Shown one piece after another: positions 1 to 64,000 of a stretch of 64,000 nt of DNA; the first letter of the stretch is position 1, and the number at the start of each line of letters is the position of its first letter. The stretch is from Balneolaceae bacterium (lineage in GTDB: Bacteria > Bacteroidota > Rhodothermia > Balneolales > Balneolaceae), in contig JAEPQE010000001.1 of assembly GCA_017640665.1 (NCBI GenBank), forward strand, positions 310,001-374,000. The letters are read 5' to 3'. A program made the translations under genes and the position numbers. The notes under the pieces are model-generated. The model did not search any database. It worked only from the letters and a program-made list of their open reading frames with translations, and was not told the DNA's origin.

Positions 1-73
1 ATTTTTTTTGAACCTCTGCTTTGGCTTTTAATTCCTATTTAATACTCTGTGATAACTTTAATTAACAGGTATT

Positions 74-3000
74 ATGAGTTTCAAAAGAATCTTCACTTCT
101 GCTTTATTCAGCTTTTTCCTAATCGCATCAGGTTACTCTCAAAACCCCCGTTTTACAACCGCACCCTCCATTTCCCCAGACGCTTCCACTATCGTTTTTT
201 CTTATGAAAGTGATCTTTGGAAGGTACCTGCTGAGGGAGGAACGGCTGTTCGCTTAACCGGAATGGATGGTCACGAATCCTTTCCAAATATTTCCCCGGA
301 TGGGAAATGGCTCGCTTTCTCTTCTGACCAATATGGGAATAATGATGTTTACATCATGCCGATAGCAGGAGGACAAATTACACAACTTACTTTTCATCAA
401 AGTAGTGATGTTGTTTCTTCGTGGAACTGGGACTCAAAAACTCTCTACTTTACCTCTAATCGCTATAACAGAACCAGTACCTATTCAATTTCTGTTGATG
501 GAGGCACCCCAAAGCGACTGTTTGATCATTATCACAATAACGTGCATAATCTTGTTAAGCACCCATCAAGAAACGAGTTCTATTTTAATGAATCATGGGA
601 AAGCTTCATATTTCCTCAAAGAAAGGGATATAAAGGAGCATTCAATCCTGACATCAAGTCGTATAATACTAATACAGAAACTTATGCTGAACATACAAGT
701 TGGGAAGGAAAAGATTTATGGCCCACTTTAGATCAAAGCGGAAATCTATACTTTGTCTCTGATGAATTTAACGGTGAGTACAATCTTTACCAGCTCAATA
801 ATGGAGAAAAAGAACGACTCACTTCCTTTACAACCTCAGTCAAATATCCAAAAGTAAGTGCTAACGGGCAGACCATCGTATTCGAAAAAGAATACCAAAT
901 TTACACATACGATATAGCATCTGGAGAGAGCAGGCTTGTCCCGATTTCAATATTCCGGAATAACACGCTAACTAAAAGCCAGAGTTTTGAAGTAAGTGGA
1001 AATGTGACCGGATTGGATGTTTCTCCTGATGGCAAAAAAATGGCGTTTATCTCACGCGGAGAATTATTTGTTTCCGACATGGATGGAAAGTTCATTCGTC
1101 AGATTAATACATCAGGAATGGGTAGAGTTCTTGAGGTTAAATGGTTGAACGACAATAAAACCCTTCTTTTCAATCAAACTGTGAACGGATATCAAAATCT
1201 ATTCACAGTTTCTGCAGATGGTTCCGGAAAAGAAGAGCAACATACTTCGGATGATCAGAATAATAGAAATATTGAAGTAAGTTCAGATCGGTCGAAAGCA
1301 GTATATCATAGTGGAAGAGACGAGTTAAGAATTATAGATTTAGAATCCTTCGAAAGTGAAACGGTCGTAAAAGATGAATTCTGGGGATTCCAAAATACCC
1401 AGCCTTATTTCTCGCCCAATGACGAATATCTACTTTACAATGCAAAAAGAGATTTTGAACAGGATATATTTGTCTATCATATTGAGAGTAAAGAGATACA
1501 AAATCTAACCAGAACCGGTGTTTCTGAACTTGCACCTTTTTGGGCTCCCGATGGTAAATACATTTATTACTCCACAACACAAACAACTCCTACTTATCCC
1601 AGAGGATCGAATAACTTTGATGTGTTCAGACTACCACTTGATAGATTCGAAGAGCCTTTCAAATCCCAGAAGTTTGATCAGCTTTTTGAAGAAGCAGATG
1701 AATCAGATGAAAACATTGAAGAGAGTGAAGAGAAGCTCGAAATCACTATAAATACCGATCGGATTATGGAAAGAGCTGAACCGGTTGGCGAGCGATTCGG
1801 TAATCAATTTGTGAGTGTTGTTTTACAAGATGGGGATAAAACGATGGTACTTTATACAAGTAATCATGATGAAGGAAATACTGCACTATATGTAACTACT
1901 CATCAACCCTTTGAACAGCCGAAAACCTCCAAGATAGAAGGCATTAGTCAGGTTCGGTTTGTGACAGTTTCCGAAGGAAAAGTTTATGCAATTGGAAGAG
2001 GTTCGATCTATAAAATTGATACTGCCTCAGCGAAGGCAACCAAAATTGAAACTGAGGATTCCTTCCAGCGAAATTTAAAAGACGAGTTCTACCAAATGTT
2101 CGATGAGTTCTGGGCAAATATGGAAGAGAATTTCTACAACGAAACATTTCACGGTGTAGATTGGGAAAAAATCAGAGACCGATATAAGACATATTTACCT
2201 TATGTAACCAACCGGTCGGACCTTCGGAGAATGAATAACGATATGTTGGGAGAATTGAACTCTTCTCACCTGGGATTTAATTCCAATGGAGCTGAGGAAA
2301 ACGAATTTCACTCTACTACTTCTCTTTCTGTAGGTTTGCTTTTTGAGAATGATAATCCTTTTACAGTTGCATCAATCGTACAAAGAGGTCCTCTTGATAT
2401 CCCGGGAAAAAATATTCAAGCCGGAGATGAATTAGTAGCTGTTGAAGGGGTGGTCATTGACAAGAACCGAAACAGAGAATCATATTTCTCTTTCCCAACT
2501 ATGCAGGAGGAACTAACACTAACATTTAAACGGGGGCGGGACACATTTGATATGAATGTTCACCCCGTATCCTATTTTTCTACCCGGACGGATCTTTACG
2601 ACGAATGGGTGGACACCAATCAACGTATGGTTGATGAACAAACTGATAAGCGTGTGGCTTATGTACACATGAAAAATATGGGCGGTGGACAACTACAAAG
2701 TTTCCTCCTTGAAATGACATCCGAAGCTTACAACAGAGACGCCTTGATCCTCGATTTGAGATACAATACCGGCGGGAATGTACACGACGATGTGCTACGC
2801 TTCCTTTCACAGAGAAAGTACGCCCAGTGGAAATACAGAGAAGGAAAAATGACCGGACAGTCGAACTTTAATCCAGCAGACAAACCCATAATTTTGATGA
2901 TAAATGAGCAAACGCTCAGTGATGCCGAGGTTACTACCGCAGGATTTAAAGAACTTGGCCTTGGAACGGTAGTTGGAACAGAAACCTATCGCTGGATCAT

Positions 3001-3205
3001 TTTTACCTCAGGGAAAAGTTTAGTAGATGGTTCATTTTATCGCCTTCCTAAAGTGGGTGTTTATTCTTTAGATGGTGCTAATCTGGAAAGAACAGGAGTT
3101 GCCCCTGATATTGAAGTGCATAATAATTTTAAAGACCGGCTCGAAGGAAATGACCCTCAATTGACTAAAGCGATAGAACTTGCTTTGGAACAATTAAAGG
3201 AGTAA
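74..3205 (+). CDS. Secreted tricorn-like S41 family peptidase
   Basis: This 1043-residue protein is probably an exported serine peptidase related to the tricorn protease core, acting on peptides in the periplasm. Residues 1-22 form a signal peptide ending in SGYSQ. Residues about 25-530 carry repeated TolB/PD40-type beta-propeller motifs (SPDGK, SPDA, SPNDE). A linker rich in Glu and Asp follows near 540-560. A PDZ-like region lies near 750-830 and an S41 protease domain near 870-1030. Ser731-His732 (LNSSHLGF) and Ser949 (LSDAEVT) fit the tricorn catalytic His and nucleophilic Ser. Length is close to that of archaeal tricorn. It stands alone: the next gene downstream is separated by the methionine-locus leader. 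The family call is firm; the substrate cannot be read from sequence. Confidence 0.88.
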   Translation: MSFKRIFTSALFSFFLIASGYSQNPRFTTAPSISPDASTIVFSYESDLWKVPAEGGTAVRLTGMDGHESFPNISPDGKWLAFSSDQYGNNDVYIMPIAGGQITQLTFHQSSDVVSSWNWDSKTLYFTSNRYNRTSTYSISVDGGTPKRLFDHYHNNVHNLVKHPSRNEFYFNESWESFIFPQRKGYKGAFNPDIKSYNTNTETYAEHTSWEGKDLWPTLDQSGNLYFVSDEFNGEYNLYQLNNGEKERLTSFTTSVKYPKVSANGQTIVFEKEYQIYTYDIASGESRLVPISIFRNNTLTKSQSFEVSGNVTGLDVSPDGKKMAFISRGELFVSDMDGKFIRQINTSGMGRVLEVKWLNDNKTLLFNQTVNGYQNLFTVSADGSGKEEQHTSDDQNNRNIEVSSDRSKAVYHSGRDELRIIDLESFESETVVKDEFWGFQNTQPYFSPNDEYLLYNAKRDFEQDIFVYHIESKEIQNLTRTGVSELAPFWAPDGKYIYYSTTQTTPTYPRGSNNFDVFRLPLDRFEEPFKSQKFDQLFEEADESDENIEESEEKLEITINTDRIMERAEPVGERFGNQFVSVVLQDGDKTMVLYTSNHDEGNTALYVTTHQPFEQPKTSKIEGISQVRFVTVSEGKVYAIGRGSIYKIDTASAKATKIETEDSFQRNLKDEFYQMFDEFWANMEENFYNETFHGVDWEKIRDRYKTYLPYVTNRSDLRRMNNDMLGELNSSHLGFNSNGAEENEFHSTTSLSVGLLFENDNPFTVASIVQRGPLDIPGKNIQAGDELVAVEGVVIDKNRNRESYFSFPTMQEELTLTFKRGRDTFDMNVHPVSYFSTRTDLYDEWVDTNQRMVDEQTDKRVAYVHMKNMGGGQLQSFLLEMTSEAYNRDALILDLRYNTGGNVHDDVLRFLSQRKYAQWKYREGKMTGQSNFNPADKPIILMINEQTLSDAEVTTAGFKELGLGTVVGTETYRWIIFTSGKSLVDGSFYRLPKVGVYSLDGANLERTGVAPDIEVHNNFKDRLEGNDPQLTKAIELALEQLKE

Positions 3206-3423
3206 TCAAAATTAACCAGGGCTTACTCGCAGAATAATCGTCTGTAAAACAGTAAATTTTTTTCGTTTAATTCTATTTCGGTCAAATTATTTAAGGCTGT
3301 TAGAATAATATTCTGCATTGTATTTTATGAACTTAACATTCTTTCTAAATTCGGTATTGCTGGATTTAAAAAAAATTCCAACTACTCTTGATTGATACTT
3401 TAACATCCCGTAAGCTTTGTGTA

Positions 3424-3498
3424 ATGAAATTTTCAACCCGATATACCGATTGTAAGCCCGCATGCTACTGCATGTGTATGTGCATGATGTGCACCTGA
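3424..3498 (+). CDS. Putative Cys/Met-rich leader peptide (24 codons)
   Basis: A short ORF opens with ATG at 3424 and ends with TGA at 3496-3498. Residues 14-23 read CYCMCMCMMC, so nine of ten codons are Cys or Met; a further Cys is residue 10. It lies directly upstream of a hairpin-plus-T-run terminator, a SAM riboswitch and the methionine/cysteine-metabolism gene metY. That is the position and codon bias expected of a leader peptide whose translation senses charged tRNA-Cys and tRNA-Met. No clear Shine-Dalgarno site precedes it. A TAAGCTTTG motif ending at 3419, with TTG at 3388-3390, loosely resembles a Bacteroidota -7/-33 promoter and would make the transcript nearly leaderless. The stretch is also a low-complexity TGCATG-like repeat, which by itself encodes Cys-Met, so conservation is needed. 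Confidence 0.55.
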   Translation: MKFSTRYTDCKPACYCMCMCMMCT

Positions 3499-3570
3499 AG
3501 GGCTTGATGTATTTAGTTTTTAAATAAACACGAAAAGCCCTTTTGAATGCAATATCAGAAGGGCTTTTTT
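3454..3570 (+). promoter_or_regulatory. Candidate ribosome-mediated attenuator with antiterminator and terminator hairpins
   Basis: Four segments can pair in mutually exclusive ways. Segment 1 is AAGCCC at 3454-3459, inside the leader ORF. Segment 2 is AAGGGCTT at 3498-3505, starting at the leader stop codon. Segment 3 is AAAAGCCCTT at 3533-3542. Segment 4 is AAGGGCTTTT at 3559-3568, running into a T run to 3570. Pairing 1:2 gives 6 bp, 2:3 gives 8 bp and 3:4 gives 10 bp followed by T residues, an intrinsic terminator. A ribosome stalled on the Cys/Met codons (3463-3492) would mask segment 1 and allow 2:3 antitermination. A ribosome reaching the stop would cover segment 2 and allow termination. 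The pairing is seen in the sequence; the mechanism is inferred. Confidence 0.6.
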
Positions 3571-3613
3571 GTTGGGAGTTAATCTCAGGCGTTCTTTAAT
3601 ATATAATTGCATT

Positions 3614-3705
3614 CTCATTAAGAAAGGTGGAGGGATCAGGTCCTATGAAGCCTTGGCAACCGCTCGAATTAAATTCGGGAAAGGTGCTACATCCTGCTCA
3701 ATGTT
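3614..3705 (+). ncRNA. SAM riboswitch (S-box, SAM-I type) aptamer
   Basis: The segment contains the S-box core in order: AAGAAAGGTGGAGGGAT, then CCTATGAAGCC, GGCAACC, a hairpin with arms CGAATT/AATTCG, and GGTGCTACATCC. The outer stem can be closed by CATT (3616-3619) with AATG (3700-3703). These blocks match the conserved nucleotides of the SAM-I riboswitch, which binds S-adenosylmethionine and usually shuts off methionine genes when SAM is plentiful. It is followed by an intrinsic terminator at 3752-3792 and then by metY, the expected target. The exact ends and the SAM-I versus related subtype need a covariance-model search. Confidence 0.92.
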
Positions 3706-3751
3706 TGGTAAGCCGGCATTGGGGAAAATGAGTTCGAAAGATATTTGGTTT

Positions 3752-3792
3752 AAAAGCCTCGTTCGAATTCATTTTGAACGAGGCTTTTTTTT
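3752..3792 (+). terminator. Intrinsic terminator, expression platform of the SAM riboswitch
   Basis: AAAAGCCTCGTTC (3752-3764) pairs with GAACGAGGCTTTT (3776-3788), and the T run continues to 3792. It sits about 45 bases after the aptamer and about 45 bases before metY, so SAM-bound RNA would end here. Confidence 0.9.
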
Positions 3793-3811
3793 GCACAAAG
3801 AATTTCAATAA

Positions 3812-5164
<1,353 letters not shown>

Positions 5165-5171
5165 GAGCCAA

Positions 5172-5290
5172 GTCATTGCGAGGAGAAATGAATCATAATA
5201 TGAGTAGATATTTTTCGACAAAGCAATCTTGTTATATCGCGGATTGCCGCGGGATTTACTCTCTTCATTCGTTGAATCCCACGCAATGAC
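5172..5290. repeat. Dispersed palindromic repeat with GTCATTGCG ends
   Basis: GTCATTGCG at 5172-5180 is an exact inverted match of CGCAATGAC at 5282-5290, enclosing about 100 bases with further internal matches. This resembles the GTCATTGCGAGGAG-type intergenic repeats seen in many bacterial genomes. It lies between metY and the OsmC gene and could fold into a long hairpin in their transcript. No second copy of this type is in the window. Confidence 0.5.
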
Positions 5291-5302
5291 TCTTAAAAAA
5301 AA

Positions 5303-5330
5303 GGATGCGAGGTCTAGCCACCCCGCATCC
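5303..5330. other. Hairpin between metY and osmC-like gene
   Basis: GGATGCG (5303-5309) pairs with CGCATCC (5324-5330). An A run precedes it (5295-5302) but no T run follows, so on this strand it is not a clear terminator; read on the reverse strand it would be hairpin plus T run. Confidence 0.45.
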
Positions 5331-5390
5331 GGTAAAAAACCATCCGCAGAAATTCTGCAAACGATTCTAGAACACTAAAATAAAAACACA

Positions 5391-5927
5391 ATGAGTACTA
5401 TAACAACTGAAATAAACACTATCGATCAAAAACTTAACGAAACTATTTCGAATATCATTAATCATGTGAAAGAAAACCCCTCAGCTAAAGATGTAACATT
5501 TGCTGTTGATTCAAAACTTGAAAAAGGATTCCGGTCTGAAATCAATGTTAGGGGGTTTCAATTCATCGTTGATGAGCCTGAAAGTCTTGGTGGAGAAAAC
5601 GAAGCACCAAACCCAGTCGAGTATGTGCTTGGAGCGTTAGCTTCCTGCCAGGAAATTGTAATCAAAGCGTATGCGGGTCAGCTTGGAATTGATCTTAAAT
5701 CCGTTAGAGTGGAAGCTTCCGGCGATCTGGATTTGCAGGGCTTTTTTAATCTTTCAGATGAGCGCCCGGGGTTCAACAATGTTCGATACAAAACCGTGAT
5801 ATCGACCAATGAAACGGATCCGACAAAGCTCCAGCTTTTGAAGAACTTTTCCACAGATCGATGCCCGGTATTAGATATAATTGCTAATCCGGTGCCAGTG
5901 AATGGTGAAGTGGTGTATATCAGTTAG
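5391..5927 (+). CDS. OsmC family peroxiredoxin-like protein
   Basis: This 178-residue protein is an OsmC/Ohr-family member, usually a cytoplasmic thiol-dependent reductase of organic hydroperoxides. Residues about 45-178 form the OsmC fold. The two family cysteines are Cys86 (ALASCQE) and Cys158 (TDRCPVL). The first 40 residues are a helical extension. It lies between metY and metX on the same strand, so it may share the SAM-responsive transcript, although the 226-base gap upstream with two palindromes may hold its own promoter. The location suggests a link to sulfur or thiol metabolism rather than a general osmotic role. That link is inferred. Confidence 0.85.
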   Translation: MSTITTEINTIDQKLNETISNIINHVKENPSAKDVTFAVDSKLEKGFRSEINVRGFQFIVDEPESLGGENEAPNPVEYVLGALASCQEIVIKAYAGQLGIDLKSVRVEASGDLDLQGFFNLSDERPGFNNVRYKTVISTNETDPTKLQLLKNFSTDRCPVLDIIANPVPVNGEVVYIS

Positions 5928-5936
5928 AAACTCACC

Positions 5937-5960
5937 CACTCATTGAAACACCAATGAGTG
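5937..5960 (+). other. Hairpin after the osmC-like gene
   Basis: CACTCATTG (5937-5945) pairs with CAATGAGTG (5952-5960), a 9 bp stem with a 6-base loop, beginning 9 bases after the stop codon. No T run follows directly. It may protect the 3' end of the message or fold together with the next hairpin. Confidence 0.5.
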
Positions 5961-5973
5961 ACACAGCAAAGTT

Positions 5974-6014
5974 CGGCAAGACCCTCACTCCGGTTTTGTC
6001 GTTCTTTGTTTTTA
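5974..6014 (+). terminator. Candidate terminator or attenuator just before metX
   Basis: CGGCAAGACC (5974-5983) pairs with GGTTTTGTCG (5992-6001) over 10 positions including two G-T pairs. It is followed by the T-rich run TTCTTTGTTTTTAA. It lies 28 bases before the preferred metX start and would lower metX expression relative to the upstream genes. Confidence 0.55.
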
Positions 6015-6028
6015 ATTTAAACTCAACT

Positions 6029-7075
6029 ATGAGCAAAATAAAGAAGCACTCATTTTCAAAAAGCTTTACTACCGAATCCGGTTTTACATTCGAAAAGCCC
6101 GAAGCAGCCTATCATACCTGGGGTACTCTTAATGAGACCAAAGACAATGTAATTCTGGTAATTCATGCCCTTACCGGAAATTCCAATATTGAAGATTGGT
6201 TTTCGGGATTTTTTGCTGAAAGTAGCCCCATTGATCTGAAAAAACATTTTGTGATTTGCATGAACATTCCCGGAAGTTGTTATGGCTCGCTTAATCCGTG
6301 GAGTATCAATCCGAAAATCGGCGAGCCTTACAGAGGTGATTTCCCCGTTTTTACCATTCGGGACGTTGTTCGTTTTCAACAACTACTTATTAATCAACTT
6401 GAAATAAAAGGTATCGAACTTGTACTTGGAGGTTCCTATGGAGGAATGATTGCCCTTGAGTTTGTTCTGATGGATGAGCGTGTCAAAAGAGCCTGTTTAG
6501 TAGCAATGGGAAAATCTCACTCCCCCTGGGCAATTGGAATCAGTCATGCCCAGAGAATGGCTTTGTATGCTGACCCGAAATGGAATAATGGTTTTTATGA
6601 GAAAAATGATCCTCCGGCCAAAGGGCTTGCAGCTGCCCGGGCCATGGCCATGATCACTTATCGAACTCCCCAAAACTACTCAGAAAAATTCGGGAGAGAT
6701 TACAATCCTGAGAAAGAACTTTTTGAGGTAGAATCCTATCTCGAATACCAAGGGAAAAAACTTGTTAGCCGATTTGATGCCCTCACCTACGATCGCCTCA
6801 CCAAATCCATGGATACCCATGATGTTTCCAGAAATCGGAATTCGTTCAAAGAAGTTCTTGGCAATATTGATATTCCTGTTTTAGTAATAGGCATTGATTC
6901 GGATAGGCTTTATCCAACCTCCGAACAAAAAGAGTTAGCAGAACTTATTCCCAATGCAATTTACCAAGAGATTCACTCCCCATTTGGACATGATGCATTC
7001 CTGATTGAATTCGAGCAGATTAATAAGCATTTAAACGATTTTCTTAAAGAGATAAGCTCCGATATTATTTTTTAG
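6029..7075 (+). CDS. metX: Homoserine O-acetyltransferase
   Basis: The protein (348 residues from this start) is an alpha/beta hydrolase fold acyltransferase that makes O-acetylhomoserine from homoserine and acetyl-CoA, feeding MetY. The nucleophile elbow LGGSYGGM puts the catalytic Ser at residue 136. The acid (GIDSDRLYPTSEQ) and the histidine (FGHDAFLIE) are present near the C-terminus. The frame is also open from an ATG at 5954, but those 25 extra codons run through a hairpin and T-rich stretch and look non-coding, while MSKIKKHSF fits the usual start. Some family members use succinyl-CoA; the metY neighbour favours acetyl transfer. Confidence 0.92.
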   Translation: MSKIKKHSFSKSFTTESGFTFEKPEAAYHTWGTLNETKDNVILVIHALTGNSNIEDWFSGFFAESSPIDLKKHFVICMNIPGSCYGSLNPWSINPKIGEPYRGDFPVFTIRDVVRFQQLLINQLEIKGIELVLGGSYGGMIALEFVLMDERVKRACLVAMGKSHSPWAIGISHAQRMALYADPKWNNGFYEKNDPPAKGLAAARAMAMITYRTPQNYSEKFGRDYNPEKELFEVESYLEYQGKKLVSRFDALTYDRLTKSMDTHDVSRNRNSFKEVLGNIDIPVLVIGIDSDRLYPTSEQKELAELIPNAIYQEIHSPFGHDAFLIEFEQINKHLNDFLKEISSDIIF

Positions 7076-7148
7076 ACTACAGAATAATTGAATTACTCTT
7101 TCTCGTAAAATAGTATTATTGTCCTTTTTATATATATAAAGCATTGTT

Positions 7149-8732
7149 ATGAATATTCTGCTTATTTACCCCGAAATGCCAGTTACCTGCTGGACAATGG
7201 ATCAGGAAATCCAGCTAGGAGGGTTTAAAGCTTTATTTCCTCCTCTTGGCTTATTAACTGTGGCCGCCCTTCTTCCTGAAGATTGGAAAAAAAAGCTGGT
7301 AGATCTGAACGTAGAGCCTCTCAAAGACAAGTATATAAAAGAAGCTGATTACGTTTTTATCGGTGGCATGAATGTTCAGGAAGTTTCGATGCGCGAGGTA
7401 ATAAGCAAAGCGAAAAAACTGAATAAACCCATTGTAGCCGGAGGGCCTTTATTAACTCACGAATATGAGCGTTTTCCTGAAATAGATCATTTTGTTTTAA
7501 ATGAAGCTGAAATAACCCTTCCACTATTTCTTGAGGATTTAGAAAAAGGAACTCCCCAAAAGGTATATTCGACTACTGAGTTTGCCGATGTTCACGAAAC
7601 ACCACTTCCACTCTGGCATTTAGCTAAATTGAATAAATATGCAGCGGCCTTGGTTCAGTATTCGCGAGGGTGTCCATATATGTGTGATTTCTGTGATGTC
7701 ACCTCTTTGTTTGGAAGAAAGCCTAGAACAAAAACTGCTGAGCAAATTATTCATGAGCTAAACAGCATTCCAAACCTTGATGCATTTAGCATCGTATTCT
7801 TTGCTGATGATAACCTCATTGGAAATAAAAAACTGGTAAAACAAGACTTACTTCCGGGACTAAAAAAATGGCAAGCCCAAAGAGAAAAAAAAGTTTACTT
7901 CACTACTCAGTTGACAATCACCTTAGCAGATGATGAAGAGATGATGGATCAAATGCTTGAAGCCGGTTTTGGTACTGTTTTTATTGGGCTGGAAACCCCA
8001 GACGAAGATACCTTAGCTCTTTGCAGAAAGAAACAAAATACTAAACGAAATCTGGTGGATAATATTAAGTACCTTCAGACTCGAGGATTTGAAGTTATGG
8101 CGGGCTTTATTCTTGGATTCGATAATGATGATGAAGGGGTATTTGACCGTCAGATCGAATTTATCCAGGAAACAGCCATCGTAATGGGTATCATTGGATT
8201 ACTTAATGCTCCTCCCGGAACTGAGCTGCATGAGAGAATGCGAAAAGAAAATCGATTATTGGATCAAAACTGGTTTTTTGAGGGAGCTACGAATATCATC
8301 CCAAAAATGGATACAAAAGTTCTTATGGATGGTTTTAACCGTACAGTTAATTATCTATATAAAGGAGAAGCGTTCTATAATCGGGTCATAAAGTTTTTAG
8401 AAATGTATGAGAGACCGGAGATACATAAAAACTCAAAGAAAGTTATTCCGCCGTATATACTGAGAGCAATTTTTACTTCACTTTTTCAATTGGGCATCAA
8501 AAGCTCAGACCGTAAATATTTCTGGAAAACTCTTGGTTGGTGCCTGAAAAACAAACCATATTTGTTAGATTTTGGTGTCCAGTTATATGCAAGAGGGCTC
8601 CATTTCCAGAAAGTATATGATGACAACAAGTTTAAGGCAGATAGACTATTGGATGAAATGAAATCTAGAGAACAAAGAAGTTTTTCTATTTCAGACAACG
8701 AAATCAATCAGATTCTGGCAGAAGTTTCTTAA
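7149..8732 (+). CDS. B12-binding-type radical SAM protein (DUF4070-like C-terminus)
   Basis: This 527-residue protein has an N-terminal Rossmann-like cobalamin-binding-type domain (about 1-150), then a radical SAM domain. Cys175, Cys179 and Cys182 form the CxxxCxxC motif (CPYMCDFC) that holds the 4Fe-4S cluster. The C-terminal 150 residues resemble the DUF4070 region of this class. Relatives include hopanoid C-3 methylase-like enzymes and other methyltransferases of unknown substrate. The usual DxHxxG cobalamin motif is not evident (VDLNVEPL sits in that place), so the cofactor may be bound base-off without a His ligand, or absent. It appears monocistronic, with a hairpin after the stop. The substrate is unknown. 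Confidence 0.8.
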   Translation: MNILLIYPEMPVTCWTMDQEIQLGGFKALFPPLGLLTVAALLPEDWKKKLVDLNVEPLKDKYIKEADYVFIGGMNVQEVSMREVISKAKKLNKPIVAGGPLLTHEYERFPEIDHFVLNEAEITLPLFLEDLEKGTPQKVYSTTEFADVHETPLPLWHLAKLNKYAAALVQYSRGCPYMCDFCDVTSLFGRKPRTKTAEQIIHELNSIPNLDAFSIVFFADDNLIGNKKLVKQDLLPGLKKWQAQREKKVYFTTQLTITLADDEEMMDQMLEAGFGTVFIGLETPDEDTLALCRKKQNTKRNLVDNIKYLQTRGFEVMAGFILGFDNDDEGVFDRQIEFIQETAIVMGIIGLLNAPPGTELHERMRKENRLLDQNWFFEGATNIIPKMDTKVLMDGFNRTVNYLYKGEAFYNRVIKFLEMYERPEIHKNSKKVIPPYILRAIFTSLFQLGIKSSDRKYFWKTLGWCLKNKPYLLDFGVQLYARGLHFQKVYDDNKFKADRLLDEMKSREQRSFSISDNEINQILAEVS

Positions 8733-8737
8733 AAAGT

Positions 8738-8765
8738 ACACTACCTATACTTTATTCGGTAGTGT
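8738..8765. terminator. Hairpin between convergent genes
   Basis: ACACTACC (8738-8745) pairs with GGTAGTGT (8758-8765). An A run precedes it on this strand, which becomes a T run on the reverse strand. It lies between the converging radical SAM and pilin-like genes and may terminate both, better for the reverse-strand operon. Confidence 0.55.
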
Positions 8766-8781
8766 TAGTCTTCATAGTTTA

Positions 8782-10071
8782 TCAATACCACGAAAGGATC
8801 GCATATCCACTAAATCCGCCGCCATCTTCTACCTCCAATTCAGGTAAATCTGATGTAAGCGCCTGAGAAAATTCTACTCTTCCCGCACCGCTTGCAGAAA
8901 AACTATTCGCAACAATCGCTCCACGTATACTACCGGACCCGGTTACATTTACATGTGCGTTAGGAGCATATAATACTCGTGTGTTTGCAACAGCTGCACC
9001 TGAAACCGTTACATTATCTCCTCCGGAAATAATATGCCCCTGAATTCCTCCGGAACCACTAATTGTTATGTCTGCGGTTTCTGCGTATACACTTCCGTTG
9101 AAGGTAGTTGCTCCCGCAAAGTTCAAAGCGTCTTCGCCTCCGTAATAAGTAAATAGCTTTTCCTGAGTTCCGCCATTATTCATTGTACTACTTCCCGAAA
9201 CCACCAAATCATCTTCCACAATTAACGTAAGATTTCCTGAACCTACTATATTTACACGCCCTTGAGTTAAATTAAAATCGCCTACGTGCATAACCCGATC
9301 TTCCGTTCCTGTATTAATTGTAAGTTCATAATTACTCTGTACTGTTACTGAAGGTATGTATGCTCCATCATAGTCAGATGGATTGAGTGTAATATTAGTA
9401 AATGGCCAAACTGTGACAATAGGAGAGCGAATAGTTGTTTTTGCTGGATAATCTATAAAATCCGGTAATTCATACTCCCCTGGTGAAGGAAGATTTTCTA
9501 CTCCTAACCCCACATTATGTCCAGAAGCCTGAATTACTGTGGTTGAAGGATCTCCACCAGGCCCAATTGATAGTGAACTATCGATAGAAGTAGCCCAGGA
9601 TAAATTAACATCTCCTGCACCTACTGCATTTGTGCCGGCATGACCAATTATTCTCGCACTTCCACTTAACGACATATTAGATCCAGAAAAAACGGCGTAC
9701 GGAAGGTTAGGATTCCAAATAGGACTGGTATTTTGCGAAAGTAGTTTCAGTTCCTGTCTATACTCTATATTATTAACCTTTCCCCAGCTTTCCACTAAAA
9801 TAGTATCACCTATTTCAGTGACTGTATATTTGTAGCTACCACCCATAGCATCCCAATCAGTATAAGCTGTTACATCCGAAACATCTTCCTCATCATTTAA
9901 TTGATTAGATACGCCCAGAATAACAGCTTGTGAAATATTCTTTGCCTGATTAGCATTAAAAGCCTGCACTGATTCGAGTTGAGCTCTGTAAAGATTACGT
10001 CTTGTCATATCACCAAACACAGTGAGTGCCAGTGTCATTGATAAAACTAACCAAATTGCATAATTACCCAT
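8782..10071 (-). CDS. PilX-like surface protein with beta-helix-type repeats
   Basis: This 429-residue protein is unnamed. Residues 1-22 form a membrane helix right at the N-terminus (MGNYAIWLVLSMTLALTVFG), then a helical stretch rich in Gln and Asn follows, as in minor pilins of the PilX type. Residues about 130-420 contain many SGSG, SGSA and SGAG turns spaced like a parallel beta-helix (SLSGSARI, ISGSGGIQG, VTGSGSIRG), typical of DUF7305/PilX-associated passenger regions. Its start is 2 bases after the stop of the upstream gene, so the three pilin-like genes probably form one operon. It is likely cell-surface or periplasmic. No prepilin peptidase or pilus ATPase gene lies nearby. Confidence 0.6.
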   Translation of the reverse strand: MGNYAIWLVLSMTLALTVFGDMTRRNLYRAQLESVQAFNANQAKNISQAVILGVSNQLNDEEDVSDVTAYTDWDAMGGSYKYTVTEIGDTILVESWGKVNNIEYRQELKLLSQNTSPIWNPNLPYAVFSGSNMSLSGSARIIGHAGTNAVGAGDVNLSWATSIDSSLSIGPGGDPSTTVIQASGHNVGLGVENLPSPGEYELPDFIDYPAKTTIRSPIVTVWPFTNITLNPSDYDGAYIPSVTVQSNYELTINTGTEDRVMHVGDFNLTQGRVNIVGSGNLTLIVEDDLVVSGSSTMNNGGTQEKLFTYYGGEDALNFAGATTFNGSVYAETADITISGSGGIQGHIISGGDNVTVSGAAVANTRVLYAPNAHVNVTGSGSIRGAIVANSFSASGAGRVEFSQALTSDLPELEVEDGGGFSGYAILSWY

Positions 10072-10073
10072 TA

Positions 10074-10604
10074 TTAACTTCCTGTGCTATAAAAGATATC
10101 TGAAGCGTGTAAGTTTTTGAGATAAATACTGCGCTCTGCAGATGCTTTATAGCTTCTGTTTTTGTTTATTTGCTCATCGTTAGACGAAGTCGTAAGAACA
10201 CTCACTTTCAAAAATGGAGCGGATGTCGTTCCATGTGTTGTCTCCTGAAAGGTTAGAGAATCGAGCCTTAAAAAATATGCTGTAGTATCAGCACTACCCC
10301 CTCGGGGAGTACGAATAACTTTCAAATATTCATTGTCTTTAAAAATCTTTACATCTACTGAATCTGATGCTTCTGTTACTTTCTCTACAAATTCAAAACT
10401 GGAACCATTAGCTGTTTCTACCCTATGCAAATATCTAACCTCTTCTGAGATAAGCAGAACCGTGTTATTTGCATTAGTTTGTAAGTGATAGGTTGATTGG
10501 TTTTCCACAGTAGAATCCATCATCACTACATTCGCTCCGGTTATCATTGTTATAAGTATTCCCAAAATGATCGGGGGTATTATTAATTCAAAAGAAATAT
10601 TCAT
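10074..10604 (-). CDS. Pilin-like membrane-anchored protein, function unknown
   Basis: This 176-residue protein starts with a hydrophobic helix at about residues 7-28 (IIPPIILGILITMITGANVV) and continues as an extracytoplasmic domain with a helical stretch followed by beta-rich sequence. This N-terminal anchor plus helix is the layout of type II/IV pseudopilins, but no GFTLIE-like cleavage site is visible. It is the middle gene of three: 6 bases separate it from the gene upstream and 2 from the gene downstream. I do not recognise a named family. A structural subunit or minor pilin is the best guess. Confidence 0.5.
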   Translation of the reverse strand: MNISFELIIPPIILGILITMITGANVVMMDSTVENQSTYHLQTNANNTVLLISEEVRYLHRVETANGSSFEFVEKVTEASDSVDVKIFKDNEYLKVIRTPRGGSADTTAYFLRLDSLTFQETTHGTTSAPFLKVSVLTTSSNDEQINKNRSYKASAERSIYLKNLHASDIFYSTGS

Positions 10605-10610
10605 GGTTTA

Positions 10611-11027
10611 TCAATTAGGATTATATGGTACGATGGATGCATTTTGCTGCGCCAATTGCTTTGGTTTCCCACTTTCTATCCTGTAAATAGTTACGGTTGC
10701 AACCCTGCCGGTAGCCCCTGCAACGATTTCTTGTTCCGATGATAGCTCTATGGTTGCTGCCAGAGTATCATCAGAGGCAGTTATTAAATTTTTTCTGGTA
10801 CTTGCATAATTAATATCATTCAAATGACCGTAGTTTGCCTGTAAAGAATCGTAGTTAAAAGACTGTGAATACAATTCATCTGTAATTGAAACCCCAAAGT
10901 TTACTGCATCCACCTCCTGCTGACTATCTACCGTTTGCTGAGTAGCAACCAAATATCCTTTATGAATATTCATAGACAGAAACATGAAAATTGCTATCGC
11001 CCCAAGTGATAAGAAAGTTTGATTCAT
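10611..11027 (-). CDS. Small pilin-like membrane protein, function unknown
   Basis: This 138-residue protein begins with an N-terminal membrane helix (residues about 4-20, FLSLGAIAIFMFLSM) and then a Gln/Asp-rich helical segment, again the shape of a pseudopilin without a recognisable prepilin peptidase site. It is the first gene of the three-gene reverse-strand operon. The start codon lies about 250 bases from the divergent aminopeptidase gene, and the shared AT-rich gap should hold both promoters. No family name can be supported. Confidence 0.5.
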   Translation of the reverse strand: MNQTFLSLGAIAIFMFLSMNIHKGYLVATQQTVDSQQEVDAVNFGVSITDELYSQSFNYDSLQANYGHLNDINYASTRKNLITASDDTLAATIELSSEQEIVAGATGRVATVTIYRIESGKPKQLAQQNASIVPYNPN

Positions 11028-11273
11028 CTATACTTTTATTAGCCAATTTTAATATTAAAATATTTTAATGACAAAGATTACACTTACTCATCTAAAATTC
11101 AAGCATCTAACATCAATTTACATGCCTTTAACTAGTTGAAATTTTAAAAGAATAATAGTCTTAGCCAGTTATTCATTTGCCTTAATAGTTATTACGAATT
11201 GCGTTTGTAATCGGATTGGTTCAAATTTGATTTTAACTTTCATATAGATCAATACTTACAAATCTTATTAGCT

Positions 11274-12407
11274 ATGGCACGTATTATTTTGTCTTTGATT
11301 ACGATTTTTTTGTTTTCAAGTAACATTCAAGCACAAGAAAGATTAAGAGTCAGAGATTATGGCATCAAGCCAGGAATTTTAACTCCCGGTCCTCTTAATG
11401 CAATTACTGATGTAGATGAAATACTTGTAGGGCATACTACTCTTATTGAAGGTGAGCATACCAGGACAGGTGTCACGATGATTCTTCCACATAGTGGAAA
11501 CATATTCAGAGATCGGGTACCCGCTGCCGTTTATGTAGGTAATGGATTTGGTAAGGCTGTAGGCTTTACTCAAATCGAAGAACTTGGAGAAATCGAAACT
11601 CCGATTGGTCTAACGAATACATTAAGTATTCACACGGTTGCGAATGCTATTACAGATTACACCCTTAAGCTTCCAGGAAATGAAAATGTAAGATCGGTAA
11701 ACCCAACCGTTGGCGAAACAAATGACGGCTATTTAAACGATATTCGTGCCAGATCCGTAGAGTTCGGGCATGTTTATGAAGCTATCGAAAATGCTTCTCC
11801 CGGAGTTGTTGAAGAAGGCGCTGTAGGAGCAGGCACCGGGACCCGAGCTTTGGGCTACAAAGGAGGAATTGGAACTTCATCTCGTGTACTTCCAGAAGAA
11901 TATGGAGGATACACCGTGGGAGTTTTGGTACAATCCAATTTTGGAGGAGTACTCACTATTGATGGCGCACCAGTAGGTGAAGAACTTGAAAATCACTACC
12001 TATCTGATATAGTACCTTATAATGTAGATGGATCCATAATGATTATTGTAGCTACAGACGCACCAATCACCTCTCGCAATTTAAAACGTCTTGCTAAACG
12101 AGCTTTTTTAGGAATAAGCAGAGTGGGTGGTTTTGCCTCAAATGGTAGTGGCGACTATATAATTGCTTTCTCAACTCATGAGTCAGTTCGGAACAATCTT
12201 GATAACCAGAGTCCGGTTCGTGAAATTTCTGAATTGGACAATAACAGAATGACCCCTCTATTTCTGGCAGCAGTTGAAGCTACCGAAGAAGCCATCCTCA
12301 ACTCCTTATTTATGGCATCCACAATTTCGGGTCACAGAGGAGAACAACAAGCACTTCCCATTGATCAAGTTCTACCAATTCTAAAGAAGTACTCAGTGAT
12401 AGATTAA
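11274..12407 (+). CDS. P1 (DmpA) family aminopeptidase, secreted
   Basis: This 377-residue protein belongs to the DmpA/L-aminopeptidase D-esterase family, which cleaves itself to free an N-terminal Ser nucleophile and then removes N-terminal residues from peptides. Residues 1-21 form a signal peptide ending IQAQ, so it should act in the periplasm. The glycine-rich core (GAVGAGTGTRALGYKGG) and the autocleavage site Gly291-Ser292 in SNGSGDY match the family. Length is typical (about 360-380). It is a single gene, divergent from the pilin-like operon and followed by a long gap. Confidence 0.88.
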   Translation: MARIILSLITIFLFSSNIQAQERLRVRDYGIKPGILTPGPLNAITDVDEILVGHTTLIEGEHTRTGVTMILPHSGNIFRDRVPAAVYVGNGFGKAVGFTQIEELGEIETPIGLTNTLSIHTVANAITDYTLKLPGNENVRSVNPTVGETNDGYLNDIRARSVEFGHVYEAIENASPGVVEEGAVGAGTGTRALGYKGGIGTSSRVLPEEYGGYTVGVLVQSNFGGVLTIDGAPVGEELENHYLSDIVPYNVDGSIMIIVATDAPITSRNLKRLAKRAFLGISRVGGFASNGSGDYIIAFSTHESVRNNLDNQSPVREISELDNNRMTPLFLAAVEATEEAILNSLFMASTISGHRGEQQALPIDQVLPILKKYSVID

Positions 12408-12887
12408 CCCCTTCTATCTCTTATTGAGGCGGCTATGAAGCCATGTACCATCAGACCCACATTTGGGATGACTGATTATTGTTTCGTAGGCACTAATTTA
12501 TCCTTTAAAAGTCATCTCGCGAAGGCGGGAATCTAAATTGCTAACAAAGGTATTAATTCCATACATCACGGAGTATTAGATCGAGGAATATGCACAATCC
12601 AATAATGGGGAGGCTTTTCCAAGCGTGTGACCCTACCCTTCGATCCGGTTCGGAATTTTAAAAAACTACATGCCCGGGTTATCGGAAAAAATGCTCTTTT
12701 ACCCCGGGAAAATCAGATGGATAATTTCGGGAGCTTCGTTTAATATCATAAGTATTCAGAGGCTTCATGCTCGTTCCACATGACAAAACCTGAGCTCTAA
12801 AATCTTCCCGTCCTTGTCCCGATCCCAAGAACAAAATCTTACCAATTTAGCCTGAAAAATTAATTTTGCTTTCAAAGTGGAAAATTC
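12408..12887. other. Long non-coding gap upstream of the mraZ promoter
   Basis: About 480 bases with no credible gene. At 12513-12536 there is a segment (GTCATCTCGCGAAGGCGGGA and following bases) like one arm of a common dispersed palindromic repeat, without a clear second arm. CCCGGG occurs twice near 12672-12708, flanking an AT-rich spacer. No tRNA, riboswitch or strong terminator was recognised. It could be decayed intergenic repeats. Confidence 0.5.
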
Positions 12888-12945
12888 TTGACACATTGTG
12901 GCAAATTAGGGTACATTGTGGAGTGATGTGGGAGACAGTGGGGAC
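12888..12945 (+). promoter_or_regulatory. mraZ promoter with phased GTGG repeats (candidate MraZ boxes)
   Basis: TTGACA at 12888-12893 with TACATT at 12912-12917 gives a plausible -35/-10 pair with 18-base spacing. GTGG occurs at 12898, 12918, 12928 and 12938, exactly in 10-base register, with a degenerate AGGG at 12908. MraZ is known to bind short direct repeats spaced by one helical turn upstream of its own gene, so this is a likely autoregulatory site for the whole dcw cluster. The repeats are seen; binding is inferred. Confidence 0.7.
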
Positions 12946-12994
12946 TTTCTCTTTTCTGATCAAATTAGCAATCTAAATTCACGTAGCGGGAATC

Positions 12995-13462
12995 GTGTAT
13001 AGTTTTAAAGGCCAATACGAGCATAGTGTAGATGAGAAAGGACGCATTTCTTTCCCTGCCAAGATGCGTAAAGTGCTTAGCCCATCCGCACAAGATCGGT
13101 TCGTCGTAGTACGTGGATTAGAAGGTTGCCTCTATTTATACCCCGAAAATGAATGGCAAAATGTAGAAGACGCCCTGTCTCAGGCCAATAACTTTACCCG
13201 CGCCGGCCGCATTGCCAAACGTAATTTCCTACGCTATGCAGAAGATGTAGCGCTCGATAAACAAAATCGCATAGCCATCCCCTCTGACCATTCCACGTTC
13301 GCTGGTATCGGTTCTAAAGCTGTTTTTATTGGAATGGGGCAATACATCGAAATCTGGTCCCCGGATAAACTAAACGAGGCTGACGAAAACCTCGACCCTG
13401 ATGCATTTGAAGAAATTTTTGAACAAGTGATGGGAGGCGGCTCACAAACCGATGCTGATTAA
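12995..13462 (+). CDS. mraZ: Transcriptional regulator MraZ
   Basis: This 155-residue protein has two SpoVT-AbrB/MraZ domains (about 5-55 and 80-130; DEKGRISFPAKMR and LDKQNRIAIPSD). MraZ forms a ring, binds the promoter of the dcw cluster and represses it. The start is GTG at 12995, giving MYSFKGQYEHS, the usual family N-terminus. The phased GTGG sites lie 50-100 bases upstream. It is the first gene of a division and wall cluster that runs to ftsZ. Confidence 0.95.
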   Translation: MYSFKGQYEHSVDEKGRISFPAKMRKVLSPSAQDRFVVVRGLEGCLYLYPENEWQNVEDALSQANNFTRAGRIAKRNFLRYAEDVALDKQNRIAIPSDHSTFAGIGSKAVFIGMGQYIEIWSPDKLNEADENLDPDAFEEIFEQVMGGGSQTDAD

Positions 13463-13463
13463 C

Positions 13464-14390
13464 ATGACTACATATTATGAGCATATCCCCGTAATGCTTC
13501 AGGAATGCATGAATGGTCTTGCTATCGAAAAAGATGGCATATATGTAGATGGAACCCTTGGCGGTGGCGGTCATTCAAAAGAAATTATATCTCATTTAAA
13601 TGAGAACGGACAACTTTATGCTATAGATCAGGACGATGAAGCAATCGCTGCAGCTTCAACCCGAATCGGAGACGATCCCAGATTCAACATATTAAAAGGA
13701 AACTTTGGCTACCTGACTACCCTTCTACCTCCCCAAGTACAAGGTCAGGTAGCCGGAATCCTTTTAGATCTTGGAGTTTCCACCCATCAGATAAAAGAAG
13801 CTGGACGTGGTTTCAGTTTTCAGGAAGACGGTCCATTGGATATGCGCATGGGAAACCTTACCGGGGTTTCTGCCTATCAGGTGGTTAATAATTATGAGTA
13901 CGAGCAGCTCCGTGATGTAATCTTCCATTACGGAGAAGAACGAGCAAGCCGACAGATTGCTAAAGCCATCATCAATGCCCGCCCTATTGAAACTACAGGA
14001 GAACTTAAAGCCGCTGTAGGCGAAGTAATTAAAGGTAAATTTCAGGTTAAATCACTCGCCCGGGTATTCCAGGGAATCCGTATTGAGGTAAACCGGGAGC
14101 TGGAAATGCTGAAAGATGTGCTCACACAATCCCTCGAGGTTCTTAAGCCTGGCGGGCGATTAGTAGTGATGTCTTACCACTCATTGGAGGATCGTATTGT
14201 TAAACGATTTTTTAAAGCCGGTAATTTAGAAGGTAAGATCGAGAAAGATTTTTACGGAAACGTCATTTCCCCACTTCAACCGATAAACCGACAGGTTATC
14301 ACCCCATCTGAAGATGAAGTTTCCAAAAACCCCGCAGCCCGAAGCGCTAAACTCCGGGTCGCAGAAAAAACCAACGGAGGCGGCTCATGA
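13464..14390 (+). CDS. rsmH: 16S rRNA (cytosine-1402-N4)-methyltransferase
   Basis: RsmH (MraW) methylates C1402 of 16S rRNA using SAM. The SAM-binding DGTLGGGGHS motif and the HSLEDRIVKRFF and NPAARSAKLRVAE motifs near the C-terminus are intact. The frame is open from ATG at 13452, but the ATG at 13464 just after the mraZ stop gives MTTYYEHIPVML, the typical start. The stop overlaps the start of ftsL by 4 bases (ATGA), so the two are probably translationally coupled. Confidence 0.95.
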   Translation: MTTYYEHIPVMLQECMNGLAIEKDGIYVDGTLGGGGHSKEIISHLNENGQLYAIDQDDEAIAAASTRIGDDPRFNILKGNFGYLTTLLPPQVQGQVAGILLDLGVSTHQIKEAGRGFSFQEDGPLDMRMGNLTGVSAYQVVNNYEYEQLRDVIFHYGEERASRQIAKAIINARPIETTGELKAAVGEVIKGKFQVKSLARVFQGIRIEVNRELEMLKDVLTQSLEVLKPGGRLVVMSYHSLEDRIVKRFFKAGNLEGKIEKDFYGNVISPLQPINRQVITPSEDEVSKNPAARSAKLRVAEKTNGGGS

Positions 14391-14806
14391 TGGTTCAATC
14401 CCCGCTTAAGCGCCAACAAGTGAAGCCAAACCTCCGAAAAGTCCCTAAACCTGACATAACACCCTCACCCCCCTCAGCTAAAAAGGCCAGAAGGAAAAAA
14501 GTCGGCAAGGCTTCAACCGGAAATGTTGGTTTTCCAAAAATCAAACCAGGAAAAGTAATTCTTGCTGCGCTCATTATCGGAGTGTTTGGCTTTGCATATT
14601 TAACCCATGTTTTTGCCACGCAAAAGCTGCTACAGGAAGTCCAGGCTTTAGAGCAGGAATACAACAGAGCTCGCCAAATGCATGATGAATTAAAGCTGAA
14701 GTACGACCGAATGGTTGGGCCCGCTGAGATTTATCAAAAAGCAAAAGAGCAGGGCTTTATAAACGGTGGGCCGGTCGATAAAGTAATCAAAGTAAAAAAT
14801 GACTGA
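14387..14806 (+). CDS. ftsL: FtsL-like cell division protein
   Basis: This 139-residue bitopic protein has a basic, Pro-rich cytoplasmic tail (about 1-55), one membrane helix (about 57-76, VILAALIIGVFGFAYLTHVF) and a periplasmic coiled coil (about 82-120). That is the layout of FtsL, which joins FtsB and FtsQ to activate septal wall synthesis. Sequence identity in this family is low, so the call rests on size, topology and the position between rsmH and ftsI. It overlaps both neighbours, by 4 and 8 bases. Confidence 0.8.
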   Translation: MMVQSPLKRQQVKPNLRKVPKPDITPSPPSAKKARRKKVGKASTGNVGFPKIKPGKVILAALIIGVFGFAYLTHVFATQKLLQEVQALEQEYNRARQMHDELKLKYDRMVGPAEIYQKAKEQGFINGGPVDKVIKVKND

Positions 14807-16961
14807 GTACCGAACCGCCATATTAAGTCGGATGTTCATCGTGCTTGGATTACTGTTCCTATTACCTTGCGCATTGGCCTTTCAACTATTCCGCATTAAC
14901 TATGTGGAGGGTGAAGGACTACGTGAACTTTGGAACCAACAGGCCATTGATTATATCTCTATTCCTGCTCAACGTGGGAATATTTACGATCAAAACGGAA
15001 CGCTGCTCGCCACAAATGCTACCGATTACCAAATCGCTCTTGATCCAAAGATTAAAGGATTAACCCGTGATCAGATTGTTCAGTTAACAAAAAAAATGGC
15101 TGAAGTAACTAATCAGCCTTCTTCTTATTACCTGAATAAAATTGACTCAGCTCCTTCACGTTCACGCTATGTAGTACTTGGCAAGAATCTTTCCGGTATC
15201 GCGAAGGACGAAATTAAAGCTCTTGGTATTCGAGGTGTGATTGTTGAGGAGAACTTTCGAAGAAAGTATACGTTTGGAACACTCGCGGCACACTCTCTTG
15301 GATTTGTAAATCATAATATGGATGGCCGTACCGGGATTGAGTCTTTCTACAATACGGAGCTTAAAGGAGAAGATGGTGTTCGTCAGGTTCGAAAAGACCC
15401 ATTCAACAGAATATTTGAATATGTTGGGGCTCCAAAAAAACTGCCTCAGGATGGGTATTCCCTGCACACGACCATTGATGCTTACATCCAGGCCATTCTT
15501 GAAGACGAATTAAAAACCGGTGTCGAAAAGCACCAGGCCAATTATGGAACCGGAATCATTCTGGATCCCAAAACGGGTGCCATTAAAGCCTTAGCTAATT
15601 ACCCTACCTTCGATCCCAACTTCCCAGGGAATGAAGATGACATCAACCGACGTAATTTCGCAGTTTCTGATATGGTAGAGCCTGGTTCAACCTTTAAATT
15701 GGTAACTGCTATAGCTGCAGTAGAACAACGAAAAGTTGATTTCGAAGAGATTTTTGAAACTCCTGAGAGTGGAGAAATAGTCATTCACGGTTTAACACTC
15801 CGCGATCATGATCCACTTGGTAACATGGATTTTGCAAGTGTAATGAGGCAGTCCTCAAATGTAGCTACGGCTGAAATTGCCATGCGTTTAGATAAAGACA
15901 AGTTTTACCAGTACGCCAGAAATATGGGCTTTGGAACCCCTACCTATGTTGATATCGCCGGAGAAGAAAGTGGACGAATGGCAAAACCCTATGAATGGAG
16001 TTTGGTAAGCCTTCCGTGGATGTCGCACGGATATGAATTGCTTTCTACTCCAATTCAGGTTGCTCAGGCTTATGCTGCTTTCGCGAACGATGGCTTGATG
16101 ATGAGGCCCTATGTAGTAGAAAGAATCGAAGACAAACAAGGAAATATCATCAGTGAGCATCACCCCGTAGAAATACGCAGAATCGCTAAAAAGAAAACGT
16201 TGGATGCACTACTTCCTGTATTTGAAAGCGTTGTCTCAGACTCCGGAACCGGAGAGTTCGCACAGGTCGAAGGCTTAAGCATAGCTGGCAAAACAGGAAC
16301 CGCTAAAAAAGTAGTGAACGGTCGTTATACAAATAACTACAGAGGTTCATTTGTCGGCTTCTTCCCTGTTGAAGACCCTAAATATGTGTGTCTGATTCTT
16401 CTTGACGAGCCCAAGCCGGTAGGTTACGGCGGTTATACGGCAGGACCTATTTTCCGACAAGTTGCTACCCGTATTGCCGGACTGGACAGTGATTTACAAC
16501 GTGATTTCAGGTTTGATGAACACGAACCTGAGTTACTGGCCCTTACTCCCTATGTTGAAGGGTTACCGGTTCATCAGGCTGAAAAGATCCTTGAAGAACT
16601 AAACCTTGAGTTTAAGAGCTCCGGAAAAGATGGATTTGTTTTATCACAAGAACCAACAGCCGGAACGGAGCTTATGGCCGGACAAGAAATTTTACTCACT
16701 CTTTCGGAAACCTATGCTCCGATTGATAGTGCAAGCATTAAAGAAGGTCTCGCGGAAATCCCTGATTTGAAAGGCATGAGCATGCGAAGTGCTTCAAACC
16801 TTCTTACCTCACTTGGGCTAAAGTCTTCTATGATCGGCTCAGGAACCATATTCGCGCAGTTCCCTAAGGCCGGTGAATTGATGAGAAAAGGAAGTGAAGT
16901 AACCATCAGAGGAAAAGCCAGGTCGCTTGAAATTATAACTGAAGCCGGAAGAGATAAATAA
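14799..16961 (+). CDS. ftsI: Septal penicillin-binding protein (transpeptidase) with PASTA domains
   Basis: This 720-residue class B PBP cross-links septal peptidoglycan in the periplasm. It has an N-terminal anchor (about 8-28), a dimerisation region and a transpeptidase domain with Ser297-x-x-Lys300 (STFK), Ser352/353-Asn354 and Lys498-Thr-Gly (KTGTAKK). Two PASTA domains follow at about 585-645 and 655-715, which bind wall material or beta-lactams in relatives. A PASTA tail is usual for FtsI of Bacteroidota and Gram-positives, unlike E. coli. It overlaps ftsL and is one base from murE. Confidence 0.93.
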   Translation: MTEYRTAILSRMFIVLGLLFLLPCALAFQLFRINYVEGEGLRELWNQQAIDYISIPAQRGNIYDQNGTLLATNATDYQIALDPKIKGLTRDQIVQLTKKMAEVTNQPSSYYLNKIDSAPSRSRYVVLGKNLSGIAKDEIKALGIRGVIVEENFRRKYTFGTLAAHSLGFVNHNMDGRTGIESFYNTELKGEDGVRQVRKDPFNRIFEYVGAPKKLPQDGYSLHTTIDAYIQAILEDELKTGVEKHQANYGTGIILDPKTGAIKALANYPTFDPNFPGNEDDINRRNFAVSDMVEPGSTFKLVTAIAAVEQRKVDFEEIFETPESGEIVIHGLTLRDHDPLGNMDFASVMRQSSNVATAEIAMRLDKDKFYQYARNMGFGTPTYVDIAGEESGRMAKPYEWSLVSLPWMSHGYELLSTPIQVAQAYAAFANDGLMMRPYVVERIEDKQGNIISEHHPVEIRRIAKKKTLDALLPVFESVVSDSGTGEFAQVEGLSIAGKTGTAKKVVNGRYTNNYRGSFVGFFPVEDPKYVCLILLDEPKPVGYGGYTAGPIFRQVATRIAGLDSDLQRDFRFDEHEPELLALTPYVEGLPVHQAEKILEELNLEFKSSGKDGFVLSQEPTAGTELMAGQEILLTLSETYAPIDSASIKEGLAEIPDLKGMSMRSASNLLTSLGLKSSMIGSGTIFAQFPKAGELMRKGSEVTIRGKARSLEIITEAGRDK

Positions 16962-16962
16962 G

Positions 16963-18420
16963 TTGTACATCAAAGAACTTATAGAGTTAGTTAATCCACT
17001 ACATGTTTCCAGAACGAAGCCTGAAGAGAATCTGCATTCCATTGTTCAAAACTCACGTCAGGTAACCAAGAACTCTGTATTCATTGCTATCAAGGGTCAT
17101 GAAGTGGATGGTCATATGTTTCTGGAAGACGCTATTTCCAGGGGGGCTAAAGTTCTGATTACCGAAGAAAGCTACTATACAGATGCAAAGGATGTTTGTG
17201 TGATGGAAGTGGAGAATACCAGAATCTTACTCGGTAAACTTGCTCATGCTTTTGCTGGAAATCCTGCCAAAAAACTAAAAATTATTGGAATTACCGGCAC
17301 TAATGGTAAAACAACCACGGCTACTTTGGTTCACCAAGTGCTTTCATCGCTTGGAGAAAAGGTATCTTTACTAGGCACCGTCTCAAAAAAGATTTTAGAA
17401 GAAGAACTGGACAGCGCTCTTACCACTTCAGATCCTATCGAACTGGCCAACGACATGAAAAAGATGATCGAAGCTGGTTCAGAGTACTTGGTGATGGAAG
17501 TTTCTTCCCATGCCCTTGTTCAATCACGTGTTTCGGGATTTGATTTTAAAGTGGCGGTATTTACAAATCTTAGTCATGATCACCTTGACTACCATGTAAC
17601 AATTGAAGAGTACGCGAAAGCCAAAAAAATTCTCTTTGATGAGCTCCCTTCTTCCTCTACTGCAATTATTAATGCAGATGATCAGTATGGGGCATTTATG
17701 CTTGCTAACTGTACAGCAAAAAAATCTCTGCTTTCATTTGGCACCGATCAAAACTATATCCAATCAAATACATCCTCTGGTTTAACTCTGATGGTGAATG
17801 GTGCTCTGATCACTTCCCCTTTGATTGGAGAGTTCAATGCTTATAATGTAGCTCAGACCTTCCTTATTTGTAAGGCACTAGGATTGAAAACCGATTCCAT
17901 TGCTAAAGCATTAAAGAATGCAGCTGGTGCAGCCGGGCGAATGGAGAAAATTGAACTCGATGCAGCTCCTCTTGCTATTGTAGATTATGCACACACTCCT
18001 GATGCACTAAAAAATGTGCTGTCAACCTTGCATAAGGTAAAAGAACCTTCGCAAAAACTGATTGTAGTTTTCGGAGCCGGAGGAGACCGTGATACTTCCA
18101 AACGCCCTGAAATGGCAAAAGCTGCTGAAGAGTATGCCGACAAGATTTTTGTAACCAGCGACAATCCGCGTTTTGAAAACCCGGAGAAGATCATTGAAGA
18201 TATTCTGAAGGGATTTGATACTAAAAACAACGTGACAAGTATTACGAATAGGAAAGAAGCCATTCGAAAAGCTATTGGTGTTGCGAATAAGAACGATATC
18301 GTACTGATTGCAGGAAAAGGTCACGAAGATTACCAGGATGTAGAAGGCACCAAACATCCTTTCGATGACCGCCTGATTGCCAGGGATGCCCTCGAACTTT
18401 ATGTAAAGGGAGGCATCTGA
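16963..18420 (+). CDS. murE: UDP-N-acetylmuramoyl-tripeptide synthetase
   Basis: MurE adds the third residue (probably meso-diaminopimelate here) to UDP-MurNAc-L-Ala-D-Glu. The 485-residue protein has the Mur ligase N-terminal domain, the ATP loop GITGTNGKTTT (about 107-117), the central domain and the C-terminal domain. The DNPRFENP motif near residue 405 is the DAP-specificity motif (DNPR). The start appears to be TTG at 16963, directly after the ftsI stop. The stop TGA shares a base with the mraY ATG. Confidence 0.93.
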   Translation: MYIKELIELVNPLHVSRTKPEENLHSIVQNSRQVTKNSVFIAIKGHEVDGHMFLEDAISRGAKVLITEESYYTDAKDVCVMEVENTRILLGKLAHAFAGNPAKKLKIIGITGTNGKTTTATLVHQVLSSLGEKVSLLGTVSKKILEEELDSALTTSDPIELANDMKKMIEAGSEYLVMEVSSHALVQSRVSGFDFKVAVFTNLSHDHLDYHVTIEEYAKAKKILFDELPSSSTAIINADDQYGAFMLANCTAKKSLLSFGTDQNYIQSNTSSGLTLMVNGALITSPLIGEFNAYNVAQTFLICKALGLKTDSIAKALKNAAGAAGRMEKIELDAAPLAIVDYAHTPDALKNVLSTLHKVKEPSQKLIVVFGAGGDRDTSKRPEMAKAAEEYADKIFVTSDNPRFENPEKIIEDILKGFDTKNNVTSITNRKEAIRKAIGVANKNDIVLIAGKGHEDYQDVEGTKHPFDDRLIARDALELYVKGGI

Positions 18421-19556
18421 TGTTATACGAACTATTTGCCTGGCTTGAGACTACCTACGAATTTCCCGGAGCATCGGCGATGGAGTTTATCTCTACCCGA
18501 ACCGGGCTTGCTGCTGTTACTTCGCTTGTAATCAGCCTGATTATCGGTAGACGAATTATCAAGTGGTTAAGCAAAATGCAGCTCGGTGAGGTTATCAGGG
18601 ATGATGTTGGACTTGATCATCATGCCAGTAAAAAAGGAACACCGTCTATGGGTGGTGTAATCATACTGCTTGCCACACTTATCCCTACCCTGCTTTTTGT
18701 AAAGATGGACAGTATTTATGGCTGGTTGATTTTCTTTGTGATGCTCGCCCTGGGAATTGTTGGCTTTATTGATGACTACATCAAAGTAGTTAAAAAAGAT
18801 AAAAGTGGACTTGCTGGCAGATTCAAAGTTGCCGGGCAGGTTACCGTTGGCTTAGTCCTTGGTTCCGTTCTTTATTTCCATTCAGATTTTGAACTATTTA
18901 ACACACTCTCTACTGTTCCATTTGCGAAGGATTTGAATATTGATTATGCTTTTTTTGGGGAGCAGTGGGGTTGGGTTATTTATCTTCCCGTTTCGGTATT
19001 TATTATTACTGCAGTAAGCAACGCTACCAATTTAACAGATGGTTTGGATGGTTTAGCTTCCGGTGTTTCTGCTATCTGTGGATTTGTATTCGCGATTTTC
19101 GCCTATGTATCCGGTCGGGTTGATTTCTCAGGCTTCCTCGATATTATGTATCTGCCCGGAGCGGGAGAACTCACCATATTCTGTGCTTCTCTGATCGGTG
19201 CGTGTATGGGATTCCTTTGGTATAACACGAATCCGGCTTCAGTATTTATGGGCGATACCGGATCACTGGCAATCGGTGGGGCATTTGGTGCTTTGGCGTT
19301 GATGTTACATAAAGAACTCCTACTCCCATTTATCTGTGGAGTCTTCTTCTTTGAAACACTTTCGGTGATCATTCAGACTACCTACTTCAAATACACCAAG
19401 CGAAAGTATGGGGAAGGTCGGCGAGTGTTTTTAATGACTCCCATCCATCATCACTTTGAAAAGAAAGGGTGGTCGGAACAAAAAATTGTTGTCCGATTCT
19501 GGATTATTACGATCCTCCTCGCACTAATCAGTTTACTAACCCTTAAGATCCGATGA
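18420..19556 (+). CDS. mraY: Phospho-N-acetylmuramoyl-pentapeptide-transferase
   Basis: MraY moves phospho-MurNAc-pentapeptide to undecaprenyl phosphate, making lipid I at the inner membrane. The 378-residue protein has about ten membrane helices and the catalytic motifs DDYIKV, NLTDGLDGLA and the C-terminal PIHHHFE. It lies right after murE with no murF between, although many dcw clusters have murF in this slot. It overlaps murD by 4 bases. Confidence 0.95.
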   Translation: MLYELFAWLETTYEFPGASAMEFISTRTGLAAVTSLVISLIIGRRIIKWLSKMQLGEVIRDDVGLDHHASKKGTPSMGGVIILLATLIPTLLFVKMDSIYGWLIFFVMLALGIVGFIDDYIKVVKKDKSGLAGRFKVAGQVTVGLVLGSVLYFHSDFELFNTLSTVPFAKDLNIDYAFFGEQWGWVIYLPVSVFIITAVSNATNLTDGLDGLASGVSAICGFVFAIFAYVSGRVDFSGFLDIMYLPGAGELTIFCASLIGACMGFLWYNTNPASVFMGDTGSLAIGGAFGALALMLHKELLLPFICGVFFFETLSVIIQTTYFKYTKRKYGEGRRVFLMTPIHHHFEKKGWSEQKIVVRFWIITILLALISLLTLKIR

Positions 19557-20905
19557 GAGACGTGAAAGGAACACATATCGTCGTAATCGGAGCTGCAAGA
19601 AGTGGAATTGCTGCCGCTTTACTTCTTAAACATAAAGAAGCTAAGGTGTTTGTAACAGACTCTGGTGCAATTTCTATGTCGTCTAAAGCCAAACTAATTG
19701 ATGCAGGAATCACTTTTGAAGAAAACGGTCACACATCTGTAGCTGAAGCAGCCAGTTTTGCTGTTTTAAGCCCGGGTGTTCCAACCAAAGCACCGATTGT
19801 TCAGACTTACCTTAGTGAAGGAAAAGAAGTCTTCTCAGAAATTGAAGTGGCAAGCTGGTTCACCAACGAACGAATTCTGGCTGTTACAGGAAGTAACGGA
19901 AAAACTACGGTTACCACCTGGCTCAGCCATATTTGGGAAACAGCAAATGTTGATTTCAGCCTTTCCGGAAACATCGGATATGCATTCTCAGAAAAGGTTG
20001 AAGCAAATGGTGATCATATTTTGGAAGTGAGTAGTTTCCAGCTCGATCATATAACCACCTTTAAACCGGATATAAGCGTTCTCCTGAATATCACTCCCGA
20101 TCATTTAGATCGCTATGAGTATAGTTTAGAAAAGTACGCTGCATCCAAATTCAGAATTACCGAAAACCAGACAGCGAATAACTGGTTCATCTTCAACTAC
20201 GATGACCCGCTCATCAAACAACACGTTGAAGCACTACAACAGAATGAAAGCTTCCCTCAACTATGGGGATTTTCAAATAAGCATGAAGTCCCTGAAGGTG
20301 CTTTCGTTCGCAACGATCATATCATCTTCAGATTCAATAATAAGGAAGAAACCCTTATGTCAGTGTTCGAACTCGGCCTCAAAGGTCAACATAATCTACA
20401 AAACGGACTCGCTGCTGCACTTGCAGCCCGTGCCGCTGAAATTAAAAACGAAGCTATTCGGGAAAGCCTGAAAACTTTTACTGGTGTTGAGCACCGGCTT
20501 GAGATCGCCCGAGAAGTTGATGGTGTAAAATACATCAACGACAGCAAGGCTACTAATGTGAATGCAGTATGGTTTGCACTGGATAGCTATAACGTTCCGA
20601 TGACACTGATTTTGGGCGGTCGTGATAAAGGCAACGATTACTCAGAGCTGATTGATCAAATTAAAGAAAAAGTACACACGGTGATCGCCATTGGTGAATC
20701 AAAAGAGCGAGTAAAGGAACAGCTTGAAGCTGTATCACCAAATTTTGAAATGGCTGAGACGATGAGGGATGCTGTTCGAGCTGCAAAAAAAGTAGCCAAA
20801 CGAGGTGAAGTAGTTTTATTAAGTCCGGCTTGTTCGTCTTTCGATATGTTTGATGATTACGAACACAGGGGAAAAGTTTTTAAAGAAGAAGTGAATAAGC
20901 TGTGA
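19553..20905 (+). CDS. murD: UDP-N-acetylmuramoyl-L-alanine--D-glutamate ligase
   Basis: MurD adds D-glutamate to UDP-MurNAc-L-Ala in the cytoplasm. The 450-residue protein has the N-terminal uridine-binding domain (VVIGAARSGIAAA), the ATP loop TGSNGKTTVT (about 117-126) and the C-terminal domain with YINDSKATN and LSPACSSFDMF. The overlapping ATGA with mraY points to coupling. A strong palindrome follows in the gap before ftsW. Confidence 0.95.
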   Translation: MRDVKGTHIVVIGAARSGIAAALLLKHKEAKVFVTDSGAISMSSKAKLIDAGITFEENGHTSVAEAASFAVLSPGVPTKAPIVQTYLSEGKEVFSEIEVASWFTNERILAVTGSNGKTTVTTWLSHIWETANVDFSLSGNIGYAFSEKVEANGDHILEVSSFQLDHITTFKPDISVLLNITPDHLDRYEYSLEKYAASKFRITENQTANNWFIFNYDDPLIKQHVEALQQNESFPQLWGFSNKHEVPEGAFVRNDHIIFRFNNKEETLMSVFELGLKGQHNLQNGLAAALAARAAEIKNEAIRESLKTFTGVEHRLEIAREVDGVKYINDSKATNVNAVWFALDSYNVPMTLILGGRDKGNDYSELIDQIKEKVHTVIAIGESKERVKEQLEAVSPNFEMAETMRDAVRAAKKVAKRGEVVLLSPACSSFDMFDDYEHRGKVFKEEVNKL

Positions 20906-20933
20906 ATAAAGAAGTGACAAAGAACCATAGTTA

Positions 20934-20973
20934 CAAAGTGACAGAGTTTAGTAAAACTTACTCTGTCACTTTG
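20934..20973. other. 14 bp perfect palindrome between murD and ftsW
   Basis: CAAAGTGACAGAGT (20934-20947) is an exact inverted match of ACTCTGTCACTTTG (20960-20973), with a 12-base loop. There is no following T run. It is the first real break in an otherwise overlapping gene run and may be a transcript-stability hairpin or a repeat insertion. Confidence 0.75.
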
Positions 20974-20999
20974 CCTCTTTGTTACTCTGCGACCAATAA

Positions 21000-22190
21000 A
21001 TGATTTATACATCTCCACATAGCAATTTATCCAGTGTTTTGGGCACCAGCCCGGAAGACATCGATACCAGAAAACAAGGCAGCGACCGAATTCTGTTAAT
21101 GGCCATCATCATACTTATGATGTTTGGAGTACTGGCGGTGTATTCATCTATTGCTTTCTTTGCAGCTTCAAATGAGACTTCAGCTTTTGCCTTGGTTACC
21201 CGACATGTGGTAAAACTGGGAATCGCCTTCTTTGTAATGCTGATTGCTTCCAAAATAAACTACCATACGCTTGCTAAATTCAGTCGGCTAGGCATGGTGG
21301 TTAGCCTTTTCTTATTGGTGGCTGTATTGATATTCGGAACAGAACAATTTGGAGCTAAACGATGGCTCAACCTGGGAGGATTTAGTTTCCAACCTTCAAC
21401 TGTAGCTACAGTCGCACTTCTTCTCCATGTAAGTGTGCTTCTAAGCGAGAAGCAGGAATACATTAAGGACTTCAAAAAGTCGTTCCTTCCAATCATGGTA
21501 TGGGTAGTTCTTACCTGTGGACTCATCGGTATCGAAGATTTCAGTAGTGCCGGTATCTTGATGAGTATCTGCCTGGTGATGATGTTTATTGGCAGAGTGA
21601 GTGTTTTACAGCTCGGATCAATGATTACTGTAGCTGTGCTGGGAGGAATGTTGTTGCTTAGTCAATCAACCAACCGACAGAATCGCATTGAACAGTACGT
21701 CCAGCAAATCAAGAATATAGAAACACAGGAATTTTTGACCGGGAGCGGCTATCAAGCTCAGCAAGCTCATATCGCTATCGCTAAGGGAGAATTACTGGGT
21801 GTTGGAATAGGGAAAAGTACACAGCGCGATTTCTTACCTGCACCTTATAATGATTTTATTTTCGCCATCATCGCAGAAGAATACGGTATTGCCGGGGCTA
21901 TGGCTTTGATTGTTCTTTTTAGCCTGATTCTAATACGTGGTGTGGTCTTCATCGCCCGAAAAGCAGAAGATTCTCTTGGATCTTTACTTGCAGTTGGATG
22001 TACCCTCACCATCGTACTCTATGGATTTGTGAATGCGAGTGTTGCAAGTGGCCTGCTTCCCGTAACTGGTTTGCCAATGCCCTTTGTAAGCTATGGTGGA
22101 ACAAATATGATGTTTGCCGGACTTATGGTGGGCATTCTGCTCAACATCTCGAAACATAACCGGGATCAGGGGGCCTTCTACAATGGTTAA
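21000..22190 (+). CDS. ftsW: Septal peptidoglycan polymerase FtsW
   Basis: FtsW is a SEDS-family glycosyltransferase that polymerises lipid II at the septum together with FtsI. The 396-residue protein has about ten membrane helices after a 30-residue cytoplasmic start. Family features include GAKRWLNLGGFSFQPS, the conserved AEEYG segment (FIFAIIAEEYGIAGA) and GLPMPFVSYGG near the C-terminus. It follows murD after a 94-base gap with a palindrome. The last 8 bases overlap the start of murG. Confidence 0.93.
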   Translation: MIYTSPHSNLSSVLGTSPEDIDTRKQGSDRILLMAIIILMMFGVLAVYSSIAFFAASNETSAFALVTRHVVKLGIAFFVMLIASKINYHTLAKFSRLGMVVSLFLLVAVLIFGTEQFGAKRWLNLGGFSFQPSTVATVALLLHVSVLLSEKQEYIKDFKKSFLPIMVWVVLTCGLIGIEDFSSAGILMSICLVMMFIGRVSVLQLGSMITVAVLGGMLLLSQSTNRQNRIEQYVQQIKNIETQEFLTGSGYQAQQAHIAIAKGELLGVGIGKSTQRDFLPAPYNDFIFAIIAEEYGIAGAMALIVLFSLILIRGVVFIARKAEDSLGSLLAVGCTLTIVLYGFVNASVASGLLPVTGLPMPFVSYGGTNMMFAGLMVGILLNISKHNRDQGAFYNG

Positions 22191-23292
22191 TCCAAAGATT
22201 TTGATAGCAGCAGGCGGAACAGGTGGGCATGTATATCCGGCAATCGCTATTGCAGACGCGTTAAAAGCTGAGAACTCTGCGACAGAGATTTTATTTGTCG
22301 GAACAAGAAACCACATGGAATGGAAAGCAGTACCTAAGGCCGGTTATAAAATTGTGAATGTCTGGATAAGTGGATTTCACAGAAGATTTACCCTGAAAAA
22401 CCTCTTATTCCCTATTAAACTGCTTACAGCTCTCATTCAAAGCCTGAAAATAGTTTCTTCGTTCAAACCTCAAGTTGTGGTTTCCTGCGGTGGATATGTG
22501 GCAGGACCTGTTGGTTGGATTTCAGGTAAGAAAGGGATTCCGGTTGTTATCCAGGAGCAGAATGGTTTTCCAGGGATCACGAACCGACTACTTGCGAAAT
22601 TCGCCAGTAAAATTTTTACTGCATTTAAAGAGGCTGAGAAATTCCTGCCTGCAGATAAAATCACAGTCTCAGGAAATCCAACACGAAACACCTTAACAGC
22701 TATTGACAAAAATGTAGGATTGAAAGCTTTCGGATTTGATGAATCTAAACCTGTGATTATGATTATGGGTGGAAGCGGCGGAGCCAGATCCATCAACGAG
22801 GCCGTAAAAGAGAATCTGGAGACTCTGCATAATAAAGCCGGACTTCAAATCCTCTGGCAGTGTGGCTCAAGATATTACGATGTTCTTTCGACTGAAATTG
22901 ATGAAACACAATACCCGAACCTCAGGCTCACTGAATTCATTGATAACATGCCTGAAGCTTATGCCGCGGCTGATTTAGTGATTAGTCGTGCCGGAGCAAG
23001 TTCCTGCTCTGAGTTTATGCTTACCGGAATGCCCAGTGTGTTGATTCCTTCCCCAAATGTGGCGGGAGATCATCAAACCGAAAATGCTAAGTCGATGGCG
23101 GATGCCGGTGCTTCTGAATTGTTAAAAGATGAGGATGCTGTAAACGCACTTCCGGAATTGGTAAGCAGTTTGATTACAGATCAGGAGAAGCTCAAGAAAA
23201 TGAATAAGGCAGCCTTGAGTCTGGCCAAACCAAACGCAGCAAAAGAAATTGCACAGGAAATTTTAGAACTCGCTAAAGCCCGAATGAATTGA
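22183..23292 (+). CDS. murG: Lipid II synthase (UDP-GlcNAc transferase)
   Basis: MurG adds GlcNAc to lipid I to form lipid II on the cytoplasmic face of the inner membrane. The GT28 N-terminal GGTGGHVYPA loop and the C-terminal GGSGGARSIN and SRAGASSCSE motifs are present. The frame is open from 22114, within ftsW, but ATG at 22183 gives MVNPKILIAAGGTGGH, which is the family start, so I use it. The protein is about 369 residues. Its stop overlaps the murC start codon. Confidence 0.94.
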   Translation: MVNPKILIAAGGTGGHVYPAIAIADALKAENSATEILFVGTRNHMEWKAVPKAGYKIVNVWISGFHRRFTLKNLLFPIKLLTALIQSLKIVSSFKPQVVVSCGGYVAGPVGWISGKKGIPVVIQEQNGFPGITNRLLAKFASKIFTAFKEAEKFLPADKITVSGNPTRNTLTAIDKNVGLKAFGFDESKPVIMIMGGSGGARSINEAVKENLETLHNKAGLQILWQCGSRYYDVLSTEIDETQYPNLRLTEFIDNMPEAYAAADLVISRAGASSCSEFMLTGMPSVLIPSPNVAGDHQTENAKSMADAGASELLKDEDAVNALPELVSSLITDQEKLKKMNKAALSLAKPNAAKEIAQEILELAKARMN

Positions 23293-24719
23293 TGGAGAAT
23301 AGAATCGAAACACAACCCATTTTTGGAAGGACGAAGCATATCCACATGGTAGGGATAGGTGGTATTGGTATGAGCGGGATGGCTGAGATTTTGATTCATC
23401 GCGGGTATAAAGTAACCGGTTCGGATGGTTCGCTTGGAGAAACTACCAAACGCCTCGAAGATATTGGAGCGACTGTTTATGAAGGACACGATCCCAAAAA
23501 TATTGAAGGTGCAGATGTAGTAGTGTATACCAGTGCTGTGAAAGCAGATGAAAACGAAGAAACCAAAGCAGCTATTGAGCAAAGGATTCCTACCATCAAA
23601 AGAGCCGAAATGCTGGCCGAATTGATGAAGATGAAATATGGAATCGGAGTAGCGGGCACACATGGGAAAACAACAACAACTACTATGGTGGGTTTGGTTA
23701 CCCGTGCAGGAAATTACGATCCAACTATTATAGTAGGGGGTAAAGTCCATAGTTTTGATAAAACGAACGCCGTGGTTGGTAAAGGCGATGTTATTGTGGT
23801 TGAAGCCGACGAATTCGACCGAACATTCCTTCGCCTCACTCCTTCCATTGCGATTATCACTAACATCGAAGCAGAACACTTGGATATCTATGATGACCTT
23901 GAAGATGTAAAACAGGCTTTTGTGGATTATGCCAATAAGGTCCCTTTTTACGGAGCAGTTATTGTATGCCTGGACGATCCGAATGTGCGAAGCATTCTTC
24001 CTCAGCTTCAACGGCGGGTGCTCTCTTATGGTCTCACACCACAAGCTCAGCTCCGGGCAACTGATATCATTCTGTCTGAATTCACCGCCACTTTCACAGT
24101 AACTAATAATGGTGAGAAGCTGGGTGTAATCACACTCAAATCACCAGGCGAGCATAATGTATTAAATGCGCTGGCCTCAATTGCAACCGGTATTGAATTG
24201 GGGATTGATTTCAAGTTGATAAAAGCCGGAATTGAGAGTTTTCAGGGAGTTTATCGACGCTTCCAGATGAAATACAACAACGGAATGATGGTGATTGATG
24301 ATTATGCACATCATCCAACCGAAGTGCAGGCAACATTAAATGCAGCCCATAAAGGATGGCCGGACCGAAGAGTTGTAGCCGTGTTTCAACCTCATTTGTA
24401 CTCTCGAACTCAGGAATTATATAAAGAATTCGGCCTCTCCTTCTTTGATGCAGAAGTGCTCATTGTAACGGATGTATATCCGTCCCGGGAAAAACCGATT
24501 GAAGGAGTAACCGGAAAACTGATTGCGGACACAGCAGAGCAATACGGACATAAGAATGTGATTTACGTGGAAGACAAGAATGATGTGACTGATACGCTGA
24601 AAGAGATTACAAAAACAGGAGACATCATCATCACCATGGGTGCCGGGGATATATACCGCTCCGGGGAAAACTTTGTGGATGAAATCGAATCAGGAAATTT
24701 TAAAATAACAGCGAACTAA
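23292..24719 (+). CDS. murC: UDP-N-acetylmuramate--L-alanine ligase
   Basis: MurC attaches L-alanine to UDP-MurNAc, the first peptide-stem step. The protein has the Rossmann N-domain (HMVGIGGIGMSGMA), the ATP loop GTHGKTTTT, the central DEFDRTFL segment and the C-terminal DDYAHHPTE and QPHLYSRT motifs. ATG at 23292 shares a base with the murG TGA, while an upstream in-frame TTG at 23289 lies within the murG end, so 23292 is chosen. It is followed without a gap by ftsQ. Confidence 0.94.
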   Translation: MENRIETQPIFGRTKHIHMVGIGGIGMSGMAEILIHRGYKVTGSDGSLGETTKRLEDIGATVYEGHDPKNIEGADVVVYTSAVKADENEETKAAIEQRIPTIKRAEMLAELMKMKYGIGVAGTHGKTTTTTMVGLVTRAGNYDPTIIVGGKVHSFDKTNAVVGKGDVIVVEADEFDRTFLRLTPSIAIITNIEAEHLDIYDDLEDVKQAFVDYANKVPFYGAVIVCLDDPNVRSILPQLQRRVLSYGLTPQAQLRATDIILSEFTATFTVTNNGEKLGVITLKSPGEHNVLNALASIATGIELGIDFKLIKAGIESFQGVYRRFQMKYNNGMMVIDDYAHHPTEVQATLNAAHKGWPDRRVVAVFQPHLYSRTQELYKEFGLSFFDAEVLIVTDVYPSREKPIEGVTGKLIADTAEQYGHKNVIYVEDKNDVTDTLKEITKTGDIIITMGAGDIYRSGENFVDEIESGNFKITAN

Positions 24720-25472
24720 TTGAGTAAAAAAGCAACAGATACCGAAGCTCAAAAGGTGAAATTACTCCCCTGGTTAACCGCCATTCTGATGGTGCTTGGA
24801 ATCGCTGTGCTTGCCGCCATGTACTGGAACCGTAATGTAACTGTCAATGAAGTAGAGGTAACGGGTGTTTATTTCAATACTCCAGAAGAGATTCTTAATG
24901 CGGCAGATGTACCTCTGGGTATCAAGCCAGATAGCCTGGATTTAGTCTCGTTGATTGCCCGTGTTGAGGTCTTGAACTATGTGAAATCCGTCACGCCCTA
25001 CGTGGAACCAAGCGGTGATTTAGAGCTCACTATTTCAGAACGAACTCCCATCGCGGTGCTGGTCCGGGGATCAAACAGAATGTATGTAGATGAAGAAGGC
25101 GTTCGGCTTCCAATTCTTGAAGGGAAAACGCTGGACCTCCCTTTGGTCTATGGATTCAGAGCTACCGCTGGGATGGATACTCTAAAATCAGATGAGTTTA
25201 AACAGATCAGAGATTTTCTGGTAGGAGCCAGAATTAATGAATTTGGATGGGCAACCATAAGCGAAGTTGCCTATAGCACCGAAGAAGGAGTTGTGGCTCT
25301 GAGTCACGAAAACGGAGTAAAATTGCTCTTCGGGACCAACGATTTCGAAACTAAACTTCGGAATTGGGAAGCCTTTTATGCAGATGTAATCCGCACGAAA
25401 GGAATTCAAGCAATGCAGCAGGTGGATCTTAGATTCAAAAACCAGGTAGTAACCCGGGAGGTGAAGTCGTGA
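24720..25472 (+). CDS. ftsQ: Cell division protein FtsQ-like
   Basis: This 250-residue bitopic protein has one membrane helix at about residues 17-35 (LPWLTAILMVLGIAVLAAMYW), a POTRA-like domain (about 40-115) and an FtsQ/DivIB beta domain behind it. FtsQ links FtsA/FtsZ-stage assembly to FtsL/FtsB and the septal synthases. The start is apparently TTG at 24720, the first codon after the murC stop. Family sequences diverge strongly; topology and position between murC and ftsA support the name. A palindromic repeat follows before ftsA. Confidence 0.85.
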   Translation: MSKKATDTEAQKVKLLPWLTAILMVLGIAVLAAMYWNRNVTVNEVEVTGVYFNTPEEILNAADVPLGIKPDSLDLVSLIARVEVLNYVKSVTPYVEPSGDLELTISERTPIAVLVRGSNRMYVDEEGVRLPILEGKTLDLPLVYGFRATAGMDTLKSDEFKQIRDFLVGARINEFGWATISEVAYSTEEGVVALSHENGVKLLFGTNDFETKLRNWEAFYADVIRTKGIQAMQQVDLRFKNQVVTREVKS

Positions 25473-25493
25473 ATAAGGACAGAGCTAATTACA

Positions 25494-25587
25494 ACCCACC
25501 CCTCTATCCCCTCTCAAGAGGGGACTTGTTGGGGATTGGAAAGAACAATCTGAGCTTCCCCTCCACGGAGGGGATTGAGGGGTGGGT
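25494..25587. repeat. Nested palindromic repeat between ftsQ and ftsA
   Basis: A 20-base arm at 25494-25513 and its inverse at 25568-25587 match at 19 of 20 positions. Each arm also holds a small hairpin: CCCCTC/GAGGGG around 25508-25523 and again around 25558-25573. The C-rich and G-rich ends (ACCCACCCCTC / GAGGGGTGGGT) resemble mobile intergenic repeats seen in Bacteroidota genomes. It interrupts the dcw cluster and could alter transcription into ftsA and ftsZ. Confidence 0.75.
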
Positions 25588-25653
25588 CATTACGACTTAC
25601 CGGTTTTAATGGAGAACAAAATTTTAGCAATCATTTAAACAAGCGGAACTGAC

Positions 25654-26913
25654 ATGTCAGAACAAGAAAACATCATGGTCGGTCTCGACATCGGGACAAC
25701 TAAAATATGTGCAATTGTAGCCTCTATTGATGAGCAGGAACGGATTAATATCCTTGGGGTGGGAAAAGCACCAAGCGATGGATTAAACCGTGGCGTAGTC
25801 GTTAACATTGATAAAACGGTTAACGCCATCAAAGATGCCATTGCTCAGGCTGAACTTGCATCCGGAATTCAGGTGAATTCCGTAAATGTGGGTATTGCCG
25901 GGGATCACATCCGCAGCATGCGCAGCAAAGGTGTTATTACCATCAATAATAAAGACAACGAAATTACCGGGCAGGATGTAGAGCGCCTGCTTGAAGATTG
26001 CCAGCGAATAATGCTCCCAACCGATCAACAAATCCTGCATGTAATTCCACAGGAATTTGTAGTTGATGGTCAGGATGGTATTAGTGACCCGGTTGGAATG
26101 AGTGGTATGCGGATGGAAGCTGAAGTACACATCATCACAGGACTCGTATCTGCCGCAAAAAATATCTACCGCTGTGTGGAACGAGCAGGGTATCAGGTTG
26201 CGGACATTATCCTTGAGCCTCTTGCCTCTTCCTATGCCGTTCTCGACCAGGAAGAAAAAGAAGCCGGAGTAGTTTTAGTGGATATAGGTGGAGGAACTAC
26301 GGATGTAGCTATCTTTCAGGATAATACCATCAGACATACCGCTGTGATTGCAATCGCAGGACAAAAAGTAACCGATGATATCCGATTGGGCCTCAGTGTG
26401 TTGGATGATCAGGCCGAGACACTCAAGAGAAATCACGGAGAAAGCTACGCAGATATGATCCAGAACGATGAAGTAATTACCGTTCCGGGTATTGCAGGTC
26501 GTCCTCCAAAAGAAATTACTAAAAGCATCCTTGCTAAGATCATTCAGGCAAGGATGGAAGAAATTTTAGAAATCGTGAGTATCGAGATCAAACGAAGCGG
26601 TTATTCCGAGTCGTTAAGCGCCGGAGTTGTATTAACCGGTGGCGGATCTCTGATCAAGAATATTACTTCCCTCGGATCAGAAATTCTGGGAATGGATGCC
26701 AAGGTAGGTATCCCTCTCGGCATTACCGGCGGGTTGGTTGAAGAAGTAAACAGCCCTATTTACGCTACCGGCGTTGGGTTGGTGGTACATGCCCTTCAAA
26801 CCGGCACAAATACCAATAAAACGATGATTCCTTCTTCAGCTAAAGCAACCAGTGTAGAACAAGTGATGGCAAAAATCGCCGATCGCATGAAAAGCTGGTT
26901 CAAAGAACTTTAA
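25654..26913 (+). CDS. ftsA: Cell division protein FtsA
   Basis: FtsA is an actin-like ATPase that ties FtsZ to the inner membrane. The 419-residue protein has the phosphate-binding GLDIGTTKICAIVA, the SHS2 (1C) domain at about 85-165, the VDIGGGTTDVAIF phosphate-2 loop, the adenosine motif VVLTGGGSLIKN and a C-terminal amphipathic helix (VMAKIADRMKSWFKEL) that anchors it to the membrane. It precedes ftsZ by 58 bases. Confidence 0.95.
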   Translation: MSEQENIMVGLDIGTTKICAIVASIDEQERINILGVGKAPSDGLNRGVVVNIDKTVNAIKDAIAQAELASGIQVNSVNVGIAGDHIRSMRSKGVITINNKDNEITGQDVERLLEDCQRIMLPTDQQILHVIPQEFVVDGQDGISDPVGMSGMRMEAEVHIITGLVSAAKNIYRCVERAGYQVADIILEPLASSYAVLDQEEKEAGVVLVDIGGGTTDVAIFQDNTIRHTAVIAIAGQKVTDDIRLGLSVLDDQAETLKRNHGESYADMIQNDEVITVPGIAGRPPKEITKSILAKIIQARMEEILEIVSIEIKRSGYSESLSAGVVLTGGGSLIKNITSLGSEILGMDAKVGIPLGITGGLVEEVNSPIYATGVGLVVHALQTGTNTNKTMIPSSAKATSVEQVMAKIADRMKSWFKEL

Positions 26914-26971
26914 ACAGCAATCATCTATAGAAACAGAATAATTCAGTAAACAAACATAAACAGGAGTAATC

Positions 26972-28279
26972 ATGGCTACTTTCTTTTTTGATGAACAAAG
27001 CCAGGAAAACGCTAAGATTAAAGTCATTGGCGTAGGTGGTGGTGGCGGAAACGCTATCAATAATATGATAAATATGGGTCTCGATAGCGTGGAATATATC
27101 GCGCTGAATACCGATGCCCAGGCACTTAAAAACAGCATGGCTGACTTAAAAATTCAGGTTGGATCTGCTTTGACCAGTGGTCTTGGAGCAGGAGCCCGCC
27201 CTGAGATCGGTCGCGAAGCGGTTGAGGAAAACCGTCACGAGATCGAGGAATCCATTGAAAGTGCAGATATGGTTTTCGTAACCGCCGGAATGGGTGGTGG
27301 AACCGGAACCGGAGGTGCTCCCGTAGTTGCGGGAATGGCCAAACGAAAAGGAATTCTTACAGTGGGGATCATCACAACTCCATTTGAGTGCGAAGGTAAG
27401 ATTCGTAAAAAATATGCGCTTGAAGGCATCAACGAATTAAAGAAAAACTGCGATACCGTAATAGTAATCCCAAATGAACGGTTACTGGATATCGCGGATG
27501 AGAATACGTCGTTAATGGAAGCTTTTGCTTTAGCAAATGAAGTTCTATACAGTGCCACTCGTGGCATCAGCGATTTAATCCTGATGCCGGGTCTGATCAA
27601 CCTTGACTTTGCAGACGTTCGTACTACCATGACCGATGGTGGCGCTGCAATTATGGGTTCATCAACCGCGCAAGGAAACGACCGTGCTGAAATTGCTGCC
27701 CGTGAGGCAATTAACTCTCCTCTTCTTGATGGTGTGAGCATTCGTGGTGCTCGTAATGTACTGGTTAACATTTCAGCAGGTTCGAATCTTGGAATGAAGG
27801 AAACAACAACTGCTACCAGCATTATCCAGCAGGAAGCAGGCGATGAGGCAGAAATCATCCTGGGTACGGTGCTTGATGAGGAATTCGGAGACGAAATCAG
27901 AGTTACAGTAATTGCAACCGGATTTGATCTTGCAGAAGACCGAACATCAGCTAAAGTAGCACCTAACAAACCGTTAAATGCAGCTGCTGAAAATGCATTA
28001 AAAAACCAGACTCAACCTAAAAAAGAAATCGCAACCCGGTTTACCAGAACCACCGGAGATTTCTACAAAGGTGAAGGAAACCTGAAGCGATTGGATACTC
28101 CTTCTTATTTACGACGTGACCTCAACGTGAAAAAAGAAGAGCAGCCAACTGCTCAGGAAGAAGAAAATACCTCTGAGTCAGAACAAAATACGAATGTAGC
28201 TCCTTTCCAAAGCAGAACGGAGCGTATTAGAAAAGACGATTCTGATCAACCCGCATTTTTGCGAAAGATCATGGATTAA
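26972..28279 (+). CDS. ftsZ: Cell division protein FtsZ
   Basis: FtsZ is the tubulin-like GTPase that forms the Z ring. The 435-residue protein has the GVGGGGGNAI loop, the tubulin signature GGGTGTG (about 109-115), the T7 loop region NLDFADVRTTM and a C-terminal linker ending in DQPAFLRKIMD, the conserved peptide that binds FtsA. A good ribosome site (CAGGAG) lies 7 bases before the ATG. It ends the dcw cluster and is followed by structured non-coding DNA and a terminator. Confidence 0.96.
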   Translation: MATFFFDEQSQENAKIKVIGVGGGGGNAINNMINMGLDSVEYIALNTDAQALKNSMADLKIQVGSALTSGLGAGARPEIGREAVEENRHEIEESIESADMVFVTAGMGGGTGTGGAPVVAGMAKRKGILTVGIITTPFECEGKIRKKYALEGINELKKNCDTVIVIPNERLLDIADENTSLMEAFALANEVLYSATRGISDLILMPGLINLDFADVRTTMTDGGAAIMGSSTAQGNDRAEIAAREAINSPLLDGVSIRGARNVLVNISAGSNLGMKETTTATSIIQQEAGDEAEIILGTVLDEEFGDEIRVTVIATGFDLAEDRTSAKVAPNKPLNAAAENALKNQTQPKKEIATRFTRTTGDFYKGEGNLKRLDTPSYLRRDLNVKKEEQPTAQEEENTSESEQNTNVAPFQSRTERIRKDDSDQPAFLRKIMD

Positions 28280-28291
28280 TTCTCCAAGAAA

Positions 28292-28405
28292 ACCGGCTTT
28301 TCCCCGGGATTCCATGGGAATGGTATCTCTAAGCCGGATTAGTTTACTGGATGAATATAGCCACGGTCGCCTTGTAGCGGCCAGGCCTACAGACGGCAGG
28401 CTATA
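28292..28405. other. Structured non-coding segment after ftsZ
   Basis: Two palindromes follow the ftsZ stop. CCGGCTT near 28294 pairs with AAGCCGG near 28330, enclosing a small ATTCC/GGAAT hairpin. TATAGCC (28356-28362) pairs with GGCTATA (28399-28405), enclosing GCC/GGC-rich inner matches. They may be dispersed repeats or 3' UTR structure of the dcw message. The remaining gap up to 28687 holds the terminator at 28420 and otherwise nothing recognised. Confidence 0.5.
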
Positions 28406-28419
28406 GATTGCTAACAATA

Positions 28420-28449
28420 AAAGAAGCTCCTTGATCGGAGCTTCTTTTT
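28420..28449 (+). terminator. Intrinsic terminator of the dcw cluster
   Basis: GAAGCTCC (28423-28430) pairs with GGAGCTTC (28437-28444) around a 6-base loop, preceded by an A run and followed by five T residues. It lies about 140 bases after ftsZ and marks the likely end of the division cluster transcript. Confidence 0.9.
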
Positions 28450-28687
28450 CTATTCATCTATTACATCTGTTTATAAATGGTGGTGGCGACATATTTTATA
28501 AGTAGATCATTTCGCTGATTTACTTTATTCAGAGTAAGTAAGCATTTGGCTATACGGGTTTACCTCCCACTTATCAGTATTGAGTGCCGTTTAAGAGCTA
28601 TTAATTCCGCACAATAAAAGACACAAGTAAAACCTATCTGGCTCGATTACTTTGTGAGACAACAGGAATAGAAAGCACAACAGTATC

Positions 28688-29569
28688 ATGCAGAATCTCA
28701 AAAAACTTCCATTACTCATACTCTTCTGTTTTATATCAACACTTGTTTTTTCTCAAAACAAGTACGGCTTAACATCTACGGTTCACGGTATCGGTGAGCC
28801 AATTATATTAATACCGGGACTTACCTCAAGTGGCTCTGTTTGGCATGAAACTATTTCATCTATGAGTGGCAATTATCAATATCATGTAATAGAATTACCT
28901 GGATTTGCAGGAAATAAACCTATGGATGACCATGAGGGTAAGTATCTCGAAAAAATAAGAGATGGTATTATTCAATACATTCAAAAAAATAATATTAAGA
29001 AACCAGCGATCATAGGTCATAGCCTGGGAGGGTTTTTAGCATTAACCATCGCAATTGAAGAACCTAACTTGTTGTCTAAGCTCGTAATCGTAGATGCTCT
29101 GCCATTCTTGCCAGCAATCCGTGACTCCTCTTTAACAGAAGAATCTGCTACTGAAAATGCAACTCATTACAGAGCAGGCATGATGAAACAAGCTACTCGT
29201 CCGGATGATGAAAAAAGAGCTGGTCAAAAAGAATTTTTAAAGTGGATGATTACCAGTTCGTCAAATATTGATATTGCCACAGAATGGTATATGGCCAGTG
29301 ATAATGAGACCATAGCTCAGGCAATGTATGAAATGAATACAACAGACATCAGAGATGATTTGGAAAAAATAAATGTCCCTGCTCTGGTACTGGGTTCGTG
29401 GATTGCTGGCAAAGAATATGGAGCAACCAGAGAGGGCGCTTTAAGAAGTTATACACTTCAGTACGCTAATCTTGAAAACCTTCAGATAGATATGAGTGAC
29501 AAAGGAAAGCACTTTATTATGTGGGATGACCCTGACTTCTTTATTGGTTGGTTGAAGAAGTTTTTATAA
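28688..29569 (+). CDS. Secreted alpha/beta hydrolase
   Basis: This 293-residue protein has a signal peptide (about 1-22, ending LVFSQ) and an alpha/beta hydrolase fold. The oxyanion-side motif is ILIPGLTSSG, the nucleophile elbow GHSLGGFLA (Ser near residue 112) is clear, and a C-terminal His lies in DKGKHFIMWDDP. Substrate is unknown; esterase or lipase-like activity in the periplasm is likely. The next two genes on the same strand encode a LytS-type kinase (44 bases on) and a LytTR regulator, so the three may be co-expressed, or the hydrolase may be a target of the pair. Confidence 0.83.
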   Translation: MQNLKKLPLLILFCFISTLVFSQNKYGLTSTVHGIGEPIILIPGLTSSGSVWHETISSMSGNYQYHVIELPGFAGNKPMDDHEGKYLEKIRDGIIQYIQKNNIKKPAIIGHSLGGFLALTIAIEEPNLLSKLVIVDALPFLPAIRDSSLTEESATENATHYRAGMMKQATRPDDEKRAGQKEFLKWMITSSSNIDIATEWYMASDNETIAQAMYEMNTTDIRDDLEKINVPALVLGSWIAGKEYGATREGALRSYTLQYANLENLQIDMSDKGKHFIMWDDPDFFIGWLKKFL

Positions 29570-29613
29570 AATCACATAGTTGTTAAACTGATTTTTTCTT
29601 TTAAAAGCTCTTT

Positions 29614-30654
29614 ATGTCGAACAAAATATCTTATTGGTTATGTCAATTATTGGGATGGGGCGCTTATACCATTTTTCTATTTATCCTCATAATGGTTTTC
29701 ACAATTAACAACCCCGTTTCAATACTTACAACCATTGTACTACCCATTATTTTTGTTTCCTTAATTCTTTTCTCTCATCTTTTTAAACTTTTTTTGCAAT
29801 ATAAAAAATGGCCTCAATTACCCCTTACTAAATTAATTCCAAGGATAATTTTAGGTGTGCTATTAACCGCAATAGCTAGTCAGGCATTTATAAGCTTTAT
29901 CATATATATTTTTATTCCGCTTGAAGAAAACATCGTCTTCAATTGGACAAGGTTTACAGGCATTGTACTACACACGTTCTTTATATTAACCATATGGACA
30001 TCCATTTATTTGGGAGTGATATTTTTCAGAAATAAAAGAAGAGAGGAAATTGAAAGACTTGAATTGCTTACTTCACTCCAGGAGGCTGAGTTGGCTATTT
30101 TAAAGAACCAAATAAACCCTCACTTTTTATTTAATGCCCTTAACAATATACGTGCGCTCATTTTAAACCACCCGGAAAAAGCACGCAATATGATAACACA
30201 TATCTCTGAATTACTACGATATTCAATTCAATTCAACAGCTCAGAAAAAGTTAGTCTATCACAAGAACTTGAAATTGTAGAAAACTACCTTCAATTAGAG
30301 TCGATGCAATTTGAAGAAAGACTTAGTTATGAATTTAGGATAGAAAAGGGAACCTTGAACGTACAGATCCCCCCTATGTCTATTCAATTGCTAGTTGAAA
30401 ACGCAATAAAGCATGGGATTTCTCAACTTACAACAACTGGAGTTATTGTTATATCAAGTATACTGAATAACAATCAAATGAGTATCTCGGTCACAAATTC
30501 CGGTCAGCTTAAAAAAGAAAACAAACCCGAAGGAATTGGGTTGAGAAACCTGATGGATAGGATGAAGATTATATTTGGTCAATTTGCAGAAGTGAGCCTT
30601 GAAAATTCGTCTAACAATACTGTTACAGCGTCTCTAAAGATTCCAATTTCATGA
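29614..30654 (+). CDS. LytS/YehU-family sensor histidine kinase
   Basis: This 346-residue membrane kinase has four hydrophobic helices in the first 140 residues, a short coiled coil, then the His_kinase domain with the phospho-acceptor NPHFLFNALNN (about residues 168-178) and a HATPase_c domain (VENAIKHGI, GIGLRNLMDR). It lacks a periplasmic sensor domain, so it may sense a membrane-borne cue. It overlaps the following response regulator by 4 bases, which marks a two-component pair. Confidence 0.9.
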   Translation: MSNKISYWLCQLLGWGAYTIFLFILIMVFTINNPVSILTTIVLPIIFVSLILFSHLFKLFLQYKKWPQLPLTKLIPRIILGVLLTAIASQAFISFIIYIFIPLEENIVFNWTRFTGIVLHTFFILTIWTSIYLGVIFFRNKRREEIERLELLTSLQEAELAILKNQINPHFLFNALNNIRALILNHPEKARNMITHISELLRYSIQFNSSEKVSLSQELEIVENYLQLESMQFEERLSYEFRIEKGTLNVQIPPMSIQLLVENAIKHGISQLTTTGVIVISSILNNNQMSISVTNSGQLKKENKPEGIGLRNLMDRMKIIFGQFAEVSLENSSNNTVTASLKIPIS

Positions 30655-31370
30655 ATGCAATAATAGTTGATGATTCAAGCTTAGCCCGTCAGGAACTTCG
30701 GTACTTGTTAAATGATAATCCGAATGTAGAAATTATAGGTGAAGCGGCTAATTCGGAAAGTGCTCAGGAACAAATTGAACATCATAAGCCAGAATTAATT
30801 TTTTTAGATATACAAATGCCTGGAAAAGACGGGTTCGAGCTTCTTTCGGGGCTAAATCACGTACCAGAAGTTATCTTTGTCACTGCGTATAATCATTATG
30901 CCATAAAAGCTTTCGATCATAATGCCCTTGATTATCTGCAAAAACCAATTAAAAAAAGCAGATTGGAAGAGGCCATTAATCGAGCCAAGCTAAGAATTGA
31001 TAATCGAACAAATAATAAGAATGAAAGCTTAAAGCTGAGGCTTGATAATCAAGTTTTTGTAAAGGATGGCGAGAAATGCTGGTTTGTTAGTTTAGCAGAT
31101 ATTCGATTGCTCGAGACTTGCGGAAGCTACACCCGTTTATTTTTCAACAACGAAAAACCCATGATTCCAAAATCTTTAACCTATTTGGAAAAAAGGTTAG
31201 ATCCGGAAATATTTTACAGAACAAATCGCCAGCAAATTGTAAATCTTAAGTACATAAACAGAATAGAACCCTGGTTTAATAGTTCTTTTAAACTCTTTTT
31301 AAAAGATGGGAAAGAAATAGAGGTTTCCCGGAGGCAAAGTATTCGCTTTAAGGAATTAATGAGTCTTTAA
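30651..31370 (+). CDS. LytTR-family response regulator
   Basis: This 239-residue regulator has a receiver domain (about 1-118) with acidic pocket Asp7/Asp8, phospho-acceptor Asp53 and the Lys in LQKPIKK, then a LytTR DNA-binding domain (about 140-239). It is overlapped by its kinase gene. LytTR proteins bind direct repeats near promoters; no obvious pair of boxes was identified here. The adjacent secreted hydrolase is a plausible target. Confidence 0.9.
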   Translation: MNAIIVDDSSLARQELRYLLNDNPNVEIIGEAANSESAQEQIEHHKPELIFLDIQMPGKDGFELLSGLNHVPEVIFVTAYNHYAIKAFDHNALDYLQKPIKKSRLEEAINRAKLRIDNRTNNKNESLKLRLDNQVFVKDGEKCWFVSLADIRLLETCGSYTRLFFNNEKPMIPKSLTYLEKRLDPEIFYRTNRQQIVNLKYINRIEPWFNSSFKLFLKDGKEIEVSRRQSIRFKELMSL

Positions 31371-31432
31371 AAAACGACTGAGCCGTTACTTATAATACAG
31401 TTTTTGATTGATCCCTTCTCTATTATTAATTC

Positions 31433-31726
31433 ATGCCCTATTATACTTACATAACAACGAATGCTACCAAAAGCACTTTGTATGTGGGCATTACTAATGA
31501 CATTCCTTCAAGAATCTTAGAACATGGCTTAGATGCAGGAACTAATAAATCTTTTGCAGGAAAGTATCATTGCTTTAATCTTATCTATTACGAAGAGTTC
31601 AAATATGTAAATGATGCAATTCAACGAGAGAAAGAAATCAAGAAATGGCGAAGGGAAAAGAAAGAACAATTAATTCAGTCGGTAAACTCTGACTCGAGGT
31701 TTTTAAATGAAGAACTCGGACTTTAA
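31433..31726 (+). CDS. Small GIY-YIG domain protein (YhbQ-like)
   Basis: This 97-residue protein is a stand-alone GIY-YIG nuclease-fold domain. The motif appears as YTYITT and LYVGIT, followed by the Arg in SRILEH, the YYEEF strand and the family-typical REKEIKKWRREKKEQLI helix with its conserved Glu. Such short proteins are common and often present in several copies; their role (DNA repair or mobile origin) is not settled. It follows the LytTR gene by 62 bases. Confidence 0.85.
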   Translation: MPYYTYITTNATKSTLYVGITNDIPSRILEHGLDAGTNKSFAGKYHCFNLIYYEEFKYVNDAIQREKEIKKWRREKKEQLIQSVNSDSRFLNEELGL

Positions 31727-31848
31727 CTTTTGGAGATTATGCTGATGAGCGAAATATTAGAAACCGAAGGGACAATTCTTAATCTGTTGTGATTCTAGAC
31801 TTTTCTATTAATAAATTAACCAGATAAGTAAAAAGCCTTTGTGATTCT

Positions 31849-32835
31849 ATGAGTGTAAAAAATGATCTGCTAATACTTGGTTCTCAAAATTCGAAAGAAG
31901 CTGATCAAGAGCTTACCAGAGACCAAATTTACCCGGTTCAAATTCTGGACAGGAATGGTGTAATTAAACCTGTTAAATTTTTTCAGGATTGGGGCGAGGT
32001 GGGAGTTAGCTCTATTGCATGGCATCCCAATATCGAAAACTATCTATTTGTTTCGATTAACACTGAAATAAGAAAAGTAAATGTAAATACAGGCCATTAT
32101 ACTGTACTGAATATTCCAAAAATTGCTGATTTACATGATATAAACTTTCTGGAGGATACCCTTTGGATTTCAAATACAGAATTTGACGAAGCTATAGAAT
32201 ATGATGTTCGTTCAGATAAAGTTGTCCAGAGGATTTCACTTAGCGAATACAGAACAGACGCTGAAGTTGAACAGAGTGAAGAGATAAAAGACCAATTTCA
32301 CTGTAACCAGATTTTTAGAGACTATAATGGAGACTTATGTGTATTAATCCACAATATAACAGGTTGGCAATATTTCAGAATCGTCCTGGAAATGTTGATT
32401 AGAAGACAAGGAGATGGTGGAATTATAAATCTCGATAAGAAAAAAGTTTTGCAACTTAAATTGCAAAGTCCTCATTCAGTTCGTAAAATAAATAATGAAT
32501 ATTGGGTTCAGGATAGCAGTGATCAGACTACCAAAATTTACGATCGTAACTGGGAGCTAACAGGATCAATCCGTACGGGAGGATTTGGCCGTGGGGTAGA
32601 TTTTTCCGAAGAAGAAGAGATAGCGTACATAGGTATTTCCGCTACCCGGAAACGTTACTTGCGAGTAATACCTGCCGGTGGAAAACATGATAACCGGGTA
32701 ATGCTCGTTGATATCAAAACACGTAAAGAACTTGATGTTATTTCTATCCCAAACATCGAACAGGTTGACAATGTCTATGTGCTTAATAAAAAAATGAAAG
32801 CTCTTTTTGAAAACCTGAATACTTTAGTAGCCTAA
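31849..32835 (+). CDS. Beta-propeller-like protein of unknown function
   Basis: This 328-residue protein has no signal peptide, so it is probably cytoplasmic. Repeated strands with WHPN, LHDINFLEDTLWISNTEFDE and HSVRKINNEYWVQDSS resemble a six-bladed propeller of the kind found in glycosyl- or DUF4915-type proteins. No catalytic motif was recognised. It ends convergently with the permease gene, the two stop codons overlapping by 4 bases. A role cannot be assigned. Confidence 0.5.
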   Translation: MSVKNDLLILGSQNSKEADQELTRDQIYPVQILDRNGVIKPVKFFQDWGEVGVSSIAWHPNIENYLFVSINTEIRKVNVNTGHYTVLNIPKIADLHDINFLEDTLWISNTEFDEAIEYDVRSDKVVQRISLSEYRTDAEVEQSEEIKDQFHCNQIFRDYNGDLCVLIHNITGWQYFRIVLEMLIRRQGDGGIINLDKKKVLQLKLQSPHSVRKINNEYWVQDSSDQTTKIYDRNWELTGSIRTGGFGRGVDFSEEEEIAYIGISATRKRYLRVIPAGGKHDNRVMLVDIKTRKELDVISIPNIEQVDNVYVLNKKMKALFENLNTLVA

Positions 32836-33644
32836 CCAAAAACTCCCCAGAGCAATCTCCCAGCCATAATAACGGCCAGAGCTCCAAAACCCCATTGCAA
32901 ATATTTCCGCTTTATTTTATGATTGAGGTATGCACCACCGAAGCCACCAATCAATCCTCCGAAAGCTAAAGGTAAAGCAGCTCCGAAGTCTACAAAGCCA
33001 AGAGTGAATTCTGTGAGTCCGGGTGTATCAACTTGGGTTAACGCCAATTGAACAAGCCCGGAAAGTATTAAAATGGTCATGCCCAGTTGAGATACACTAA
33101 CTGCTTTACGGAAGGGTTGTTTATAGAAGAGATTCATTATCGGAACCATAACCCCGCCACCTCCAACTCCGGCCAGGGATGCAACGAATCCGCCTACCCC
33201 GCCGGTAACAAATAAGTGAGGAAATTTAAGAACCGTAAACTCTCTTTCCACCTCTTTGGATGAATCCTGGCCCCTCCGAAACATCATATAGGCTGCATAG
33301 AATAAGATAAGGCTGAAAAAAACTACGAATTGCTCTTGGTTGTAATAAGAAGATGTCAGAAGCAGCTTCCCTAAAGTAATTCCAATCGCGCCCAAAATTC
33401 CGAGCTTAATTCCCTCACCCCAAAAGATGTTGTTTTGGAGATACTGCCTAACGGTACTACTTCCCGCTGCAAACCAGGTGCAAAGTAACCCCGAGGCTAC
33501 TGACCATTGTACGGAGCTCTCAATACCTGCATCCTCGAACAAAAAGAACAGAACAGGTGTAAAGATTATTCCCCCTCCGATCCCCATTAAACCTGCAATT
33601 AAACCGGCTATCAATCCGATGATAAGCAGAATAAAGAGTTCCAC
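32832..33644 (-). CDS. TauE/SafE family membrane permease
   Basis: This 270-residue inner-membrane protein has about eight hydrophobic helices in two repeats, each opening with the glycine-rich motif of the family (GLIAGLMGIGGGIIFTPVL and GGFVASLAGVGGGGVMVPIM). TauE/SafE proteins are thought to export sulfite, sulfoacetate or related anions, but many have unknown substrates. The start is GTG at 33644, sharing a base with the PhzF gene's TAG stop, so the two form an operon. Confidence 0.88.
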   Translation of the reverse strand: MELFILLIIGLIAGLIAGLMGIGGGIIFTPVLFFLFEDAGIESSVQWSVASGLLCTWFAAGSSTVRQYLQNNIFWGEGIKLGILGAIGITLGKLLLTSSYYNQEQFVVFFSLILFYAAYMMFRRGQDSSKEVEREFTVLKFPHLFVTGGVGGFVASLAGVGGGGVMVPIMNLFYKQPFRKAVSVSQLGMTILILSGLVQLALTQVDTPGLTEFTLGFVDFGAALPLAFGGLIGGFGGAYLNHKIKRKYLQWGFGALAVIMAGRLLWGVFG

Positions 33645-34426
33645 TAAACGATGACCTCCCCTTTCAGGTAAGTGACAGCTTTACCCAAAATCTCAACTCG
33701 TTCTCCTCTATCCCGAACCGTTAAAACTCCCACTCGTTCTGAGATTTGCCGGGCTTCCATTTCTGCTTTACCTAATTGTTCAGACCAATAGGGAGTCAGT
33801 TTTGTATGGGCTGATCCTGTTACCGGGTCCTCGTCTATTCCATATTGAGGTGCAAAAAAGCGGGATACAAAATCAACTTCGTTTCCCGGAGCTGTAACAA
33901 TCACCCCTCTGGCATTTACTTCAGCGAGCATTCTGAAATCAGGAAGTAGTTTTGCTACTTCTTTTTCCGATTCCAGCACAACCATGTAGTCGTCTGTTTT
34001 ATATGTATGTGAAGTTGGCCTGATTCCCAGTGCCTGGAAAAGGATTGGCGGTGCTTCCACCTGAGGCATTTTGTCAGAAGGGAAATTCATCATTAAACGA
34101 TCTTCTTCTTTCTTTACAACTAACCTTCCGCTTTTAGTTTCGAAGTTGATTTCCTCTTTATCATAACCGAGCTCATCGAACAAAATATGTGCAGTTGCCA
34201 GAGTAGCATGCCCACACAAATCAACTTCTGCTGCCGGGGTAAACCATCTCAATCCGTATACATCACCTTCCTTTACAAAAAATGCGGTTTCTGAAAGGTT
34301 ATTTTCTGTAGCGATTTGCTGCATAAGTTCATCACTAATCCATTCTTTCAGCGGACAAACTGCCGCGGGATTTCCGCCAAACAGTGAATCAGTAAATGCA
34401 TCAACCTGATAGATCGGAATTTTCAT
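33644..34426 (-). CDS. PhzF family isomerase
   Basis: The protein (about 260 residues) belongs to the PhzF family, related in fold to diaminopimelate epimerase. Family signs are the N-terminal YQVDAFTDSLFGGNPAAVCPL region with the catalytic Glu in NNLSETAFF, the WFTPAAEVDLCGHATLA segment and EDPVTGSAH near the end. The frame extends to 34468, but the ATG at 34426 has a strong ribosome site (AAAAGGAGG) 6 bases upstream and begins MKIPIYQVDAF, so it is used. Substrate unknown; no phenazine genes are nearby. Confidence 0.9.
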   Translation of the reverse strand: MKIPIYQVDAFTDSLFGGNPAAVCPLKEWISDELMQQIATENNLSETAFFVKEGDVYGLRWFTPAAEVDLCGHATLATAHILFDELGYDKEEINFETKSGRLVVKKEEDRLMMNFPSDKMPQVEAPPILFQALGIRPTSHTYKTDDYMVVLESEKEVAKLLPDFRMLAEVNARGVIVTAPGNEVDFVSRFFAPQYGIDEDPVTGSAHTKLTPYWSEQLGKAEMEARQISERVGVLTVRDRGERVEILGKAVTYLKGEVIV

Positions 34427-34554
34427 GTTACCCTCCTTTTTTAGATTCTCAGGATAATGTAGAAGCATTTAAGGAGGGATACAAAATTGAGTCTTTCGTT
34501 TTGATCATACAAAAGTGGAAGAGATAGATCAGGGTACAGAAACTTAATCTTAAG

Positions 34555-34583
34555 ATCCTGAATCAAGTTCAGGATGACGACTT
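34555..34583. repeat. Short palindrome of the ATCCTGA/TCAGGAT repeat type
   Basis: ATCCTGAA (34555-34562) pairs with TTCAGGAT (34568-34575), followed by GAC. This core matches a common bacterial dispersed repeat and resembles the longer element at 37688-37759. It lies between the divergent PhzF and mutS2 genes. Confidence 0.5.
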
Positions 34584-34664
34584 GTAGCTAACTATTATCT
34601 GGCAAATCAAAAAAACATTGATCGAAATCCATCTGAATTAGGTTTATCTTTACCGACTCAAAAT

Positions 34665-37079
34665 GTGAGCATGCAATTATATCCATCCACCATATTAGAA
34701 AAACTGGGCTTCGAACAGCTTCGCAAGGCGACACTTGATGCGGCACAGTCAGAGCGTTCGTTCGAGATGATTGAAGAACTCTATCCTACCGGTAGTACTG
34801 AACGTGTTAAAATTCTGCTGGCTCAAACCCGGGAGATGATGGATATCCTTCGTGACCCAGATCCATTTCCTTTGGGTGAACTTCCTGATGTAAGAGACTA
34901 CCTTACTGCTTCAAAAGCGGAAGGCAGCATTATCCCGCTTACTGCTTTCCCTTATGTTTTAGGAATTTGCAGCACTGCTCGTTTGATAAAGAAGTTTCTG
35001 AAAGCCCGGGCTGAGCATAAACCTACCCTCTATTCAATTTCCGAGCAGCTCATTCCCCTTAAAGAACTCGAAGCTTCCATCAAACAAAAAGTAACTGATG
35101 GTGGTCAGCTTAAAGATGATGCCAGTCCCGAATTGAAATCAATTCGCAAACGACTGAATGCGAAACGAAACGAGCTTCGTACCACTATCAACAAGCTGAT
35201 GAGGAATGCGAACAAAGATGGAATGACCTCTGATGAAGGGGCAACTATCCGAAATGGACGAATGGTGATCCCGGTTCTTGCTGAATTCAAGCGTAAGATT
35301 CCCGGCTTTATCCATGATGTTTCTTCTACAGGGCAAACTGTTTATCTGGAGCCCGCAGAAGCTCTGCATCTGAATAATGAAATCCGCCAATTTGAAATTG
35401 AAGAACAACGGGAGATCGAACGGATATTAAGAGAGCTTACCAATCATGTCCGGCAGAATTCGAATTATATTTCTCAGAATATTGAAGCACTCGCAGAGCT
35501 GGATGTGATTGCAGCTAAGGCAAAAGTCTCAATTAAGTTGGAAGGTGAAATTCCTGTCACAACTTCCAATGGCGAGTTGAAGCTCAAAGAAGTTTTTAAC
35601 GCAAATCTGAAACTCAAAAATCTTTCGCTAAAGAAGGACGAACGTGAAAAAATCATCCCTCTCTTTATGGATCTTGATGAAGAGGAGCGCTGCCTGATGA
35701 TTACAGGTCCTAATGCCGGTGGGAAGTCTGTTGCGATGAAGACCGTTGGAATTTCAGCGCTGATGAATCAAACCGGATACGCTATTCCTGCCGATCCTAC
35801 TTCTGAGCTTCCTGTGTTCTCCGGGATTTTTGTTGATTTGGGTGATGATCAATCCATTGAAAATGATCTAAGTACATTTTCTTCGCGCCTGCAATGGATG
35901 CGAGAGACTCAGAAACAGTTAAAGCCCGGAAGCCTGGTTCTAATTGATGAAGCTGCTGCCGGTACCGATCCCGAAGAAGGTGGCTCCTTATTTCAGTCGT
36001 TTATTGAATACTTGCTGGACAAAGATTGTAAGGTACTCGTCACTACTCACCATGGCTCGTTGAAAGTATTTGCACATGAACACCCTCTGGCGGTGAATGG
36101 CTCCATGGAGTTTGATCAGGCTACACTCTCTCCTACCTACAAATTCAAAAAAGGTATTCCCGGAAGCAGCTACGCTTTTGAAATTGCGGAACGAATGAAT
36201 TTGGACTCGAAGATTCTTAAACGATCACGGGAGCTGCTTGGAGAACAAAAAAATAAAATGGAGTCTTTGATCACCGAATTGGAAACTAAGACTCAGCATG
36301 CCGAAGAACTCAAAGCTAAATTTGAGAATCTTAAATCGAGAGCTGAAACCGATCGAAATCGTTATCTGAATAAACTTGACGGTATCAATCGTGAAAAAGA
36401 TAAAATCAGGGAGAAGGCGCTTATTGAAGCTAAATCCATTATGGATAAAGCCAACCAAAAAGTGGAGCAGGCAGTTGAACAGATTATTGTGAAAAATCAG
36501 GCCGACAAAGATCAGATCAAAAACATTCGGAGGAATATTGATCAGGAAAAGTCAGTGATTGAGGGAAGTCTCGAAGAGGTAAAAGAAAAACGGGAAGCCA
36601 AATTCAGAAAAAGTAAACACCCTCCAAAAGTAGGCGACTATGTTCGTTTTCTGGATGGGAACACTACAGGAGAGTTGGTTGAACACAAAGGTACTAATGC
36701 CACTGTCCAGGCAGACGGACTCCGACTCCGAACCAAATACAAAAACCTGGTTAAGGTTGATCCTCCCAAAAAGAAGGAAAAGAAAAAAGCACGTTCAGCC
36801 GTGATGGTTGGTGATTCAGATTTTATGAAAGGAACAATTTCCCCGCGCCTCGACCTCAGAGGGAAACGAGCGGATGAAGCGCTGAATGAAGTCACTCATT
36901 ATTTAGATAAAGCGGTGTTCCGTGGACTCAATCAGGTAGAAATTGTACATGGTAAAGGTGATGGAATCCTGAAAGAGCAAATCCACAAATACCTGAAAGA
37001 CCGGAGCGAAGTAAAGAAGTTTGAGCTTGGCAACGAAGACTTTGGTGGTGCGGGAGTAACGGTTATCAATTTGCAATGA
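34665..37079 (+). CDS. mutS2: Endonuclease MutS2 / ribosome rescue factor
   Basis: This 804-residue protein has the MutS core, clamp and ATPase without the mismatch-binding domain. The Walker A motif GPNAGGKS begins at residue 348, Walker B is LVLIDEAAAGTDPEEGG, followed by LVTTHHGSLKVFA. A long coiled coil spans about 510-640. A KOW-like segment follows, and a Smr nuclease domain (LDLRGKRADEAL, VHGKGDGIL) closes the protein. MutS2 suppresses recombination in some bacteria and splits collided ribosomes in others. The start may be GTG at 34665 or the ATG at 34671. Confidence 0.93.
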   Translation: MSMQLYPSTILEKLGFEQLRKATLDAAQSERSFEMIEELYPTGSTERVKILLAQTREMMDILRDPDPFPLGELPDVRDYLTASKAEGSIIPLTAFPYVLGICSTARLIKKFLKARAEHKPTLYSISEQLIPLKELEASIKQKVTDGGQLKDDASPELKSIRKRLNAKRNELRTTINKLMRNANKDGMTSDEGATIRNGRMVIPVLAEFKRKIPGFIHDVSSTGQTVYLEPAEALHLNNEIRQFEIEEQREIERILRELTNHVRQNSNYISQNIEALAELDVIAAKAKVSIKLEGEIPVTTSNGELKLKEVFNANLKLKNLSLKKDEREKIIPLFMDLDEEERCLMITGPNAGGKSVAMKTVGISALMNQTGYAIPADPTSELPVFSGIFVDLGDDQSIENDLSTFSSRLQWMRETQKQLKPGSLVLIDEAAAGTDPEEGGSLFQSFIEYLLDKDCKVLVTTHHGSLKVFAHEHPLAVNGSMEFDQATLSPTYKFKKGIPGSSYAFEIAERMNLDSKILKRSRELLGEQKNKMESLITELETKTQHAEELKAKFENLKSRAETDRNRYLNKLDGINREKDKIREKALIEAKSIMDKANQKVEQAVEQIIVKNQADKDQIKNIRRNIDQEKSVIEGSLEEVKEKREAKFRKSKHPPKVGDYVRFLDGNTTGELVEHKGTNATVQADGLRLRTKYKNLVKVDPPKKKEKKKARSAVMVGDSDFMKGTISPRLDLRGKRADEALNEVTHYLDKAVFRGLNQVEIVHGKGDGILKEQIHKYLKDRSEVKKFELGNEDFGGAGVTVINLQ

Positions 37080-37220
37080 TTCAATTAATAATTAAAAATG
37101 GTCTGGTCTGTCATTTCGAGCGGAGCGAGAAATCTAAGTGACTCTTTTTTAAAACACCCTTTAGATTTCTCAGTCGCTCCACTCCTTCGAAATGACAAAG
37201 AAGTCATTTTTAATTGAATC
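37078..37220. repeat. Dispersed palindromic repeat, GTCATTTCGA family (copy 1)
   Basis: GTCATTTCGA (37110-37119) is inverted as TCGAAATGAC (37187-37196), and GAGAAATCTAA (37127-37137) as TTAGATTTCTC (37161-37171). An outer pair, GATTCAATTA..ATTAAAAATG (37078-37100) and CATTTTTAATTGAATC (37205-37220), flanks it. The inner element matches the one at 53361-53445. It separates the converging mutS2 and AhpD-like genes. Confidence 0.8.
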
Positions 37221-37231
37221 ATTCTTAATTC

Positions 37232-37603
37232 TTAATTGAACGCCCCTTCCTCTTCTAATAACTCAATTGTATCCACAGCATGCCTTAGGTGCGGAATCAC
37301 AATACTTCCTCCAACCATCAGTGCCACGTTCATAGCATCAATAATTTCTGCTTTAGTAGAGCCAGTTTTAGCGCATTGTTCAAGGTGGTAATCAATACAA
37401 TCGTTACAGCGAAGTACTGTTGAGGCCACCAGCCCAAGCAACTCTTTCGTTTTAGAATCTAATGCTCCATCCCTATAGGTATTAGCATCCATATTAAAAA
37501 AGCGTTTGATACCAAGGTGTTCCAGATCAAACACTTTTTCGTTTTGTGCAGCTCTTCTTTCGCGGAATTCTTGTAATCTGTTTTTCTCTTCTGAATTTGA
37601 CAT
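37232..37603 (-). CDS. AhpD-like / carboxymuconolactone decarboxylase family protein
   Basis: The protein (about 123 residues from this start) is a small all-helical AhpD/CMD-fold protein. The paired cysteines CNDCIDYH with the following His are those used for thiol-disulfide or peroxidase-linked activity in AhpD. The EIIDAMNVALMVGG helix is also typical. The frame is open to 37681, but the ATG at 37603 (MSNSEEKNRL) is the better start; the upstream 26 codons are hydrophobic and unlike the family. It stands alone between two repeat-rich gaps. Confidence 0.82.
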   Translation of the reverse strand: MSNSEEKNRLQEFRERRAAQNEKVFDLEHLGIKRFFNMDANTYRDGALDSKTKELLGLVASTVLRCNDCIDYHLEQCAKTGSTKAEIIDAMNVALMVGGSIVIPHLRHAVDTIELLEEEGAFN

Positions 37604-37687
37604 AATAATACTTTTAAATGATTGCGAAGAAGGTACGTAGTATCTGATGAGAATAGAATATTTAGTTAAATAAATCGCCACCTATTA

Positions 37688-37759
37688 GTCATCCTGAGCG
37701 AAAGCAAAGGACCTAAATGGGTATTCGTCTGGATCCTTCGGAAGTATCCTCAGGATGAC
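37688..37759. repeat. Dispersed palindromic repeat, GTCATCCTGAG family
   Basis: GTCATCCTGAG (37688-37698) is an exact inverted match of CTCAGGATGAC (37749-37759), with AGGACC/GGATCC-like matches inside. It lies in the divergent gap between the AhpD-like and SGNH hydrolase genes and resembles widespread bacterial intergenic palindromes. Confidence 0.7.
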
Positions 37760-37825
37760 TATTCACCGAAAACTTATCCAGAAACATTTTGTGCTTTCGT
37801 GATTTAGTGGCAAATTCCTTCTGTC

Positions 37826-39328
37826 ATGTTCGAAAAAAAGCAGCCTAAACATAAACTCGTAGTTATTGGAGACAGCCTTTCTCAGGGATTCAATAACGGT
37901 GGTATTTATCGTACCGATATTAATTTCCCATCGTTTATTCACCGCTGCTTTGATCCACTTCCATCATTTGATCAACCTTCTTTCACAGCACAGGCAGGTA
38001 TTCCTTTAAATCTGGAAGTACTTCTCCGTGGACTTTCCGACGAGTTCGGACCTGATATCGACTGGAGTGAATATGCAGGCGCTGCTTCTCATACTTTCAA
38101 AACGCTGAAACGTATTAAGAAATACTGGGAAGGCGGGTTGAAAGATTTGAGTGTAAATCAACCTACTCCCTACCATAATCAGGCAATCTGGGGACTGGCG
38201 GTAAATGACTCCTGGATGGTTAATGAAAAAAACAGCCGGGAATTTATTGAGCAACATAAAGAACGTTATTCTGTATTTGGCTTTTTACCAGAACACGCGA
38301 AATTTATTACTTCTCGTCTGGTACTGAATCCACAACTAACACCTGAGTTCGAGGAAAACACTCAACTCAAAAACGTGGAATTATTGCAACAAGATGGAGG
38401 CATTGAAAATCTGATTGTTTGCCTGGGACATAATAACGCGTTGGGAGCAGTTGTAAATCTGAATCTGACCTGGTCAAAAGAAGAAGACCTGGATTCGTTC
38501 ATGGCTTTTCGAAAACATTCCATTTATCGCCCTGAACATTTCGAGATTGAATACCGGAGGCTGGCTGAGAAAGTATCCAAAATTGGAGCTCAACGAGTAT
38601 TTGTCCCAACTATTCCATACCCGACTATTCCACCAGTTTGTCGTGGGGTTAATTCAGAGTTCTCAAGCAATCACCTTGGCTATTTTGATTATTACACCCG
38701 TTTCTGGATTTGGGATGAAGACTTTGACCCTGATAAGCATCCTTATCTAACTAAAGATGAAGCCATTCAAATTGATTTCGCGGTGGATGAATTCAATTCC
38801 ATTATTAGAAAAGTCTCCCGCGAATACGGTTGGTTTGTTGTCCCCATGGCGAAAAATGTAGCCAGTATGGCACGTAGACGTTTGGGCGGGGAGCTGTTGC
38901 GAAGTTACCCGGATGATTTTGTGGCTGCACTAAAACGTAATCCCAAAACAGAACATTTGGTAGATGAACATAATGAAGCCCTACTCTCTACTGATTTTGT
39001 ACGAGTACATAAAGATACTGGTAAGTTATACAAAGGTGGAATCTTTAGTCTGGATGGTCTCCATCCCACTACTATAGGCTATGGATTAATGGCCAATGTC
39101 TACCGCGAAGTGATGCGTAAAGCCGGAGTTAAATTTCAGAAGCCGATGGACTGGGATTATATCATTAGGGAAGATTCTCTTATTACGAATCCCCCGGCGC
39201 TGCTTTCTGAACTCAGGCTGGTCCTCAGGTATCTCGCGATGGGAAGTCAGGAACGATTCCTGAAAGTTGGAAAAGGCATGTTCACCCAATTGTTGGAACT
39301 AGTTTCCTCTGGAAGAAATCAACAATAG
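37826..39328 (+). CDS. SGNH/GDSL hydrolase-like protein
   Basis: This 500-residue protein has the SGNH block I motif VIGDSLSQGF at residues 14-23 (Ser17 as the likely nucleophile), a GHNNA block resembling the Asn block, and a C-terminal LDGLHPTTIGYG giving the Asp-x-x-His pair. No signal peptide is visible. SGNH enzymes are esterases or lipases; the unusual length (families are often 200-300 residues) indicates large insertions. It is not in a clear operon. The substrate is unknown. Confidence 0.8.
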   Translation: MFEKKQPKHKLVVIGDSLSQGFNNGGIYRTDINFPSFIHRCFDPLPSFDQPSFTAQAGIPLNLEVLLRGLSDEFGPDIDWSEYAGAASHTFKTLKRIKKYWEGGLKDLSVNQPTPYHNQAIWGLAVNDSWMVNEKNSREFIEQHKERYSVFGFLPEHAKFITSRLVLNPQLTPEFEENTQLKNVELLQQDGGIENLIVCLGHNNALGAVVNLNLTWSKEEDLDSFMAFRKHSIYRPEHFEIEYRRLAEKVSKIGAQRVFVPTIPYPTIPPVCRGVNSEFSSNHLGYFDYYTRFWIWDEDFDPDKHPYLTKDEAIQIDFAVDEFNSIIRKVSREYGWFVVPMAKNVASMARRRLGGELLRSYPDDFVAALKRNPKTEHLVDEHNEALLSTDFVRVHKDTGKLYKGGIFSLDGLHPTTIGYGLMANVYREVMRKAGVKFQKPMDWDYIIREDSLITNPPALLSELRLVLRYLAMGSQERFLKVGKGMFTQLLELVSSGRNQQ

Positions 39329-39331
39329 GAT

Positions 39332-39742
39332 CTACCCTATTTTTAAACCATCCACGAACTTGTTGAATTCCGCTTTAAACTCATCCATACTTTCGGCAAA
39401 CGATTCTTTGGTCATTTCCCAGTTATCATTGGACACCGTTTTTAAAATTTCAACTTGACGCTCAAGCTTGGCTCTATCTTCCTTTATCTGTATTAACTTC
39501 CTTTGGGTCTCATCATCCAGGTTTTCGGAAGTTTTTTTCGCTTCGTTTTCAATCTCTGCTAATACTACTTTTAGCCTGTTCAGCTCATCTCGTGTCTCAG
39601 AGAGAAACTGTTCTTTTGTATTTGAAACTTTTTCAGTGGAGTTGGAGGAAAGCTCATTCAGATTATTCCGCATCTCTGAGGTGCACGCGCTTAACATTAC
39701 TGCGAATACAACGACGAAATTTAAAACTACATATTTCTTCAT
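39332..39742 (-). CDS. Small coiled-coil lipoprotein
   Basis: This 136-residue protein starts with a lipoprotein signal peptide whose lipobox is LSAC, Cys20 being the modified residue. The rest is a charged coiled coil (about 30-120) rich in Glu, Lys and Leu, with no catalytic motif. Such proteins are often envelope spacers or stress-linked factors. It ends 3 bases from the convergent hydrolase gene and is divergent from the next lipoprotein gene. No family is recognised. Confidence 0.7.
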   Translation of the reverse strand: MKKYVVLNFVVVFAVMLSACTSEMRNNLNELSSNSTEKVSNTKEQFLSETRDELNRLKVVLAEIENEAKKTSENLDDETQRKLIQIKEDRAKLERQVEILKTVSNDNWEMTKESFAESMDEFKAEFNKFVDGLKIG

Positions 39743-39890
39743 TATTCAAATGTCTGGTTGTGAATTACTTATTAGAGAATCAGATCTTATTTTTGTTTCA
39801 AATTTCTAATATTTTCCCAACTATCAATCTTCATAAAATCTTCACATAAGAACCCGATTATCCCGCCAAATTTTTTAACGAACTAACTAC

Positions 39891-40982
39891 ATGAAATACT
39901 TTTCTCTCTTTTTGATGTCTGCACTTTTCATCAACTGCTCATCCGAACCCAAAGAATCCCCATACAATCCGGAAGCAGATAGCTTGAAATATGAGGAAGA
40001 AGTTCACTTCCGCAATGTTAAACAGCTCACTTTTGGTGCCAATAATGCTGAAGCGTACTGGGGATTTGAAGACACTAAGTTGATTTTTCAATCTGATAAT
40101 CCCGAGTGGGGAGCAGATTGCGATCAAATCTATTACATGGATGCAACCACTCCAAAAGATGAGAACTTTATGCCCAAAATGATTAGTACCGGAAATGGTC
40201 GTACAACTTGTTCGTTCTTTCTTCCCGGAGATACTACTTTTGTCTATGGATCTACTCATTTAGGTAATAAAGAGTGTCCGGCTGTCCCGGAACGAGGTCC
40301 AAATGGCGCCTACGTTTGGCCGATTTATGAAGATTATGACATTTTTAAGGCTAATCTTGAAGGTGAAATCATTGCAAATCTAACTCCGGATTCTCCCGGC
40401 TATGATGCCGAAGCGACTCTTTCTCCGGATGGAACCAAAATCGTGTTTACTTCCATGAGAACAGGTGATCTCGAGCTGTTTATCATGAATACTGATGGCT
40501 CCGATGTAGTTCAGATTACTGATGAATTAGGATATGACGGAGGTGCTTTTTTCTCTCCGGATGGAACTCAGTTGGTATTCCGCTCTTCCCGGCCAAAAAC
40601 CCCGGAAGAAATTGAGAAATATACTTCTCTCTTAGAACAGGGATTGGTTGAGCCAACTGATATGGAGCTTTACGTTGTCAATGTAGATGGAACCGGACTT
40701 CGGCAAGTTACTGATTTAGGAAATGCCAACTGGGCACCTTACTTCCATCCTTCCGGGGAGAAGATTCTGTTCGCTTCTAACCATGCTTCCGAAAGAGGAT
40801 TTCCATTCAATCTTTATATGATCAATGTGGATGGTACAGGACTTAAGCAGGTTTCATTCGACCCAACTTTCGACTCCTTTCCAATGTTCTCTTATGATGG
40901 CAAGAAAGTAGTATTCGCTTCAAACCGGTTTAATGGTGGCGATCGCTCTACGAACGTATTCATCGCTGATTGGGTGGATTAG
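39891..40982 (+). CDS. TolB-like PD40 propeller lipoprotein
   Basis: This 363-residue protein has a lipoprotein signal (FINCS, Cys16) and then a six-bladed TolB/PD40-type propeller: repeats carry LSPDGTKIVFTSMRTGDLELFI, FSPDGTQLVFRS and FHPSGEKILFAS-type strands (each under one blade). It is likely anchored in the envelope and may bind a partner protein or polysaccharide. A terminator at 41030 separates it from the redox genes downstream, so it may be its own unit. Confidence 0.83.
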   Translation: MKYFSLFLMSALFINCSSEPKESPYNPEADSLKYEEEVHFRNVKQLTFGANNAEAYWGFEDTKLIFQSDNPEWGADCDQIYYMDATTPKDENFMPKMISTGNGRTTCSFFLPGDTTFVYGSTHLGNKECPAVPERGPNGAYVWPIYEDYDIFKANLEGEIIANLTPDSPGYDAEATLSPDGTKIVFTSMRTGDLELFIMNTDGSDVVQITDELGYDGGAFFSPDGTQLVFRSSRPKTPEEIEKYTSLLEQGLVEPTDMELYVVNVDGTGLRQVTDLGNANWAPYFHPSGEKILFASNHASERGFPFNLYMINVDGTGLKQVSFDPTFDSFPMFSYDGKKVVFASNRFNGGDRSTNVFIADWVD

Positions 40983-41029
40983 GCACAAAGGACAAGATTT
41001 TATCTTTTTGTGATAATTGAATGACCTAA

Positions 41030-41061
41030 ATTGGTGATGTTCCTATACATCATCAATTTTT
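41030..41061 (+). terminator. Terminator after the TolB-like gene
   Basis: ATTGGTGATG (41030-41039) pairs with CATCATCAAT (41048-41057) with one G-T pair, then a T run to 41061. It lies just before the next start codon at 41065, so the TlpA gene may need its own promoter, read-through or a regulated terminator. Confidence 0.7.
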
Positions 41062-41064
41062 GTT

Positions 41065-41544
41065 ATGAAGTTATTTTTGTCTTTGATCATTCTGCTGGGA
41101 GGATTCGTATATACTCCTCCAAAAGTGAACAATTTTCGCTTGAAAAATCTGGATAACCGAACTACATCCTACAAGGATATTAAAGGCGAACAATTTACTG
41201 TGATTGATTTTTGGGCTACCTGGTGCAAGCCATGTATCAAATCTATCCCAAAGCTGGTTGAAATTTCGGAAGAATTTGAAGATCAGGGAGTTAATTTTGT
41301 TGGCATCAGTATTGATGGTCCTCGTAACCTTGCCAAAGTAAAGCCTTTTGCAAGATCTCTTGGGGTTACTTACCCAATTTTGCTAGACACAAACAGCGAA
41401 GTGATGGGGAAACTGGGAGTGAGAGCGGTACCTTCTTTACTGATCATAAACAGCGATGATGAAATCGTTTATTTCCATGAGGGCTATAAACCCGGAGAAG
41501 AAATTGCTATTCGTGAGGAAATCCTAAAGCTATTAGGGGAATGA
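41065..41544 (+). CDS. TlpA-like thiol-disulfide oxidoreductase
   Basis: This 159-residue exported thioredoxin-fold protein has an N-terminal hydrophobic signal or anchor (about 1-16) and the active site WCKPC with Cys54 and Cys57. The cis-Pro segment is VRAVPSLLI. TlpA-like proteins usually reduce or isomerise disulfides in periplasmic partners. It overlaps the DUF6029 gene by 4 bases, so the two are translated together, and further redoxin genes follow. Confidence 0.88.
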   Translation: MKLFLSLIILLGGFVYTPPKVNNFRLKNLDNRTTSYKDIKGEQFTVIDFWATWCKPCIKSIPKLVEISEEFEDQGVNFVGISIDGPRNLAKVKPFARSLGVTYPILLDTNSEVMGKLGVRAVPSLLIINSDDEIVYFHEGYKPGEEIAIREEILKLLGE

Positions 41545-43049
41545 AGAAAACTGAATTCATACTATTTTTCTTCACTTTTGTGATTTTTGGATCTAAGGAT
41601 TCCAAAGCGCAGGTCTATGGTTCTAATACTGTTGAAATCCAATACGGGAACCTTCCTTTCGAAGATAAAAACTTCGGTTCTTCTTACGACCAGGTAAATC
41701 TTTTCTATGATCATAATAATCTGAGTTTTTATGGGCGTGTTGAATATTTTCTCACCCCTTACGAAGATCGGAATTATCAGGATCTTACACAGAAACGTAT
41801 TCAGTATCGGGATGATACCTTCAGAATTAGACTAGGGAATTTCTATGAAACTATTGGTCGGGGCTTACTCCTCCGTAGCTACGATATTCCCGGCTCCGTT
41901 TATGAAGATGAATTTGAACGAACACGTTATTCTTTTTTCAGAGATTTAGAAGGGATTGCTGTTGATGCCACCACGAGTTGGCTGGAAGTTAAAGCTCTTC
42001 ATGCAAAGCCTTTGTTTAACATTTTACCGCCTAACTTTAAACCGGATACACTTAGACGTCCGGATTTGGTTGAGGCTATTCAGGCAAACGTATTTTTGAG
42101 TGAAAAGATTAGTATCGGTGGAGCATTCATGAGATCATATCCTAACTTCTCTAACGCTACCAGTGAATATGGTTCGTTCATGTTCTCATCTACTCCAATC
42201 CAAAACATCAGTTTCTTTGGAGAATATGCATTCGAAACAGATGCCCAAGTGCTTGCTTTCCAGAAAGAAGACGCTTACGCCCTCTATCTGGGATCTAACT
42301 TTTATATCGATTCTTTTGGAGGAAGCATAGAGTATAAAAACTATAATAACTTTCGACTGGGTCAGGGATATAATGATCCTCCTTCTCTCATCAAAGAGCA
42401 TACTTACCCCGTATTAAACAGAAGTACACATGTACTTGAAACTTCGAATGAAACCGGTTTTCAATTCGAAACCTATTATAACTTTGAAGAAGGTCATGCT
42501 ATTACCGCGAACTTCACAACCGCGAAGAATGACCTTTTTCGTGAGTTCAATTACATGGAATTCTTTTTAGAAGGCTACTATGAAGTAGACGATTTCTTGT
42601 CCATAAAAACTTTTTTTGATTATGCGGATGACGAACCAAAAAGCGAGGAAAATAGAATTTCAGTTGGGCTTATCACAGACAAATCATTTAACTATGAATG
42701 GGGATTAAATCTTGATCTTCAGTATCAAACCTTCGAACGGTCTTTTGATCCCGACCCAAGCTCAAATTATTACGGAGCCATCACATTCACGTATTTACCT
42801 GATATATCTGCCGGAATTGTATTTGAAGCAAGTACAGATCCCCAACAGACCGATAATCCTAATACCTTTGCTGTTGAAACCGAAACAAGAACCTGGTTGG
42901 GTACAAACTTTTCGTATCGCTTTTCATCAAGTAACCGAATTGATGTTTTTGCAGGGAAGCGTAGAGGTGGGCCAGCATGTACGTCAGGAATTTGTTATGA
43001 AATTTTAGACTTTGAAGGTGTTGAAGTCCGTTTTTCAACCCGATTTTAA
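41541..43049 (+). CDS. DUF6029 family outer-membrane beta-barrel protein
   Basis: This 502-residue protein has a signal peptide (about 1-23, ending SKAQ) and then alternating hydrophobic and polar strands with aromatic girdles typical of an outer-membrane barrel, ending in VRFSTRF with a terminal Phe. It resembles the DUF6029 family of Bacteroidota. Residues near 485 include a CTSGIC pair. It sits between TlpA and two redoxins, which suggests a surface barrel that receives oxidised or reduced partners; that role is inferred. Confidence 0.75.
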   Translation: MKKTEFILFFFTFVIFGSKDSKAQVYGSNTVEIQYGNLPFEDKNFGSSYDQVNLFYDHNNLSFYGRVEYFLTPYEDRNYQDLTQKRIQYRDDTFRIRLGNFYETIGRGLLLRSYDIPGSVYEDEFERTRYSFFRDLEGIAVDATTSWLEVKALHAKPLFNILPPNFKPDTLRRPDLVEAIQANVFLSEKISIGGAFMRSYPNFSNATSEYGSFMFSSTPIQNISFFGEYAFETDAQVLAFQKEDAYALYLGSNFYIDSFGGSIEYKNYNNFRLGQGYNDPPSLIKEHTYPVLNRSTHVLETSNETGFQFETYYNFEEGHAITANFTTAKNDLFREFNYMEFFLEGYYEVDDFLSIKTFFDYADDEPKSEENRISVGLITDKSFNYEWGLNLDLQYQTFERSFDPDPSSNYYGAITFTYLPDISAGIVFEASTDPQQTDNPNTFAVETETRTWLGTNFSYRFSSSNRIDVFAGKRRGGPACTSGICYEILDFEGVEVRFSTRF

Positions 43050-43064
43050 TTGACCAATGTATCT

Positions 43065-43586
43065 ATGAAAGCTTTTATTTATATCACTTTTATTCTTTTT
43101 CTCGGTTGTTCTGCTTCTACAGACAGCGGCGGTTTTGACGAAGCTATAGGAACAGTGGCTCCCGAGTTTATGTACACCAGCACAGATGGGCAAGAGATTG
43201 CGTTATCCGATTTCAGAGGAAAAGTAGTTTACATTTTCTTTTATGGAGCCGGATGCCCGCATTGCAGATCAAACGGTTCGGTTACAGAGAATATCAATCA
43301 ACGGTTTACATCCAATTCTGACTTTGTTGCTTTGGGTCTGGATACCTGGAATACTTCCGTTTCGCAGAATATTTCCTTCCAGAATGCAACGGGCATCACT
43401 TATTCTTTACTACTGAATGCCAGGCAGAGCTTGGTCGATTATTACGGGAATGCAGGAGCCTATGACCGCTCTGTTGTAGTAGATCCTACGGGCAGGATAG
43501 CTTACAAAGGTTCCGGTTTTGTAAACACTGATTCTGAAAAAGTTATTTCTGTTATTCAGGAGCAATTAAATTCATTGAACCAATAG
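43065..43586 (+). CDS. Redoxin lipoprotein with CPHC active site
   Basis: From ATG at 43065 the protein is 173 residues. The signal ends in the lipobox LFLGC (Cys15), so it is lipid-anchored. The AhpC/TlpA thioredoxin fold has the active site GAGCPHC (Cys64, Cys67). The frame is open from a TTG at 43050 but the ATG gives the better signal peptide. It is a paralogue of the next gene, sharing VVYIFFYGAGCPHCR and ATGITY/VTGITYPLLLNA-like segments. It follows the DUF6029 gene with almost no gap. Confidence 0.85.
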   Translation: MKAFIYITFILFLGCSASTDSGGFDEAIGTVAPEFMYTSTDGQEIALSDFRGKVVYIFFYGAGCPHCRSNGSVTENINQRFTSNSDFVALGLDTWNTSVSQNISFQNATGITYSLLLNARQSLVDYYGNAGAYDRSVVVDPTGRIAYKGSGFVNTDSEKVISVIQEQLNSLNQ

Positions 43587-43596
43587 TCATAAAATT

Positions 43597-44406
43597 ATGA
43601 AAACGTTCTTTTTTACTATTCTTATTTTACTTTTCTCAACTGGATATGCTTCCGCACAGGTTTCGGTAGGTGAAGAAGCGCCTGATTTCACGCACCAGGT
43701 TTTAGGTGAAAGTGAAGGAACCAATATTTCGTTATCAGATCTTGAAGGTCAGGTTGTTTATATCTTTTTCTATGGTGCTGGTTGTCCACATTGCCGTACG
43801 AATGGTCCGGTAACTGAAACTGAGATATATCAGACATTTAAAGATGATACTAATTTTGTTGCACTAGGATTAGATACCTGGGATGACCCTGTCTCAAATA
43901 ATCAAAACTTCAGAAACGTAACCGGTATTACATATCCATTATTACTTAATGCAGGACAAACCTTGGTAGACTATTACGGAGGTTCAGGGTTTTATGACCG
44001 ATCTGTAGTTATTGGCGCAGATGGTTTTCTTAAATATAAAGGAACCACATTTGTAGATTCGGATTATGAAGATGTTGTAGATGTAATTGTAGACGAATTA
44101 GCGATCTTAAGCACCTCCTCAGAAATTGATAATGACTCTCCAACATCCATTCGTTTAGATCAAAACTATCCGAATCCATTTAACCCATCTACTACTATTT
44201 CATACCAGCTGGCATCTCCCGGAGAAGTAAAATTGCAGATTTTTAACGCTCTTGGTCAACAAATTGCAACGCTTGTTGATGGATTTCAGGCTTCCGGAAG
44301 TCAATCAATAAGCTGGAATGCCACCTCTGTTCCATCGGGTATTTATATGTACAGACTGATAGCCGGCGGAGAAGTTCTTACTAAAAGAATGATGCTTATT
44401 AAATAG
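43597..44406 (+). CDS. Secreted redoxin with type IX secretion sorting domain
   Basis: This 269-residue protein has a signal peptide (about 1-20, ending YASA), a thioredoxin-like domain (about 22-165) with Cys63 and Cys66 in GAGCPHC, and a C-terminal domain (about 185-269) of the T9SS type A kind: NYPNPFNPSTTISYQL, then LGQQIATL and PSGIYMYRL. It should be exported through the type IX system to the cell surface or medium. It is a paralogue of the lipoprotein redoxin just upstream; together they could work on each side of the outer membrane. Confidence 0.9.
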   Translation: MKTFFFTILILLFSTGYASAQVSVGEEAPDFTHQVLGESEGTNISLSDLEGQVVYIFFYGAGCPHCRTNGPVTETEIYQTFKDDTNFVALGLDTWDDPVSNNQNFRNVTGITYPLLLNAGQTLVDYYGGSGFYDRSVVIGADGFLKYKGTTFVDSDYEDVVDVIVDELAILSTSSEIDNDSPTSIRLDQNYPNPFNPSTTISYQLASPGEVKLQIFNALGQQIATLVDGFQASGSQSISWNATSVPSGIYMYRLIAGGEVLTKRMMLIK

Positions 44407-44438
44407 CTTTTCAAGTATTATAAATCTTATCTAATTTA

Positions 44439-44477
44439 AAAATTAGTCTTGACTAAATTTTAAATTAATCTCATATT
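44439..44477 (+). promoter_or_regulatory. Candidate DtxR/MntR-type operator overlapping the TonB receptor promoter
   Basis: TTAGTC (44443-44448) and GACTAA (44451-44456) form a perfect palindrome with a 2-base spacer, extended by AAAA and TTTT flanks to 44439-44461. It resembles the AATTAxxxTTGACTTAATT-type boxes bound by the MntR/SloR/ScaR branch of the DtxR family. TTGACT (44449-44454) can serve as -35, with CATATT (44472-44477) as a weak -10. An MntR-like gene lies 3.4 kb downstream. Confidence 0.6.
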
Positions 44478-44501
44478 CACTCTTGCAATAAAAGAGTTTC
44501 T

Positions 44502-46691
44502 ATGAAGAGAGTATTTATTTTAGTTGTTGCCATTTCCTCTGTTTTAAATCTGAATGCTCAGGAGACAGGAGTTTTAACCGGATTGGTGAAATCCGAAGCG
44601 GGAGCCATTGAAAATGCCACCATAGGTGTGAAGAGTCTTGGGATTGGTAGTTACACCAACAAAGACGGGTACTTTGTTATAAAAAATCTTCCTGTAGGTA
44701 GCCACCTTCTAACGGTTCGTGCCATCGGCTTTCTGGAGAAGGAAGTTCCTGTTCAAGTACAAAAAGACACTACCTTTATAACGGTTTATCTTGATGAGTC
44801 GATGCTGCAGCTTGATGAAATGGTGGTAACTGGTACTATGAAGGAAATATCAATATCAGACTCACCGGTTAAGGTTAACTTGATTTCGCAGAACTTCCTG
44901 AATAAAACAGGTAGTAATAATATTATGGATGCCATCCAGTATGTGAACGGGCTTTATAATCAGGTTGATTGTGCCGTCTGTGGAACAAATAACATTCGTA
45001 TAAATGGAATGGAAGGCCCGTATACCTCTGTGCTTATTGATGGCATGCCGGTTATGGGGGCTCTTGCCTCTGTGTATGGTTTGAATGGGATCAGCCCAAC
45101 CATTATCCGAAATCTGGAGGTTATCAAGGGACCAAATTCAACACTTTATGGAAGTCAGGCGATGGGTGGTGTGATTAATATTATCACCGAAAACCCTTCG
45201 ATTGCTCCTATTTTTGATATTTCTTCAACCACTAGTACTCACAGCGAACATAATTTAGATTTTTCTTTGGTTCCTAAAGTAGGAAAATCACCAACCATGC
45301 TTAGCGGAAGTATCTATGTGCAGGATCGGTTTATTGATGAAAACGGAGACAATTTCGCTGACATTACCCAAAATGTTCGGGTTTCATTGTTTAATAAATG
45401 GGAAATTTATCGTCCAAGTGGTAAGAAGTTTAATTTGGCGGGTAAATATTATTTTGAAGACAGAATGGGAGGGACCTCGAATTTTGAGCGGGATTTAAGA
45501 GGAAGCACATCGGTTTATGGAGAATCAATTTATACCAATCGTTTTGAACTTTTTGGAAGCTATGAGCTTCCTCTCGAAAGCGAAACGATTCGGCTGGATG
45601 CCTCCTACAGTTATCATGATCAGGATAGTTATTATGGAGAATATCATTACATAGCAGATCAGCAAACAACGTTCGCAAACCTGATTTGGGACAAGCCTGT
45701 CTCTAAAGATAATGGCTTTGTTACCGGTCTTAGCGCCCGTTATGATGAGCTCCATCAATTATTTAATGGCACAAGATTGAATGGAGGCTCTGAAGACACC
45801 CGATTTGTTCCCGGTATTTTCACTCAATATGATCATAAATTTTCCAGTAAACTCAGAGGCCTGGCAGGACTTCGAGCCGACCATCACCAGGATCATGGCG
45901 TAATTCTTTCCCCCCGGGTTAATCTGAAAGCTGACCCTTTTTCGCACTCTACGGTGCGCCTTAATGTTGGAACTGGATTTCGTATAGTAAACTTATTTAC
46001 TGAAGAACATGAGTCTTTAACCGGTTCCCGACAAGTTGAAATTGCAGAAGCACTAAACCCGGAACGTTCCTTTAATCTGGCATTAAACTGGAACCAGATT
46101 ATTGATATCGGCCCTTCCGTGTTAAATGTTGATTTTGATGTATATCAAACCCGGTTCTCAAATCAAATTATACCGGATTATGATACTCCTGATAAAATTA
46201 TCTACTCGAATCTGGATGGTTATTCTGTTTCGAGGGGGTTATCAATCAGCATGGCGCATAACTTCCTGATTCCTCTTACATATTCAATCGGAATTACATT
46301 TCAGGATGTGTTCTTCGTTGAAAATGATATTAGAGAAGACCTCCCATTCTCTCCTGACTTCAATTCAGTATTAAGTCTGACCTATCGCTTTACAGAAACC
46401 GGAATTAATGTAGACTATACCGGAAGAATAATTGGTAAAATGAGATTGCCCGAATACCCCGAACGAGATCTTTATTCCAAGGCGTTCAGTGAACACAACT
46501 TAAAATTAACTAAGATATTTTCAGAACGGTTTGAAATGTTTTTAACCGGAAAAAACCTTTTTGATTATATCCAAGGCGATGCAATTATTGCTCCCGATCA
46601 ACCTTTCAGTGATGAATTTGCTACTGATTATGTGTACGGGCCACTACAAGGAAGGCGATTTATGGTGGGAATCAGTTATAGTATAAATTAA
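44502..46691 (+). CDS. TonB-dependent outer-membrane receptor with CxxC in the plug
   Basis: This 729-residue receptor has a signal peptide (about 1-20), a carboxypeptidase-like regulatory domain (about 22-105), a plug domain (about 110-235) and a 22-strand barrel ending in MVGISYSIN. The plug holds Cys157 and Cys160 (QVDCAVCGTNN) before the conserved INGMEGPYTSVLIDGMP segment. The cysteine pair could bind a metal or exchange disulfides with the redoxins upstream. The gene has its own likely promoter with a metalloregulator-like palindrome. Uptake of a metal or metal chelate is the best guess; the ligand is not known. Confidence 0.85.
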   Translation: MKRVFILVVAISSVLNLNAQETGVLTGLVKSEAGAIENATIGVKSLGIGSYTNKDGYFVIKNLPVGSHLLTVRAIGFLEKEVPVQVQKDTTFITVYLDESMLQLDEMVVTGTMKEISISDSPVKVNLISQNFLNKTGSNNIMDAIQYVNGLYNQVDCAVCGTNNIRINGMEGPYTSVLIDGMPVMGALASVYGLNGISPTIIRNLEVIKGPNSTLYGSQAMGGVINIITENPSIAPIFDISSTTSTHSEHNLDFSLVPKVGKSPTMLSGSIYVQDRFIDENGDNFADITQNVRVSLFNKWEIYRPSGKKFNLAGKYYFEDRMGGTSNFERDLRGSTSVYGESIYTNRFELFGSYELPLESETIRLDASYSYHDQDSYYGEYHYIADQQTTFANLIWDKPVSKDNGFVTGLSARYDELHQLFNGTRLNGGSEDTRFVPGIFTQYDHKFSSKLRGLAGLRADHHQDHGVILSPRVNLKADPFSHSTVRLNVGTGFRIVNLFTEEHESLTGSRQVEIAEALNPERSFNLALNWNQIIDIGPSVLNVDFDVYQTRFSNQIIPDYDTPDKIIYSNLDGYSVSRGLSISMAHNFLIPLTYSIGITFQDVFFVENDIREDLPFSPDFNSVLSLTYRFTETGINVDYTGRIIGKMRLPEYPERDLYSKAFSEHNLKLTKIFSERFEMFLTGKNLFDYIQGDAIIAPDQPFSDEFATDYVYGPLQGRRFMVGISYSIN

Positions 46692-46720
46692 AAAAGGCCA
46701 CAACACATGCTGCAGCCTTA
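46691..46720. terminator. Candidate terminator between converging genes
   Basis: AAGGC (46694-46698) pairs with GCCTT (46715-46719). Read on the reverse strand the hairpin is followed by a run of six T residues, so it better terminates the DoxX gene than the receptor gene. Confidence 0.5.
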
Positions 46721-46744
46721 GTTAAATAACGTGAGTATTACGGC

Positions 46745-47134
46745 TTATGAGTCTGTATCGTCTTCTTTTTCAGAATAAACACCGGAAATAAAAAATGCAG
46801 CACCAGCCATAGCTAAATCTTTAAGCAGGTTTCCCATAGAAATCTGCATGCTCATATCGTTTTCAGCACCTATTACTCCGGGCAAATGAATTGATAAGGC
46901 GAAAATCACAAGCATAACCCCTAACAACATAGAAACGAGCATCACCCGATTTTGTATAAGAATTGAAATCGCAGCACCTAACAACGCTACTCCGGTTAAG
47001 TATACCCAGAATACCCCTCCGGGTATTGGCACCATTCCGGCCATATCATTCGCTCCCATAAAATGAAAAAAAGAAAAGACTAAAATTGTTATTCCGTATA
47101 GTATTCTTCCTATTTTTGCAATCATTGTGTCCAT
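46745..47134 (-). CDS. DoxX-like small membrane protein
   Basis: This 129-residue inner-membrane protein has four hydrophobic helices (about 8-28, 38-60, 64-85 and 103-120) and resembles the DoxX/DUF-type family of four-helix proteins, some of which are linked to thiol or redox balance. It is on the reverse strand, 86 bases from the MntR gene upstream, and could share its transcript. No catalytic residue was recognised. Confidence 0.7.
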   Translation of the reverse strand: MDTMIAKIGRILYGITILVFSFFHFMGANDMAGMVPIPGGVFWVYLTGVALLGAAISILIQNRVMLVSMLLGVMLVIFALSIHLPGVIGAENDMSMQISMGNLLKDLAMAGAAFFISGVYSEKEDDTDS

Positions 47135-47220
47135 AAGACTCCTTTATTTGTTAATAATAGAAATACATTCTAAGAAATCAGGACGTCTTATTCCATTCCT
47201 AAGCCCAACTAAATAATAGC

Positions 47221-47880
47221 TTATGAAGGATCTACTAAATAGATCTGTTTTGCAATGGCATAACCCAGCGTCTTTTCTTTGTCTTCAAGTAAAACCTTGA
47301 TCGGACCTTCAAAGGGAGCTTTTTCCAGAATGGTAAGCTTTACGCCTGGTATTACTCCCGTTTTCTCCAGATACCTGAGTAACTCAGGGTCCTGGTCTCT
47401 AACCCTGCCAATTATATAATGAGTACTCTCTTCTGCATCACAAACAGAAAGAGAAGCCATTTCTGGCATTACCCCATCTTTGGTAGGAATCGGGTCTCCA
47501 TGGGGATCGTGGGTGGGATGATTCAGCAATTCAGCAATTTTATCTTCAAATTGTTCTGAAATATGATGCTCCAGCTTCTCAGCCTCGTCATGCACTTCGT
47601 CCCAGGAATAACCCATTACCTCTTTCAAATAAAGTTCGAGAAGCCTGTGATGGCGCAAAATTTCGAGGGCAATTTTTCTTCCTGCATCGGTTAGCGTTGC
47701 ACCTTTGTAGGATTTATGATCAATAAAATTCATTCCCGAAAGGCGCTTTAACATATTGGTTACCGAAGCTGAAGAGACATTAAGCATCTCTGCAATATTT
47801 GTGGTACTTGCTCCCGCTCCTTCCGTTTCTAACACGTAAATTGCTTTCAGGTAATCCTCAACAGATTGACTTAAACTCAT
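47221..47880 (-). CDS. DtxR/MntR-family metal-dependent transcriptional regulator
   Basis: The protein (219 residues from this start) has an N-terminal winged helix (about 1-65, VEDYLKAIYVLE), the metal-binding and dimerisation domain (about 70-140, with HHISEQFEDKIAELLNHP) and a FeoA/SH3-like C-terminal domain (about 150-219). Such proteins repress metal-uptake genes when Mn or Fe is bound. The frame is open to 47916, but ATG at 47880 (MSLSQSVEDYL) is the family start and overlaps the TGA of the thioredoxin gene by 4 bases. The palindrome at 44443-44456 is a candidate target. Confidence 0.9.
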   Translation of the reverse strand: MSLSQSVEDYLKAIYVLETEGAGASTTNIAEMLNVSSASVTNMLKRLSGMNFIDHKSYKGATLTDAGRKIALEILRHHRLLELYLKEVMGYSWDEVHDEAEKLEHHISEQFEDKIAELLNHPTHDPHGDPIPTKDGVMPEMASLSVCDAEESTHYIIGRVRDQDPELLRYLEKTGVIPGVKLTILEKAPFEGPIKVLLEDKEKTLGYAIAKQIYLVDPS

Positions 47881-48401
47881 TTCCCATCCTGAAGTTTTCC
47901 TTCCTGTTCCAACCATTCTTCAAATCCCATTTCTCCGTATGCGCCTGAGCCTACATATTCGAGTAGTGGTGAATAAATTTCCGGTTCAATATATCCGGGC
48001 TGTGCACCTAGAATCTCACCTTCTGAATCAATAAAATAATGGGTTGGAAATGATACTAATCTCAGGTAACGGGCAAGCTCTTTTGCCGGCATTTTTTTTC
48101 CATTGTAGGACACCCTTTCTTCTGATTCACCATTCAATTGAACCGGGTAATAATAATCTGCAATTGATTGTTGAACAGATGAATCAGGAAATGACTCTTT
48201 TCTCATTTTAAGGCAGTAAGTACACCATTCTGCGTAACCAAAGAGTAAAATACTCTTCCCTGTTTCCTTTGCTTTTTCCTGCGCTTCATCTAAGGTATAC
48301 CATTCAAATCCGGAATTGATCTCAGACTGAGATTGAGCATGGCTGTTCAATACAGTAAATAGCGCCAGAATTAGCGTAACAAAAATTGTTCGGGTTTTCA
48401 T
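47877..48401 (-). CDS. Exported thioredoxin-family protein
   Basis: This 174-residue protein has a signal peptide (about 1-23, ending SHAQ) and a thioredoxin-like domain of the DsbD-C/thioredoxin_7 kind with active site WCTYC (Cys60, Cys63) and cis-Pro in VSFPTHYFID. It should act on disulfides in the periplasm. It lies 13 bases after the SpoIIE-type phosphatase gene and overlaps the MntR-type gene, so redox and metal control are in the same transcript. Confidence 0.87.
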   Translation of the reverse strand: MKTRTIFVTLILALFTVLNSHAQSQSEINSGFEWYTLDEAQEKAKETGKSILLFGYAEWCTYCLKMRKESFPDSSVQQSIADYYYPVQLNGESEERVSYNGKKMPAKELARYLRLVSFPTHYFIDSEGEILGAQPGYIEPEIYSPLLEYVGSGAYGEMGFEEWLEQEGKLQDGK

Positions 48402-48414
48402 GTTATGCTCTTAA

Positions 48415-50973
48415 TTATCCTTTTATCACAACGAGCGTCATGTCATCATATTGGAGTGCTCCGCCAATAAAGGTACGAACATCTTCAATAATTAAATCGC
48501 GAAGTTCTTTTGCGGAATTGGTTTTTTCACGTTTTATCAACTTGAACAATCTTTTTTCGTCATAAAATTCCCCTTCTTCGTTCTGCGCTTCAGTAATACC
48601 ATCGGTATAAAGCACCAGCACGTCTCCCTTTTTAAACTGTATCGTATCTTCTTCCATTATTTTATTAAAGGCTTCCCCTTTACTCATTCCGATCGCCACA
48701 CCTTGGGGCTGCATCCATTTTACTTCACCATTAGTCTTATAAAGCATCGGATTGTGACCTGCACGGATGTAAGTGAATGTCCTCTCTGTGGAGTTCAACA
48801 CACCATAAATCATGGATATAAATGTGCCTCTTGTTGCATGTTGATTGAACAACTTGTTTACTCTGAAAAGCATCATCTTCGGGGAAGGAAAAATAGAGCA
48901 CAAACTGTGAATCACTCCTTTGATGAAGGTCATATAAAACGCAGCCTGAATTCCTTTCCCGCTAACATCTCCTATAGCTATGGCAGCACGCTCATCATCC
49001 AGGCAAATTATGTCATAGTAATCGCCCCCGGTTTCTTGCGCGGGATAACACACTGCTGCTGAATCAAAATCCGTTAAATCCGGGGTCGTATTTGGAAGAA
49101 AAGCTGTTTGAACATTGCGAGCGATATCTAACTCTTGTTTCACACGCTCTTCCTTCGCTAGATCTTCGATATACTCGGGAACATAATCCGGCAAATGATC
49201 TTTTTCTTCACCCATAATCAAAAAGTAGAGCGCTATTCCGGAGAGCATAATCATTGTAAGTACAAACCCTAAAAAAATCGGCGCATCAGGAGATCCGGAA
49301 ACCAACCAGCCTTTTGAGGTTGTTATGAAATTCAGAAAGATGAAAAAGCCCAACGCGATGGTCAGGAAATCAAAATTGATATAAAAGACTCCAATCAATA
49401 AACCAAGTATGAAATTCAGAAAGAATTCGATTAATGGAGGTTCCAATCCCATCGGTACTATATCTACCACCGCAAAAATTAACCCACTTACAAAAGGAAT
49501 AATCCATTTTTTTGAAGTAAGCGCGTATAATTGATTTCCAACAATCAGGAAGCAAACCAACACAAATGATAAGCCCAACAGGAGTGTGATAATAATATTC
49601 GCAAGGGGCGAAATGGAGTATGCTCCTTCGTAAAAAAGGACATCCCCCCGGATATAGAGTGCAGGAAAGAAATTAATAAGTATTGAAAATACTCCGGCTA
49701 AAATAGCCCCGATTGAAATCGCCCTGACTATCGCCCACCCAACAGGTTTATTCTTAAACATTCCACGGCGAATCAAATCCCAGGTTTTTAACTGACTAGG
49801 CCAGTACTGCCGGGTCACCGAATCACTAACGGCTGTAGTTACAAAAAATCCGGTTGCCGTAAATGCTCCAACTAATCCAAAAGCAAACATTACGTTCAAA
49901 AAAGTGGCTAGTTGCCCTGTTTCAAAACTAAAAGCAAATTCTCTTGAATATTGAAGAATAAATAATAATGGAACGAGAAATCCACATATAACAGCTACAA
50001 TTAGTGCCGGACGGGTGTCTACTGCACGAGACTTAATCCTCAGATAAAAAGAAATGAGGAGCCAAACTCCAAAGAAAAGAAGAACCCCTAAGGCCAGATT
50101 TCTTCTTTTTTCTTCAATATTTCTTGCCGGAGGAACCCCTTCATCCAACTCAACATTAAAGCTTTTAATTACTCCTGCGGGCAGCATTTCGATCGTAAGT
50201 TTTGGCGTAATTCCCATCACTGTGTCCTGAGATGTTAAATACGCGGTAGCGTACCGAAACACCCCATTTTCGTCGAAACTCATAGAGTCCCTGCTAAAAG
50301 AAAAACTCCTCCAATAGGTGTTTTTTATATAATAGTCGATTCCCGCCCATATATAGCTATTGTGATAATCTTCCTGGCTGTCAAGCTGCTCTCTGATGAA
50401 CTCCATTGAACTACTCATGTCATCTCGTATATGCTGGAAGTTCACCAATCTGGTGATTATCGAATCTTCGAATGCCTTTGTGAACTCCCTTCCTCTTGCA
50501 TAAGACTTACGGATCATTCCACGATGGAAGGGAGTTTGTTCCCGAATCAGCTCATCATCAACATCAAAAGAAATGAGTTCTCCTTGTTTACTTAAACGGG
50601 CTTCATAAGATTTTTTTCTATCTCCATCCACTACCGAAAACTCTTCGATCGTCCAATTATAGGTTGGGAGTTTGATACGGCTTGTATCTTCCATCGCTTT
50701 AACAAACTCAGTCCGACCATATTTTTTTTGGAGATGATCGATTACAGTGGAATAGGAAGTAATGCGGGCTCTTTTTTTAAGATTAACAGGCTGATATTGC
50801 CAGTTCAAAAAGATAGAGTCGGCGAGTTCTATAGCCTCCTCATCTGATATTTTAATATCTACTGGCCCCAGCGGATGGTGATTCCCAAGATCGAAGAAAA
50901 ACCAAATTGCCCCAAAAAATCCAAAAATAAGAAGCAGTATATCCCTAAAGCGTTGATCGTGCATTGCAAACAT
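48415..50973 (-). CDS. Membrane-bound PP2C/SpoIIE-type protein phosphatase
   Basis: This 852-residue protein has an N-terminal helix (about 10-27), an extracytoplasmic domain (about 30-290), roughly ten hydrophobic helices (about 290-590) and a C-terminal SpoIIE/RsbU PP2C domain (about 610-852) with GGDYYDI, IGDVSGKGIQAA and YTDGITEA metal-site motifs and a final DDMTLVVIKG. SpoIIE-type phosphatases usually act on anti-sigma factor antagonists, but no partner genes of that kind are nearby. ATG at 50973 or 50964 could be the start. It is the first gene of a reverse operon with a thioredoxin and an MntR-type regulator. Confidence 0.88.
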   Translation of the reverse strand: MFAMHDQRFRDILLLIFGFFGAIWFFFDLGNHHPLGPVDIKISDEEAIELADSIFLNWQYQPVNLKKRARITSYSTVIDHLQKKYGRTEFVKAMEDTSRIKLPTYNWTIEEFSVVDGDRKKSYEARLSKQGELISFDVDDELIREQTPFHRGMIRKSYARGREFTKAFEDSIITRLVNFQHIRDDMSSSMEFIREQLDSQEDYHNSYIWAGIDYYIKNTYWRSFSFSRDSMSFDENGVFRYATAYLTSQDTVMGITPKLTIEMLPAGVIKSFNVELDEGVPPARNIEEKRRNLALGVLLFFGVWLLISFYLRIKSRAVDTRPALIVAVICGFLVPLLFILQYSREFAFSFETGQLATFLNVMFAFGLVGAFTATGFFVTTAVSDSVTRQYWPSQLKTWDLIRRGMFKNKPVGWAIVRAISIGAILAGVFSILINFFPALYIRGDVLFYEGAYSISPLANIIITLLLGLSFVLVCFLIVGNQLYALTSKKWIIPFVSGLIFAVVDIVPMGLEPPLIEFFLNFILGLLIGVFYINFDFLTIALGFFIFLNFITTSKGWLVSGSPDAPIFLGFVLTMIMLSGIALYFLIMGEEKDHLPDYVPEYIEDLAKEERVKQELDIARNVQTAFLPNTTPDLTDFDSAAVCYPAQETGGDYYDIICLDDERAAIAIGDVSGKGIQAAFYMTFIKGVIHSLCSIFPSPKMMLFRVNKLFNQHATRGTFISMIYGVLNSTERTFTYIRAGHNPMLYKTNGEVKWMQPQGVAIGMSKGEAFNKIMEEDTIQFKKGDVLVLYTDGITEAQNEEGEFYDEKRLFKLIKREKTNSAKELRDLIIEDVRTFIGGALQYDDMTLVVIKG

Positions 50974-51058
50974 GAAAATCCTATACGGAAATCTTTAATT
51001 AGGTTGCAGGAATATGCTTAGATTCCTGCGTTTTTAAAACCTTTGTTTATACCATTTT

Positions 51059-51832
51059 ATGTGCCTGATTACTTTTGCTTACAATGTTCATCCTAAATAC
51101 CGGTTAATTCTGGCGGCCAACCGGGATGAGTTTTATGAACGCCCTACGCGAAAGGCTGAATTTTGGGACAAAGAAGGGTATCCTGATTTACTTGCAGGAA
51201 AAGACCTTAAAGCCGGGGGCACATGGATGGGAACTCATACATCCGGGAAATGGGCAGCTTTAACAAATTATAGAGATCCTTCGTGCGTAAAAGAAAATCC
51301 ACCAAGTAGAGGGGCGCTTGTATTAGATTTTTTAAAAAGTACCGATAAAGCACAGGACCACCTTGTAAAGAACCAATCAAGGGCTGATACATATAGTGGA
51401 TACAATCTTCTTTTGGGAGATGGAAGCGGCGTGTACCATTATTCGAATGTTACTGACAAGATCTCCGAGTTGGAAACAGGAATACATGGAGTAAGCAACG
51501 CTTTGCTTGATACCTCATGGCCAAAATTGGATCAGGCTAAAGCTGAGCTAGAAGAAGTCATTCAAAAAAAAGAATTTGAAATTGAGCGGTTATTCGAATT
51601 GCTCAAGAATGAACACAAGCCTACAGAAGATCAATTGCCTGACACCGGAATACCTAAGGAATGGGAAAAAGCAGTGTCATCGGTATTCATCAAAACTGAT
51701 ACCTATGGTACTCGTTGTTCTACCCTGCTGTTAATCGGTCGCGATGACAAAGCATCTTTTATTGAACGCAGATATAATCCCAAGACTTCTGAGATTATTG
51801 AGGAGAATGCTTTTAAACTGGTTTTTAGTTAA
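51059..51832 (+). CDS. NRDE (TANGO2-like) family protein
   Basis: This 257-residue protein begins MCLITFAY, with the Cys2 and NRDE (AANRDEFYERPT, near residue 24) motifs of the TANGO2/NRDE family. The fold is of the N-terminal nucleophile kind in which Cys2 may become the N-terminal nucleophile. The biochemical role is not settled; human TANGO2 affects lipid and acyl-CoA handling. It is divergent from the phosphatase gene and followed by the antiporter gene after 52 bases. Confidence 0.87.
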   Translation: MCLITFAYNVHPKYRLILAANRDEFYERPTRKAEFWDKEGYPDLLAGKDLKAGGTWMGTHTSGKWAALTNYRDPSCVKENPPSRGALVLDFLKSTDKAQDHLVKNQSRADTYSGYNLLLGDGSGVYHYSNVTDKISELETGIHGVSNALLDTSWPKLDQAKAELEEVIQKKEFEIERLFELLKNEHKPTEDQLPDTGIPKEWEKAVSSVFIKTDTYGTRCSTLLLIGRDDKASFIERRYNPKTSEIIEENAFKLVFS

Positions 51833-51884
51833 AAAAGAGTGTTTATTCATTCGATTTATTATTTCCAATTATTGATCCGTTTTA

Positions 51885-53342
51885 ATGACTTATAAATACG
51901 ACAAACCGACCCTTCTTCAATCGTTTATTCCTATTGTTTTCCTCATTATTGCCTTGTTCATTAATGTCCGGATTTTTGGTGATGCTTCTCTGGATGGCTC
52001 AAATCAAATCATTTTAATGCTATCTGCGGGGGTGGCAGCCTTGGTCGCACTGAGACTGGGTATTAACTGGAAAGAAATCCGGCAGGGAATTGTAGACAGT
52101 ATTAGTTCTGCGATGTCGTCTATGATTATTCTCTTGTTAATTGGTACTCTGGCAGGTACCTGGTTGCTGAGCGGAATTGTACCTGCAATGATTTATTACG
52201 GACTTCAAATCCTGAATCCTACTATTTTCTTATTCGCTGCCTGTATAGTCTGTGCTATTGTTTCTGTTGCAACCGGTTCTTCATGGACAACCTCAGCCAC
52301 AGTGGGAATAGCCTTGGTTGGAATTGGTAAAGCACTTGGACTTCCTGTTGGCATGATCGCTGGAGCTATAATATCCGGAGCTTATTTTGGAGACAAGCTT
52401 TCGCCACTTTCTGATACCACTAATCTCGCCCCAGCCATGGCCGGTACCGACTTATTTACTCATATCCGGTATATGCTTTATACCACAGTACCTTCCATTT
52501 CTATCTCTCTGGTACTCTTTTTGATTCTGGGATTCATGTATGGTGGAAATACTGAAATAGCCGACACCCAAGTAATTCTGGACGCTATAGACAGCAAGTA
52601 CAACATCAACTTCTTTCTTTTTGTGGTTCCGGTAATCATGGTGGTTTTGATTACAAAAAAAATGCCGGCTATTCCTGCTATAACCATTGGTGGATTACTT
52701 GGAGCTGTCTTTGCTTTGATTTTTCAACCAGCTCTTATTCAGGAGGTCGCTCAGTTTGGCGAAACCACCTTGGAGAAAGGCTTCGTTGGAATTATGACGT
52801 CTATGTATGGTGAAATTAGTATAGCAACTGGTAATGCAACTGTAGACGATCTCCTTACTTCTGGTGGAATGTATGGAATGCTTGGTACTGTGTGGCTTAT
52901 TCTGTCAGCGATGATTTTTGGTGGGGTAATGGAACGTAGTGGAATGTTAAAGCGAATCGCTGAAGGTGTTATTTCAGGAATTAACTCGGCTGGATCACTG
53001 GTAGCTACAACAGCTGGAACGTGTATTTTCTTTAACGTTACCGCTTCCGATCAATATCTGGCGATTGTAGTTCCGGGACGAATGTACGCCGACATCTACA
53101 AGGACAAAGGACTTGCTCCTGAAAACCTCAGCCGGACTCTCGAAGATTCCGGAACAGTAACATCAGCACTTATCCCATGGAATACCTGTGGAGCTTTTCA
53201 CTCAAATGTACTTGGAGTAAGCACTTTCGCTTATTTCCCATTTGCTTTCTTTAATCTGATCAGTCCGTTTATGACGGTTATCTTCGCCATATTTAAGATC
53301 AAATTCAGAATGCTTAAAGACGCTCAAGGAGAAGAGGCTTAG
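51885..53342 (+). CDS. NhaC-family Na+/H+ antiporter
   Basis: This 485-residue inner-membrane protein has about 12 hydrophobic helices and the NhaC signature regions (VATGSSWTTSATVGIALVG, ISGAYFGDKLSPLSDTTNLA, SALIPWNTCGAF). It should exchange sodium and protons, or related substrates such as malate/lactate in some members. A sodium-exporting role would fit a marine or saline habitat. It ends before a dispersed repeat that separates it from the convergent dacB gene. Confidence 0.9.
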   Translation: MTYKYDKPTLLQSFIPIVFLIIALFINVRIFGDASLDGSNQIILMLSAGVAALVALRLGINWKEIRQGIVDSISSAMSSMIILLLIGTLAGTWLLSGIVPAMIYYGLQILNPTIFLFAACIVCAIVSVATGSSWTTSATVGIALVGIGKALGLPVGMIAGAIISGAYFGDKLSPLSDTTNLAPAMAGTDLFTHIRYMLYTTVPSISISLVLFLILGFMYGGNTEIADTQVILDAIDSKYNINFFLFVVPVIMVVLITKKMPAIPAITIGGLLGAVFALIFQPALIQEVAQFGETTLEKGFVGIMTSMYGEISIATGNATVDDLLTSGGMYGMLGTVWLILSAMIFGGVMERSGMLKRIAEGVISGINSAGSLVATTAGTCIFFNVTASDQYLAIVVPGRMYADIYKDKGLAPENLSRTLEDSGTVTSALIPWNTCGAFHSNVLGVSTFAYFPFAFFNLISPFMTVIFAIFKIKFRMLKDAQGEEA

Positions 53343-53360
53343 GCAGATCTCTTACTTTTT

Positions 53361-53445
53361 GTCATTTCGAACGAAGTGAGAAATCTACCGTATTTCTAAA
53401 AGTATACTCTTCAGATTTCTCATCCAGTTCAGAATTCGAAATGAC
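53361..53445. repeat. Dispersed palindromic repeat, GTCATTTCGA family (copy 2)
   Basis: GTCATTTCGAA (53361-53371) is inverted as TTCGAAATGAC (53435-53445), and GAGAAATCT (53378-53386) as AGATTTCTC (53413-53421). Both ends and the inner pair match the copy at 37110-37196, so this is the same family. It lies between convergent genes and may act as a shared terminator or mRNA end. Confidence 0.8.
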
Positions 53446-53449
53446 AACA

Positions 53450-54832
53450 TCAATAATTTTTATATATAAACCAGAGAACTTCATCCATCTGGGCTTGAAC
53501 CTGGCGGGTTGGAATCACATAATTATTGTTCATAAAACTGAATAGTAGTTTCTTGCCGGATTCTGTAACAACATAGCCACTCAGGCAGTGATTGTTGCTC
53601 AATGTCCCGGTTTTAGCAAAAACATACGGGTCTCCACCTTCTTTATGAGCATATAATCTTCTGATAGTTCCCTGTTTACCACCCTGCGGAAGTGCATCAA
53701 AGAGTTGAGCATCATTATCTACTACATCATCCAGCTTTTCGAGTAGTGCAATTATACTCCTTGGGGTGAACAAATTGTAGCGTGATAAACCTGAACCATC
53801 TCTCCAATTGGGTTCATCCGGTAAATCACTTAGATAAGTATCCGACACATAGTTGATCGCAGCCCGGGAATTTAATTTCATTCCCAACTCAGAAGCTACC
53901 ATCAACATAATTTGTTCAGCAGCCTGGTTATCACTCGGCAGCATCATAAATTTGAAAAGGGAATCTGATTCCATCCCATATAGAGTTTCATGTTCTTCGG
54001 GAAGATTAACATCAGGAAGATACCCTACTTGCTTTTTCAGAGTATCTGAAAGTAGTTCAACCAAAAAATCAGGGGTATAGTGAAACGGTTTATCTGTCTC
54101 ATATCTGGAAGTATCAGAACTATATGCGTACTCAAATTCGTTACCAACACGCTCTCTTTCCAGAATCAACCTCCCTTCTTCACTATTCCCCTTCTCGCTT
54201 AAATAATCATTAAAGATATCAGGGCTGATAAGGTACTTTCCATCTTCTTTTGCTATTCGATATTCTTCTATATGCTCAATAGTCACGCGGGCAACATTTC
54301 CATAAATTGGAAAAGGACTTTTCTCAGCTGAATAGTATGAGTTGTAATCTGCCCAAGACCAACCCGGCCCCAGGTTTTCATCATCAAAATTAGAGTCTGA
54401 GAAGTACAGATTTCCATCAAAATTTGATAAAAGATCATACGCCTCGCGCGTACCGAAATCCGGGTGAAGGAACGATGGGTCTCCGGTTCCCCAGAAAATA
54501 AGAGAGTCTCCCGAAATAATATATTTAAGAGAAGGGAGCTGGTCTCCCAACACATTCAACCCGGCAAAGTAGGTGAAGAGTTTCGTGTTTGATGCCGGAT
54601 TCATGTACTTGGTTTCATTTACCGCATAAATGGTGGAATCGCCCTCGGGATCATACAACATGAAACCGGTTATGGTTTTTTGGAAAGTGTCAGACTCTTC
54701 AAAAATGGAAGCGAGTGTTTTCTCTTCCGGTTTCTCCTTCACCTCAACCGGCCTGGTGGTAGATATCTCAGCTGTTTTGCAGCCAAAGAATCCTGTTAAA
54801 ATAACCCCAAAAATTAAAACCCTGATCTTCAT
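53450..54832 (-). CDS. dacB: D-alanyl-D-alanine carboxypeptidase/endopeptidase (PBP4 type)
   Basis: This 460-residue class C penicillin-binding protein trims or cuts peptidoglycan peptides. The signal peptide has a lipobox (GFFGC, Cys18), so it is probably lipid-anchored in the periplasm. The active site is Ser81-x-x-Lys84 (SNTK), with the SDN motif near residue 296 and KTG (AKTGTLSN) near residue 420. It follows gltX by 7 bases, so it is co-transcribed with it. Confidence 0.9.
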   Translation of the reverse strand: MKIRVLIFGVILTGFFGCKTAEISTTRPVEVKEKPEEKTLASIFEESDTFQKTITGFMLYDPEGDSTIYAVNETKYMNPASNTKLFTYFAGLNVLGDQLPSLKYIISGDSLIFWGTGDPSFLHPDFGTREAYDLLSNFDGNLYFSDSNFDDENLGPGWSWADYNSYYSAEKSPFPIYGNVARVTIEHIEEYRIAKEDGKYLISPDIFNDYLSEKGNSEEGRLILERERVGNEFEYAYSSDTSRYETDKPFHYTPDFLVELLSDTLKKQVGYLPDVNLPEEHETLYGMESDSLFKFMMLPSDNQAAEQIMLMVASELGMKLNSRAAINYVSDTYLSDLPDEPNWRDGSGLSRYNLFTPRSIIALLEKLDDVVDNDAQLFDALPQGGKQGTIRRLYAHKEGGDPYVFAKTGTLSNNHCLSGYVVTESGKKLLFSFMNNNYVIPTRQVQAQMDEVLWFIYKNY

Positions 54833-54839
54833 ACCTGTA

Positions 54840-56321
54840 CTAGTTTAGTTTTTCAAGTGCTTTATCTATTCGATTTAGTGTTTCCTGCTTCCCAAGAAGT
54901 TCAAGTGATGCAAATAAATCCGGACCGAATCCCTGCCCTGTCGTTGCAATACGAACGGGCATCATCACTTTACCAAAACCAACTTCGTTTTCAGAAACGG
55001 TTTCTTCCAATGCTGATTTCAAATTCGCTGCCACAAAATCCTCTTCAGAAAACTCTTCTATTTTGGCTTGATATGCCTTCACAAAGCCCGCGCTGTCATC
55101 TTTCCACTTTTTAAGGGCATTTGGATCATATTCCTCAGGAGCCTGATAAAAGAATGCTCCCATCGAGACAAACTCATCTACTTTGGAAACTCTGTCGTGC
55201 AACAATTCGATTACCGTTTTCAGATAGTTATCATCAACCACTTCAAAGCCTGCATCCTGCATCAAAATCTTTACACGGACGAGTAATTCCTCCACAGAAC
55301 TTTCACGAATGTAGTGTTCATTGTACCACATCAGTTTTTTATGATTGAAAACCGCACCACCTTTACTCACCCTATCGAGGGTAAATAACTTACAAAGTTC
55401 TTCCATGCTGTGGATCTCAGAATCATCACCCGGACTCCATCCCAGATAAGCGAGAAAATTGATTAAAGCATTGGGCTCGTAATTGCCAATGATATAATCC
55501 TTTGTGTTGATCGGGATTCCTTCACTTTCTGCTTTTCGCTTAGAAAGCTTCCCTCCACTCGGACTCATAATTAACGGCAAATGTGCCATCGTTGGTGGCT
55601 CCCAGCCGAATGCTTTATATAAGAGCATGTGTTTTGGTGCCGAACTCAGCCATTCCTCGCCACGAATAACATGCGTAATTCCCATCGTGTGATCGTCAAC
55701 CACATTAGCAAGATGATAAGTTGGCATGCCATCTGATTTCATCAGCACCTGGTCATCTAAACCAGCAGTTTCAAAAGAAACAATTCCTCGAACCAAGTCT
55801 TCAAATTTTACAGTTTCCCTTCGGGGCACTTTCAAACGAATTACATACTCGTCTCCCGCAGCTAGTCTTTTCTCCACTTCATCCTGAGGAAGAGTAAGGC
55901 TGTTTTTCATTGATTGACGGGTTATAGAATCGTAACTCGGAGAAGGATTTCCTGACTTTTTGAGTCGCTCCCTCATCTCATCAATTTCTTCTGTGGTATC
56001 GAAGGCGTAGTAGGCATGACCGTCATCAACTAACTGCTTCGCGTATTTGTGATACATTTCCTTTCGCTCGCTCTGGCGATAAGGACCAACATCTCCCGGC
56101 TTATGCGGACCTTCATCAATCGTCATTCCGGCCCATTCTAAAGAAGTGATAATATCGTGCTCAGCTCCTTCCACATATCGGTTTTGATCGGTGTCTTCAA
56201 TCCGAAGAACAAAGGTGCCACCATGATGGCGGGCAAACAAATAGTTATAAAGCGCGGTTCTAAGTCCGCCAATGTGTAAAAATCCGGTGGGTGAAGGTGC
56301 GAATCGTACGCGAACGCTCAT
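54840..56321 (-). CDS. gltX: Glutamyl-tRNA synthetase
   Basis: GltX charges tRNA-Glu in the cytoplasm. The 493-residue protein has the class I HIGH motif as HIGG at residues 16-19 and the KMSKS motif as KLSKR starting at Lys258, plus the C-terminal anticodon-binding cage domain. Length fits the bacterial enzyme. Whether it is discriminating cannot be told by eye. It is the first gene of a reverse-strand operon with dacB and is divergent from wbqC across a perfect palindrome. Confidence 0.95.
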   Translation of the reverse strand: MSVRVRFAPSPTGFLHIGGLRTALYNYLFARHHGGTFVLRIEDTDQNRYVEGAEHDIITSLEWAGMTIDEGPHKPGDVGPYRQSERKEMYHKYAKQLVDDGHAYYAFDTTEEIDEMRERLKKSGNPSPSYDSITRQSMKNSLTLPQDEVEKRLAAGDEYVIRLKVPRRETVKFEDLVRGIVSFETAGLDDQVLMKSDGMPTYHLANVVDDHTMGITHVIRGEEWLSSAPKHMLLYKAFGWEPPTMAHLPLIMSPSGGKLSKRKAESEGIPINTKDYIIGNYEPNALINFLAYLGWSPGDDSEIHSMEELCKLFTLDRVSKGGAVFNHKKLMWYNEHYIRESSVEELLVRVKILMQDAGFEVVDDNYLKTVIELLHDRVSKVDEFVSMGAFFYQAPEEYDPNALKKWKDDSAGFVKAYQAKIEEFSEEDFVAANLKSALEETVSENEVGFGKVMMPVRIATTGQGFGPDLFASLELLGKQETLNRIDKALEKLN

Positions 56322-56397
56322 TAAATTCTTTTTTTTAATTCAAATTGTATAAGGCCCCAAAGATATGAAATTTTAAAGACGCCTTTTTGTGGTAATG

Positions 56398-56470
56398 ATT
56401 ATGAATTTTAAATTTTGAATGTTGATTTAGCTATGTTCCAATTCAACATTCAAAATTTAAAATTCATAAT
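56398..56470. repeat. Perfect 28 bp inverted repeat between gltX and wbqC
   Basis: The 28 bases at 56398-56425 are an exact inverted match of 56443-56470, with a 17-base loop. The arms are AT-rich and contain ATTTTAAATTTTGAATGTTGA-like sequence in two nearly symmetric parts. The right arm reaches the TTG start codon of wbqC. It could form a hairpin or cruciform in the divergent promoter region. Confidence 0.85.
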
Positions 56471-57135
56471 TGACCTTAGCGATTCTCACCCCACAATTTG
56501 CACCTAACCTGTTTGATTTAGCATCTATGTCAAAGGCGGACCGGGTTATTCTTCAGGATGTAGAAAAATGGTCCCGAAAAGGAAGAACTCACCGTGCTGA
56601 AATCAGGATTGAAGATGGAACACAATGGATTAATCTCCCGGTTCTTCAGGAAGACCGAAAGAAAGCAATTAAAGGAGTACGGTTGGATCACTCTCAACGC
56701 TGGTTCGAACCCTTCTGGAATGCGATTGCTCATAACTACCAAAATGCCACCTGGTTCGATTTCTACGAGGATGAACTAAAATCAGATATTTTGAAAGTAA
56801 ATGAATTCGAATACCTACTGGAATTCAATCTCTATTTTTTTCAGAGAATACTTCAGTTTTTGGAATTGAACATTGAGTTTGAACTTGCGAGTAAGGTAGA
56901 CGGATATAGCACCTTCCTGGATGAAACAGTCTCAAATTTAGATGCAGATGTTTTGTATCTGGAACATAACTCAAAAAACTACCAACGGCAGAGTAAAAGT
57001 GCTGAAATAGCACTGAAAGTGCATCCGATGTATAAGCAATCCTATCCAGGGTTCGAGCCTAAATGCTCTATTTTGGATTTACTATTGAATGAGGGGAGAG
57101 AGAGTTTTAGGATTATTGAAAAGCTTTTATCCTAA
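56470..57135 (+). CDS. WbqC family protein
   Basis: This 221-residue protein is a WbqC-like family member; such proteins lie in polysaccharide or antigen loci and are thought to modify amino sugars, but the reaction is unproven. The start appears to be TTG at 56470 (MTLAILTPQFAPN), which matches the family N-terminus; the codon overlaps the end of an inverted repeat. Conserved motifs include LQDVEKWSRKGRTHRAEI and a central WFEPFWN. It is followed after 23 bases by a tiny membrane-protein gene. Confidence 0.82.
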   Translation: MTLAILTPQFAPNLFDLASMSKADRVILQDVEKWSRKGRTHRAEIRIEDGTQWINLPVLQEDRKKAIKGVRLDHSQRWFEPFWNAIAHNYQNATWFDFYEDELKSDILKVNEFEYLLEFNLYFFQRILQFLELNIEFELASKVDGYSTFLDETVSNLDADVLYLEHNSKNYQRQSKSAEIALKVHPMYKQSYPGFEPKCSILDLLLNEGRESFRIIEKLLS

Positions 57136-57158
57136 AGCATCATTTACTATCATTGGAA

Positions 57159-57275
57159 ATGGAAAATCCTACCGACGAAACAAACTGGAAGAAAATCTAC
57201 ATCGATGTCTTTTGCTGGGGCATCGCCTGCGTACTGCTTTTCTGGTTATTCACCTACTACTTCAATCTGCCCTAA
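57159..57275 (+). CDS. Small single-pass membrane protein (38 residues)
   Basis: An ATG at 57159 opens a 38-codon frame ending in TAA at 57273-57275, 3 bases before the symporter ATG. The first 14 residues are polar (MENPTDETNWKK), then residues about 14-36 are a hydrophobic helix (IDVFCWGIACVLLFWLFTYYF). Small membrane proteins next to sodium/solute symporters (for example DUF997/DUF4212-type subunits) are known partners. The tight spacing supports translation coupling. I judge it real but it has no assigned family. Confidence 0.65.
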   Translation: MENPTDETNWKKIYIDVFCWGIACVLLFWLFTYYFNLP

Positions 57276-57278
57276 ATT

Positions 57279-59009
57279 ATGCATTGGATAGATTGGACCG
57301 TTTTATTCGCTTTTCTTGCGTATACCATTTGGGATGGAACCCGACGTGGTAAGGATGCTGAAAATATTGAAGGATATTTATTAGCCGGGCGCGGGATGCC
57401 TTGGTGGGCGGCTGGATTATCAATTATGGCTACCCAGGCATCAGCAATTACTTTTATCGGAACAACCGGAATTGCCTACGTAGAGGATATGCGCTTTGTT
57501 CAGGTATATCTGGCCATCCCTTTTGCGATGATCCTGATCTGTATTTTCCTGGTTCCTTTCTTCAGTAAAATGAAAGCTTTTACAGCCTATGAAGTCCTAG
57601 AAGAACGATTCGGGTTAAAAACCAGACTTACCACCAGTGGGTTATTTCTGATTTCCCGTGGACTTGCTTTAGGTGCCGTAATTGCTGCACCGTCATACGT
57701 GTTAGCACTCTTGTTCGAACTCCCTCTTTCTGCCACAATTATTGTAATTGGTCTTATTGCTACTGCTTACACCATGGTTGGTGGAGTTGCGGGTGTAATC
57801 ACAACCGATGTTAAGCAAATGGCAGTGATGATGTTTGGACTGATTTTCTGCTTCTTCGTTATTCTTTTCAATATGCCTGACGAAGTGAGCTTTGGAGACG
57901 CTCTTTATCTGGCAGGTTCGTTGGATAAACTCACCGCGCTGGATCTTAATTTTGATCTTAGTGAAAAGTATAATGTCTGGAGTGGTGTGTTTGCGGCTTT
58001 GTTCCTGATGCTTTCCTATTTCGGAACCGATCAAACTCAGGTGCAACGCTATTTAACTACCTCATCGGTTAAGGAAGCCCGAAAATCATTGTTGATGACG
58101 GCCTATGCTAAAGTTCCTATGCAGTTCTTTATCCTGCTTCTTGGAGTGATGATGTACGTGTTTTTCATCTTTAATGATGCCCCTATTTCTTTTCGGTCTA
58201 CCGACCCGGTTGCACAAACCGAAGAGCAAATTAGCCGCGAACAACGTATTGATCGGGAATATAATCAAGCTCGCGAAACCAGGCAGGCTATGGCCATTGA
58301 AGCAGCAAAGAAAAGAGACATCGTTTCGCAGCAAGCTTTTTTGGAAGCCGACGCTGACCTTAACAAGGCCAGACAAGAAGAGCTAGCTCTTCAGGCTGAA
58401 ATCCGTCAAGCCGATGTAAATGACACGAATTATATCTTCCCATATTTCATCCTTAAATACATTCCTATTGGCATTGTTGGTTTGATTATAGCAGGTATTT
58501 TTGCTGCAGCAATGAGCTCTATTGATAGTGAATTAAATGCGCTTACAACTGTTTCGATTGTCGACTGGTATCAACGGCTTGATCCAAGTGAACATGGAGA
58601 AATGCATTATCTGAAATCTTCCCGAAGAGTAACTGCGTTATGGGGAGTGATTGCTACAGTTTCTGCTCTCGCTTTGGGAGAAACTCAATCCATTATTGAG
58701 TTAATTAACCAGATTGGTAGTTATTTTTACGGCTCCATTTTGGGAGTATTCATCCTGCTGCTTTGGGTAAAGAAAGCTAATGGAACCGGGGCCCTCACGG
58801 GACTCCTTTCTGGAATGCTGGCCGTATTTACTTTTGATCGATTGTTCTATTCAGAAGGCCTGGGAGATTACTCGTTCTTCTTTCCATGGACACAAGTGCC
58901 GGAAAGCTATACCAAAGCTATCGAATTTTTATGGTTGAATCCGCTTGGTGCTTTTGTGGTGGTAGTGGTTGGTTATATTGTGAGTATCAGCTTTTCGAAA
59001 AAATCATAA
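57279..59009 (+). CDS. Sodium:solute symporter family protein
   Basis: This 576-residue SSS-family transporter has about 13 hydrophobic helices; the family segments are GRGMPWWAAGLSIMATQASAITFIG near the start and FAAAMSSIDSELNALTTVSI further on. A charged coiled-coil insertion at about 305-375 (rich in Glu, Arg, Gln and Ala) separates two membrane blocks, which is longer than in most relatives. The substrate (sugar, amino acid or other) cannot be told. It is preceded by the small membrane protein with a 3-base gap. Confidence 0.9.
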   Translation: MHWIDWTVLFAFLAYTIWDGTRRGKDAENIEGYLLAGRGMPWWAAGLSIMATQASAITFIGTTGIAYVEDMRFVQVYLAIPFAMILICIFLVPFFSKMKAFTAYEVLEERFGLKTRLTTSGLFLISRGLALGAVIAAPSYVLALLFELPLSATIIVIGLIATAYTMVGGVAGVITTDVKQMAVMMFGLIFCFFVILFNMPDEVSFGDALYLAGSLDKLTALDLNFDLSEKYNVWSGVFAALFLMLSYFGTDQTQVQRYLTTSSVKEARKSLLMTAYAKVPMQFFILLLGVMMYVFFIFNDAPISFRSTDPVAQTEEQISREQRIDREYNQARETRQAMAIEAAKKRDIVSQQAFLEADADLNKARQEELALQAEIRQADVNDTNYIFPYFILKYIPIGIVGLIIAGIFAAAMSSIDSELNALTTVSIVDWYQRLDPSEHGEMHYLKSSRRVTALWGVIATVSALALGETQSIIELINQIGSYFYGSILGVFILLLWVKKANGTGALTGLLSGMLAVFTFDRLFYSEGLGDYSFFFPWTQVPESYTKAIEFLWLNPLGAFVVVVVGYIVSISFSKKS

Positions 59010-59050
59010 GAGTTGGCTTGGGGTTTTAAATCTCGAATTGATAACCAATT

Positions 59051-59848
59051 ATGGAAATTAATATTAAACCACATCACAAAAGAACGATAGAAAACCTTAC
59101 TAAGGAGTATAGAAAAGACTCCCGTTTTCTCGCCCTTATTATCGGAGGTTCTGTCGCAAAACAATGTGCCAGAGATGATTCGGATGTCGATTTTATGATT
59201 ATTGCTACAGATGATGAGTATGAAAAGAGAGAACAAAACGGAGATCTGTTTATAAACAGAACTGACCTTTGTGATTACTCAGGAGGATATGTAGATGGCA
59301 AGGTGATAAACCTGAAATATTTGCAGGAAGTAGCTGATAGAGGAAATGAACCATCCAGAGCGGCCTTTGATGGTGCTTTCATTTCTTACTCTCACTTAGA
59401 TCATCTTGAAGAAATATTTAAGGAAATTCATGTCTACCCGGAAAAAGGACATTATGAGCGCCTCAAATCTTTTTATTGTATGGCTTTCATCCAAAATTGG
59501 TTGATGGGGGAAGCGAGTCGCCATGAGAACCTGTACACACAAACAAGGGCAGCTTCTCAACTTGCTTTATTCGCCGGACGATTAGTCCTTGCTCACAATC
59601 GAATACTTTTTCCTTATCACAAATGGTTAATACATTATCTGGAAAAGTGCCCAGAAAAACCATCCAACTTTATAAATAATATTGAGGCAGTATTGAAAGA
59701 ACCAAATTCAATTAATGCAGATCAATTATTTCAAAGCCTCAGAGATTTTAATAATTGGGGAATCACAGATCTTGAGGCTTATTCATGGTTTATGACAGAG
59801 GTTGAGTGGAGTTGGCGAAACGATAAAACACCTTTAGAAGATTTATAG
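59051..59848 (+). CDS. Nucleotidyltransferase-domain protein
   Basis: This 265-residue protein has an N-terminal polymerase-beta-type nucleotidyltransferase domain: GGS at 32-34 and Asp45-x-Asp47 in SDVDFMI. The C-terminal half is helical and resembles that of aminoglycoside-type or other small nucleotidyltransferases. No signal peptide is present. It stands alone, convergent with the lipoprotein gene. A role in nucleotide transfer to a small molecule or protein is likely, but the substrate is not clear. Confidence 0.78.
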   Translation: MEINIKPHHKRTIENLTKEYRKDSRFLALIIGGSVAKQCARDDSDVDFMIIATDDEYEKREQNGDLFINRTDLCDYSGGYVDGKVINLKYLQEVADRGNEPSRAAFDGAFISYSHLDHLEEIFKEIHVYPEKGHYERLKSFYCMAFIQNWLMGEASRHENLYTQTRAASQLALFAGRLVLAHNRILFPYHKWLIHYLEKCPEKPSNFINNIEAVLKEPNSINADQLFQSLRDFNNWGITDLEAYSWFMTEVEWSWRNDKTPLEDL

Positions 59849-59884
59849 TAATTTATTTTATTATATATAGATCTAGAGCATCTA

Positions 59885-60883
59885 TCAATATTGCTCATAC
59901 TCTGCTATTACTTTTTTTAGTGCTTCTTCAAATGAAGTATCTCCTTGTACATAATCCGGCATGTATTTAAATATGACAGGATGATACTCATCAAATACAT
60001 TATATCGTACCATATACAACTCATATTCTACTCCCTCTTTTTTAAAAGCCTCCTGAACACTAACACCTGAAAAGTAGAAAAGAAGAGCGTGCCAAAGACT
60101 TTCAGGGGGTTCAACGCCAAGTTGTTCAGAAACCTTTGAAATAAGTTCTGCTGCTTTGAAACTCCGTGAAGACATTATAGAGTGACTTGGCTCATGAAAA
60201 ATCAGTTCTTGCCAATCTCCCTTACCATCGTCTTGAGAGGTAATAGTTACATGTACCTGCGGATTATTAGAGGTATAAGCGCCGGCCCAATTCGCATAAT
60301 ATGTTACATCTACTCTTATTTTCTCTTCTCTCCACGGTTGCTGCGCCAGCCCTGAGATTCGATCGAATATTTCACTTTCATGGGTTGTTATAAATTCCAA
60401 GTGATTATCTACCACTTCTAAATTAGATCTGTTGTGCTCTCCCCAGAAATATTTTCGATAAACGGGTTTTACCTTATTGAGATGTTCAACCAATTCATCA
60501 TGGAAGTCGTCCATTTCAAAGACATCATCTTCATCGAAATTGATTAATGTTCGTTTAAGTATTGTAAGCCCTCTATTAAACGTCAAACTATATGAGATCA
60601 CGGAATCGCGGTAGAAAGTTATACCGTCTTTGAGAATTTGTGCCTCGCCGACACTTAACTTATCTAGCTCGTTTTCGGTGAAACCATCATCCCAATTACC
60701 TTTAGCGGCTGAGCTAGCTTTGGCATACAAAAAGTGATGCTGATTAATCCAAAAATTACTGTAGAACTCATATTTCTCTGTTACAGCAATTGGCTCTAAC
60801 GAATTGGTCTTGCCACAAGCAGACATTGAGAAACCCATAGTTATGATCAATAAACTAATATGCTTTATACTCATTTCATTCAA
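59885..60883 (-). CDS. Lipoprotein with HExxH metallopeptidase motif
   Basis: This 332-residue protein has a lipoprotein signal (SMSAC, Cys23) and a single HExxH motif, His230-Glu231-Pro-Ser-His234, in LIFHEPSHSI, so it may be a zinc peptidase in the periplasm. The remainder shows a helical fold with a conserved-looking NWAGAY region before the motif. No other family name is recognised. A Met at codon 4 is an alternative start. It lies next to an AraC-type regulator on the same strand, with 69 bases between. Confidence 0.6.
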   Translation of the reverse strand: MNEMSIKHISLLIITMGFSMSACGKTNSLEPIAVTEKYEFYSNFWINQHHFLYAKASSAAKGNWDDGFTENELDKLSVGEAQILKDGITFYRDSVISYSLTFNRGLTILKRTLINFDEDDVFEMDDFHDELVEHLNKVKPVYRKYFWGEHNRSNLEVVDNHLEFITTHESEIFDRISGLAQQPWREEKIRVDVTYYANWAGAYTSNNPQVHVTITSQDDGKGDWQELIFHEPSHSIMSSRSFKAAELISKVSEQLGVEPPESLWHALLFYFSGVSVQEAFKKEGVEYELYMVRYNVFDEYHPVIFKYMPDYVQGDTSFEEALKKVIAEYEQY

Positions 60884-60952
60884 TTTATTCTGACTTTTAG
60901 ATAAGCTAGTAAATTTTATCTGAACCCTATTGGAAAAAACGGAACCGCTTAA

Positions 60953-61744
60953 TCAGATAATTTCTTCTCTGTTATTCCGGTTTATAAAAACCTCCGGACT
61001 CTCTCCCAGTAAATTATTAAAGTCATCAATCATGTGTGACTGATCAAAATAACCAGAGGACAAGGCCAGATTGGTCCAGTCTTTTGCACTTCCCGTGTCA
61101 ACACTTTTAACAATATTGGTTACACGGGTAATCATTGAGTATCGTTTAGGGCTTAATCCTACTTCAAGAGAAAATATCTTTCTTAGATACCGATCTGAAA
61201 AACCCATTTCATCAGCCATTCTCTTTACAGTAATTAAACCCTGATTGCTAGAAACCAGTTGCGAAATGTATTCAATTTTCGGATTCGATTTTTTATTAAC
61301 TATATGCTTTTCTATAAAGCGTTCAACCTTTTTCAAGCAACTTCTGATATCTCCTGACCGTGCCAACTCTTCTAATTTATATTTAAGATTAATCGCAGGA
61401 TATCCGAATATTTGTGAAAGAGGGATTGAAGTATCTTTCAACTCACTTGTGGGGAATGGAAGAATCCCTGATAAACCCCAGGGCTTAAACTTCACAATCA
61501 GAGTAAGAACCCTGTTAGTTCTATTAATATTTTTGAAAACTGATCTGGGGCCAACCAGAGATAGTCTGGAGCGATCTGTGAGTAAATGAAATATCAAGTA
61601 TCCGGTACAATCCGGCATAATTGTCCAGAGAAGGGGATCTTTTATACCATCTTTTCTGTGCTGAAGTATGATATATGAATCAACCCAAGGTTTAAGTAGT
61701 TCGCTGGGATGATAAATCTGAATTTTTGGATATCTGGTTGTCAT
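60953..61744 (-). CDS. AraC-family transcriptional regulator
   Basis: This 263-residue regulator has an N-terminal domain (about 1-140, DUF6597-like, with PDCTGYLIFHL and the GPRSVF segment) and a C-terminal HTH_18 domain (about 160-257) with two helix-turn-helix units (VKRMADEMGFSDRYLRKIF and SSGYFDQSHMIDDF). The ligand or signal is unknown. It is upstream of the HExxH lipoprotein gene, a possible target, and follows the LytTR regulator gene after 71 bases. Confidence 0.88.
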   Translation of the reverse strand: MTTRYPKIQIYHPSELLKPWVDSYIILQHRKDGIKDPLLWTIMPDCTGYLIFHLLTDRSRLSLVGPRSVFKNINRTNRVLTLIVKFKPWGLSGILPFPTSELKDTSIPLSQIFGYPAINLKYKLEELARSGDIRSCLKKVERFIEKHIVNKKSNPKIEYISQLVSSNQGLITVKRMADEMGFSDRYLRKIFSLEVGLSPKRYSMITRVTNIVKSVDTGSAKDWTNLALSSGYFDQSHMIDDFNNLLGESPEVFINRNNREEII

Positions 61745-61815
61745 ATTTTGCGTGGTTCTCTGAACCCTGAACTTTTAAATGTTTTTCATTCAGATCCTAA
61801 CAAATCAAGTTTAGA

Positions 61816-62574
61816 TTAAGAGGCTATAGAAGATTTTTTTATAGCGTTGAAAAGTATCTCAGCATTTTCACTATTAAAAGAGAATATTCTTTTCCCTTTC
61901 AATTCAACATCTATCGAATTTTTTAAGCGTTTATAGCTTGTCATTTTATCCAGATTTAAGATATAAGATCTGCCTACACGAATAAAATTTTCAGGTAAAA
62001 TCAATTCCATCTGTTTTAAAGAAACTCTGATCATTTTTTTTTCACCTGATTCATCAAAAAAATTGCTGTGGTATCCATCAGCATTTATATATACCAGTGA
62101 CTTAAAGTCTATAAGATGTGTAGTTTTTCCTTCTTTTACTTCGATAAATGACGATCTCGAATTTGTGGCAGAAAGTATATCATATAATTCCTGAACCAGT
62201 GGAATCTCATTTTTCTTAAAATGCTTTCTTATCCGCTCTAAAGCAGTATCGAAACGTTCTTCTTTATATGGTTTAAGAAGATAATCAATGGCTTCTTTTT
62301 CAAACGCCCTGATAGCAAATTCATCATAAGCAGTTATGAACACTATCTTCATTCGAAATGCTTTGATGCTTTTTAGCACATCGAAGCCTGTCATATCTTT
62401 AAGCTGAACATCCAAAATCAAAAAGTCTGGACTCAAACTACTTATTAGTTCAATCGCTTCTCTACCATTTTCTGCTTCTCCTATCAGCTCAAAATCAATA
62501 TGTTTCGAAAGGAATTTTTTAATTCTCCGAAGAGCAGGAGCTTCATCATCTACTATAACCGTTCTTATCTTCAT
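61816..62574 (-). CDS. LytTR-family response regulator (second pair)
   Basis: This 252-residue regulator has a receiver domain (about 1-120) with Asp9/Asp10 and phospho-acceptor Asp55 and the Lys in LLKPYKE, followed by a LytTR DNA-binding domain (about 145-248). It overlaps the stop of its kinase gene by 4 bases. The pair resembles the one at 29614-31370 in layout. Its targets may include the divergent hydrolase gene at 63791 or the AraC-type gene; no binding site is proven. Confidence 0.9.
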   Translation of the reverse strand: MKIRTVIVDDEAPALRRIKKFLSKHIDFELIGEAENGREAIELISSLSPDFLILDVQLKDMTGFDVLKSIKAFRMKIVFITAYDEFAIRAFEKEAIDYLLKPYKEERFDTALERIRKHFKKNEIPLVQELYDILSATNSRSSFIEVKEGKTTHLIDFKSLVYINADGYHSNFFDESGEKKMIRVSLKQMELILPENFIRVGRSYILNLDKMTSYKRLKNSIDVELKGKRIFSFNSENAEILFNAIKKSSIAS

Positions 62575-63629
62575 ATTGATGGAAATTCTATTCTGTTAAT
62601 TACTTTACCATTTTTCTGAATAAGACTGAAACTGTAATCTTCCCCATAAGTAGTTCTAAGCCTTTCTTCCGTATTTCTTCTTCCGATCCCAACTCTTTCT
62701 ACACTTAGTGGAGCTCCGTTGTTACTTATTTCAATCTTTATTCTTCTCTCTTCTCTAACTGCCTCAACCTGTACTTTTAAAGCCTTTGTTCCTCCTTTAT
62801 ATCCATGCTTAATTGCATTTTCAGCCAACGGCTGAAGTAAAAAGGGAAGCACCCTCTCTTCTGATAACTCTTTGGGAACATTAATTTCAAACTCTAGCTG
62901 ATGTTCAAACCTTTTCTTTTCGATATTTAAATACGTCTTCAAGAGTTCGATTTCTCTTTCAAGAGAAATCAGGTTTCCGAAATCAATTTCAAGTGAGTTT
63001 CTCAATAACTCGCTTAAATCAACAAGCATGTTCTGGGCAGACTCTTTTTTGTCTTCCATAATGCTAATTGCTCCATTTAACGTATTGAAAAGAAAATGGG
63101 GCTGTAATTGCCTTTGGAGTACTCTATATCTCGTTTCCGTTAATTCTTTCTCTAACAGTTCACGTTTAGTAACCGCCTTGGTTTTATCGTTGTAGTAGTC
63201 CTTGCTTGCACAAATGAACACTAAAAAAAAGTAATATGCTGCTATATGATGTAGATTTGTCATCATCGTTTCAAATATACCCGACAGAAATAAATCAAAC
63301 TCAAAACTCAGAAATAAGAGCTGAAACTGACCAACTGAGAATATTAAATAGACTAAAACAAATAACACTAATAGCAATAAATGACCAAAAATATGGATTG
63401 ATATACTTCTACCTCGTATCCAGATGTAGCCCGGATAAAGAACCAAAGAAATTGCCGCAAATCCATTTAGCAACCTCATAACAGGAAGCCAAAAAGCTTT
63501 TGAATTTTGGATAGTCTCTGGTTTAAAAAGAAACACCATAAGGGTTTCAAGTCCTCCCAAAAGACAAATAAATAACCAAGCTATTATTAATAGACTATAT
63601 GTAGATCTGTTTTTTGAATTCTTAAGCAC
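62571..63629 (-). CDS. LytS/YehU-family sensor histidine kinase (second pair)
   Basis: This 352-residue kinase has four hydrophobic helices in its first 150 residues, then a His_kinase domain with QPHFLFNTLNGAIS and a HATPase_c domain (LAENAIKHGYKGG, GIGRRNTEERL). It is paired with the LytTR regulator downstream. It is divergent from a secreted alpha/beta hydrolase gene, echoing the hydrolase beside the first kinase pair. Confidence 0.9.
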   Translation of the reverse strand: MLKNSKNRSTYSLLIIAWLFICLLGGLETLMVFLFKPETIQNSKAFWLPVMRLLNGFAAISLVLYPGYIWIRGRSISIHIFGHLLLLVLFVLVYLIFSVGQFQLLFLSFEFDLFLSGIFETMMTNLHHIAAYYFFLVFICASKDYYNDKTKAVTKRELLEKELTETRYRVLQRQLQPHFLFNTLNGAISIMEDKKESAQNMLVDLSELLRNSLEIDFGNLISLEREIELLKTYLNIEKKRFEHQLEFEINVPKELSEERVLPFLLQPLAENAIKHGYKGGTKALKVQVEAVREERRIKIEISNNGAPLSVERVGIGRRNTEERLRTTYGEDYSFSLIQKNGKVINRIEFPSI

Positions 63630-63717
63630 GTTAAACTATAGTGAATATATTTTGCAGATACGTAAGATAGCTTGACCTTTTTTATTTGGCACTTCAAAAT
63701 CTTCAACATTGGTTTCA

Positions 63718-63774
63718 ATTAACGGTTAATCCACAGCATTAGTGAACTTTAAATAAAAACCGGTTTTAGCTTTG
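63718..63774 (+). promoter_or_regulatory. Candidate operator palindrome and promoter before the last gene
   Basis: ATTAACGGTTAAT at 63718-63730 is a perfect 13-base palindrome. TAGCTTTG at 63767-63774 matches the Bacteroidota TAnnTTTG -7 element, though no clear -33 TTG at the right distance is seen. The sites lie between the divergent LytS kinase gene and the hydrolase gene. Confidence 0.35.
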
Positions 63775-63790
63775 TAAAAAGATAAAACCA

Positions 63791-64000
63791 ATGTTCACAA
63801 ACTTTTACTCTACTTCCTTTTTTGCACTTGTACTTCTTGTGCTTTCACAAAATGGATATACACAAAACTTTCAGGAAATTTCTTTTCCTTCAAAGGATAG
63901 TTTAGAAATTACTGCTGATCTGTACCACGCCAGTAAAACAGCTCCCAATATTATTCTTTTTCATCAATCAGTATCAAGTAGAGGCGAGTTTAGAACCATA
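63791..64000 (+). CDS. Secreted alpha/beta hydrolase, 5' part only
   Basis: The gene opens with ATG at 63791 and runs off the window after 70 codons. The signal peptide is at about 1-25 (ending NGYTQ). The mature part reads FPSKDSLEITADLYH and then PNIILFHQSVSSRGEFRTI, the first strands and the oxyanion loop of a dienelactone-hydrolase-like or alpha/beta hydrolase fold. It is divergent from the second LytS/LytTR pair. Confidence 0.75.
   Translation, partial: MFTNFYSTSFFALVLLVLSQNGYTQNFQEISFPSKDSLEITADLYHASKTAPNIILFHQSVSSRGEFRTI

Follow-up and report, generated by a model that had tools for sequence, protein, structure and literature searches.

A putative Cys/Met leader-peptide attenuator in series with a SAM-I riboswitch before metY in Balneolaceae

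The window analysed here is a 64,000-nucleotide stretch of DNA from a Balneolaceae bacterium, and all features given by position lie on its + strand. Near its 5' end is a metY gene for O-acetylhomoserine sulfhydrylase (3836..5164; NCBIfam TIGR01326, 684 bits against a cut-off of 495), whose product makes homocysteine, the precursor of methionine. The next gene in the probable operon encodes an OsmC-like protein (5391..5927; NF041052, 82 bits, below the cut-off of 95) and is followed by metX for homoserine O-acetyltransferase (5954..7075; NF001209, 352 bits, cut-off 331). Upstream of metY is the aptamer of a SAM-I riboswitch (RF00162; 3612..3734; cmscan 73.6 bits, gathering threshold 44.4, E 2.4e-15), and the terminator of its expression platform (GCCTCGTTCGAATTCATTTTGAACGAGGC plus T8; 3756..3792) can be read from the sequence. 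The aptamer is preceded by a boxA-like element, and this in turn by a short open reading frame (ORF) and a set of competing hairpins.

The ORF (3424..3498) comprises 24 codons, ends with the TGA at 3496-3498 and encodes MKFSTRYTDCKPACYCMCMCMMCT. Cys or Met occupies nine of the ten positions from codon 14 to codon 23 (3463..3492), and these are the proposed regulatory codons, in line with the genus-weighted composition of related leaders. Four RNA segments can form the hairpins. Segment 1 (AAGCCC; 3454..3459) lies inside the ORF and is the partner of segment 2 (GAAGGGCTT; 3497..3505), which begins within the stop codon and provides the 5' arm of an antiterminator. Segment 3 (GAAAAGCCCTTTTGA; 3532..3546) is the arm common to the antiterminator (2:3) and the terminator (3:4); the shorter string GAAAAGCCCTTTT with which the first-pass annotation described it has its first base at 3532. 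Segment 4 (AGAAGGGCTTTTTT; 3557..3570) supplies the 3' arm of the terminator and its U-run. The hairpins 1:2, 2:3 and 3:4 are mutually exclusive, and only 3:4 is a terminator. The first-pass annotation had inferred a ribosome-mediated attenuator from this arrangement, and the ORF, its nine Cys/Met codons, and the positions and complementarity of the four segments are borne out by the sequence. Its reading was correct in this respect and incomplete in another, having missed the SAM-I riboswitch with its terminator and the boxA-like element further 3'. Neither an Rfam scan nor a promoter/terminator scan reported the attenuator itself.

The RNA from 3424 to 3575 is predicted to fold with -47.9 kcal/mol, compared to -30.8 +/- 3.6 for shuffled sequences (z -4.8), and the 3:4 terminator contributes a hairpin of -19.8 kcal/mol. 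The spacing of ORF and segments had been likened to trp/his-type attenuation. Folding of partial window transcripts with a ribosome footprint, whose front edge was set about 12 nt downstream of the A site, reproduces the three states expected of such a system. With the footprint at codons 14-20, the 2:3 hairpin appears once segment 3 has been made (-14.5 to -21 kcal/mol). With the footprint at codon 23 or at the stop codon, 3:4 is the only possible pairing. The ribosome-free RNA folds into 1:2 together with 3:4. At codon 16, 2:3 remains the best structure even when segment 4 is present; at the other positions among codons 14-20, 3:4 is a few kcal/mol better at equilibrium. Because 3:4 outcompetes 2:3 at equilibrium for most footprint positions once segment 4 exists, the modelled switch would have to be kinetic, with the decision made co-transcriptionally. 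These position-dependent results also suggest that the early Cys/Met codons are likely to be the effective sensors.

A profile built from the related leaders matches the window's own genome at a single place, 3424-3498 (E 1.1e-5). The genome carries a second SAM-I riboswitch before metH (L089; C2:356552-356665, - strand), and a check of this riboswitch for a leader found none. The leader element is thus specific to metY in this genome, as the profile matches nowhere else and the metH riboswitch has no visible leader. Promoter-like sequence is located just 5' of the metH riboswitch.

Searches of related genomes recovered metY in 98 of 98 at E<=0.001, with near-full-length matches in most, and the upstream regions were extracted for comparison. 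The nearest homologues in the named collection are those of Balneolaceae metagenome-assembled genomes, with 96% identity to isolate ih13; those of Gracilimonas and Fodinibius are more distant. A Cys/Met-rich leader ORF precedes the metY riboswitch at 77 of the 83 Balneolales loci with a recognised riboswitch, a count that admits GTG starts, longer upstream sequence and weaker leaders, in which Cys/Met make up 3 or 4 of 10 residues. Under a stricter definition (an ORF that starts with ATG, has five or more Cys/Met in 10 residues and lies within 210 nt before the SAM riboswitch), leaders are found at 63 of 77 testable loci; the same definition is satisfied by 0.17% of dinucleotide shuffles and, on the opposite strand, at 1 of the 77 loci. 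This threshold is met at 40 of 45 testable loci in family f1 and at all 17 in f3.

The leader peptides resemble one another in composition, not in sequence. In addition to MKFSTRYTDCKPACYCMCMCMMCT, examples are MKLTNQYIAREMMCMCCYMRTLH, MKNLTNNIDYCICIMCMCCCST, MISRNALMSMCCMSCHGR and MSKTTQIQIATLRCMMLCQ, and the consensus includes the block CCMCMC. With genus weighting, Cys accounts for 26% and Met for 19% of the last 14 residues. A synonymous/nonsynonymous test was uninformative; the leaders drift fast, and the share of amino-acid changes at Cys/Met positions is not below that at other positions.

A leader was not found at six of the 83 loci (four species of genus g5 and two single species), all of which keep the riboswitch. 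The metY genes of genus g5 (L026, L027, L035 and L054) are preceded by promoter-like sequence, the boxA-like motif and the SAM riboswitch, and no leader peptide was found there. This genus has apparently lost the first gate. Genus g24 of family f4 departs from the pattern in another way. At L050, L053, L055 and L060, a Cys/Met leader without a terminator lies within about 200 nt before the SAM core, and sequence at the start of the ORF (for example, TTTAAATCACG) is complementary to the stop-codon region (CGTGATTTAAA). As far as can be read from the sequence, this is a different switch, whose mechanism is unexplained.

The hairpins recur with the leader. At 69 of the 77 loci with a leader, the ORF is followed by a hairpin and U-run, and 65 of these hairpins are stronger than -10 kcal/mol. 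Complementarity between the stop-codon region and the 5' arm of the hairpin exceeds that of shuffles (p<=0.05) in 55 of the 69, and in nearly all Balneolales loci the segment-2 pairing starts near the stop codon, from 12 nt before its end to 4 nt beyond it. The weakest part of the attenuator is the 1:2 pairing, for which only 13 of 69 loci reach significance on their own.

Covariation was assessed by swapping pairing partners between 27 genera, using an identical best-stem search for real and swapped partners. The score of 2:3 is 18.96, compared to 15.59 +/- 0.43 for permuted partners (p<2e-4; z about 7.9), and that of 3:4 is 24.8 against 17.9 +/- 0.6 (p<2e-4). For 1:2 the excess is smaller (15.0 versus 13.6 +/- 0.4; p=4e-4). 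Two control pairings were not significant in the same permutation over 27 genera. All of these p-values are approximate because the genera are related. Individual loci illustrate how segments 2 and 3 change together: AAGGGCTT/AAGCCCTT in the window corresponds to GGGGACT/AGTCCTT in L010, CCGGAGG/CCTTCGG in genus g6, CAGAGGGT/GCCCTCTG in g19 and g20, GGAGAGCCT/AGGCTCTCT in family f3, and both AGGGTTCA/TGAACCCT and GGGTTCGTG/TACGAACCC in f4. The first-pass annotation had proposed exactly this comparison of regions upstream of metY, and the relatives do keep codons for Cys/Met, the place of the stop codon and, with compensating changes, both the 2:3 and the 3:4 pairing. One outcome that it had named as refuting, a hairpin kept beside a broken frame or codons other than Cys/Met, was not seen, the six loci without a leader included.

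The leader appears to be transcribed from its own promoter. A TTG corresponding to the Bacteroidetes-type -33 element is found at 3388..3390, and a -7 element (TAAGCTTTG; 3411..3419) ends 4 nt before the ATG; the spacing of both is conserved in relatives. Relative to the leader start codon, a TTG at -38..-33 is combined with TA at -14..-11 at 45 of 60 loci from families f1, f2, f4 and f5, with typical distances of about 36 and 13 nt. When the test is shifted by 10 nt, 1 of 77 loci passes. This spacing predicts that the 5' end of the RNA coincides with the leader ATG or lies no more than about 3 nt from it, although the start site itself is inferred. Since the promoter elements stand at a fixed short distance from the start codon, the leader is probably translated from a leaderless or near-leaderless RNA, and most leaders outside f3 would be situated directly behind a promoter. 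The fixed spacing is seen at none of 17 loci in f3; in this family, and in some genera, a short 5' stretch apparently takes the place of a leaderless start.

The element between the attenuator and the riboswitch, GTTCTTTAATA (3591..3601), is an exact match to the boxA consensus GYTCTTTAANA (PMC5725501). Of 86 loci, 78 have GTTCTTT in the 20-60 nt before the riboswitch core, with a distance of 32-42 nt in almost all of them; among shuffles the share is 1.6%. It also precedes the metY riboswitch in the same-class relatives L083 and L084 and in species without a leader peptide. A search for 16S rRNA in the window's own genome found nothing, and the rRNA leaders of relatives were used instead; GTTCTTT is located before 16S rRNA at L201-L207, seven of the eight loci compared from this order (L201-L208). 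The element probably recruits the Nus complex to polymerase before the riboswitch is reached, a function that is inferred without binding data. The possibility that GTTCTTTAA is part of a second promoter between the attenuator and the riboswitch was rejected; no -7 element is seen after it, and the motif is also found before 16S rRNA.

Our preferred explanation, which we consider highly probable, is that the leader region senses charged Cys-tRNA and Met-tRNA through ribosome-mediated transcription attenuation and serves as the first of two gates before metY. The ORF and its codons, the hairpins and their covariation, the promoter spacing, the riboswitch and the boxA-like motif are observed in the sequence and by comparison. 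Ribosome stalling, the direction of the response, the transcript ends, the leaderless start and the function of boxA are inferred and have no experimental support. In the proposed scheme, transcription would begin at or beside the leader ATG. When Cys (and/or Met) is ample, the ribosome would reach the stop codon and cover segment 2, so that 3:4 pairs and polymerase halts at 3570. When Cys/Met is scarce, the ribosome would stall partway through the Cys/Met block, at its early or middle codons (roughly 14-20), and mask segment 1. The free segment 2 could then pair with segment 3 before segment 4 is made, and polymerase would continue. Without translation of the leader, 1:2 and 3:4 would form and transcription would end. 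Polymerases that pass the first gate would encounter the boxA-like site and then the SAM-I riboswitch, where high SAM would impose a second stop. Because the two terminator gates are arranged in series, full expression of metY would be expected only when Cys/Met is low and SAM is low.

The part played by the Met codons in this scheme is a puzzle. A shortage of Met should also hinder initiation of the leader, and the Met codons may be auxiliary, with Cys as the main signal. It remains possible, though we doubt it, that the attenuator responds to Cys alone: stalling would take place at Cys codons, Met codons would be passive or serve spacing or speed, and Met status would be read by the SAM riboswitch. 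Such a division of labour is consistent with the block to initiation that Met shortage would cause, and with at least two Cys residues in 76 of 77 leaders, some of which have little or no Met (for example, L075 with MLEPNSKQFVNACSKQLCKQC and L058 ending in CCCIWGL). Leaders of Pontibacter-type Cytophagales, moreover, end in Cys runs 3' of a SAM riboswitch, and known cysteine leaders are poly-Cys (PMC1262725). However, at least two internal Met residues are present in 71 of the 77 leaders, Met makes up 19% of the last 14 residues, and the f3 leader L088 (MKKVMSMSMSMMSCLGG) is Met-dominated. Gammaproteobacterial leaders also retain MCMCM in the absence of a SAM riboswitch.

A sensor acting through the peptide itself, by metal or thiol sensing or by arrest in the exit tunnel, with codon supply secondary, is improbable. 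The recurring CC-M-C-M-C pattern speaks for it, and such peptides could bind soft metals. But no column of the Cys/Met block is invariant, as the variants CCMCMCM, MCCMSC, RSCMMLC and MCFCCCM attest; the block lies close to the stop codon of a very short ORF; and the controlled gene is metY in every lineage seen. Least credible of all is a constitutive terminator, or one belonging to an upstream gene, beside an ORF that is Cys/Met-rich by coincidence. The 12-base pattern TGYATGTGYATG does have many more, apparently unrelated matches in these genomes, and the first-pass annotation had itself allowed that a TGCATG-like low-complexity stretch might encode Cys-Met by chance. Conservation already refutes this: leaders stand at 77 of 83 loci, and the stricter definition, met at 63 of 77, is satisfied by chance in 0.17% of shuffles. 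The covariation of segments 2 and 3 and a promoter directly before the ORF are further evidence against it.

An attenuator that reads both Cys and Met codons shares its basic design with the trp/his/leu-type attenuators of Proteobacteria, including a short ORF with regulatory codons, competition among 1:2, 2:3 and 3:4, an intrinsic terminator, and a stop codon positioned over segment 2. In contrast to these, the Balneolaceae leader mixes Cys and Met, is probably leaderless, is followed by boxA and a SAM-I riboswitch, and occurs outside Proteobacteria. Leaders with Cys codons have been described for actinobacterial cys operons (PMC1262725), and leaderless polycysteine short ORFs for mycobacteria (Canestrari 2020, as cited in PMC9031893). 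They share with the present leader a short ORF that has Cys codons close to its end and lies before sulfur genes; in mycobacteria this ORF is leaderless, as is inferred here. They are described with Cys runs and no Met block, with cys/cbs genes and no SAM riboswitch, whereas the Balneolaceae leader has Met codons and precedes metY. The mycobacterial upstream regions also have no conserved terminator hairpin (PMC1262725). With its intrinsic terminator and Met codons, the Balneolaceae leader falls outside the polycysteine type.

Other systems resemble individual parts of the locus. The metL leader before metNIQ of Streptomyces lividans (PMC8079986, Table 4) is leaderless, as is inferred here, and has mixed Cys/Met near its end (GARCMCRRMCAF). 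However, it is characterised through its methionines and threonines, a typical terminator was not found, it belongs to a transporter operon of one species, and a riboswitch is not mentioned. The metXZ RNA element of beta-proteobacteria (PMC4239095) likewise places a terminator/antiterminator before methionine genes of the same pathway step. It differs in having six conserved RNA regions, and the main text of that report mentions no leader peptide. The boxA/Nus-factor sites known outside rRNA (suhB and others; PMC5725501) have the exact consensus in common with GTTCTTTAATA, and riboswitches are not mentioned in that study. The SAM-I (S-box) riboswitch, with its own terminator, is ordinary by itself; the novelty is that an attenuator and a boxA-like motif precede it.

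The open literature yielded no description of a Cys and Met attenuator for metY, of a SAM riboswitch and a leader-peptide attenuator arranged in series, or of any leader peptide from the group to which Balneolaceae belong. This is weak evidence, as subscription papers were mostly outside the scope of the search. The mechanism is classical. Apparently new, at least to us, are the mixture of codons, the probably leaderless RNA as its platform, the tandem arrangement with boxA and SAM-I, and the repeated appearance before metY. If confirmed, this would be the first attenuator found in which codons for the two sulfur amino acids are mixed and a complete terminator/antiterminator switch is present, and a natural two-input AND gate that senses two levels of one pathway, tRNA charging and SAM. 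It also allows one to ask whether Met codons can signal attenuation although Met starts the leader, whether attenuation on leaderless mRNAs is common outside actinobacteria, and whether riboswitches are accompanied by boxA.

Related leaders are found before metY in distant lineages. In Wenzhouxiangella-type Gammaproteobacteria, a leaderless-looking ORF with an MCMC-type block is present at 18 of 30 metY loci (L215-L231 and L234), with an intrinsic terminator after the leader in L215-L229 and L234. In all 15 loci from L215 to L229, segment 2 (GCTGCGG or a variant), which pairs with the terminator arm CCGCAGC, begins 8-12 nt beyond the final Cys/Met codon of the run. This 2:3 pairing covaries (p=3e-4), although the test is weaker than that for Balneolales because the loci are closely related. 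No SAM riboswitch was seen at the Wenzhouxiangella-type metY loci.

In Pontibacter-type Cytophagales, all 30 loci (L245-L274) have an ORF that ends in a Cys-rich block, usually with Met before the block. The SAM-I core motif is directly 5' of the ORF in 29 of the 30, an order opposite to that in the window. At these loci, as well as at L177 and L189, the SAM-I riboswitch is followed by an ORF, about 40-50 codons long, that terminates in a run of Cys, and then by metY. No obvious U-run terminator was seen at the Pontibacter-type loci, and SAM possibly controls translation of the leader there.

The Cys/Met leaders before metY in Gammaproteobacteria and Cytophagales are analogous to those of Balneolales, with convergence versus inheritance unresolved. 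Their recurrence suggests that selection may repeatedly reach the same solution for the MetY enzyme. A broader proposal, which we regard as evenly balanced between true and false, is that these leaders form a recurrent, possibly convergent class of Cys/Met attenuators before metY in at least three distant lineages. On the same proposal, the serial arrangement in Balneolales of leaderless attenuator, boxA and SAM-I would compute 'Cys/Met-tRNA low AND SAM low', and Nus factors loaded at boxA would let polymerase survive the long untranslated riboswitch stretch.

Short ORFs of this kind are also seen at two loci with a divergent metY (63% identity). At L240 and L241, the gene lies after very short Cys/Met ORFs encoding MQSCCMCMCMPTMQ and MYCSMCMSNMQ.
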